DNA of 35,920 nt from Acidobacteriota bacterium (GTDB lineage: Bacteria > Acidobacteriota > Thermoanaerobaculia > Thermoanaerobaculales > Sulfomarinibacteraceae), in contig WGCW01000043.1 of NCBI GenBank assembly GCA_015493585.1, forward strand, positions 1 through 35,920. The letters run 5' to 3'. A program made the translations under genes and the position numbers. The notes under the pieces were generated by a model. It saw only the letters and a program-made list of their open reading frames with translations. It was not told the DNA's origin and ran no database searches. This document shows, in pieces, positions 1-35,920 of the stretch. Numbering within the stretch: position 1 is the stretch's first letter; each line of letters starts with the position of its first letter.

Positions 1-1380
1 CGTTTGGATCTCGGTGTGGCAACAGCCTTCCTGGCCATCGCGCTTGGCGTCGATCCGATCATCGTTGGAGGGACCGAGGAGCAGCGCCGGAAATGGCTCG
101 GCCGGATCGCGGAAGAAGGTCTGATCGTTTCCTACGGAGTGACGGAACCAACTGCCGGCAGCAACGTTGCGGCGTTGCACACGGTTGCCAAGCCGGTCGT
201 TGGGCCGGACGGTGCGGTCACGGCGTACCGCCTCAGCGGGACCAAGCAGTTCATCACCAACGCCGGTGTTGCGCAGATCTACACGATCCTGGCCAAGGCG
301 CCTGGAGGGCCGTGCTTCTTCGTCGTCGAACGTGACACGCCGGGGCTGAGCGTTGGTGCCGACGAGCACAAGCACGGGATTCGGGCTTCGAATACGGCTC
401 AGGTGATTCTTGAGGACGTCGAGGTTCCTGCCGCCAACCTGCTCGGGGAGGTCGAGGGCGAGGGGCTCAACCAGGCCAATCAGGTCTTCGGCTTTACGCG
501 GCTGATGGTAGCCGCTTTCGGGCTCGGCGCCGGGGAAGAGGCGCTGTCCCGCGCCATCGCCTACGGGAAGGAGCGCGAGCAGTTCGGGGCGCCGCTCTTC
601 GCCAAGCAGGGGTTCACGCACAAACTGATCGTGCCGCATGCCGTCCGGCTGGATGCCGTTCGTGCCTACTGTGAGCACGTGGCCGGCCGTCTCGATTCGG
701 GCGAGGCTGGGCTGCAGGTGGAAGGATCCGTTGCCAAGCTCTTCGCGACGGAGGCGGGCAACGCCGCGGCTGATGCAGCAATTCAGGCGCATGGCGGGTA
801 CGGATACACCCGCGAGTACGAGGTCGAGAAAATCAAGCGTGATGTGCGGATCACGACGATTTATGAGGGTACGTCAGAGATCCAGCAGAGCATTATTGGA
901 GCCTATCGCTGGCGCCAGACCGTCCGCTCCAAGGGCGGCTTCTACAGAGACATGGCTGCCGGGATCCGCGAGACCGGCGGTGAGGAGACTGCCGCACTGG
1001 CCGCCGAGGCGTTGGCCGAGACGATCCTCGCCTGTCACCGGACGCGGTTGCCCCATGAGCAGTATGCCCTCTTCGAGCTGGCAAGGCTTTCGGCCGAAGT
1101 AGAGACGGCTGCGGCTCTTGCCGTCAAGGCCGCCGGTACGGAACCTGATGGATGGCTCTCCACGGCGGCGAGATTGCACGGAGGGGCTGTGGCGAGAGAT
1201 GTCGGCGTGACCGGATTGAGGATTCTCAAGGCGAGTGGCCGGTACAGCGACGAGGATGTCGCCGCATGGCGGGAAGCCGCCGGGTTCGAACAGCTGATGG
1301 CGACGGCCAATGGGGAGCTGGCGGTGATGGATGGAGCGGCGAAGTTCCTCGAAGCAAACCAGTGGCCTACAGAGGACTGA
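1..1380 (+). CDS. Acyl-CoA dehydrogenase with C-terminal extension (5' truncated by window)
   Basis: Oxidises an acyl-CoA to the trans-2-enoyl-CoA using FAD, normally as a step of fatty-acid beta-oxidation in the cytoplasm. The reading frame is open from base 1, so the start lies upstream and the TTG at 4 is not a credible start. Visible motifs are the FAD-loop signature TEPTAGSN near fragment residue 50 and the C-terminal signature HGGYGYTREYEVEK. After that comes IYEGTSEIQ, whose Glu (about residue 289 of the fragment) is the expected catalytic base. About 150 residues follow the core fold (KGGFYRDMAAG onward). This is a helical extension like that of the long-chain, VLCAD/ACAD9-like members. 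The acyl chain length cannot be read from sequence. A 137-base gap separates it from the tricorn gene. The family is certain; the substrate is unknown. Confidence 0.93.
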   Translation, partial: RLDLGVATAFLAIALGVDPIIVGGTEEQRRKWLGRIAEEGLIVSYGVTEPTAGSNVAALHTVAKPVVGPDGAVTAYRLSGTKQFITNAGVAQIYTILAKAPGGPCFFVVERDTPGLSVGADEHKHGIRASNTAQVILEDVEVPAANLLGEVEGEGLNQANQVFGFTRLMVAAFGLGAGEEALSRAIAYGKEREQFGAPLFAKQGFTHKLIVPHAVRLDAVRAYCEHVAGRLDSGEAGLQVEGSVAKLFATEAGNAAADAAIQAHGGYGYTREYEVEKIKRDVRITTIYEGTSEIQQSIIGAYRWRQTVRSKGGFYRDMAAGIRETGGEETAALAAEALAETILACHRTRLPHEQYALFELARLSAEVETAAALAVKAAGTEPDGWLSTAARLHGGAVARDVGVTGLRILKASGRYSDEDVAAWREAAGFEQLMATANGELAVMDGAAKFLEANQWPTED

Positions 1381-1517
1381 GGCCAAACCGCGCCCTGATT
1401 CAGTCAACCTGGTACTGGTGATATCAGGCTGCCGTCCCGGGAGATTTCTGTGGTGTGCGCAACTCCGGGATGAAGATTTCGTACTACCATGAGCGAGGTG
1501 CGATCTTGGAGGTGATC

Positions 1518-4500
1518 ATGAAAGGACAGCGTGTGTTGACAAAGCTCTTGAGTAACCTGCAAGCCGCGGCAGCTGTGGCCGTAGCGGCTGGAATGGCCGT
1601 TGTGGCCATCCCATCTGCCGGTGCAGCAACGAACCCGTTGATGCGGTTTCCGTCGTTGCACGGTCAGACGATCGTTTTTGAAGCGGCTGGTGATCTATGG
1701 ACCGTCAACCGGAAGGGGGGCGTCGCCGAACGTCTGACCACGGACAAAGGCTACGACATGATGCCAAGGTTCTCCCCCGATGGGAAGACGGTCGCGTTCA
1801 CCGGCCAATACGACGGCGGAACCGATGTGTACACAATTCCCGTGGCCGGAGGTGCTCCGGTTCGGATGACCTACCACTCGGATGTCGTCAAGGACGCGCC
1901 GATGCGTTGGGGGCCAGACAACATGGTCGTCACCTGGACCCCTGATGGTGGCTCCATCGTGTTTCTCTCCCGTCGTGATACGTATAACTCGTGGTTTGGG
2001 AGGCTGTTCGAAGTTTCGAAGAACGGCGGATTGCCCCAGGCCCTCCCGTTGCCGAAAGGTGGCGTCCTGTCATTCAGCCCGGATGGCAGGAAGATCGCGT
2101 ACAACCGGATCTTCAGGAATTTCCGGACGTGGAAGCGGTACAACGGGGGGTTGGCCCAGGATATCTGGATCTACGATCTCAAGACACATAAGATCCAACG
2201 TGTCACGACGTGGACGGGAACCGACACGTATCCAATGTGGTACAAGGACACGATCTACTTTGCCTCGGACCGTGATGCCAACCGCCGCATGAACATCTGG
2301 GCGTACTCGCTCAAGGACAAGACGTTTCGCCAGGTGACGCACTTTACGAAGTACGACATCGACTGGCCGAGCCTCGGAGATACGGGGATCGTTTTCGGGT
2401 GTGGCGGGAACCTGTACGTCCTGGATCTCCCGTCCGAGAAGTTGCACAAAATTACGGTCGATGTTCCGGATGACGGCGTGCAACGGCGTGCTCGCTGGGA
2501 GGACGTTTCCAAGAAGATCGAGGAATTCGATATTGCCCCGAACGGGAAGCGCGCCCTCTTTACAGCGCGCGGCGAAGTGCTGACTGTTCCGAAGGAGCAT
2601 GGGAATACGCGGGATCTGACCCGGACCCCTGGCGCCCGGGAGCAGTACGCAACGTGGTCGCCGGACGGTAAGCTGGTTGCGTATGTGACCGACGGAAGCG
2701 GTGAGGCACAGATCGCTGTCCGGGCTTCGGACGGCTCTGGCAATGAAACACTCCTGACGCACTTCAAGACGGGTTACCTGTACGATCCAAGATGGTCACC
2801 GGACAGCTCGAAAATCGCCTTTTCTGATTCGAATCACGTGCTCTGGTACGTCGATGTCGCCTCGAAGAAGTCTGTGCGCGTCGATAAGGATCCGTATGCT
2901 GAAATGCATGACTTTAGCTGGTCTCCCGATGCCGCATGGTTGACCTATTCGAAGGTTGAGGCCAATAACCTGCACCAGATCTTCGTGTACAACCTGGCCT
3001 CGGGGAAGGTCCACCGGGTGAGCAACGGGATGACGAACGATTCCGAGCCCGTCTTTTGCCCGGGGGGCAAGCACCTGTTCTTCATCTCGGCGCGCCATCC
3101 GAACCCGGTCTTCTCGGAGACCGAGTTCAACGAAGCAACGGTGAAGATGGACGGGATCTATGTGGCCACGTTACGTGCCAATATGCCCTCTCCATTTGCG
3201 CCGAGATCGGACGAGGGCGTTGCTTCAAAGAACGAGAAGCACGCAACACAAGGAGCTGCAAACACGGCGAAGAAGGGGGCGGCGAAGAAACCTGCGCCGG
3301 TCAAGATCGACTTTGACGGCCTCTACTCCCGTGCCGTCGCATTGCCGATTCCAGCGGGCGATATCTCGAACTTGCTCGTTGCAAAGGGACGTGTCTACTA
3401 CCAGACGAGACCTGTCATGAGCCTCGACGGTCCGCTCCCCGGTGAAAAACCAGCCCTTCACTGCTTTGACATGAAGAAGCGGAAGGACACGGTGATCGCG
3501 GCCCCGGTCAACGGGTATGCGTTGAGCGCTGACGGCTCTGCTGTGCTGATTGCCTCGCACGGAAGCTACACGATCCGGTCGGCCAAGCCGATGCGGAAGG
3601 ATCCCCATGCCGCCCGCCTCAATCTCTCCGGGATGAAGGTCCTGGTCGATCCCCCCGCCGAGTGGCGTGAGATGTTCGGACAGGCGTGGCGGCTCGACCG
3701 CGACCTCTTCTACAACCCGAAGATGAACGGCGTCGATTGGAAGGCTGTTCGTGCCGCGTACGCGCCGCTGCTTGCCAAATGCCTCTGCCGTGAGGATCTC
3801 AACTACATCATCGGCGAGATGCAGGGCGAGCTTGGCAACTCCCATACGTACGTCGGCGGGGGCGACCGGCCGCACAACGGGTATGTGCCCGTTGGTTTGC
3901 TCGGTGTCGATTTTGCCCTTGATCATTCCAGCGGACGGTACTATTTCAAGAGGATCTATCCCGGCGACAATTCACGTGAAGCGACCCGGTCACCGCTGAC
4001 TGAGCCTGGCATCAACGTACATGAGGGAATGTTCCTCCTGGCGGTCAACGGCGTGCCGCTCAAGGCTCCGACGAACCCATATCAGCCGTTCGTCAATACC
4101 TTGGGGCGCACCGTGAAGCTCACGGTTGCCACGAGCCCCGATGGGAAAGGCGCTCGGACGGTCACGGTCAAACCGATCGCCAACGAGCTCGAGATCCGGC
4201 TCAAGGCCTGGATCGCAGCGAACCGGCGTAAGGTCAACAAGGAGTCGGGCGGCCGGTTGGGCTACATCTACCTCTCCGACATGGAGCAGCAGGGGATGGA
4301 TCAGTTCATCCGCCAGTTCTATCCGCAGATCCGCAAGCAGGGAATGATCATCGACGTGCGGTACAACGGTGGTGGCTTCATCGATCCAATCGTCTTGGAG
4401 CGCCTGCGCCGCGTGCTCGTCGGCATGGAAACGACGCGCCAGGGTGTGCCAGGCCCGATCCCGGGCGCCCTGATCCATGGCCCATTGGCCTGTCTGGCCA

Positions 4501-4895
4501 ATCATTACTCGGCTTCTGATGGCGATATCTTCCCGTTCTACTTCAAGAAGTACAAGCTCGGGCCGGTGATCGGCACGCGAACCTGGGGCGGTGTACGCGG
4601 CATTCGCGGATACTGGCCCCTGATGGATGGGGGGTACATCACGGTTTCCGAGTTCACGCTGTACGGACTGAAGAGCCAGTGGGTTGTTGAAAATCACGGT
4701 GTCGAACCAAATATCCGGGTGGATGACCTGCCAGGGGATGTGATGGCCGGGCGTGACGCCCAGCTCGAAACGGCCATTCGGTACCTGTTGAAGAAGATCA
4801 ATGCCAATCCGCCGGTGTTGCCGAAACGGCCGGCGCTCCTGCCAGCCTATCCACCGGACGGGATGCCATTCGCGCAACCGCATCCTGGGCGGTAG
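1518..4895 (+). CDS. Tricorn-type S41 serine protease, exported
   Basis: A large peptidase related to archaeal tricorn, which trims oligopeptides. I chose ATG 1518, not 1455, because TTGGAGGTGATC lies just upstream and the protein then opens with a classical signal peptide (MKGQRVLTK, hydrophobic stretch, PSAGA-A). It is 1125 aa. Residues about 40-330 and 340-700 are WD/PD40-like beta-propeller repeats (FSPDGK, WSPDGK, WSPDSS, WSPDAA). A PDZ-like segment follows near 830-900, then the C-terminal S41 domain. The expected tetrad is visible: S775-H776 in GNSHTYV, S1000 in SASDGDIF and E1058 in VVENHGVEP. The S1000-E1058 spacing of 58 equals S965-E1023 in Thermoplasma tricorn. A low-complexity Ala/Lys linker lies at about 565-590. 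Export implies a periplasmic role, unlike the cytosolic archaeal enzyme. A hairpin follows the stop codon. Confidence 0.93.
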   Translation: MKGQRVLTKLLSNLQAAAAVAVAAGMAVVAIPSAGAATNPLMRFPSLHGQTIVFEAAGDLWTVNRKGGVAERLTTDKGYDMMPRFSPDGKTVAFTGQYDGGTDVYTIPVAGGAPVRMTYHSDVVKDAPMRWGPDNMVVTWTPDGGSIVFLSRRDTYNSWFGRLFEVSKNGGLPQALPLPKGGVLSFSPDGRKIAYNRIFRNFRTWKRYNGGLAQDIWIYDLKTHKIQRVTTWTGTDTYPMWYKDTIYFASDRDANRRMNIWAYSLKDKTFRQVTHFTKYDIDWPSLGDTGIVFGCGGNLYVLDLPSEKLHKITVDVPDDGVQRRARWEDVSKKIEEFDIAPNGKRALFTARGEVLTVPKEHGNTRDLTRTPGAREQYATWSPDGKLVAYVTDGSGEAQIAVRASDGSGNETLLTHFKTGYLYDPRWSPDSSKIAFSDSNHVLWYVDVASKKSVRVDKDPYAEMHDFSWSPDAAWLTYSKVEANNLHQIFVYNLASGKVHRVSNGMTNDSEPVFCPGGKHLFFISARHPNPVFSETEFNEATVKMDGIYVATLRANMPSPFAPRSDEGVASKNEKHATQGAANTAKKGAAKKPAPVKIDFDGLYSRAVALPIPAGDISNLLVAKGRVYYQTRPVMSLDGPLPGEKPALHCFDMKKRKDTVIAAPVNGYALSADGSAVLIASHGSYTIRSAKPMRKDPHAARLNLSGMKVLVDPPAEWREMFGQAWRLDRDLFYNPKMNGVDWKAVRAAYAPLLAKCLCREDLNYIIGEMQGELGNSHTYVGGGDRPHNGYVPVGLLGVDFALDHSSGRYYFKRIYPGDNSREATRSPLTEPGINVHEGMFLLAVNGVPLKAPTNPYQPFVNTLGRTVKLTVATSPDGKGARTVTVKPIANELEIRLKAWIAANRRKVNKESGGRLGYIYLSDMEQQGMDQFIRQFYPQIRKQGMIIDVRYNGGGFIDPIVLERLRRVLVGMETTRQGVPGPIPGALIHGPLACLANHYSASDGDIFPFYFKKYKLGPVIGTRTWGGVRGIRGYWPLMDGGYITVSEFTLYGLKSQWVVENHGVEPNIRVDDLPGDVMAGRDAQLETAIRYLLKKINANPPVLPKRPALLPAYPPDGMPFAQPHPGR

Positions 4896-4914
4896 GGCAT
4901 ACACCGAATGTGAC

Positions 4915-4946
4915 AGCGCCCCCGGGCTGCCTGGTCCGGGGGCGCT
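4915..4946 (+). terminator. GC-rich hairpin after the tricorn gene
   Basis: AGCGCCCCCGG and CCGGGGGCGCT form a perfect 11-bp stem around a 10-base loop, 20 bases after the tricorn stop. No U-tract follows, so it is an atypical intrinsic terminator. It sits between the convergent tricorn (+) and phasin (-) genes and could act in both directions. Nothing else is seen in 4947-5071. Confidence 0.55.
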
Positions 4947-5071
4947 GGTGCATGCTGAAGGCAGCGTGAGATCTTGGGCTGAGGAAAGGCACTCGTATGG
5001 CGATGACGGCAGATATCCGGAGTCCGGCAGTCCACGCCGGACGGAACGATAACGAGCAGCGGCGTTCGGAT

Positions 5072-5539
5072 CTATTTGGGTGTTTTTGTTTGTCCAGTTG
5101 TTGTCGTTGAGGAACTGGTCTTCTTTGAAGCCGGTGACGTGCGTTTGGCCGGGCCGCGCCGCGTCGGAGAGGCCTTCTTCTGGAGCTTCTCAATCGCTTC
5201 GGTCAGCTGATCAACCTTGTCAGAAAGGGCGTCAATCTCCCGTTTGGTAGGTACACCAGTCTTGTGCATGACAGCTGTCAGCTTCTCTTCAAAGGTTTTT
5301 CCGAGCGTATCCCAGTAGCTCTTCACGATCTTCTTCGCGCTGGCTCCGGCATCTCCGTCCTTTTGAGTGTTCTTCTTGCCGCGGGCCTCGAACGATGCCC
5401 CACGTTCGACGAGGGTGGAGAAGAGCTTGGAGCCCTCCTCCTGACCGGTGGCCAGTGCGCCGAGACCTGCGAGCCAGATCTTGTGGGCAGATTCCACGAA
5501 CGTGTCCTGGAGCTTCTTTGCCTGTGTCTTGCCGGTCAT
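5072..5539 (-). CDS. Phasin, PhaI/PhaF-type polyhydroxyalkanoate granule-associated protein
   Basis: A small amphipathic protein expected to coat polyhydroxyalkanoate granules or to act as a related stress or nucleoid-associated protein. It is 155 aa. The N-terminal region (KLQDTFVESAHKIWLAGLGA) matches the family opening, in which residues 12-30 form the granule-binding helix. A helical, heptad-like section at about 90-120 (IDALSDKVDQLTEAIEKLQ) suggests oligomerisation. The tail (125-155) is rich in Lys, Ser, Thr, Ala and Pro, like the basic DNA-binding tail of PhaF. The start is supported by AAGGAGG eight bases upstream on the minus strand. No PHA synthase gene is in the window, so the granule role is inferred from family. 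It is transcribed divergently from the TPR gene. Confidence 0.85.
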   Translation of the reverse strand: MTGKTQAKKLQDTFVESAHKIWLAGLGALATGQEEGSKLFSTLVERGASFEARGKKNTQKDGDAGASAKKIVKSYWDTLGKTFEEKLTAVMHKTGVPTKREIDALSDKVDQLTEAIEKLQKKASPTRRGPAKRTSPASKKTSSSTTTTGQTKTPK

Positions 5540-5590
5540 GTGGACCTCCTTCGCCGGTCGAGCCGATGTTTGAGCGTTGACGCGACCTCC

Positions 5591-5611
5591 GAATGCCGCT
5601 CTGCGGCATTC
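5591..5611 (-). promoter_or_regulatory. Stem-loop at the predicted 5' end of the phasin mRNA
   Basis: GAATGCCGC TCT GCGGCATTC is a perfect 9-bp stem with a 3-base loop. It starts about three bases downstream of the start point predicted from the phasin promoter. It may stabilise the transcript or serve as a protein-binding palindrome. Confidence 0.5.
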
Positions 5612-5620
5612 TTCGTTCCA

Positions 5621-5649
5621 GACATAACGCGCTGCGGCAATCCTGTCAA
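5621..5649 (-). promoter_or_regulatory. Sigma70-like promoter of the phasin gene
   Basis: Read on the minus strand, TTGACA (5649-5644) is separated by 17 bases from TATGTC (5626-5621). The -35 box is perfect and the -10 box partial. The predicted transcription start is near 5614, giving a leader of about 75 bases before the ATG at 5539. Confidence 0.5.
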
Positions 5650-5776
5650 CCTTCTTTTCTGCGCCGCGGCAAGATCTTGGGGGAGTGGCCTATTCTGGGA
5701 ATGTGCCGATTGGAGCCCCGCAGCTCCGGCTGTATCAAACCGTCATCGGGGGTTCTTTTGGAACGAGGGTGTGGGG

Positions 5777-5782
5777 TACACT
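5777..5782 (+). promoter_or_regulatory. Putative -10 box (TACACT) of the TPR-lolB-ispE operon
   Basis: TACACT ends nine bases before ATG 5792, so transcription would begin about two or three bases before the start codon. The same hexamer lies eight bases before the starts of holC and of the M50 peptidase gene. No convincing -35 box is seen. Confidence 0.4.
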
Positions 5783-5791
5783 GTGCGCCTG

Positions 5792-7690
5792 ATGAAAAGG
5801 TTCTCGATCGTGATGTTCTGTCTGCTCATGGTGGTCCCGCTGATGGCGGGAACGCCGCCCAAAGGATCCACACCTCCGCTGATGACCCGGGGGTTGGATC
5901 AGTACATCCAGGCCCGGCTGGCCGAGGCACGCGGGAAGTACCGGGAGGCGCTCAAGCTGTACGCCAGTGCCCTGAAGGCCGACCCGAAAAACTCAGAAAT
6001 CCGGATCAGCTACGCCTCCCTCTTGGCGAATGTTGGCCTCGCCTCGCAGGCGTTGACCATTCTCCAACCGGTGCAGCATCTCGATTGGTACGGTCAAAAA
6101 GTCCGCGCGCTCGCGCTCGCCGCGACGGTGGCGGCTGAACCGGCGCGGCTTGGGGAGGCTGAAAAGGCGCTCAGAGGCGTCCTGGCGCAACGGCCCGGCG
6201 ATCCGAATGTCCAAATGGCCCTCGTCCAGGTGTTACAACGGGAGGGCAAGCTGACCGAGGCCGAGTCCGTGCTTCATGACCTGCGGGTGCGCCGGCCCTC
6301 CAATATGAGACTCCTCCTGATGGACGCGACGATGCTGCGAAGTCTCGGGAAGCTGGATGAGGCGGCGGCGCTCTTCGAGCAATGCGTCGCCTCCGGTCCT
6401 GCCGAGGCGGGATGCCGGGATCAGCTCGTCGATCTTCTGGTTGAGCAGGGGCGTTCCGGAAAAGCGGCCGATGTCCTTGCGCGCGGCCTGAGTTCGGATG
6501 ACCTCGACGGGATGATGCGTGCAGCGACGCTCTACGCGCAGGCTGGGGAGACGAAGAAAGCCTTGGCGATGGTCAACCGGGTTCTCGCGCAGGCGCCGAG
6601 CTCGCCTCCGGCCCGGAGGCTCAAGGCACTGTTGTTGACAGACATGGGGCGGTACGACGAGGCCGCGAGCTTGCTCAGCGAGCTGTACCGGAAGAACAAA
6701 GACGATGTCCAATTGGGTCTCGATCTCGCGTGGGCCGAGGCGCGGGAGGGCCGCGTTCCAAAGGCTCGCCGGCGGGTGACGAAGCTCTGGCAGCGGCTCA
6801 AGGATGACCCGTCGTCTGACAACGCGGTCCAGTGTTGTCTGACAGCGGCCCGGATCGAGCTTTTGGCCGGCCGGACCATGGCCGCACGTGAGTGGCTGGA
6901 CAGGGTGGGAGATCCGTCGGCCGGTGGAACAGAGCTGGTCCGCCTGTTGGCCGAAACCTATCGGCGGGACCAGGACTGGCAGGGTGGGGTCGGCGCGATG
7001 CTGCGCCTGCAGCCAAAAGTCAAGGGACGAGCACGTGCCGAGGCTCTGGCGTTCGAAGCGGAATTCCGGCTGCGGTTGGGGCAGCCCGGCGCCCGGCGCA
7101 GACTGGATCCGCTTCTTCGGTCGAAAGATGTCCGTGAGGTTCGGCTGGCCCTCCAAGTCCTGGCAGCGGTCAAGGATTGGGATGACGTTGCGAGCGATGC
7201 GCTCGCGGCGCTCGCGCGGTTTCCGGGCAATCATGATCTGATGTTTTCCCGGGCTGCGGCACTGGAGAGGCTTGGCCACATCGATGAGAGCGCGAAGCTC
7301 TTTCAGGAGATTCTGAAGAAGGACCCGGACGATGCGCTCTCGGCCAACTATCTGGGCTACACGTGGGCGAATGCCGGGCAACATCTCCCCGAAGCGTTCA
7401 AGCTGATCAGCCATGCGGTCGCGCTCGAACCGGACAATGGGGCCTACCTCGACAGCCTCGGGTGGGTGTATTACAAGATGGGCAAGCTCGACGAAGCCGA
7501 GCAGTGGCTGCGGCGGGCGCTGAAGAAGATGCAGCCCGACGGGACTGTTCTTGCCCATCTTGGAGAAGTGCTGGCGGCCCGTGGAAAGACCGATGAGGCC
7601 CGGCAGACGCTTGAGCAGGCGCTGGCGATGGGATGTGAAAATCCGGCACATGTCAAGAAGCTGCTCAGCCAGCTTCACGCGCCGCAATGA
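5792..7690 (+). CDS. Exported tetratricopeptide-repeat protein
   Basis: A TPR scaffold of 632 aa whose binding partner is unknown. The ORF track extends far upstream, but ATG 5792 gives a good signal peptide (MKRFSIVMFCLLMVVPLMAG) and follows a TACACT box. GTG 5783 is possible only if transcription starts further upstream. Repeats run through most of the protein: AEARGKYREALKLYASALKA near 50, LREGKLTEAESVL near 150, SLGKLDEAAALF near 190, ERLGHIDESAKLFQEIL near 500, and a closing pair, LDSLGWVYYKMGKLDEAEQW and HLGEVLAARGKTDEARQ. The final LGY/LGW repeats resemble those of TPR proteins encoded beside lolB and ispE in other Gram-negatives. The stop overlaps the next start by four bases (ATGA), so it is translationally coupled to the LolB-like gene. 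An envelope role is plausible. Confidence 0.88.
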   Translation: MKRFSIVMFCLLMVVPLMAGTPPKGSTPPLMTRGLDQYIQARLAEARGKYREALKLYASALKADPKNSEIRISYASLLANVGLASQALTILQPVQHLDWYGQKVRALALAATVAAEPARLGEAEKALRGVLAQRPGDPNVQMALVQVLQREGKLTEAESVLHDLRVRRPSNMRLLLMDATMLRSLGKLDEAAALFEQCVASGPAEAGCRDQLVDLLVEQGRSGKAADVLARGLSSDDLDGMMRAATLYAQAGETKKALAMVNRVLAQAPSSPPARRLKALLLTDMGRYDEAASLLSELYRKNKDDVQLGLDLAWAEAREGRVPKARRRVTKLWQRLKDDPSSDNAVQCCLTAARIELLAGRTMAAREWLDRVGDPSAGGTELVRLLAETYRRDQDWQGGVGAMLRLQPKVKGRARAEALAFEAEFRLRLGQPGARRRLDPLLRSKDVREVRLALQVLAAVKDWDDVASDALAALARFPGNHDLMFSRAAALERLGHIDESAKLFQEILKKDPDDALSANYLGYTWANAGQHLPEAFKLISHAVALEPDNGAYLDSLGWVYYKMGKLDEAEQWLRRALKKMQPDGTVLAHLGEVLAARGKTDEARQTLEQALAMGCENPAHVKKLLSQLHAPQ

Positions 7691-8424
7691 TCGTCATGTG
7701 CAGAACCGGTCAGCGGCTTCTTCGACATACCGTCATCGTGGTGGGCCTTGCGACGGCCGTCGGCCTAGCGGCATGCCGGAGCGCCGGGACACCGGTCCTC
7801 TCCTCTGCGGAGTTGCACGCCGGCGTGTCCGTGCTTTCCCGGCCATTGACGGGCGATCTCGCGGCGCTGTATAGGCTGACCGTTCCCTCGTCCGGCGGGC
7901 TCCGGCTTTCGATCCTCACCCATGGCCGTGCGGGCCGGTTAACGGTCAGCGAGCCGTTCGGGAGTGCAATAAGCCTGGCGGCGTGGGGTGTCAAGACGCA
8001 GCTGTTTGATCTTCGCCATGGGTGCCGGCTCGAGGCCACACAACGGCAGGCGCTCTTTTTCGAGGGGCGTATGCCGCTGGAAGAGCTGGCGCGTCTTCTG
8101 GGGGGCCGTCTTCCCAGCGGGCCCGGAGACAGGATTGTGGTCCAGCCGGATGGGCAGGTGGTGATTCTGGGCCATGCGTGGAGTTGCCGGGTGAGGCTTG
8201 CCCGTAATCCGTGGCGCGTCACGTATGTGGAGGGACCGGCCGGTACGGCCGAAGCCCGGTGGCACATTCGTCTGGGACAACACACCTCATCGTTGCCCGG
8301 GTTCCTCCGGGCGGAGTGGGGACACAGAAAGTGGGCGGAGCTGAAGCTGGTCCGGCTCCAGTGGAACACGGTCAGAGCGTTGCCTCCGGTGCCGGAGCTG
8401 CCACCGTGCAGATCCCGGGAGTGA
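7687..8424 (+). CDS. LolB-like outer-membrane lipoprotein
   Basis: In gammaproteobacteria LolB receives lipoproteins from LolA and inserts them into the outer membrane, and lolB lies directly before ispE. This 245-aa protein sits in that position, four bases before ispE and overlapping the TPR gene by four bases. It has a lipoprotein signal ending VGLAAC, with the lipidated Cys at about residue 30. The body contains LRLSILTHGRAGRLTVSEPFGSA followed by a Gly-rich beta-strand pattern, compatible with the open beta-barrel of the LolA/LolB and DUF4292-like fold. Residues 95-130 (FFEGRMPLEELARLLGGRLP) resemble the helix region of that fold. Direct similarity to E. coli LolB is weak, so the assignment rests on lipobox, length and position. 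The C-terminal tail is Pro-rich (LPPVPELPPC). Confidence 0.6.
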   Translation: MIVMCRTGQRLLRHTVIVVGLATAVGLAACRSAGTPVLSSAELHAGVSVLSRPLTGDLAALYRLTVPSSGGLRLSILTHGRAGRLTVSEPFGSAISLAAWGVKTQLFDLRHGCRLEATQRQALFFEGRMPLEELARLLGGRLPSGPGDRIVVQPDGQVVILGHAWSCRVRLARNPWRVTYVEGPAGTAEARWHIRLGQHTSSLPGFLRAEWGHRKWAELKLVRLQWNTVRALPPVPELPPCRSRE

Positions 8425-8428
8425 CGGG

Positions 8429-9316
8429 ATGAGGAGGCTGTCCATCCGTGTTCCGGCCAAGATCAACCTTCATCTCGAGGTGTTAGGACAGCGGCCCGAT
8501 GGGTACCACGAGTTGCGAACGCTGTTCGCCACTGTTGGCCTTTGGGATGAACTTGAAGCATCGCAGGCGGATGATGGCGTGCTCAAGCTGGAGGTATCAC
8601 CGCGTGGCTTCGTCGATGGCGGCGAAGATAACCTCGTTCTCAAGGCCGCGAAGGCGTTGTGGGACGAGGCCGGAAAGCGCCCTGGCGCTCGTTTGAAGTT
8701 GAAAAAAACGATCCCCGTTGGGGCGGGGCTTGGGGGCGGTTCGGCTGATGCGGCTGCTGCGCTGGTCGTGCTGAACCGTCTGTGGGGACTCCGGCTGAGC
8801 CAGCCGGCCCTTCACCGGATCGCTGCCAGCCTGGGGAGCGATGTGCCGTTCTTTCTCGTCGGAGGCCTCGGATGGGGCGTTGGGAGGGGGGAGGAGGTTT
8901 ACCCACTCGGAGATGTGATCGGGGGTGCGGTGCTCATCGGTATTCCGAATGTTTCCGTGTCGACGCGGCTCGTGTATGAAAGCCTTGAGCACCAAGGGGA
9001 TTGGCATCCAGCCGACCCAAAGGTGTATAGTTTTATTGTGGGAACGGCCCCGGCGGTTCCATGGGAGGCGTTGCGGAACGACCTGCAACGGTATGTTGTC
9101 GGGACATGTCCGGAGGTTGGCATCCTGCTGGGAGAGATGGAGAGACGTGGAGGCCTGCGAACGGCGGTCACGGGATCAGGATCGGCCGTGTTCGCATTGT
9201 TCGCGGACGAGGAGGGCGCACGAGAGGCTCAATCGCGGCTCACCGGCAGGTGGCGAACGTTTGTCGCCCCGGTCTTGCCGCGAGCTTTGGCTCGCCTCGA
9301 ACCCCGTCGTTTCTGA
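8429..9316 (+). CDS. ispE: 4-diphosphocytidyl-2-C-methyl-D-erythritol kinase
   Basis: Phosphorylates the 2-hydroxyl of CDP-methylerythritol with ATP, the fourth step of the MEP route to isopentenyl diphosphate. It is 295 aa, the usual length. Motif 1, VPAKINLHLEVLGQRPDGYHE, contains the substrate-binding Lys11. The ATP-binding GHMP motif PVGAGLGGGSADAAAA is near residues 95-110. GSDVPFFLVGG near 135-145 carries the catalytic Asp, and the third motif TGSGSAVFALF is near 250. It starts four bases after the LolB-like stop codon and is probably cotranscribed with it. A 94-base gap leads to spoVG. Confidence 0.97.
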   Translation: MRRLSIRVPAKINLHLEVLGQRPDGYHELRTLFATVGLWDELEASQADDGVLKLEVSPRGFVDGGEDNLVLKAAKALWDEAGKRPGARLKLKKTIPVGAGLGGGSADAAAALVVLNRLWGLRLSQPALHRIAASLGSDVPFFLVGGLGWGVGRGEEVYPLGDVIGGAVLIGIPNVSVSTRLVYESLEHQGDWHPADPKVYSFIVGTAPAVPWEALRNDLQRYVVGTCPEVGILLGEMERRGGLRTAVTGSGSAVFALFADEEGAREAQSRLTGRWRTFVAPVLPRALARLEPRRF

Positions 9317-9410
9317 CATCTGATAGACGTTTTCCGGTGTGTGAGGCCCATACAGGTCTTCACAGATCATCGCTCATCGTGGGACGGAACCGATCCAAGG
9401 GAGGGAGCGA

Positions 9411-9806
9411 ATGGATATCACTGAAGTCCGAATCAGCCCCAGCAAAGGGGGCAAGGTTCGTGCGTTCGCCAGCATCGTGATCGACGATTGTTTCATTATC
9501 AACGACCTGCGGGTGATGGAGGGACGCGAAGGCCAGCTCTTCGTAACCATGCCAGCACGCAAGAGCCGGAACGGCCAGATGCGCGACATCGCCCATCCTC
9601 TAAATGCCGAGACCCGTCAGCAGATCGAGGAACGGGTTCTTCAGAAGTTCCAGGAGTCGGTTGCCAACTTGGTCATTCCGGAGCGTCCACGTGCCAACGG
9701 GGGTGGTGGAGCACGAAGGGGCAAGGAATCGCCGATGTCGCGGTTGTCAACCAAACTCTTTTCCGATGAGTATTGGACATCTGGCTCGGGCAAGTCTGGA
9801 GAGTAG
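9411..9806 (+). CDS. spoVG: SpoVG family RNA/DNA-binding regulator
   Basis: SpoVG proteins are small nucleic-acid-binding regulators, first named from Bacillus sporulation but common in non-sporulating Gram-negatives. The protein opens MDITEVRISPSKGGKVRAFA and continues through IVIDDCFIINDLRVMEG and LFVTMPARKSRNGQMRDIAHP, the full family core in residues 1-85. It has 131 aa. The tail after 90 is variable (Gly/Arg-rich, then RLSTKLFSDEYW). AAGGGAGGGAGCGA gives a strong ribosome-binding site. Its place between ispE and prs matches the ancient spoVG-prs neighbourhood of Bacillus, which supports a housekeeping regulatory role. No sporulation genes are nearby. Confidence 0.95.
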   Translation: MDITEVRISPSKGGKVRAFASIVIDDCFIINDLRVMEGREGQLFVTMPARKSRNGQMRDIAHPLNAETRQQIEERVLQKFQESVANLVIPERPRANGGGGARRGKESPMSRLSTKLFSDEYWTSGSGKSGE

Positions 9807-10097
9807 ATCGTCAAGTCGTTCGGAGCTGGCCGGGAAAACGGTGCCGGACACAGGAGTGAGCCGTTACGCCGTGCCGGCTTTGTTGCCGTTTGCGGACAGG
9901 CCGGGGAAGGTTGACGGCGCTCATTCTGCATAACGGGCCGGGTTGGTGCGTTGTGCGCCGCTTCTTTGCGAGACCGATGGGAAGAGGAACGAAACGCAGA
10001 AGCGCACAGCCATCCCTGCCTTGCAATCCTGAGGAGGCGAACGCTTTCCTTCCCTTGTCATCCTGAACCACGTGCCGGAGGTGAAGCCTTTCCTTCC

Positions 10098-10171
10098 TTG
10101 TCATCCTGAGTGGTGCGCCAAAGGCGCAGCCGCCCCTCAATTGTCATCCTGAGTGGTGCGCCAAAGGCGCA
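10098..10171. repeat. Two identical 31-base hairpin repeats (TGTCATCCTGAGTGG family)
   Basis: The same 31 bases, TTGTCATCCTGAGTGGTGCG followed by CCAAAGGCGCA, occur at 10098-10128 and 10141-10171. Each contains GGTGCGCC AAA GGCGCA(CC), an 8-bp stem with a 3-base loop, complete in the second copy. The second copy continues into CGCGAAGGATCTGGG. It is the inverted form of the 56-base elements at 27667 and 28274. This is a REP-like interspersed element. Confidence 0.8.
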
Positions 10172-10386
10172 CCGCGAAGGATCTGGGCGTGGGTGGGGCT
10201 CTACTACGCCTTGCACCGGACGCGCCCACCCAAGACCGTCACGATCGCTCCAGGACGAACATCTGATCCGCGCTCCTGACGTTTTCAGCGAAAAACTTTC
10301 TTGCGCTGGCGGGGAAAAAGTCACGGCAGCGACACGCTGATATTCAACACTGTCCCCATCTCCTGAAGATCCATCGGGAGAATCTC

Positions 10387-10414
10387 ACCGCGGAGGGCGC
10401 AGAGATTCACAGAG
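10387..10414. repeat. Interspersed repeat, CGCGGAGG-CGCAGAGATTC type, copy 1
   Basis: A 28-base segment matching 27999-28026 at 26 positions. Forms like it (CGCGGAG..CGCAGAG..) are scattered widely through many GC-rich bacterial genomes in intergenic DNA. Its function is unknown. Confidence 0.65.
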
Positions 10415-10652
10415 AGAAAAGGAGCGCACAGGCACAAGGCGGGACAGAGACGGTCTGATAGCCGGCCGGTCGCGCGGGTTTCTCCGCGTGGTTTCGCCGT
10501 TTCACCCGCTTTCCGGCGCAAACCCGCAATTCCGGCTGTCTCTTGGGGTGAAGCCGAACCTGACGCCTTGAGATCTCTCGATCCTCATTGGCTTTTCCGG
10601 CAGCGCAACAACCTCCAGGTAGACATGTCGAGCACGCGATGGGGTTATAGGG

Positions 10653-10658
10653 TATACT
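10653..10658 (+). promoter_or_regulatory. -10 box (TATACT) of tRNA-Gln
   Basis: TATACT ends ten bases before the tRNA 5' end, a usual distance for a stable RNA promoter. It is followed by a GC-rich discriminator (GTCGCGCGC), typical of stringently controlled promoters. The -35 region is not clear. Confidence 0.55.
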
Positions 10659-10668
10659 GTCGCGCGCT

Positions 10669-10743
10669 TGGGGCGTCGGCAAGCGGTAAGCCACCGGTCT
10701 TTGGAACCGGCATTCGCAGGTTCGAATCCTGCCGCCCCAGCCA
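10669..10743 (+). tRNA. tRNA-Gln (anticodon TTG)
   Basis: A full cloverleaf can be drawn. The acceptor stem TGGGGCG pairs with CGCCCCA, keeping the U1-A72 start typical of bacterial tRNA-Gln. The D-arm is GGC-AAGCGGTAA-GCC. The anticodon arm CCGGT-CTTTGGA-ACCGG has TTG at 34-36. The T-arm is GCAGG-TTCGAAT-CCTGC, followed by G73 and an encoded CCA. It reads CAA and, through wobble, CAG. It lies 15 bases before prs; tRNA-Gln beside ispE/prs is a recurring arrangement in Gram-negatives. Confidence 0.97.
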
Positions 10744-10758
10744 AAGAGTAGGAAGGAC

Positions 10759-11706
10759 ATGCTGAAGGAACACCCGCTCATCGTCTTTTCAGGCCGGAAT
10801 AACCCGGCGCTCAGCTCGGCGATCTGCGATTACTTGCAGATTGAGATGGGGAAGATCCGCCTTGGAAGTTTTTCCGATGGAGAGATTTCCTGTCAGATCC
10901 AGCAGAACGTACGGGGATCAGATGTCTTCATTGTGCAGTCGACCGGGAGACCGACCAACGAGTCGTTGATGGAGCTGCTCGTGATGCTCGATGCGTTCCG
11001 GCGGGCGTCACCGACGCGGGTCACTGCCGTTGTTCCCTACTTTGGATACGCACGGCAGGACCGGAAGGATAAGCCGCGCGTGCCGATCACGGCCAAGCTC
11101 GTTGCCAATCTCATCACGACAGCGGGTGCCAATCGGCTGTTGGCGATGGATTTGCACGCGTCTCAGATTCAGGGGTTCTTCGACATTCCGGTCGATCACC
11201 TCTACGCCGCGCCAGTTTTGATCGACGCGATTCGGAGGCACGAGCTCGAACGCTTGATGCTGGTCGCGCCGGACGCCGGTGGCGTCGAACGGGCGCGTGC
11301 TTTCGCCAAACGGCTCAAGGCCGACCTGGCCATCATGGACAAGCGTAGGCCTGAAGCCAATCGTGCGGAGATCATGAACGTGATCGGCGATGTCGAGGGC
11401 CGGGACTGTGTGATCGTCGACGATATCATCGACACAGCGGGAACTTTGGTCAAGACGGTCGAAGCGCTGATGGACCGCGGCGCACGGAGTGTGTACGCCG
11501 CAGGTGTCCATGCCGTCTTGTCTGGACCTGCCGTCGAACGAATTGAAAATAGCACGGTACAACAGGTCATGGTGACCGATACACTCTCGTTGCAACCCGA
11601 CGCGGCGGCCTGCTCGAAGATCGAGCAGCTTTCTGTGGCGGTTCTGCTGGGGGAAGCCATCCGGCGTATCCATGAGGGGGCGTCGGTCTCAAGCCTGTTC
11701 GTGTAA
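10759..11706 (+). CDS. prs: Ribose-phosphate pyrophosphokinase (PRPP synthetase)
   Basis: Transfers pyrophosphate from ATP to ribose 5-phosphate, making PRPP for purine, pyrimidine, histidine, tryptophan and NAD synthesis. It has 315 aa, the standard class I length. The ATP/metal region includes FSGRNNPALSSAI near the N-terminus and YFGYARQDRK near 95. The flexible-loop and metal site follows as MDLHASQIQGFFDIPVDHL near 130-148. The PRPP-binding loop DCVIVDDIIDTAGTL is near 215-230. AGGAAGGAC lies just before the ATG. It is preceded directly by tRNA-Gln and followed 17 bases later by rplY, so tRNA, prs, rplY and pth may share a transcript. Confidence 0.98.
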   Translation: MLKEHPLIVFSGRNNPALSSAICDYLQIEMGKIRLGSFSDGEISCQIQQNVRGSDVFIVQSTGRPTNESLMELLVMLDAFRRASPTRVTAVVPYFGYARQDRKDKPRVPITAKLVANLITTAGANRLLAMDLHASQIQGFFDIPVDHLYAAPVLIDAIRRHELERLMLVAPDAGGVERARAFAKRLKADLAIMDKRRPEANRAEIMNVIGDVEGRDCVIVDDIIDTAGTLVKTVEALMDRGARSVYAAGVHAVLSGPAVERIENSTVQQVMVTDTLSLQPDAAACSKIEQLSVAVLLGEAIRRIHEGASVSSLFV

Positions 11707-11723
11707 AGATCCGGAGGAAAAGA

Positions 11724-12416
11724 ATGACTGAAACTGACAAGGATATCGTGATCACCGTTGAACGCCGGGAGGGTCTCGGCAAGGAAGCGGTCCGGAAGCT
11801 GCGTCAGGTTGGGAAAATCCCTGGCGTTGTGTACGGTGGCGGCAAGGAACCATTTTCGATTGCTGTTGACCGTCATGCGGTTCAGGAGCTTCTCAAACAA
11901 AAAGCGGGTGAGAATACGATCTTTCTTCTCAAGCTCAAGGGCGCGAAGCAACAGCGGCGCGCGATGATCCGTGAGATCCAGATCGATCCTATGACGAGGG
12001 ATTTTATCCACATCGATTTTATCCGCGTGACACGTGGCCAGAAACTGACGGTCTCCGTGCCGGTCGAGCTGGTGGGCGACTGCGCCGGTGTGCGCCACGG
12101 TGGGGTGCTGGATTTCTCGACTCGTGAAATCGAGATGGAGGTCTTGCCGCGGGAGCTGCCGGAGAAGATCACGGTCGATATCAGCGAGCTCGATATGGAT
12201 CAGAACATCACGGTCGAAGATCTGGCCGACCTGATGCCGAAGAGCGCCCGGGTTCGTGAAGATCCGGGCCGTGTGGTCGTGACGATCGCAGCGCCTCGTG
12301 CGGCCGCCGTGGAGGAAGAGGAGGCCGCAGAGGGTGGCGAGGCCCCAGAACTGGTCATCACGGAGCGTGCTGAGCCCGAGGTCATCGGAGGTAAGGGCAA
12401 GGAGGAGTCGGAGTAG
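11724..12416 (+). CDS. rplY: 50S ribosomal protein L25 / general stress protein Ctc
   Basis: Binds 5S rRNA in the central protuberance of the large subunit. It has 230 aa, the long CTC/TL5 form. Residues about 8-95 are the L25 beta-barrel (RREGLGKEAVRKLRQVGKIPGVVYGGG, MIREIQIDPMTRDFIHIDF). Residues 100-190 form the C-terminal domain (VPVELVGDCAGVRHGGVLD, LPEKITVDISELD). The tail from about 195 is acidic (EEEEAAEGG), common in this form. GGAGGAAAAG provides the ribosome-binding site. Position between prs and pth is conserved from Bacillus to many Gram-negatives. Confidence 0.97.
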   Translation: MTETDKDIVITVERREGLGKEAVRKLRQVGKIPGVVYGGGKEPFSIAVDRHAVQELLKQKAGENTIFLLKLKGAKQQRRAMIREIQIDPMTRDFIHIDFIRVTRGQKLTVSVPVELVGDCAGVRHGGVLDFSTREIEMEVLPRELPEKITVDISELDMDQNITVEDLADLMPKSARVREDPGRVVVTIAAPRAAAVEEEEAAEGGEAPELVITERAEPEVIGGKGKEESE

Positions 12417-12432
12417 ATCCGGCGCCGGGTGC

Positions 12433-13023
12433 ATGGCGATCGAGCTCGTCGTCGGACTGGGGAATCCTGGGAAGGAGTACCAGACAACGAGACACAACAT
12501 CGGGTTTCGGATCGTAGATGCAGTGGCGGAGCGGCTCAGGGCCGGCCGGTGGGAACGTCGCTTCCTCAGCGATGTTGCGTCTACGGGCCGCGGACGGCGG
12601 GTCTGGCTTGCCAAGCCCAGGACCTACATGAATCGCTCTGGTTCGGCCATCGCCGAGTTGATCTCGGGTCTTGGCATTCGCCTCGGCGAAGCTCTGGTCG
12701 TTGTTGACGACGTTGATCTGCCGCTCGGCCGCATCAGGATCCGGCCGTCCGGAGGCCCAGGGACGCACAACGGTCTGCGCGACATCGTTGCGGCCGTCGG
12801 TACCGGGTTCCCGAGGCTCCGGGCCGGTGTCGGCCGTGAAGGTGGTACCAAAACCGATCTGGCAGACTTTGTTCTTTCGCCGTTTGAAGACGATGAGAGC
12901 ATGGCGGCTGAGGCGCTCGTGAAGCGGGCCGCTGAGGCGGTGACCGTGAGCGTTTTCGAAGGGTTGGAGCGGGCGATGAACCGTTTCAACCAAACACCCT
13001 TGTTTCAACAACCGGAGGAGTAA
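12433..13023 (+). CDS. pth: Peptidyl-tRNA hydrolase
   Basis: Releases tRNA from peptidyl-tRNA that drops off the ribosome. I chose ATG 12433 rather than the longer ORF at 12298, because homologues begin with the sequence seen here, [16 protein letters not shown]. Sixteen bases separate it from rplY, with no strong Shine-Dalgarno. The protein is 196 aa. Catalytic His is in TTRHNIGF near residue 20. The substrate-binding stretch [20 protein letters not shown] contains the conserved Asp near 95, and [11 protein letters not shown] near 112 carries the tRNA-binding Asn. In that motif Thr replaces the common second Gly of GGHNG, a mild variation. Confidence 0.96.
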
Positions 13024-13037
13024 AGGAGGAGGAGACG

Positions 13038-15089
13038 ATGGAGATCACCTATCTGATGTACTGGTTCCCAGCGGCCGGCGTTCTGGCGTTGCTCTACGCC
13101 CTGTGGAAAGCGGGTTGGGTCAACAAACAGGACGTCGGGACGGAGCATATGGCGGAGATCGGGGGGCACATCCGGGAAGGTGCCATGGCGTTTCTCGGGC
13201 GTGAATACCGTGTCATTGCCATTTTCGTTGTGTGCGTCGCCATTCTGTTGCTGATCGGATACAAGGGCAACATGAAGCTCGTAGCGCTGTCCTTTGTGCT
13301 GGGTGCCACCTGCTCGGCGCTGGCAGGCTACTTCGGCATGCGAGTTGCAACCGCGGCTAACTTCCGGACAACGCAGGGATGCCGCACATCATTGGTCTCC
13401 GGGCTCAAAGTCGCCTTCAGTGGCGGGACCGTCATGGGGATGAGCGTTGTCGGCCTGGCCGTTCTGGGTCTCAGCGTTCTGATGATCATCTACACCCGTG
13501 CGTTTGGATTCACGGTGCCCGATCTCAACGGTATGGTTCTTCCCATCATCACGGGCTTTTCCCTCGGCGCATCGTCGATCGCCCTCTTTGCCCGTGTCGG
13601 TGGCGGTATCTACACGAAGGCCGCTGATGTCGGAGCGGATCTCGTAGGTAAGGTCGAAGCTGGCATTCCGGAAGACGATCCGCGCAACCCGGCTACCATT
13701 GCTGACAACGTCGGTGACAATGTGGGCGATGTTGCTGGCATGGGTGCCGATCTCTTCGAGTCGTATGTCGGGGCGATCGTTGGCGCAATGGTCATTGGGG
13801 GGGCGATGAAGTCGGTCAATCTCGTGGTGCTGCCCCTGTTGATCGCATCCGTCGGCATCGTCGTTTCTATTCTCGGGACCTTCGCGGTCAAGGCCTCCGA
13901 AGGTGGCAACCCGCAGGCCGCGCTCAACCGCGGGACTTTCGGGGCTGGCATCCTGATGACGATTCTGACCTGGCCGATCCTGCACTGGGCCGTTCCGACG
14001 CCGGTTGAGCATGCAGGCCGGTCGATCAGCGCCACAGGTATTTTCATCGCCACGATCGTTGGCCTGGCGGCGGGCATCGCCATCGGACTGATTACTGAGT
14101 ACTACACGGCCGAGTCGAAGTCTCAAGCTCGTTCCATTTCCAAGGCTTCTGAAACGGGTGCCGCGACCAACATCATCACTGGGCTTGCGGTAGGCATGCA
14201 GTCAACAGCGTTGCCACTGATCACCATCGCGATCGCCATCGTGCTGTCATACCGCTTTGCCGGGCTGTACGGTATCGCGGTGGCGGCGCTGGGAATGCTC
14301 GCGACGACTGGGATTCAGCTCGCCGTTGATGCGTACGGACCGGTGGCCGACAATGCCGGTGGTATCGCTGAGATGAGCGAGCTCCCGAAGGAAGTTCGTG
14401 CAAGGACCGACAAGCTCGACGCGGTTGGTAACACCACGGCCGCCATCGGCAAGGGGTTCGCAATCGGATCGGCGGCGTTGACAGCTCTGGCGCTCTTTTC
14501 CGCATTCTCACAGACCGCAAAGATTGGGGCGCTCGACATCACCAATCCAAAGGTGATGGCCGGGCTCTTCATCGGGGCGATGATGCCGTTCTTATTTACC
14601 TCAATGGCGATGAAAGCCGTCGGTGCTGCGGCGTTCGACATGATTGAAGAGGTCAGGCGCCAGTTCCGCGAGATCACAGGACTGATGGAAGGAAAGGCTA
14701 AAGCTGATTTCGCGCGGTGCGTCGATATCTCCACGGCCGCGGCGATCAAACGAATGATCGTTCCTGGTTTGATGGCTGTGCTGACACCAGTTGCATTTGG
14801 CTTCTACGACAAGTACATGCTGGGCGGGCTTCTTGTCGGTGTGACCGTGTCCGGTGTGTGTATGGCGATCTTCATGTCCAATGCGGGCGGCGCCTGGGAC
14901 AACGCCAAGAAATACATCGAGTCTGGTGCGTTCGGCGGCAAGGGTTCCGAGCCGCACAAGGCAGCGGTTGTTGGCGACACGGTCGGCGATCCGTTCAAGG
15001 ACACCGCAGGCCCGTCGCTCAACATTCTGATCAAGCTGATGTCGGTCGTAGCCCTGGTGATCGCACCACTCATCGCCAATCTGCACTGA
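13038..15089 (+). CDS. hppA: Membrane-bound pyrophosphatase ion pump, K+-dependent type
   Basis: Couples pyrophosphate hydrolysis to Na+ or H+ export across the inner membrane. The protein has 683 aa with about 16 membrane helices. The hydrolytic site is visible: [11 protein letters not shown] near 198-207, [20 protein letters not shown] near 212-231, and [17 protein letters not shown] near the C-terminus. At [10 protein letters not shown] (464-473) Ala468 and Gly471 occupy the two positions that are Ala and Gly/Ala in K+-dependent enzymes. K+-independent pumps have Lys and Thr there. Glu241 in [10 protein letters not shown] sits where Na+-pumping members keep it, one turn away from plant-type H+ pumps. 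I therefore infer a K+-dependent, probably Na+-pumping enzyme; ion choice is not proven. AAAGGAGGAGGAG precedes the ATG, 14 bases after pth. Confidence 0.95.
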
Positions 15090-15111
15090 TATCTCAGTGA
15101 ATACGTACATC

Positions 15112-15138
15112 GAGGCCGGCCTTCGGGCCGGCCTCTTG
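15112..15138 (+). terminator. Terminator hairpin after hppA (UUCG loop)
   Basis: GAGGCCGGCC TTCG GGCCGGCCTC is a perfect 10-bp stem with a very stable UUCG tetraloop, followed by TTGCTTTCCC. It lies 22 bases after the hppA stop and within the upstream extension of the next ORF. This argues that the next gene starts later, at 15241. Confidence 0.8.
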
Positions 15139-15240
15139 CTTTCCCGGCTTGGCTTGGAGGCGCCGGCAAGGATGGCGCGGCGTTGTCGTGACCCGCGTGC
15201 GGGGTTGTGCGAGAGGGAAGGGGGACCTACCCTGGCTGGC

Positions 15241-16227
15241 ATGGCGATTGACGAGATCCTTTCTGGGTTGTTCCGCATCGAGGTTCCACTGCTGCATTCT
15301 CCGCTCAAGTCGATCAATAGCTGGGTTGTGCCTGGCGGGGCGAGGACCCTGATCATCGATACGGGGATGAATCGGCCGGAGTGTGAAGATGCCTTGCGTT
15401 CCGGGCTCGACGAGCTGCATGTCGATCTTGGCCAGGCAGACCTGTTCATCACGCATTTGCACGCAGACCACATCGGTCTCGTTTCGGCGTTGAAAAGGCC
15501 GGGAACGCGGGTTCTGCTTGGGAGACACGAGGCGTCGATCCTCGAAGGATGGACCGGGCCGGAACAGTTTTTTACCTACATCGAAACGGAGGGGGCGAAG
15601 CTCGGGTTTCCGCCTGACGAGCTCGAACAGGCGAAGCAACGGCATCCCGGGATCAAGTACAGCCCCCGTACGTATCCAAAGTTCGTGCACGTCGACGAGG
15701 GCGACGAGATCCGCGCCGGCACATACGCTTTCCGGGCGATCGAGACACCGGGACATACTCCAGGGCACATGTGCCTGTGGGATGCGGCCAGGAAGCTCCT
15801 GATCTCGGGGGATCACATTCTTGGCGACATCACCCCAAATATCACGTCCTGGCCCGAGCTCGACGACGCCCTGGGCTCATACCTTCGAAGTCTGGCAAAG
15901 GTCGCCCGGCTCAATGCGCGCATCGCGCTCCCAGGTCACCGTTCCGTCATCCGTGATGTCGCGAGCAGGATCCGGGAGCTTGAGAACCACCATCACATGC
16001 GGCTCGAAGAGGTGCTTTCTCTCGTTGATGATCACCCACGGAGCACCTACGAGATCGCCTCGATGATGACGTGGGATATTGATCTCGATCGCTGGGAGGA
16101 TTACCCGGTGGCCCAAAAATGGTTTGCAACCGGGGAAGCTTCGAGTCACCTGGAGCATCTGCGCGTGCTCGGAAAGATCGTGTACGACAGGCCCGGTGGA
16201 GGCTGGCGTTTGGCCGGGCCACGGTAG
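15241..16227 (+). CDS. MBL-fold metallo-hydrolase with C-terminal winged-helix (LACTB2-like)
   Basis: A two-metal hydrolase of unknown substrate. I chose ATG 15241 because the longer GTG 15097 frame runs through the hppA terminator hairpin and is not family-like. Purine-rich GAGGGAAGGGGGAC lies about 15-20 bases upstream, a long spacing. The protein is 328 aa. The metal motif THLHADHIGL is near residue 65. Further ligands are in ETPGHTPGHM, ISGDHILGD and LPGHRSVI. Residues after about 245 (NHHHMRLEEVLSLVDDHPRSTYEIA, then SSHLEHLRVLGKIV) form a small winged-helix-like domain typical of LACTB2-like MBL proteins. Together with the SDR gene 36 bases downstream it looks like a two-gene unit. Such pairs often accompany acyl-CoA metabolism, but no function is demonstrated. 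Confidence 0.88.
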   Translation: MAIDEILSGLFRIEVPLLHSPLKSINSWVVPGGARTLIIDTGMNRPECEDALRSGLDELHVDLGQADLFITHLHADHIGLVSALKRPGTRVLLGRHEASILEGWTGPEQFFTYIETEGAKLGFPPDELEQAKQRHPGIKYSPRTYPKFVHVDEGDEIRAGTYAFRAIETPGHTPGHMCLWDAARKLLISGDHILGDITPNITSWPELDDALGSYLRSLAKVARLNARIALPGHRSVIRDVASRIRELENHHHMRLEEVLSLVDDHPRSTYEIASMMTWDIDLDRWEDYPVAQKWFATGEASSHLEHLRVLGKIVYDRPGGGWRLAGPR

Positions 16228-16263
16228 GCGGATCGCGGTATCATCGAGGCAGAGGGGGAGAAG

Positions 16264-17034
16264 ATGATGGATTTCACGGAAGGTTTCGGGCTGCAAGGAA
16301 AGGTTGCTCTCGTGACCGGGGCGAGCCGTGGCATTGGTGAGGCGATTGCACGGGCGTTCGCGGCGCACGGCGTGACGGTCGTTCTGGCCTCGAGAAAGAT
16401 GGAGGGGCTCGAAAGGGTCAAGAATGCGATCGTTTCCGCCGGCGGGCGGGCGATCACTGCTGTGTGCAACACAGGCAAACCCGATCAGATCACCGAGGTC
16501 TTCCAGAGGATCTCGGATGAGCTCGGCCGTATCGATATCCTCGTCAACAATGCGGCGACAAACCCCTTTGCCGGCAACGCCGTCGATGTGCCGGAGTGGG
16601 CGTTCGACAAGACTGTGGCCGTCAATATGAAGGGATATTTCATCGCCTCGCAGCACGCCGCGCGCATGATGATTGAACAGGGCTCCGGGGTGATCATCAA
16701 CATCGCGTCGGTGGCAGCTCTCGAGGCGCTTCCGATGCAGACGGTCTATTCGATGACGAAGGCCGCCGTGCTGGCGATGACCCGTGGGCTGGCGCGCGAG
16801 CTCGGTCCCCATGGCATCCGGGTCAATGCGATCGCTCCCGGTGTCGTCAAGACCCATTTCTCGCAGTTCCTTGCGGACACGCCGGAGATTGCTCAGCCTC
16901 TCCTTGACGCGACGGCGTTGAAGCGGTTCGCGGAACCTGACGAGATTGCAGGCGCTGCGCTCTTCCTGGCTTCGGACATGTCAAGCTATACAACAGGAAC
17001 CGTCGTTGTATGCGACGGCGGAGCGCTCGCGTAG
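16264..17034 (+). CDS. SDR family NAD(P)-dependent oxidoreductase
   Basis: A classical short-chain dehydrogenase of 256 aa. The Rossmann cofactor motif TGASRGIG is near residues 19-26 and NNAATN near 96-100. The catalytic Ser lies in NIASVAALEA and the Tyr-Lys pair in YSMTK near 160. The C-terminal FLASDMSSYTTGTVVVCDGG is the usual beta-strand ending of FabG-like enzymes. An Arg after the first strand (ASRKMEGLE) favours NADP(H), by analogy only. GAGGGGGAGAAG precedes tandem ATGs at 16264 and 16267, and either may be used. The substrate is unknown. Its partner is the MBL gene upstream; the tetR promoter follows. Confidence 0.93.
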   Translation: MMDFTEGFGLQGKVALVTGASRGIGEAIARAFAAHGVTVVLASRKMEGLERVKNAIVSAGGRAITAVCNTGKPDQITEVFQRISDELGRIDILVNNAATNPFAGNAVDVPEWAFDKTVAVNMKGYFIASQHAARMMIEQGSGVIINIASVAALEALPMQTVYSMTKAAVLAMTRGLARELGPHGIRVNAIAPGVVKTHFSQFLADTPEIAQPLLDATALKRFAEPDEIAGAALFLASDMSSYTTGTVVVCDGGALA

Positions 17035-17116
17035 CGAAGAGGTTCGCGCTTTCTCCCAAAGGGCACACGCCGCGGAGGGGGAAGGTATTGCTTGATCAAA
17101 ACCTCAGGAAAGAATC

Positions 17117-17144
17117 TTGATTCTGAATTCAGAACTGATATTCT
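17117..17144 (+). promoter_or_regulatory. tetR promoter with embedded palindromic operator
   Basis: TTGATT (17117-17122) and TATTCT (17139-17144) are 16 bases apart. The perfect 14-base palindrome TTCTGAATTCAGAA (17121-17134) overlaps the -35 end and fills most of the spacer. This is the usual geometry for self-repression by a TetR dimer. The predicted transcript starts near 17151, 15 bases before the ATG at 17166. Confidence 0.65.
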
Positions 17145-17165
17145 AACAACCGTGAGGCGTGCTGG

Positions 17166-17774
17166 ATGACGACGCGCCGGGCCCGTGAACGGGAGCTGCG
17201 GCGGCAGGTGATCCTTGAGGCTGCGGAACGGATCTTTGGGAGCCGTCCGTACCACGAAGCGACGATGCAGGCGATCGCGGCGGCATCGGAGCTCGGGATG
17301 CAGGGCCTCTACGATCAATTTCCCTCGAAACAAGCGTTGTACGAGGAGGTCATCGTGGTCCGGGCGCGCGGGTACCAGCGGCGGATGGATCAGGCGCTGG
17401 CCGGGCTCGATGAGCCGGTGGAACAGCTCGCGGCGATCGCGCGTGTGCGCGCGGAGCTCTTCGCCGAAGCGCCGGCCTTTCTTCCCGTTTTTCTGGCCGA
17501 GAAGATTCGCCTCGAATGGGAGACGGGATCACGGATGAGCCGCCGGATCCGGCGGGTGATGCGGGAAGAGAGAGCAAGGCTGCTGAGCATCGTTGAGGAT
17601 GGCATCTCCAGGGGGATGCTGCGTGAGGAAGACGCGGGGTTTCTCGCCAATCTCTTTACAGACGCTGTCACGGCCTCCTTGCACCTCTTCAAAAAACATC
17701 CGGAGGAGGGGATCAAAGCATGTACCGACCGGGCGATGCAGGCTTTTCTCAACGGTGCCGCAGCCTCGTCTTAA
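17166..17774 (+). CDS. TetR/AcrR family transcriptional regulator
   Basis: Expected to repress the efflux genes that follow and to be released by a ligand. It has 202 aa. The N-terminal HTH (residues about 8-55) reads RRQVILEAAERIFGSRPYHEATMQAIAAASELGMQGLYDQFPSKQALY and is a clear TetR DNA-binding domain. The remainder is an all-helical ligand-binding and dimerisation domain (FAEAPAFLPVFLAEKIRLEWE, LFTDAVTASLHLFKKHPEEG). The start is supported by GAGG eight bases upstream and by the promoter-operator. The 3' end overlaps the TolC-type gene by 55 bases, so regulator and exporter are translated from one message. Confidence 0.93.
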   Translation: MTTRRARERELRRQVILEAAERIFGSRPYHEATMQAIAAASELGMQGLYDQFPSKQALYEEVIVVRARGYQRRMDQALAGLDEPVEQLAAIARVRAELFAEAPAFLPVFLAEKIRLEWETGSRMSRRIRRVMREERARLLSIVEDGISRGMLREEDAGFLANLFTDAVTASLHLFKKHPEEGIKACTDRAMQAFLNGAAASS

Positions 17775-19099
17775 TGGCGCTCCTGCTTGCGGGAACGGCT
17801 CTGGCAGGGCAGGTGCACCCGGCGCAGGCGGCTGGTGGAGGGACGGTGACACTCTCACAAGCTCTGAAGGCCGTCGTCTCGAGCTCTCATGCTGCGAAGG
17901 TCGCGAAGCTCGATGCGGCTGAGGCTCGTTCCCGTACCCGGGCCGTCCGTTCACGTGAGCTCCCCTCGGTCGGGCTGACCGGCGGGTTCGTGGATCGGGA
18001 CAGTGAGCTGGTCGCCGTTTTCGGCCCGTTCACTGCGCCATTGGGCGGTGATACCTACTGGCAGTACCAGGTGACGGCTACATATCTCCTCTGGGACGGA
18101 GGTGTCCGGCGATCGTCGATTGAGGCCTCACGTGCTGGGGAACGTGTTGCCGAAAGGGCCGGGGCGGCAGCGGTGACGCGGACAGAGATCGAAGGGCTTG
18201 ATGCCTTTCTGCGGGCGGTGGGGGCCCGCGCACGAGGCCAGGCCGTTGCGAAGAGGATTGATGCGGTCAAGGCACATCTGGCCGAGGTGAAGGATCTCTT
18301 CTCCCAGGGCATGGTCGCGCGGAACGATCTGCTTGAAACGCAGGTACGACTGCGCCAGGTTGAGGATGAAAGCTCGGCCGCAGGGGATGACGAGTCCGTG
18401 GCGACACGGACGTTGGCACGTTTGATGGGACGGGATCCGTCCCGGCACCTCCAGTTACCCGGATCGCTCGGGCTTCCGCCTCCGCTGCGATGGACGAAAA
18501 AACAGCTTCTCGAAGCGGCCATCAAGGAGAGCCCGGAGATCCGGGTCGTTGAGGCCCGGCTGGAGGCGGCGGAGAAGCGTGCCGAGGTCAGCCGTCGTGA
18601 CGGGATGCCGCAGGTCTTGACCGAGTTCTCGCACACGTACGAAGAGAATCCGTACCTGCTCTATCCAAACGCCAACGTGCTGTTCCTCGGGGTTCGATGG
18701 AACGTTTTTGATGGTGGGGCACGGGCTGCAAAAAGACGGATGGCGGGCTTGGAAACGGCGAAGGCGCGCCAGGACATGATCGAGGCAAAGCGGCGGGTGC
18801 GCAATCAGCTCGATGCCGCCTACCGTGCCTACCGGAGAGCATTGCGGGAGGCTCGAACCGCCGCGCAGAACGTCGCGTCAGCCGAAGAAAATTTGCGGAT
18901 CGAGGAGGATCAGTACAAGGTGGGGATGGTCCGGACGACGGACGTGCTCGATGCCGAGGCGCTGCTTGCGGCTAGCCGTTTCGAGCTCATCGCTCGCCAC
19001 GAGAGCGCCTACGCGAGGCAGGGACGCCTGCTGCTCTTGGCAGGACGTGATCTGGCGGCTTTCTACCGGGGTGGGAAGGGTGAGGAGGAAGGGTTATGA
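17720..19099 (+). CDS. TolC family outer-membrane efflux protein
   Basis: Outer-membrane channel for the MFS pump encoded downstream. I chose ATG 17720 over 17774, because GGAGGAGGGG lies nine bases upstream. Only the longer form also has a charged signal-peptide start (SQRCRSLVLMALLLAGTALA). The protein has 459 aa. Two OEP repeats of long helices are visible: TLSQALKAVVSSSHAAKVAKLDAAEARSRTR near 40-75 and EIRVVEARLEAAEKRAEVSRRDG near 270-295. Each is followed by a beta-strand hairpin (LPSVGLTGGFV; QVLTEFSHTYEENPYLL). No lipobox is present, unlike the second outer-membrane factor in the block. The stop codon overlaps the HlyD-type start as ATGA. Confidence 0.9.
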   Translation: MYRPGDAGFSQRCRSLVLMALLLAGTALAGQVHPAQAAGGGTVTLSQALKAVVSSSHAAKVAKLDAAEARSRTRAVRSRELPSVGLTGGFVDRDSELVAVFGPFTAPLGGDTYWQYQVTATYLLWDGGVRRSSIEASRAGERVAERAGAAAVTRTEIEGLDAFLRAVGARARGQAVAKRIDAVKAHLAEVKDLFSQGMVARNDLLETQVRLRQVEDESSAAGDDESVATRTLARLMGRDPSRHLQLPGSLGLPPPLRWTKKQLLEAAIKESPEIRVVEARLEAAEKRAEVSRRDGMPQVLTEFSHTYEENPYLLYPNANVLFLGVRWNVFDGGARAAKRRMAGLETAKARQDMIEAKRRVRNQLDAAYRAYRRALREARTAAQNVASAEENLRIEEDQYKVGMVRTTDVLDAEALLAASRFELIARHESAYARQGRLLLLAGRDLAAFYRGGKGEEEGL

Positions 19100-20127
19100 A
19101 GAAATGGATCGGTCTCGGCGTCATCCTCGTCTTCACCGGCGCTATGGCCGTGGCATGGCGGGTCTACTGGAAGCATGAGCAGCTCTATCCAAGCACTGGG
19201 GATGCGTACGTTGCCGGAGATATCTATCAGGTGTCTGCGCGCATTCCGGGAACGATCCTCAAGCTGGCGGTTGATGAGAACCAGGTCATCGCGCGCGGCG
19301 CCATCATTGCCGAGTTGGATCCCCGGGATATGGACCGGGCGGTCAATCGGGCGAAGGCCGCGCTCGACCGGGCCAAAGCCGTTCCGGCGACGATTCGCGC
19401 GAGAATCGCACAGGCCCGGGCGGAGGTGCAGGCGGCGGCGAGCGATCTGCGGTTGAAAAAGACGGATCTGGCCCGGTTTACCGAGCTCGTGGCGAAGAGC
19501 TCGATTCCGAAACGAACGTACGATCAGGCGGTTGCGGCTGAGGCTGTCGCCGCGGCCCGGGAGGTGGCAGCGCAAAAGGCTCTCTCCGCCGCGCAGGCGC
19601 AGCTCGTCGTCAGCAGGCGCGCCGTTGAGATCGCACGGCAGGCCCTGATGGAGGCTGAGCTGAAGCGCTCGTACTGCACCATCCGGTCCCCCGTTGCAGG
19701 GGTCGTCAGCAAGAAGACGGCTCACGTAGGACAGGTGATCGCACCGGGCCAGCCGCTCTGCGCCGTGGTGCCACTCGAAGGAGAGCACGTCTGGATCGAG
19801 GCGAACTTCAAGGAAACACAGCTCGCCAGGATTCATCCCGGCCAGCCGGTCCGGTTCCATACCGACGTCGAGCCGGGGAAGGAATATCGCGGGACCGTCG
19901 AGAGCCTCAGCGCGGGCACGGGGGCGGCGTTCTCGTTGCTGCCTCCGGAAAACGCGACGGGCAATTGGGTCAAGATCGTTCAGAGGTTGCCCGTGAGGAT
20001 CGCCGTGGACAAAAGCTCGGATGCGGGCCGCTCACTCCGGCTCGGCCTGTCGGTCCATGTGACTATCGATACGACTGGGGGCGAGCATCCTTTCGCCAGC
20101 GGGGCAGGCAGCTCAAACGGCAGATAG
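19096..20127 (+). CDS. HlyD/EmrA-type membrane fusion protein
   Basis: A periplasmic adaptor linking the MFS pump to the TolC-type channel. It has 343 aa. One N-terminal membrane helix (WIGLGVILVFTGAMAVAW) anchors it. The first half-lipoyl segment follows (GDAYVAGDIYQVSARIPGTI, VDENQVIARGAIIAELDPRD). A coiled-coil hairpin spans about 95-190, rich in Ala, Arg and Glu. The second lipoyl half is IRSPVAGVVSKKTAHVGQVI near 195, followed by the beta-barrel (VWIEANFKETQLARIHPGQPV) near 230-250. It is coupled to the TolC-type gene by a four-base overlap and followed after 22 bases by the MFS gene. The name emrA fits by architecture, but I leave the symbol blank. Confidence 0.92.
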   Translation: MKKWIGLGVILVFTGAMAVAWRVYWKHEQLYPSTGDAYVAGDIYQVSARIPGTILKLAVDENQVIARGAIIAELDPRDMDRAVNRAKAALDRAKAVPATIRARIAQARAEVQAAASDLRLKKTDLARFTELVAKSSIPKRTYDQAVAAEAVAAAREVAAQKALSAAQAQLVVSRRAVEIARQALMEAELKRSYCTIRSPVAGVVSKKTAHVGQVIAPGQPLCAVVPLEGEHVWIEANFKETQLARIHPGQPVRFHTDVEPGKEYRGTVESLSAGTGAAFSLLPPENATGNWVKIVQRLPVRIAVDKSSDAGRSLRLGLSVHVTIDTTGGEHPFASGAGSSNGR

Positions 20128-20149
20128 AGGGAAAGGGGAGGGTGAGGAC

Positions 20150-21700
20150 GTGAGCACAGGCACCGGCGGCAAGTACCTGATCGCGTTTACGGCGATGATC
20201 GGGACGCTGATGGAAGTGGTGGACACATCCGTCGCGAACGTGTCGCTCCCCCACATGCAGGGGACGTTCTCAGCTGGTGTCGATGAGATCACATGGGTTT
20301 TGACCTCGTACCTCGTGGCCAACGCGATCATCCTGCCGGTCACTGGGTGGCTGGGAAACTACTTCGGGCGCAAGCGGTTCTACATCACGTGCCTGGCGCT
20401 GTTTACACTGGCTTCCCTTGGGTCCGGTGCGGCGCCAACCCTCTGGTTCCTGATCCTGATGCGCGTCGTCCAGGGTTTCGCGGGCGGGGCGATGGTACCG
20501 ATGTCCCAAGCAATCATATTGGAATCGTTTCCGAAGGAGGAACATGGGAAGGCGATGGCGCTCTTTGGCGTGGGAGTTGTCTTCGGACCAATCATCGGGC
20601 CGACGCTCGGCGGGTACATCACCGACACGATGACGTGGCGCTGGGTCTTCTACATCAACCTGCCGGTTGGCATCCTGGGAATCCTGATGGCCCTCTTCAT
20701 CATCAGCGATCCTCCATATCTGCGCCGCCCTGAAGGGCGTGTTGACGGATTGAGCTTCCTGTTCATTGCGATTGGGCTTGGAGCGCTTGAGGTCATGCTC
20801 AATCGTGGGCAGCGGTACGACTGGTTTCATAGCAACTTCATCATTCTGTTCGCCTTGATGGCGGCATGTGGGCTTGCCCTCTTCGTGTGGCGATCACTGA
20901 CGGCCGAGCATCCGCTCGTGGATCTGCGCCTCTTCGGCAACAAGGAGTTCGCCAGCGGGACGTTCCTGATGTTCCTGCTTGGCTTTGGGCTCTATGGGTC
21001 GTTCACGATGTTGCCGCTGTATGCTCAACAGCTGATGGGTTATACGGCCACGTGGGCGGGCCTCGTGCTGTCTCCCGGCGGTCTGGCGTCGCTGGTGGCC
21101 ATGGCGTTCGTCGGCTTTCTAGTGGGAAAAGTCGACACGCGGCTCCTCGTACTGATCGGCGCGATCTTCAATATCGCCGCCCTGTTCCTCCTGCATCTGC
21201 TCAACCTCCACGTGGATTTCTTTTTCCTCGCGCTTTCGAGAATCTTGCAGGGTTTCGGCTTGGGCTTCCTCTTTGTACCGATCACCGTCGCGGCTTTCGT
21301 GCGGTTAACGCCCCAACAAACGGGGCAAGGAACGGGGCTCTTTAACCTCCTCAGGAACGAGGGAGGTTCGGTTGGCATTGCGATTGCCGCAACCGTGCTT
21401 GGAAGGCGGGCACAGTTTCACCAGCATCACCTCATCGAGCATGTGACACCGTACACACTCCTGCTGCACCAGCGGTTGACGGCGATCGGGCACTACGTGT
21501 TTGGCGCCGGCGGGTACGATCCGTTCTCGTCGTCACGAGCGGGCGAGGTGCTGATGTACGGTATGCTCCGCAAGCAGGCGGCGGCGATGGCGTACATCGA
21601 TGTCTTTTGGATGCTGATGCTGGCGTTCGTGATCTTTGTGCCCTTTATTTTCCTGCTGTCTGGACGGACGGGCCACACCGTTCCGGAAGAAATGGCATGA
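20150..21700 (+). CDS. DHA2-type MFS multidrug transporter (EmrB/QacA-like)
   Basis: A drug:H+ antiporter with 14 predicted membrane helices, 516 aa. Translation starts at GTG 20150, preceded by GGGGAGGGTGAGG. Helix 1 carries the motif VDTSVANVSLPHMQGTF (family LDTTIVNVALP). NYFGRKRFY is the loop 2-3 motif A. The antiporter motif C region reads GVVFGPIIGPTLGGYITD, followed by TWRWVFYINLPVG, typical of the EmrB subfamily. Substrates cannot be predicted. With the preceding TolC-type and HlyD-type genes it forms a complete tripartite MFS system. Its stop lies in ATGATG, where a short ORF begins. Confidence 0.94.
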   Translation: MSTGTGGKYLIAFTAMIGTLMEVVDTSVANVSLPHMQGTFSAGVDEITWVLTSYLVANAIILPVTGWLGNYFGRKRFYITCLALFTLASLGSGAAPTLWFLILMRVVQGFAGGAMVPMSQAIILESFPKEEHGKAMALFGVGVVFGPIIGPTLGGYITDTMTWRWVFYINLPVGILGILMALFIISDPPYLRRPEGRVDGLSFLFIAIGLGALEVMLNRGQRYDWFHSNFIILFALMAACGLALFVWRSLTAEHPLVDLRLFGNKEFASGTFLMFLLGFGLYGSFTMLPLYAQQLMGYTATWAGLVLSPGGLASLVAMAFVGFLVGKVDTRLLVLIGAIFNIAALFLLHLLNLHVDFFFLALSRILQGFGLGFLFVPITVAAFVRLTPQQTGQGTGLFNLLRNEGGSVGIAIAATVLGRRAQFHQHHLIEHVTPYTLLLHQRLTAIGHYVFGAGGYDPFSSSRAGEVLMYGMLRKQAAAMAYIDVFWMLMLAFVIFVPFIFLLSGRTGHTVPEEMA

Positions 21701-21780
21701 TGCAGCGTGTAACCGCGGTGCGGCGGGCGGTGTGGATGACCGGGATGCTTGTAAGGAGGAAACTTCCATGGCTGACATGA
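21697..21780 (+). CDS. Possible 27-codon coupling ORF between the two pump systems
   Basis: ATG 21697 overlaps the MFS stop as ATGA and opens a frame for 27 residues (MMQRVTAVRRAVWMTGMLVR..). It reads across the Shine-Dalgarno of the next gene and stops 12 bases inside it. A GGAAG lies nine bases upstream. No family is recognised. It may only be chance, or a translational coupler that keeps ribosomes moving from the MFS genes to the RND genes. Confidence 0.2.
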   Translation: MMQRVTAVRRAVWMTGMLVRRKLPWLT

Positions 21781-22964
21781 CAATGAAGCGGGGCGCCTCG
21801 AACGGGTCACGGCGGTGTGGCCGGTGGGTCATGGTGATGGCGATCGCAGTGGCCACGGTAATGGGTGGATGTGGGGCTCCGAAGCGCCCGGGACACGCAG
21901 GTGGTCCGATGGGTCAAGGCGGGCCACCTCCCCGTGTCGTTGTGGCCCCTGTCACTCTTCAGGATGTCAATCCGCCCGAACGGTACGTTGGTCATGTCGA
22001 GGCGATCGAGGCGGTGGATCTGCGCGCCCGCGTCGAAGGCTTTCTGGAGAAGGTGTCATTTGACGAGGGGGCCTTCGTGCATGCGGGAGAGCTCCTCTAC
22101 ACCATCGAACAGGCACCGTACGAGGCGAAGGTTGCGGAAGCCGAAGCACGTGTGGCCGCAGCTCAGGCGGCGGTGACCCGGACGGCCAAGTACCTCCACC
22201 GCGTCGAATCGGTCAAGGCGGGGGGCGTCTCCGCGACCGATCTCGAGAATGCGACGGCGGATGCTGCACGTGCTCGTGCTGACCTGAAAGACGCGAAGGC
22301 CGCATTGCGGCTCGCGAAGCTCGATCTGAGCTATACGACGATCACCGCGCCGATCAGCGGCCGGATCGGAACGACGGCATACACGAAGGGGAACCTCGTC
22401 GGCCCATCGTCTGGGGCGTTGGACCGGATCGTTCAGCTCGATCCGATTCGTGTTGTGTATTCGCTCAATGAGAACGATTTACCCGCGATTCAGGCGGCTC
22501 TCCGCGACGCACGGCAGGGCCGGAAGAACCCGATGTTGTCGCCGAGGCTCGAGCTGCCAGATGGCACCATGTACCCCACAACTGGCACGATTGAATACGT
22601 TGATAATCACGTGGATCCGGCAACGGGGACCGTAGCCGTGCGCGTGATCTTTCGCAACCCGAACGGGATCCTCCTGCCGGGACAGTACACGACAGTCTTG
22701 GTCAGCCGGACGGCGCCTCGTTTGATGCCGGCCGTGCCGCAGCGAGCGATCGGTGAAGATCATCGTGGCAGCTACGTGTTGGCCGTTGGCCCGGATCATC
22801 GTGTGGACGTACGGCGGGTGCGGCTCGGACCGGTGATCGGGACGATGCAGGCCGTCACGAATGGCGTGTCCAAGGGGGACCTGATCATCGTGCAGGGGAT
22901 GCAGAAGGTTCGGCCCGGCCAGACCGTCGCTGCGGTTCCGGCCGGCGCATCCAAGGGGCGGTAA
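21768..22964 (+). CDS. RND efflux periplasmic adaptor lipoprotein (MexA/AcrA family)
   Basis: A periplasmic adaptor joining the RND pump to its outer-membrane factor. I chose ATG 21768 over the ORF-track start, because AAGGAGGAAA lies directly upstream. The protein is 398 aa. A lipoprotein signal ends at VMGGCG, with the lipidated Cys near residue 36. First lipoyl half: YVGHVEAIEAVDLRARVEGFLEKVSFDEGAFVH. A coiled-coil hairpin spans about 125-190 (EARVAAAQAAVTRTAKYLHR). Second lipoyl half: YTTITAPISGRIGTTAYTKGNLV. The beta-barrel region contains GTIEYVDNHVDPATGTVAVR near 275. It differs from the HlyD-type adaptor upstream, which is held by a membrane helix. Four bases separate it from the pump gene. 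Confidence 0.93.
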   Translation: MADMTMKRGASNGSRRCGRWVMVMAIAVATVMGGCGAPKRPGHAGGPMGQGGPPPRVVVAPVTLQDVNPPERYVGHVEAIEAVDLRARVEGFLEKVSFDEGAFVHAGELLYTIEQAPYEAKVAEAEARVAAAQAAVTRTAKYLHRVESVKAGGVSATDLENATADAARARADLKDAKAALRLAKLDLSYTTITAPISGRIGTTAYTKGNLVGPSSGALDRIVQLDPIRVVYSLNENDLPAIQAALRDARQGRKNPMLSPRLELPDGTMYPTTGTIEYVDNHVDPATGTVAVRVIFRNPNGILLPGQYTTVLVSRTAPRLMPAVPQRAIGEDHRGSYVLAVGPDHRVDVRRVRLGPVIGTMQAVTNGVSKGDLIIVQGMQKVRPGQTVAAVPAGASKGR

Positions 22965-22967
22965 GCG

Positions 22968-25900
22968 ATGTTCTCGCGCATCTTCATCGAGCGTCCGCGC
23001 CTGGCGATGGTGATCTCAATCATCATCACCTTGGCGGGATTGATCGCTCTTGAGAACATCCCCGTGGCTCAGTATCCGCAGATCACGCCTCCAGAGATCA
23101 CCGTCAATGCGTTCTATCCCGGCGCCAACGCAAAGGTCGTCGCCGACAGCGTTGCGGCCCCGATCGAGGAGGAGGTCAACGGCGCCGACCGGATGCTCTA
23201 CATGTCTTCCTCGTCATCGAATAACGGGTCTTATTCCCTAAGCGTCACCTTCGCCATTGGGAGCAATCCTGACATCGACCAGGTCAACGTGCAGAACAGA
23301 GTGCAGCTGGCGATTCCAAAGTTGCCCGAAGAGGTGCGCAGGGAAGGCATCAGTGTCCGGAAGCGCTCGTCGAACATGATGGCGGTCATCAGCTTCTACT
23401 CTCCACACCATACCCGCGACAAACTTTTCCTCAGCAACTACGTGAGCCGGAACATCAAAGATGATCTGGTCCGGCTTGCTGGCGTGAGCGACGCGCGGAT
23501 CTTCGGGGAGTTCCAGTACAGCATGCGTGTCTGGGTCAACCCAGACCGGCTAGCCGCGCTTGGGTTGACGGTGGGTGATGTTGCCAACGCCATCCGTCAG
23601 CAGAACGCGCTGGCAGCCGTTGGCTCGATTGGAACGACACCCGCCCAAAAAGGCCAGGAGGTCGCCTTCACAGTCCGTTCGAAGGGCCGTTTGAAGAGTG
23701 TCGATGAGTTTAAAAATATCGTCGTCCGGACCAATGGGGCTGGAGGGACGTTGCGGCTGGGGGATGTCGCGCGGGTTGAGCTCGGTGCGCGGAGCTATGG
23801 GAGTCAATCAATTCTCAATGGGAAAACCGCTCTCGGTATGGCCGTGTACAGGATGACTGGGGCAAATGCCTTGGAAACCATGCGCCAGGTTCGGGCCGAG
23901 CTCAAACGGCTCGCGCCGCACATGCCGAAAGACGTTGCGTACCAGGTCGTGTACGACAGCACGACGTACGTTCGGGCAGCGATTCACGAGATTGAGTACA
24001 CCCTCGTGCTGACCTTCTTTCTCGTCCTGCTCGTCAACTTTGTGTTTCTCCAGGATTGGCGGGCAACACTGGTGCCGACGGTTACGATTCCAGTCGCATT
24101 GATCGGCACATTCGCCGTTCTGCTCGCCCTTGGGTACAGCGCCAATACGATCTCTCTCTTTGCGCTCGTCATGGCCATCGGGCTCGTTGTCGATGATGCC
24201 ATCGTCGTCGTCGAAAACGTGCACCGGATCATGGATGAGGAACACCTCGATGCGAAATCGGCAACGATCAAGGCGATGGGTCAGGTGACGGGTCCGATTG
24301 TTTCGACAACGCTTGTTCTCCTTGCGGTCTTCATCCCGGTCGGTTTTCTGCCAGGCATCGCCGGCCAGCTGTACAAGCAGTTTGCCGTCACGATCAGCAC
24401 ATCAGTCGTGTTGTCGGCGATCAACGCCTTGACGTTGAGCCCGGCATTGTGTGCGCTCCTGCTGAAGCCGAGGAAAGCGGCGCAACACGGTCCGCTCGGA
24501 TGGTTTAATCGCGCTCTTGATGCGTCCCGAAAGGGGTACGTTGCCGGTGCGGGCTGGCTGATCCGCCGGCTGGCTGTGTTTGGGATCGTCATGGTGCTGG
24601 TCTGGCTTTCAGCCTACGTCAGCTTCAAGACGTTACCGACGAGTTTTCTGCCAAATGAGGACCAGGGCGTGTTCTTCCTCAACCTCCAGCTTCCGGAAGA
24701 CGCGACGCTGGCGCGAACGAACCAGGTGATGCAGCAGGTCACCCAACAAGTCATGGCCGTTCCGGGTGTTCGTTCATTCCTTGGTGTCAGTGGTTTCAGC
24801 ATGCTGAGCGGGGTGGCCGAGAATGTCGGCCTAGGCGTTGCCACGCTCAAGCCATGGGATGAGCGAAAGAGCTCCAACCTCCACCTCAACGCGATTCTGG
24901 GCCGGGTTCAGATGGAGCTTGCACAGATTCCCGCGGCGAACATCTTTGCCTTTGCGCCACCGCCGATTTTGGGGCTCGGGACCGTGGGCGGTTTCGATTT
25001 CAGACTTCAGGCGCTGCGGGACCAGAGCCCGCAAGAACTGGCCCGGGTTGCCCGGACCATGATGATCGTGGCCAATCAGGACCCGGCCTTGCGGGGCGTG
25101 TTTACGACGTACACGGCCGACACGCCACAGCTCTACGTCAACCTGGACCGGACCAAAGCGGAGACGCTGGGAATTCCTGTCAGTGATCTCTACCAGACGT
25201 TGGGCGCGAATCTCGGATCGATGTACGTCAACGACTTCAACCTGTACGGACGGGTCTACCACGTGACGGTTCAGGACGAAGCCCGTTTTAGGAGCACACC
25301 GGACGACATCCGCCGCCTCTACGTCCGGAGCCGGACGGGCGCCATGGTTCGAGTCGGGAACCTCGCCACACTTTCGACCATCCTCGGCCCCTCCGTCATC
25401 AACCGCTACAACCAGTTTGAAAGTGCTCAGATCAACGGCAACGCGGCGCCGGGCCACAGCTCGGGGGCAGCAATGGCAGCCATGGAGCGGCTCGCCAAGA
25501 AGGTGCTGCCACCGGGATATAGCTTCGACTGGTCGAGTATTTCGTTCCAGGAGCGCAAATCCAGTGGTCAGGTTGGGCTGCTTTTCGCACTCGCATTGCT
25601 CTTTGTCTACCTGTTCCTGGTGGCCCAGTATGAGAGCTGGAACATGCCGCTGGCGATCGTACTCTACATCCCAGTGGCGACCCTCGGCGCCCTGATCGGC
25701 CTCTGGATCACGGGGATCAGCCTCAGTATTTATGCGCAGATCGGTCTGGTGTTGCTCGTCGGCCTGGCGAGTAAGAACGCCATTCTGATCGTTGAGTTTG
25801 CCAAGGATCAAAGGACTGCAGGCCTGACCGCAGGAGAAGCAGCTGTCGAAGGCGCACGGATCCGGTTCAGGCCTGTGTTGATGACGGCGTTTACATTCAT

Positions 25901-26102
25901 CCTTGGTGTCGCACCGATGGTCGTTGCAACCGGGGCTGGTGCCAATAGCCGGCGTCACATCGGGACAGCCGTGTTTGCTGGCATGTTGCTCGCGACGGTT
26001 TTCGGGATCTTCCTGGTTCCGCCGCTGTACTACGTCTTCGAATCATTAAGGGAGAGGGGGCATGCGTGGCGCATGCGGCGGAGGCACGGCGATGCGGAGT
26101 AA
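22968..26102 (+). CDS. RND multidrug efflux permease (HAE1 family, AcrB/MexB-like)
   Basis: An inner-membrane proton antiporter that captures drugs from the periplasm. It has 1044 aa, matching AcrB (1049) closely. The typical opening is seen (FIERPRLAMVISIIITLAGLIALENIPVAQYPQITPP). The proton-relay Asp pair is present in GLVVDDAIVVVENV near 405, and the relay Lys in GLASKNAILIVEF near 935. The porter-domain sequence NALAAVGSIGTTPAQKGQE also fits HAE1 pumps, as does FLPNEDQG at the start of the second half. No disruption is seen. Its 3' end overlaps the outer-membrane-factor gene. Substrate range is not predictable. Confidence 0.97.
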   Translation: MFSRIFIERPRLAMVISIIITLAGLIALENIPVAQYPQITPPEITVNAFYPGANAKVVADSVAAPIEEEVNGADRMLYMSSSSSNNGSYSLSVTFAIGSNPDIDQVNVQNRVQLAIPKLPEEVRREGISVRKRSSNMMAVISFYSPHHTRDKLFLSNYVSRNIKDDLVRLAGVSDARIFGEFQYSMRVWVNPDRLAALGLTVGDVANAIRQQNALAAVGSIGTTPAQKGQEVAFTVRSKGRLKSVDEFKNIVVRTNGAGGTLRLGDVARVELGARSYGSQSILNGKTALGMAVYRMTGANALETMRQVRAELKRLAPHMPKDVAYQVVYDSTTYVRAAIHEIEYTLVLTFFLVLLVNFVFLQDWRATLVPTVTIPVALIGTFAVLLALGYSANTISLFALVMAIGLVVDDAIVVVENVHRIMDEEHLDAKSATIKAMGQVTGPIVSTTLVLLAVFIPVGFLPGIAGQLYKQFAVTISTSVVLSAINALTLSPALCALLLKPRKAAQHGPLGWFNRALDASRKGYVAGAGWLIRRLAVFGIVMVLVWLSAYVSFKTLPTSFLPNEDQGVFFLNLQLPEDATLARTNQVMQQVTQQVMAVPGVRSFLGVSGFSMLSGVAENVGLGVATLKPWDERKSSNLHLNAILGRVQMELAQIPAANIFAFAPPPILGLGTVGGFDFRLQALRDQSPQELARVARTMMIVANQDPALRGVFTTYTADTPQLYVNLDRTKAETLGIPVSDLYQTLGANLGSMYVNDFNLYGRVYHVTVQDEARFRSTPDDIRRLYVRSRTGAMVRVGNLATLSTILGPSVINRYNQFESAQINGNAAPGHSSGAAMAAMERLAKKVLPPGYSFDWSSISFQERKSSGQVGLLFALALLFVYLFLVAQYESWNMPLAIVLYIPVATLGALIGLWITGISLSIYAQIGLVLLVGLASKNAILIVEFAKDQRTAGLTAGEAAVEGARIRFRPVLMTAFTFILGVAPMVVATGAGANSRRHIGTAVFAGMLLATVFGIFLVPPLYYVFESLRERGHAWRMRRRHGDAE

Positions 26103-27588
26103 CAGTCAGGGGTCGCAGATGGACCAAATGGCGTACGGCGCGATGGGAGTCATGAGGCGGCTTGGTGTGGTCCTGGCGATGGGAACACTGCTTGCCGGTT
26201 GCGTCACTGTGGGGCCCGATTATCACGCACCGAAGGTCAAAAGCCCGAAGGCGTGGCACGCACAGCTCGGTGAAGGGCTGACCAAGACGCGCGTAGATTC
26301 GCGTCAGCTCGCACACTGGTGGACGGTACTGGGCGATCCGGAGCTCACGCATCTGGAAAGCCGGGCCGTGCAGGACAACCTCGACTTCAAACAAGCGCTG
26401 GCACGGGTCCGGGAGGCACGAGCTGCTCTCGGCATCGAAAAGGCTGGGCTCTATCCGGCGCTCGACAGCGGCGGGCAGGCGGTCAAGCAACGGGGAAGCG
26501 AGAATGCAGGTATGGCAGGTGAAGGCCGGCTGTACAACCTGGGATTCGATGCAGGGTGGGAGATCGATATCTTTGGGGGTGTCCGGCGTTCAATCGAGGC
26601 AGCGGCGGCTGAGTTGGGTGCCATGCACGACGATCTCGCAGACGTCTTGGTCAGTTTGGAGGCCGAAGTTGCGCGCAACTACGTAGAAGTCCGGACCTTC
26701 CAGGCCAGGCTTGCAGCGGCTCGTGCGAATCTCGCCGCCCAGCAGAAGAGCTATGACCTCAATCTGTCCCGGTTCAAGTCAGGGCTCATTGATCAATTGG
26801 CAGTCGACCAATCGTTGCAGCTCCTGGAAAGTACGCGAGCATTGATCCCCGCATTGAAGACAGGGCTCGCCCAGGCCAAGAATCGTTTGGCGATGCTGCT
26901 TGGCCGCTCGCCGGGAAGCCTCGACGCTGAGCTGGATCCGGAGCGCCCCCTGCCTATGCCCCCGGTGACGGTGGCCGTCGGAATTCCAGCAGACATGCTC
27001 CGGCGGCGTCCCGACGTGCGCCGGGCCGAGCGGGAGCTCGCCGCTCAGACAGCCAGGATCGGTGTGGCAAAAGCGGAGCTCTATCCAAAACTGCGGCTGA
27101 CCGGCAGCATCGGGCTCGAATCGGTTTCGACCGGCAATCTCTGGCAATGGGCGAGCCGGACGTACCGGATTGGCCCGGGCTTCTCGTGGCCGATTTTCCA
27201 CGCGGGCGCCATCCGCCGGAACATCGATGTCCAAACCGAACGCCAGAAGCAGGCGTTGCTGGGTTACGAGAAGGCCGTGCTGGCCGCGCAGGTGGATACG
27301 GAAAACGCGCTGGTCGCCTATGCCAAGGCGCAGCGGCGGCGGGATGCGCTTGCGCGGGCCGAGGCAGCGGCACGCCGGACGCTTGACCTGGCCGAGGATC
27401 AATACAAGGCCGGATTGATCGATTACACGACCGTGCTCGATGCACAACGGACGCTGGAATCCCTTCAGGATGGCCTCGCCCAGAGCCGTGGCGAAGTCGT
27501 GCTCGACCTGGTGCGTCTCTACAAAGCCCTCGGCGGTGGCTGGAGCTCGATGGCAGTCAAGGGTAAAGCGCCGGCCAAACATCCATGA
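26092..27588 (+). CDS. RND efflux outer-membrane lipoprotein (NodT/OprM family)
   Basis: Outer-membrane channel partner of the RND pump. Several in-frame ATGs exist. I chose 26092 because CGGAGG sits seven bases upstream, which gives 498 aa and an 11-base overlap with the pump gene. ATG 26152 (MRRLGVVLAMGTLLAGC) is a good alternative that gives a more standard signal. The lipobox LLAGC is followed by the family signature VTVGPDYHAP. Repeat 1 has LESRAVQDNLDFKQALARVREARAALGIEKAGLYPAL. GVRRSIEAAAAELG is the mid-segment motif, and IPADMLRRRPDVRRAERELAAQTARIGVAKAELYPKL opens repeat 2. QYKAGLIDYTTVLDAQRTL is the C-terminal OEP signature. It ends the efflux block and is followed by a repeat-filled gap. 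Confidence 0.94.
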   Translation: MRSNSQGSQMDQMAYGAMGVMRRLGVVLAMGTLLAGCVTVGPDYHAPKVKSPKAWHAQLGEGLTKTRVDSRQLAHWWTVLGDPELTHLESRAVQDNLDFKQALARVREARAALGIEKAGLYPALDSGGQAVKQRGSENAGMAGEGRLYNLGFDAGWEIDIFGGVRRSIEAAAAELGAMHDDLADVLVSLEAEVARNYVEVRTFQARLAAARANLAAQQKSYDLNLSRFKSGLIDQLAVDQSLQLLESTRALIPALKTGLAQAKNRLAMLLGRSPGSLDAELDPERPLPMPPVTVAVGIPADMLRRRPDVRRAERELAAQTARIGVAKAELYPKLRLTGSIGLESVSTGNLWQWASRTYRIGPGFSWPIFHAGAIRRNIDVQTERQKQALLGYEKAVLAAQVDTENALVAYAKAQRRRDALARAEAAARRTLDLAEDQYKAGLIDYTTVLDAQRTLESLQDGLAQSRGEVVLDLVRLYKALGGGWSSMAVKGKAPAKHP

Positions 27589-27666
27589 GTGAAGGCTGAC
27601 CGGTTCAGTGGTCATCCTGACTCAGCGAAGCCTTTCTTTGCTGCCATCCTGAGCAGGCGTCATCCT

Positions 27667-27722
27667 GAGGAGGCGAGATCCTTCGTGGCGCGCCTTTGGC
27701 GCACCACTCAGGATGACAGGGG
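27667..27722. repeat. 56-base interspersed repeat, copy 1
   Basis: The 56 bases from GAGGAGGCGAGATCC to GGATGACAGGGG recur exactly at 28274-28329. The centre GGCGCGCC TTT GGCGCACC folds into a short stem with a 3-base loop. In inverted orientation the same element occurs at about 10141-10190. Confidence 0.85.
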
Positions 27723-27876
27723 AGGGTGTCATTCTGAGCACCCACATGCCCCGGTGCGGGGCACCAGGACGGTGGACTAACAGGCATTCGGGTACGGCTT
27801 GGTCGGTTTCTCGAAGTGGCACGGTATCAGTATGTTACGTAACCTCCTCCCGGATGATCCAAGTGCTGTTAGTTGA

Positions 27877-27956
27877 GAGGAGGCGAACCCATCCCTCCAC
27901 CGTCATTCTGAGGAGGCGAAGCCATCCCTCCACCGTCATTCTGAGGAGGCGAAGCC
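27877..27956. repeat. 33-base tandem repeat, 2.4 units
   Basis: Units begin GAGGAGGCGAA and end CCACCGTCATTCT. They occupy 27877-27909 and 27910-27942, with one base difference, and a partial third unit covers 27943-27956. Each unit contains one GTCATTCTGAGGAGGCGA element, so the array looks like local duplication of the dispersed repeat. There are no spacers, so it is not a CRISPR. Confidence 0.8.
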
Positions 27957-27998
27957 GACGAAGAATCTGGGCGGGGGAACGACCGCGAGGAAAAGGCA

Positions 27999-28057
27999 AC
28001 CGCGGAGGTCGCAGAGATTCGCAGAGGAAGGCTGTGATGAGTACAACACTGTCCCCA
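27999..28057. repeat. Two dispersed repeats (CGCGGAGG..GCAGAG and CAACACTGTCCCCA), copy 2
   Basis: Bases 27999-28026 match 10387-10414 at 26 of 28 positions. CAACACTGTCCCCA at 28044-28057 is identical to 10345-10358. The two motifs lie close together in both gaps but in opposite order. Confidence 0.6.
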
Positions 28058-28273
28058 ACTCCGCGGTTTGCACCAACGCGGCCCGCACTGTTTTCGGCTT
28101 GCAGAGGCAACAAGGATTGACCGGCGCATGCGAGCCCCCCTCCCAGATCCTTCGCCTTCGGCTCAGGATGACAGGGGGAGGTTTGAGCGGTTCAGGATGA
28201 CATTGTGGGGGGCGTTCCGCGATGGCAGGTACGTTCGCCCTCGACTTAGGATGGCACGAGCAGTTGTCATTCC

Positions 28274-28329
28274 GAGGAGGCGAGATCCTTCGTGGCGCGC
28301 CTTTGGCGCACCACTCAGGATGACAGGGG
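28274..28329. repeat. 56-base interspersed repeat, copy 2
   Basis: Identical to 27667-27722. A degenerate relative (AGATCCTTCGCCTTCGGCTCAGGATGACAGGGGG) precedes it at 28145-28178, and a truncated one (CTTGGCGCGCCCCTCAGGATGACAAGGGG) follows at about 28346-28375. Confidence 0.85.
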
Positions 28330-28455
28330 GAGGGATGGCTTTGCCCTTGGCGCGCCCCTCAGGATGACAAGGGGGGAGAAGATGGCTCTGGATGACAGCG
28401 GCAGTGATCATTCCGGGGAGGATGGGGACGCTGCAATGCAGTGCGTTGATGCTTC

Positions 28456-29790
28456 TCAGTGCATGTACTTCAGCCGTTGGATGTCGGCTCCGAGAGCGGC
28501 AAGACGTTCGGCCAACGATTGATATCCGCGTTCGATCTGGTGCACGTTGTGGATGGTGCTTTCGCCTTCCGCACAGAGCGCAGCGATGACGAGCGCCATC
28601 CCAGCGCGAATATCGGGGCTGGAAAGGCTCTGGCCGTACAGCTTTGAGGGGCCGACGACGACCGCACGATGGGGATCGCACAGGATGATCCGCGCCCCCA
28701 TGCTGATCAGGCGATCGACCCAGAAAAGCCGGCTTTCGAACATCTTTTCATGGATGAGGATGGTGCCGCGGGCCTGTGTCGCCATGACCAGCGCAATGCT
28801 TGTCAGGTCGGGAGGGAATGCTGGCCAGGGCCCATCATCAATTTTTGGGATCGCCCCATGGAGGTCCTCGTGCACAACGAGCTCCTGCTCAGCCGGCACG
28901 AAGAGATCTTTGCCCCGTTGTTCCCATCTGATGCCGAGCCGTTCCATCGCGATCTGCATGGCGCGATGATCGGGTCCCAGGGCGGCACCCTGAATGAGCA
29001 GCTCTCCCCCGGTCGCGACGGCCAGGCCGATGAAACTCCCGATTTCAATATGGTCGGGGCCAACACGTGTGGAAGTACCGTGGAGCTCGGGTTGCCCGTG
29101 GATGTGGAGCACATTGGTGCCGATGCCCTCGACCGAGCCGCCCATCGCGTTCAGCATATGACACAGCTCCTGGACGTGCGGCTCGGAAGCTGCGTTGCGG
29201 ATGGTTGTCTCGCCCCGCGCCATGGCGGCGGCCATAACCGCGTTCTCGGTACCCATGACACTCATTTCATGGAGGAAAATGTCGTTCCCGGTGAGACCGC
29301 GAGGAGTCGTCAGCACGTAGTGATCGGGGAGAACCTCGACCACAGCGCCGAGAGCCTCGAGCGCGTGGATATGTGTATCGAGAGGGCGCCGGCCGATGCG
29401 GTCACCCCCTGGTCTGGGCAGCTCCGCGTAGCCGGTCCGGGCGAGAAGCGGACCAGCGAGGAGAAAGGAAGCACGAATGGCCCTGGCGAGATTGGGATCA
29501 ATGGCGTTGGTTTTCAGATTCCTCGCTTCGATCGTCCACGACCCGGGGCCGGTTTGCGTGACGCCAGCGCCAGTTCCTTCGATGAGGGCTAGCATGGCGC
29601 GGACATCGATGATCTCCGGGATGTTGTCGAGATGAACCGGATCAGAGGTTAACAACGCCGCTGCCAGCATCGGCAGGGCAGCATTCTTGTTCCCCTGTGG
29701 CGTGACCGTTCCCGACAGGGGATGCCCGCCACGAATCCGGTACGCCTCCTGCCCGTCAGATGTTGCCCCGTCGTGCAGCACTCGTGACAT
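28456..29790 (-). CDS. murA: UDP-N-acetylglucosamine 1-carboxyvinyltransferase (Asp-type active site)
   Basis: Transfers enolpyruvate from PEP to UDP-GlcNAc, the first committed step of peptidoglycan synthesis. It has 444 aa, somewhat longer than the usual 417-430, with about 15 extra N-terminal residues. GTVTPQGNKNAALPMLAAAL holds the catalytic Lys35-Asn36 pair. In the mobile loop PGGDRIGRRPLDTHI, Asp130 replaces the Cys115 of E. coli MurA (PGGCTIGARPVD). The codon is GAC at 29403-29401. The fold is otherwise complete to the C-terminus (HNVHQIERGYQSLAERLAALGADI). Asp at this site is known from Mycobacterium and Chlamydia, where it gives fosfomycin insensitivity with retained activity. GGAGGAAGGACA precedes the start. 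It is divergent from holC with a 57-base gap. Confidence 0.95.
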   Translation of the reverse strand: MSRVLHDGATSDGQEAYRIRGGHPLSGTVTPQGNKNAALPMLAAALLTSDPVHLDNIPEIIDVRAMLALIEGTGAGVTQTGPGSWTIEARNLKTNAIDPNLARAIRASFLLAGPLLARTGYAELPRPGGDRIGRRPLDTHIHALEALGAVVEVLPDHYVLTTPRGLTGNDIFLHEMSVMGTENAVMAAAMARGETTIRNAASEPHVQELCHMLNAMGGSVEGIGTNVLHIHGQPELHGTSTRVGPDHIEIGSFIGLAVATGGELLIQGAALGPDHRAMQIAMERLGIRWEQRGKDLFVPAEQELVVHEDLHGAIPKIDDGPWPAFPPDLTSIALVMATQARGTILIHEKMFESRLFWVDRLISMGARIILCDPHRAVVVGPSKLYGQSLSSPDIRAGMALVIAALCAEGESTIHNVHQIERGYQSLAERLAALGADIQRLKYMH

Positions 29791-29830
29791 TGTCCTTCCT
29801 CCCTGGGTACGATACCACCGACCCCTGTCC

Positions 29831-29839
29831 TGCTACACT
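29831..29839 (+). promoter_or_regulatory. Extended -10 promoter (TGCTACACT) of holC
   Basis: TGC-TACACT is an extended -10 element. It ends eight bases before the holC ATG (29848), so transcription would begin within a base or two of the start codon. No Shine-Dalgarno is seen, consistent with a leaderless message. Confidence 0.5.
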
Positions 29840-29847
29840 GCGATCGT

Positions 29848-30243
29848 ATGGTGCGCCTGATCTTGCATCCGTTGCCGGGAGAAAAACGGGCCGGGAAGCT
29901 GGTTCAGACGATCGAGGAACTGTACACGGGCGGCCGGAAGCTGGTCGTATGGGTGGCCGACGAGAACCGGCGGCAGATTCTCGATGAGTACCTGTGGACT
30001 TTTCGCAAGCTTTCTTTTGTCCCTCATGCTGTTTGGACACGCCAGCCGGACATGCCTGCCGAACCGGTCGTCCTGACCGGTGAGCCGGTCAAGCCGCCCG
30101 GAGCCGATGTTCTCGTCGTCGGTGATGATCTTCCGCCCATCGAGTGGGCGCAGGGTTTTGATGAAATCCACGACTTCGTGCCACCCGGTCCGGCCGGAGA
30201 AGAACGCACGCACCTGTGGCGCGAAGCGGGTCTGCTGGGGTGA
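29848..30243 (+). CDS. holC: DNA polymerase III chi subunit (HolC-like)
   Basis: Chi links the clamp loader to single-strand-binding protein. The 131-aa protein carries the family core KLVQTIEELYTGGRKLVVWVADENRRQILDEYLWTFRKLSFVPHAV. The pattern DExLWTFxxxSFxPH is the chi signature. PVVLTGEPVKPPGADVLVVGDDLPP corresponds to the second half (PVLIT..., L.NL..P). Sequence between these blocks is poorly conserved, as is normal. No ribosome-binding site precedes the ATG. In many genomes holC lies with pepA and valS; here it is followed after 12 bases by yccF and is divergent from murA. The psi subunit (HolD) is not visible. Confidence 0.82.
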   Translation: MVRLILHPLPGEKRAGKLVQTIEELYTGGRKLVVWVADENRRQILDEYLWTFRKLSFVPHAVWTRQPDMPAEPVVLTGEPVKPPGADVLVVGDDLPPIEWAQGFDEIHDFVPPGPAGEERTHLWREAGLLG

Positions 30244-30255
30244 GAAGGAGCGGAC

Positions 30256-30624
30256 ATGTCGTTTCTTGGGAATGTGATTTGGCTGATTTTCGGAGGGTTG
30301 GTCACGGGGCTTGGATACATCCTGGGCGGATGTGTTCTGTTGTTGACGATCATCGGCATCCCTTTCGGCCTGCAATCGATTCGCTTGGGATGGGCAACCT
30401 TCGCTCCCTTTGGCAAGGAGGTCGTGGTCAGTGGGGGAGCCTATGGCCAGCTGAAACTGATCTTCGATATCCTTTGGCTGGTATTCTTCGGGTGGGAGAT
30501 CGCGCTTGCCCATCTCGTTCACGCCGGTATCCTTGCCATCACGATTCTCGGGATCCCCTTTGCGCTCCAACATCTCAAGCTGATCCCAGTCGCGCTTTTT
30601 CCCTTCAGCCACACGTTGCGGTAG
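30256..30624 (+). CDS. yccF: YccF domain inner-membrane protein
   Basis: A small membrane protein of unknown function, 122 aa. Two related halves are visible, each with a hydrophobic helix pair ending in a GIPFG/GIPFA turn: LLLTIIGIPFGLQSIRLGWATFAPFGKEV and GILAITILGIPFALQHLKLIPVALFPF. This is the duplicated YccF (DUF307) domain. AAGGAG lies eight bases upstream. It may be cotranscribed with holC. Nothing in the context explains the role. Confidence 0.88.
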   Translation: MSFLGNVIWLIFGGLVTGLGYILGGCVLLLTIIGIPFGLQSIRLGWATFAPFGKEVVVSGGAYGQLKLIFDILWLVFFGWEIALAHLVHAGILAITILGIPFALQHLKLIPVALFPFSHTLR

Positions 30625-30734
30625 TGGTTCTGATCCGCCTTCGGCAACTTTTCACCCGGACAGCGAGAACTTTCTCCTGACGCGTGCGTTAACTTCTTTG
30701 ATGGGTGATGAGAGAGCTCTCAAAGGGGGAAATG

Positions 30735-31736
30735 ATGAACGTACGTACGCTGATCCGTCATTGTGTTTTGGCCGTTGTGATTGTCATGCTGTCCGGTGGT
30801 AGCGCTGGCGCGGCGGCGGTGCACTTTCAGAAGAGTTTCCCGGCTCAGGGTATCTCGGCGGTGCATGTCACTGTGTCCTTTCCTGATGTCCACGTGAGGG
30901 TGGCTCAAACGGCGAACGTGAAAATCGCGGTTGATCTGACCTCTCGTGAGACGGAAAAGCGGGCGGCCAAGCTCTTCGCGGCATACAAGCCGGTATATGC
31001 GGTCAAGGACGGTGTCATCACCGTCACGTCCTCGAGAAAACACCGCATGTGGCCATGGCACCATGCATCGATCTCCGGGAAGGTGACGGTCATCGTGCCA
31101 TCCGGGGTTCGTCTGGATGTCAAGACCTCGTCCGGTGACTGTGATGTTCATGGAGATCTCGGCACGGCCCCGGTCACGGCCGATACGGCATCTGGAGATG
31201 TCACGTTTGACGGATCCGCGAGCAGCATCGTTGCAGATACGGCATCGGGTGATGTCCGGCTTCATGTGGTGGGGCCCGCCGAGGCCATCAAGGCGGACAC
31301 GGCGTCGGGCGATATCGTTGTCACAGGCTCCGCGAAGCGCATCGCCGCAGATACCGCCTCGGGGGATGTCGAGCTTCATCTCGATGGAACGGCCGAGGAG
31401 ATCGACATCGTTACGTCATCGGGAGACATCACGGCTGAGGGCTTGCTGGGGAACGTCAAGGCGAGGACGAGCTCGGGTGATGTTGGCCTTTCGTGGAGGC
31501 GGCTCGATCCGGCATCTCACGTGGACGTTGCAACGGTTTCGGGCGATGTGCACCTTGTCTTCCCGGGGAAAACTGCGGTCAACGGTCTCGTCAGAACCGT
31601 GTCGGGAGAGATCCGCTCGGACTTTCCTGGAACGTTCCGCGACCATGCGCATCGTCTGGCGCTCAGCTCGGCTCGTGCCGCCGCGACCGTGACAGTTGCA
31701 ACATCATCGGGCGATGTCACCTTGAAAACCCGCTGA
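30735..31736 (+). CDS. Exported DUF4097-type beta-strand-repeat protein
   Basis: A secreted or periplasmic protein of 333 aa with no assigned function. I chose ATG 30735 (or 30732) after AAAGGGGGA rather than the ORF-track start at 30705. The N-terminus is a signal peptide (RTLIRHCVLAVVIVMLSGGSAGAAA). Residues about 130-333 contain ten imperfect repeats of about 20 residues with the core (D/T)xxSGD(V/I), for example SSGDCDV, DTASGDVTF, DTASGDVRL, RTSSGDVGL and ATVSGDVHL. This regular Ser-Gly-Asp turn is the DUF4097/DUF4098 hallmark and predicts a right-handed beta solenoid. In other genomes these proteins sit near envelope-stress or anti-sigma genes; none is visible here. Confidence 0.85.
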   Translation: MNVRTLIRHCVLAVVIVMLSGGSAGAAAVHFQKSFPAQGISAVHVTVSFPDVHVRVAQTANVKIAVDLTSRETEKRAAKLFAAYKPVYAVKDGVITVTSSRKHRMWPWHHASISGKVTVIVPSGVRLDVKTSSGDCDVHGDLGTAPVTADTASGDVTFDGSASSIVADTASGDVRLHVVGPAEAIKADTASGDIVVTGSAKRIAADTASGDVELHLDGTAEEIDIVTSSGDITAEGLLGNVKARTSSGDVGLSWRRLDPASHVDVATVSGDVHLVFPGKTAVNGLVRTVSGEIRSDFPGTFRDHAHRLALSSARAAATVTVATSSGDVTLKTR

Positions 31737-31844
31737 TGAGGTTGTTGCGCTGTGCGGAACCCGTGTGATCCCAGCGGATACGACCACGATGGAAGCACGC
31801 TCACCCCAACGCCACGGCAACCGGTCGCGGGGAGAACGCCCGAG

Positions 31845-31920
31845 GGAGCGCGGACTTCAGTCCGTATCGTACGCTTAACGCGTTCTGGCACAAAAAGATG
31901 CGGACTGAAGTCCGCGCTCC
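31845..31920. repeat. 24-bp inverted repeat (GGAGCGCGGACTTCAGTCCG type)
   Basis: The left arm (31845-31868) and right arm (31897-31920) are inverse copies over 24 bases with one mismatch, separated by 28 bases. Each arm also contains the smaller palindrome GGACTTCAGTCC or GGACTGAAGTCC. This REP-like form is widespread in bacterial intergenic DNA. The rest of 31737-31979 shows no gene. Confidence 0.85.
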
Positions 31921-31979
31921 AAGGCTGCCTCCGGCCGGCGGGGCACAGCGCAACAACCTCGCTGATGCAGCAAGCTTGA

Positions 31980-32008
31980 CAGACATGGATGGCCTCTGCG
32001 CGTATAAT
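31980..32008 (+). promoter_or_regulatory. Promoter of the Cache-like gene
   Basis: A perfect TATAAT (32003-32008) lies 18 bases before the ATG at 32026. With 17-base spacing the -35 box is CAGACA (31980-31985). A perfect TTGACA lies at 31976-31981, but its spacing of 21 is too long. Transcription would start near 32015, directly before GGAGGG. Confidence 0.6.
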
Positions 32009-32025
32009 TGATGCCGGAGGGACCG

Positions 32026-32538
32026 ATGAAAAAATTCTTGGTGATCGTCATCGTTTTGTTGATTGTGGCTGGGGGGATCGGGTACCTGGTGTTGCAATCC
32101 AGACAGGCCACCGAGCTGAAGAAGGTGCAGGAGACCGCTCAAAAGAACCTCGTTGCTCAGCAGAAGAGGGATCAAAGGACCATCATCGATCTGGCCCAGG
32201 ACCTTTCTCGAACGCTGGCGGTCACGCTCGCCGATGACATCGCGCGGAAGGATTTTACGTCGGTCGAGGGGCAACTCGAGTCGGTTGTTCAGGGGCGCCG
32301 GGTGGCTGGGATCCTCGTCCTCGATCAGGATGGGAACGTTCTGGCTGCAACCGATTTGAGGTATCACGGGAGGAGAATGGACGACGCGGCGACCCGGAGT
32401 GCCCTGGGCGTGACAACCCTGACGGTTGCCTCTGAACCTCCTGCCCCAGGTCAGTTGGAAATCGATGTTCCCGTAAGCTCGGGAGGCCGCCGGATTGCGA
32501 CGTTGCGCGTCTTCTTCGTTGTGACGGCCAAAGCGTGA
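32026..32538 (+). CDS. Membrane-anchored protein with a Cache-like extracytoplasmic domain
   Basis: The role is unknown. It has 170 aa. ATG 32026 follows GGAGGGACCG, a better start than the ORF-track one at 32008. One N-terminal membrane helix (KKFLVIVIVLLIVAGGIGYLVL) is followed by a helical segment (about 30-65; KKVQETAQKNLVAQQKRDQR). The rest is a mixed alpha/beta region with FTSVEGQLESVVQGRRVAGILVLDQDGNVLAATD. The last phrase is the beta-hairpin typical of Cache/PAS-like sensor domains in chemoreceptors and histidine kinases. No HAMP, kinase, cyclase or methyl-accepting domain follows, so it is a sensor-like module without an output domain. It has its own strong promoter. Function beyond fold is guesswork. 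Confidence 0.7.
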   Translation: MKKFLVIVIVLLIVAGGIGYLVLQSRQATELKKVQETAQKNLVAQQKRDQRTIIDLAQDLSRTLAVTLADDIARKDFTSVEGQLESVVQGRRVAGILVLDQDGNVLAATDLRYHGRRMDDAATRSALGVTTLTVASEPPAPGQLEIDVPVSSGGRRIATLRVFFVVTAKA

Positions 32539-32610
32539 ACAGGCCGTTCCTCTTTGCATCCCGGGACCGGGCGTTTCTGGAAATGTGAGAGGTTTCCGGA
32601 CGGACGTGGC

Positions 32611-33507
32611 ATGAAGATTGAGATCCTCGGTACGGAGTCGCTCGGCGTCCGGGGAATGGCGTGCCTGATCGAGACCAAAGGCCGGACGATCGTCATTGAT
32701 CCGGGTGTTGCACTCGGGTACCGGAGGCATGGACTGCTCCCACATCCGGTTCAAGTGGCCGTTGGTGAGGAGGTGCGCCGCCGGATTGTCGCCGCATTGG
32801 CGGGGGCAACGGATGTTGTCGTCAGCCACTTTCACGGCGATCACATTCCGCTCGCGGATGCAAACCCCTTTCAGCTTTCCCTCGATCTTGTGGCGCCGCA
32901 CCTGAAACGGGCGCGGCTGTGGTTGCACAGATCGGAAGGCTTGCCCCGCAAGATGCAGCAGCGGCGCCTGGATATTGAGGCGGTAGCCGGCCACCCGATT
33001 CAGGCAGCGAACGGGAAAGGCGATGGCCTTCTCTGTTTTTCGGAGCCGGTTCCCCATGGGCGTCCAGGAAGCGCATTGGGGACGGTCATGATGACGCGCA
33101 TTTCTTCTGGAACCTCTGTCTTCGTTCATGCCTCAGACATTCAGCTTCTCAATGATGAGGCTGTCAGGACGATCCTGGAATGGCAGCCGGACGTCGTGCT
33201 CGTGGCAGGACCGCCGCTCTACCGTGAGCTTGGGGAGGAAGACATCCAAAGGGCTTGGGAGAACGCACTGCGTCTCGCCCGAGGCGTCACGACACTGATT
33301 CTCGATCATCATGTGCTGCGCAGCCTGGACGGAGAAGCGTTCTTGGAGAGCCTCCCGAAAGCCACGGCACATCGAGTCTTGTGCGCTGCGGATTTCATGG
33401 GACGCCCGCGGCTGCTCCTCGAAGCGCGGCGGACAGAACTGTACCGGGAAGCATCTGTGCCCAGTGACGGGCATCAGATCTATGCGGCTCGATCAGAAAG
33501 AACGTAG
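32611..33507 (+). CDS. UPF0282-type MBL-fold metallohydrolase
   Basis: A beta-lactamase-fold metalloprotein of unknown substrate, 298 aa. I chose ATG 32611 because family members begin MKI with ESLGVR near residue 10, as here (MKIEILGTESLGVRGMACLIET). The ribosome-binding site is weak. IVIDPGVALGYRRHGLLPHP is the family signature near 30-50. The metal motif is SHFHGDHIPLADANPF near 90-105 (HxHxDH). The C-terminal half has VFVHASDIQLL and TTLILDHHVLRS, which can supply further ligands. UPF0282 is best known from archaea, where its function is also unassigned. It starts 72 bases after the Cache-like gene. Confidence 0.82.
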   Translation: MKIEILGTESLGVRGMACLIETKGRTIVIDPGVALGYRRHGLLPHPVQVAVGEEVRRRIVAALAGATDVVVSHFHGDHIPLADANPFQLSLDLVAPHLKRARLWLHRSEGLPRKMQQRRLDIEAVAGHPIQAANGKGDGLLCFSEPVPHGRPGSALGTVMMTRISSGTSVFVHASDIQLLNDEAVRTILEWQPDVVLVAGPPLYRELGEEDIQRAWENALRLARGVTTLILDHHVLRSLDGEAFLESLPKATAHRVLCAADFMGRPRLLLEARRTELYREASVPSDGHQIYAARSERT

Positions 33508-33513
33508 GCATGG

Positions 33514-33569
33514 GTGCCATTTTCCAAAAAATCGGGTATGCTGTTCGGCGAGCCCGCAATGAGCGGGCT
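33514..33569 (+). promoter_or_regulatory. Promoter and 5' stem-loop of the RRM gene
   Basis: GTGCCA (33514-33519), 17 bases, then TATGCT (33537-33542) form a plausible sigma70 promoter. Transcription would begin near 33549. The perfect hairpin AGCCCGC AATGA GCGGGCT (33551-33569) then forms the very start of an 85-base leader. Confidence 0.5.
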
Positions 33570-33634
33570 GGATTATGGACTGTGGTAGTTCATGGGGTTG
33601 GACCCGTTGAAGTACCAGCACGTTGGAGGCAAGT

Positions 33635-33916
33635 GTGAAGATCTACGTCGGCAACCTTTCGTACAACACAACCGAAGAAGGACTGCGCTCGAAGTTCGAA
33701 GAGTTTGGAGCGGTTGAAGAAGCTGCTGTCGTGACGGACCGGTACACCGGACGTTCGCGCGGTTTTGGATTCGTGACAATGCCGAACGACGAAGAGGCCA
33801 AGGCTGCCATCGAGGCTCTGAACGAGAAGGAGCTCGACGGCCGTACCCTGAAAGTCAACGAGGCTCGCCCGCGCCGCGACTCCCGCGATCGGAACGAGGG
33901 ACGCTCACGCTGGTAG
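33635..33916 (+). CDS. RRM-domain RNA-binding protein
   Basis: A small cytoplasmic RNA-binding protein of the bacterial (cyanobacterial Rbp-like) type, 93 aa. The GTG at 33635 is chosen because TTGGAGG lies about seven bases upstream and the protein then starts MKIYVGNLSY, as homologues do. RNP2 is IYVGNL (residues 3-8), and RNP1 is RGFGFVTM near 41-48, with the aromatic residues kept. One RRM domain covers 1-80; the tail is short and basic (RPRRDSRDRNEGRSRW). Proteins of this kind are often cold-regulated. The 85-base leader with a terminal hairpin would suit post-transcriptional control, but that is inference. Confidence 0.95.
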   Translation: MKIYVGNLSYNTTEEGLRSKFEEFGAVEEAAVVTDRYTGRSRGFGFVTMPNDEEAKAAIEALNEKELDGRTLKVNEARPRRDSRDRNEGRSRW

Positions 33917-33931
33917 AGCTCTGACAATGCA

Positions 33932-33961
33932 GGATTTGGACGGGGGTGCCCGTTTCAATCC
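33932..33961 (+). terminator. Hairpin after the RRM gene
   Basis: GGATT..ACGGG GGTG CCCGT..AATCC forms two stacked 5-bp stems separated by a 3/3 internal loop. It lies between the convergent RRM (+) and M50 peptidase (-) genes and may serve both. The remaining gap to 34023 shows nothing. Confidence 0.45.
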
Positions 33962-34023
33962 TCAAGCACGGCTGATCATCAATTGGTGCAAGGTGGAGCT
34001 GTAGCAAATTTTCCTTGCAGTGG

Positions 34024-35112
34024 TTAGGAGAGCCGTTTCCGTCGCAGCGCGTCGAAGAGTGAGTGTGCCCGTTCGATCGCTTCGAGGCTGACGATACCTC
34101 TTATGTGGCCGTTCTTGCCGGTGACAGGAGCATGGCTGACCGCGGAATCCCGGAGCTGCTCAAGCGCTCGGGGAAGGGGTGTGTCGTCCTCAATGGCAGG
34201 TGCGAGGGGCATCATCAACGTTGTTGCGGGTACCGCAGCATCCGCCTGAACCTGTGTCATGGCCAACACCTTGGCCGCTGGTATGAATCCAAGAATGCGT
34301 TCTCCCGATGTCACGACGAGATCTGGCATGGGTGAGTGGCGCACGAGATCCTTCAGTTGGCCAAATGGGGTCTCGGGCTCTACCTCGATCACGTGGGAGT
34401 TCATCAGGTCGGCCACCGTTTGACGCTGAAGCACGAGAAGGGGCTGAACCTGTTGGACTTCGGCAGCGGCGCCGAGAAAGATGAGGAGACCCGCGAGCCC
34501 CAGCCAGATGTTGACGAGGGCTCCCGTCATCAGCAGCACGAGACCGAGCGCCTGGCCAAGGTTTCCGGTGATATGAGAGGCTTTGAGGTATCCGAGCCGG
34601 GGTGTGAGAAGGCTTCTCAGGATCCAGCCGCCATCGAGAGGAAGAACCGGAACGAGGTTGACGACGGTGAGGAATGCGTTGGCCCAGAAAAGTGATGCCA
34701 GGACAGAAAATCCCGGTTCACCAGGAGTTGCCGGGAGTGGTACATCACAGCCATGTGCCAGCAGCAGAGCGGCTGTCAGCAGACCGTTGGCCATGGGGCC
34801 AGCCAAGGCCACGAGTATTTCATCGGTGCCAGGCGGGACAGGTGAAGCGTAGACGGTGACGCCGCCAAAGGGATAGAGGCAGATTTCCCGGACGCCGAGG
34901 CCGCGGCGTTGAGCTGTCAGTGCGTGGGCAATTTCGTGCACGATGATGGAGCAAAGGACGCCGGTCACGAGCTCTACATTCTGAACGGCAGCACCGCCCC
35001 CGTACGTGATGCCGGGCACCCAGACGAGGATCACGAAGAAAATGAGGAAGGTCCAGTGCACCCGGACTGGTGTGCCACGTATCGTTCCGAGACGAGGGGC
35101 CCAGCGAATCAT
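34024..35112 (-). CDS. Site-2-protease-like M50 peptidase with tandem CBS domains
   Basis: An intramembrane zinc metalloprotease of the SpoIVFB/Rip3 type, 362 aa. Residues about 1-215 contain six hydrophobic segments. HEIAHALTAQRRG near residue 60 is the HExxH zinc site, and NLVPVLPLDGGWILRSLL near 155-172 gives the third ligand Asp and the NxxPxxPLDGG signature. Residues about 235-355 form two CBS motifs (VADLMNSHVIEVEPETPFGQL; MMPLAPAIEDDTPLPRALEQL), which usually sense adenine nucleotides. This is the common bacterial M50B architecture with C-terminal CBS. The natural substrate, probably a membrane-bound anti-sigma or regulator, is unknown. TACACT lies eight bases before the ATG and no Shine-Dalgarno is visible. 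Confidence 0.93.
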   Translation of the reverse strand: MIRWAPRLGTIRGTPVRVHWTFLIFFVILVWVPGITYGGGAAVQNVELVTGVLCSIIVHEIAHALTAQRRGLGVREICLYPFGGVTVYASPVPPGTDEILVALAGPMANGLLTAALLLAHGCDVPLPATPGEPGFSVLASLFWANAFLTVVNLVPVLPLDGGWILRSLLTPRLGYLKASHITGNLGQALGLVLLMTGALVNIWLGLAGLLIFLGAAAEVQQVQPLLVLQRQTVADLMNSHVIEVEPETPFGQLKDLVRHSPMPDLVVTSGERILGFIPAAKVLAMTQVQADAAVPATTLMMPLAPAIEDDTPLPRALEQLRDSAVSHAPVTGKNGHIRGIVSLEAIERAHSLFDALRRKRLS

Positions 35113-35120
35113 GCTGCTTC

Positions 35121-35126
35121 AGTGTA
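35121..35126 (-). promoter_or_regulatory. Putative -10 box (TACACT) of the M50 peptidase gene
   Basis: On the minus strand, TACACT ends eight bases before ATG 35112, the same spacing as at holC. No Shine-Dalgarno intervenes, so a leaderless message is suggested. No clear -35 box is seen. Confidence 0.35.
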
Positions 35127-35173
35127 CGCGAGACGGAGGCGGGACGCCGAAACGCGCCTCCGGTCGCGGTGCA

Positions 35174-35839
35174 TCACCGTGACCTCGTAACGCCATGGCG
35201 CTCACACAGGTCGACGATGGGGCAGGTGGAGCACCGGGGCGACGTTGGATGACACTGATTCTGGCCAAAAGTCACGAGCAGATCGTTGATGGGAATCCAC
35301 AGATCCTTGGGGAGGAGCCGCATCAGCGCCTGCTCAGTCTGGACTGGATTCGAGGTGGTCACGAGTCCAAGGCGATTACTGATCCGGTGGACGTGCGTGT
35401 CGACGCAGATGGCGGGGATCTGAAACCCCATCCCGAGCACGAGGTTTGCAGTCTTGCGTCCGACGCCAGGTAGCCCCAGTAAGGCGTCCCGCAAAGCCGG
35501 GACCTTCCCGTCAAACCGGTCTATCAAGATGGCTGCGATCTGACGAAGCTGCCGCGCCTTGGTGTTGTAAAACCCGGCGGGATAGATCGCCCGCGCGATC
35601 TCTTCCTCGTCGAGCTGAGCGAGCTCTTCGGGCGAACTGGCCAGTGCGAAGAGACGTTTGGAGGCTGCTTCTGTGACCTCGTCCTTTGTTCTCAGCGAGA
35701 TCACGCACGAGACAAGAATGTGAAAGGGTGATCGTGTGGCGTGTTCGACGGTCGCGAGTGTCGTCGGGCGGCATCTATTTCGGAACGCCTCCAGGCGTGT
35801 CACGAGCTCGCGAATCGTCGTTTCGTTCCAGCGCGTCAT
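35174..35839 (-). CDS. nth: Endonuclease III (DNA glycosylase/AP lyase)
   Basis: Removes oxidised pyrimidines and cuts the abasic site, starting base-excision repair. It has 221 aa. The helix-hairpin-helix LPGVGRKTANLVL near 122-134 contains the catalytic Lys, and VDTHVHRISNRLG near 144-156 the catalytic Asp. The C-terminal CHPTSPRCSTCPIVDLC gives the Cys-x6-Cys-x2-Cys-x5-Cys 4Fe-4S ligands. Early in the protein VSCVISLRTKDEVTEAAS stands where E. coli has LLSAQATD, so the lesion-loop Gln is not kept. This version is common in some bacterial groups. AAGGAGGG precedes the ATG. The M50 gene follows after 61 bases. No gene is seen in 35840-35920. Confidence 0.97.
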   Translation of the reverse strand: MTRWNETTIRELVTRLEAFRNRCRPTTLATVEHATRSPFHILVSCVISLRTKDEVTEAASKRLFALASSPEELAQLDEEEIARAIYPAGFYNTKARQLRQIAAILIDRFDGKVPALRDALLGLPGVGRKTANLVLGMGFQIPAICVDTHVHRISNRLGLVTTSNPVQTEQALMRLLPKDLWIPINDLLVTFGQNQCHPTSPRCSTCPIVDLCERHGVTRSR

Positions 35840-35920
35840 GCAACCCTCCTTGGGGGAAGGGCGATTCTAACGCAGTGGGGTGGGGGGATCACGTTCGGGC
35901 GTCACCGCATCCATCTGCGC

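Follow-up and report, generated by a model that had tools for sequence, protein, structure and literature searches.

Paired palindromic boxes upstream of a TetR-family efflux regulator gene as its probable tandem operator in Acidobacteriota

TetR-family repressors bind DNA as dimers. In this family, DarR binds ATACT(N)4AGTAT as a pair of dimers (PMC10636190), and EilR of Enterobacter lignolyticus, an efflux repressor, has two operators, eilO1-eilO2, with eilO1 embedded in native promoter regions; engineered Jungle Express promoters, in which one operator occupies the spacer and a second the start site, are tightly repressed (PMC6127294). Pump operons encoding an outer-membrane efflux protein (OEP), EmrA and EmrB under a local repressor have been described as emrR-emrCAB in Chromobacterium and Stenotrophomonas (PMC6249546). 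We analysed a 35,920-nucleotide stretch of DNA from an Acidobacteriota bacterium (the window), in which a TetR-family gene preceded by two palindromic boxes heads a series of efflux genes. As in DarR, which is among the closest folds to this regulator, a 14-bp palindrome of the 5-N4-5 type would serve each dimer, but the second dimer of DarR sits partly on the first site, the whole operator being 20 bp, the half-site sequence is different, and DarR binds c-di-AMP (PMC10636190). EilR is likewise a TetR-family efflux regulator with two operator sites; the eilO palindromes, however, measure 24 bp, lie 36 bp apart and stand between divergent genes, whereas here 14-bp boxes at 20 bp precede a co-directional operon. 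The repressor of emrR-emrCAB belongs to the MarR family, whereas the regulator here has a TetR_N domain. A literature search for the box motif, or for an Acidobacteria TetR-Emr operator, found no matching description for the phylum. The kind of system is already known, and it is the layout that is unusually well conserved.

The features of the site, by position in the window, are as follows.

17111 to 17124, unstranded: putative operator box 1, AGAATcttgATTCT, AGAAT-cttg-ATTCT, a perfect 5-N4-5 palindrome
17125 to 17130, unstranded: linker GAATTC between the boxes, 6 bp
17131 to 17144, unstranded: putative operator box 2, AGAACtgatATTCT, AGAAC-tgat-ATTCT, 20 bp from box 1, centre to centre
17121 to 17134, unstranded: TTCTGAATTCAGAA, comprising the inner half of box 1, the linker and the inner half of box 2
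17117 to 17144, plus strand: possible promoter TTGATT-N16-TATTCT, with TG upstream of the -10
17166 to 17774, plus strand: gene for a TetR-family regulator of 202 aa

The regulator is predicted to adopt a TetR fold with a mean pLDDT of 90. Its N-terminal helix-turn-helix matched TetR_N (PF00440) with 48.9 bits against a cut-off of 24, and the fold is all-helical, the listed Foldseek matches being TetR structures, with TM values reaching 0.78 of the query. By sequence, the nearest solved relative was 6azh (E 1.4e-17), for which a literature search found no paper. FadR-type TetR regulators of fatty-acid metabolism (6azh, 3whb, 3vpr) were also among the best fold matches, but they are about 16-21% identical over the fold and the present regulator sits in an efflux operon.

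The original prediction had singled out TTCTGAATTCAGAA as a perfect palindrome lying inside the spacer between TTGATT and TATTCT, 32 bases before the tetR ATG. The palindrome exists and is perfect, and both hexamers are where they were placed; two of its bases are shared with TTGATT, which puts it partly outside the spacer, and although it does lie upstream of the ATG at 17166, the separation is 31 bases. It is its own sole match in the window at up to 2 mismatches (0.04 expected). Since about two perfect 14-bp palindromes are expected per 36 kb by arithmetic (4^-7 per position), its symmetry alone is unremarkable, and conservation is the remarkable part. A longer inverted repeat with two 17-nt arms (76%) was found at 17111-17144 and corresponds to the paired boxes. 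The four half-sites stand in a fixed arrangement, with their centres 9-11-9 bp apart, and together with the 20-bp box spacing this would suit a QacR/DarR-like pair of dimers.

Conservation within the class was assessed by scanning 149 genomes with the pattern RGAAYN4RTTCYN7GAAYN4RTTC. It occurred in four of them, at one place each and always before a close orthologue of this TetR, and these four were exactly the genomes that hold such an orthologue; one further genome of the class had a weak TetR match (E 6.8e-22) and lacked the box pair. The reversed control pattern gave 1 match in total in the same scan. In the genome under study the paired boxes occur once, and a scan of it for the single box AGAAYN4RTTCT, with four occurrences (two of them at this site) against three in the control, found no wider regulon. 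In three genomes of the same family the TetR orthologues (81, 55 and 53% identity) all had two boxes 20 bp apart upstream, joined by the linkers ATTTTT, ATTTTC and AGATTC, as against GAATTC in the window. On ungapped comparison with the same-genus relative, 30/37 bases matched at the boxes, 22/72 upstream and 9/21 downstream.

The paired boxes were also recovered outside the class. A scan of GTDB genomes provided 25 loci, including the three close relatives, MAGs and several Geothrix species (class Holophagae), and each was scored out of 20 box positions at the 20-bp spacing, with a score of at least 14 taken as a match. All but one of these relatives matched (24/25, the exception being L044 with 13), whereas the upstream regions of 26 non-orthologous TetR genes, of which L005 and L067 are one place, scored 9-13. 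When spacings of 14-33 bp were compared, 20 bp gave the highest mean best score (16.2 vs 11.6-14.2). Orthologues from further families (L115, L117, L118, L113 and G200), found by a phylum-wide profile search, also carry the box pair, and a clear pair was absent in the same search upstream of the distant family members L116, L119 and L120. The G200 locus has a 20/20 box pair, a regulator of 20% identity and the order tetR-oep-emrA-emrB at 23-29% identity; its regulator was already within the search profile and is not independent there, but the pattern scan found G200 independently. Seven other pattern matches in the phylum, L068 and L072-L077, were set aside as probable chance: tblastn found no tetR orthologue at them (in L075 only an SDR), and no tetR was present among the ORFs of L068, the one locus of this group whose ORFs were read.

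Three loci, L056, L057 and L060, matched at 20 bp in a shifted register and are better read at 27 bp. Here a 7-bp duplication, GGAATCT/GGAATTT, has widened the box spacing from 20 to 27 bp, which is a natural spacing variant.

A palindromic site at its own promoter, conserved together with the gene, is the pattern of a TetR autorepressor. Because the element accompanies the orthologues of this regulator throughout the phylum, placed at their promoters, and the other genomes of the class lack it, the autorepression put forward in the original prediction appears well supported at the level of sequence. The DNA itself shows the boxes with their constant spacing, how well they are conserved, that they go with this TetR clade, and how the genes are arranged; we infer that the protein binds and represses there, how many dimers it uses, what induces release, and that all seven genes are transcribed together. 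We propose, with a probability of about 0.82, that the TetR encoded just downstream uses 17111-17144 as a tandem operator for autorepression of tetR-OEP-emrA-emrB, extended in this genus by an RND set. Each of the two 14-bp boxes (5-N4-5, consensus RGAATnnnnATTCY) would accept one dimer, and as 20 bp is about two helical turns, the two dimers would lie on the same DNA face and cover the promoter. Bound repressor would block RNA polymerase at tetR-oep-emrA-emrB and, in this genus, at acrA-acrB-oep2 as well, until a toxic compound, presumably a pump substrate, binds the repressor and releases it from the DNA.

A different reading would place one dimer on the central palindrome ATTCTnnnnnnAGAAT, with half-site centres 11 bp apart and the outer half-sites acting as accessory or promoter sequence. 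This agrees with the inner half-sites being the best-conserved bases (among the outer ones, position 2 is G in 17/27 sequences and position 34 is mixed), with the degenerate left outer half in some Geothrix (GTAAT/ATAAT), and with the ability of tested TetR repressors to use overlapping palindromes (PMC10636190). The better conservation of the inner half-sites also makes it uncertain that two dimers would bind equally. Across 27 sequences, counted as independent even though many of the Geothrix loci are closely related, there is hardly any variation in the box letters, A3, T12, C13, G22, A23 and T32 being present in 27/27, and the N4 and most of the linker vary. From the outside in, the pairs of the central palindrome match in 23, 27, 27, 8, 5, 13 and 22 of the 27, the last being the AT-rich middle pair, so that those perfecting the palindrome in the linker match in only 8, 5 and 13. 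All 7 pairs are found in the window only, the GAATTC centre being symmetric in no other listed relative, and even distant families (L115, L117, L118, L114) retain the outer half-sites at the constant 20-bp phase. A single central dimer is hence unlikely. As the boxes are kept and the central pairs are not, selection appears to act on the boxes rather than on the central palindrome. We therefore rejected the 14-bp palindrome as the conserved unit, which is RGAAYN4ATTCY twice, 20 bp apart; where the same palindrome had been expected before orthologous tetR genes, it is the paired boxes that are retained. The original prediction would accordingly be correct about the location and the type of function, but mistaken about the operator unit, and its promoter is uncertain.

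That promoter consists of TTGATT at 17117-17122 and TATTCT at 17139-17144, 16 bp apart, with TGa before TATTCT as in an extended -10, and it is kept in the same-genus relative only. A consensus scan of the site found no promoter above the cut-off (8 of 12 hexamer matches) and no terminator. No strong -35 was found in the window. Most relatives have TTGACA/G a few bases before box 1 and a -10 inside the linker (TAAATT, TATTAT, TAAAAT, CATAAT). In L117 this reads TTGACA-17-TAAAAT, 11 of 12, and, as read from the sequence, L118 has TTGACA-17-TATTAT and L049 TTGACA-17-CATAAT. In relatives with such a TTGAC-type promoter, the spacer is taken up by box 1, and box 2 lies past the -10, in the start-site region. 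The genus of the window may have lost the usual -35, its place being taken by TTGATT-16-TATTCT, which lies 20 bp downstream and is common to both genus members. On either promoter reading, the boxes as mapped cover the promoter.

The overlap of boxes and promoter in nearly all relatives also invites the view that the conserved bases are promoter hexamers and their spacing only, with no repressor site. We regard this as very improbable, since each box is palindromic, unlike promoters, and since box 1 in the spacer and box 2 past the -10 occupy regions of little promoter constraint; moreover the pair is absent upstream of non-orthologous tetR genes. Gram-positive LexA boxes, GAAC-N4-GTTC, have the same shape as the boxes here, and one match of the phylum scan, GAACAGGTGTTC, looks LexA-like, so the boxes might belong to another regulator such as LexA. 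No such box occurs in the 250-300 bp upstream of this genome's lexA, for which reason a LexA box was rejected, and the genome has no second copy of the pair, which tracks the TetR orthologue; assignment to another regulator is scarcely credible.

The genes that the tandem operator would control follow tetR on the same strand.

17720 to 19099, plus strand: outer-membrane efflux protein (TolC/EmrC-like), overlapping tetR by 55 bp
19096 to 20127, plus strand: EmrA-type membrane-fusion protein
20150 to 21700, plus strand: EmrB-type DHA2 transporter
21762 to 22964, plus strand: RND adaptor (AcrA/MexE-like)
22968 to 26102, plus strand: RND permease (AcrB-like)
26062 to 27588, plus strand: second outer-membrane efflux protein (NodT/OprM-like)

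The EmrB protein matched TIGR00711 with 447 bits (cut-off 230), as in EmrAB/EmrCAB pumps. For EmrA the best family was TIGR00998, its 252.6 bits lying below the curated cut-off of 390.8. Beyond the tetR-OEP overlap, the junctions are in order a 4 bp overlap, 22 bp, 61 bp, 3 bp and an overlap, and these gaps and overlaps would be compatible with a single transcript that carries seven genes, tetR among them. Two weak terminator-like matches at the end of emrB make co-transcription of the RND part uncertain. The suggested number of up to seven controlled genes is right only if tetR is counted along with the six co-directional genes, and the first four alone are conserved outside the genus.

In most relatives tetR-OEP-EmrA-EmrB forms a conserved block. 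Among the loci examined, the RND set behind emrB (21762-27588) was present in this genus only, being shared with G001, whose contig ends inside acrB, and by gene order this complete RND pump set is a genus-level addition to the operon. A different RND system lies behind the same regulator and operator in L048-L050, and no Emr genes were seen behind the regulator in L054, L061 and L065. Since the pump genes differ behind the same regulator and operator, the operator follows the regulator and not the pump. It is possible, and we advance it tentatively, that an ancient double operator, held at a 20-bp phase around the -10 in several families, spread over at least two classes of Acidobacteriota, has been kept with one TetR clade while the pump was changed (Emr, RND or lost), and that in this genus one operator controls two complete tripartite pumps, one of the MFS and one of the RND type, as a single unit. 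With this site, an operator motif, a regulon and a promoter layout become open to test for a TetR-regulated efflux operon of Acidobacteriota; cultured Geothrix strains carry the paired boxes. The pair could serve as a sensor part, and its fixed 20-bp phase may bear on cooperativity.

At one locus, L043 (G005), box 2 overlaps the likely GTG start of tetR, and the transcript may be leaderless. A second palindrome family, ATTAATCAATCGTTTGATT and similar, was seen upstream of the Geothrix tetR (L052, L056-L065), toward an adjacent RND cluster in divergent orientation. In L061 and L065 a divergent TetR gene was read there, and these palindromes are probably the operator of that cluster's own regulator. 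Palindromes of the TGAATGAnnnTTCATTCA type, which we take to resemble the FadR operator type, lie about 44-51 bp upstream of the start of the TetR match at five loci with non-orthologous tetR genes (L009, L017, L020, L022, L028).
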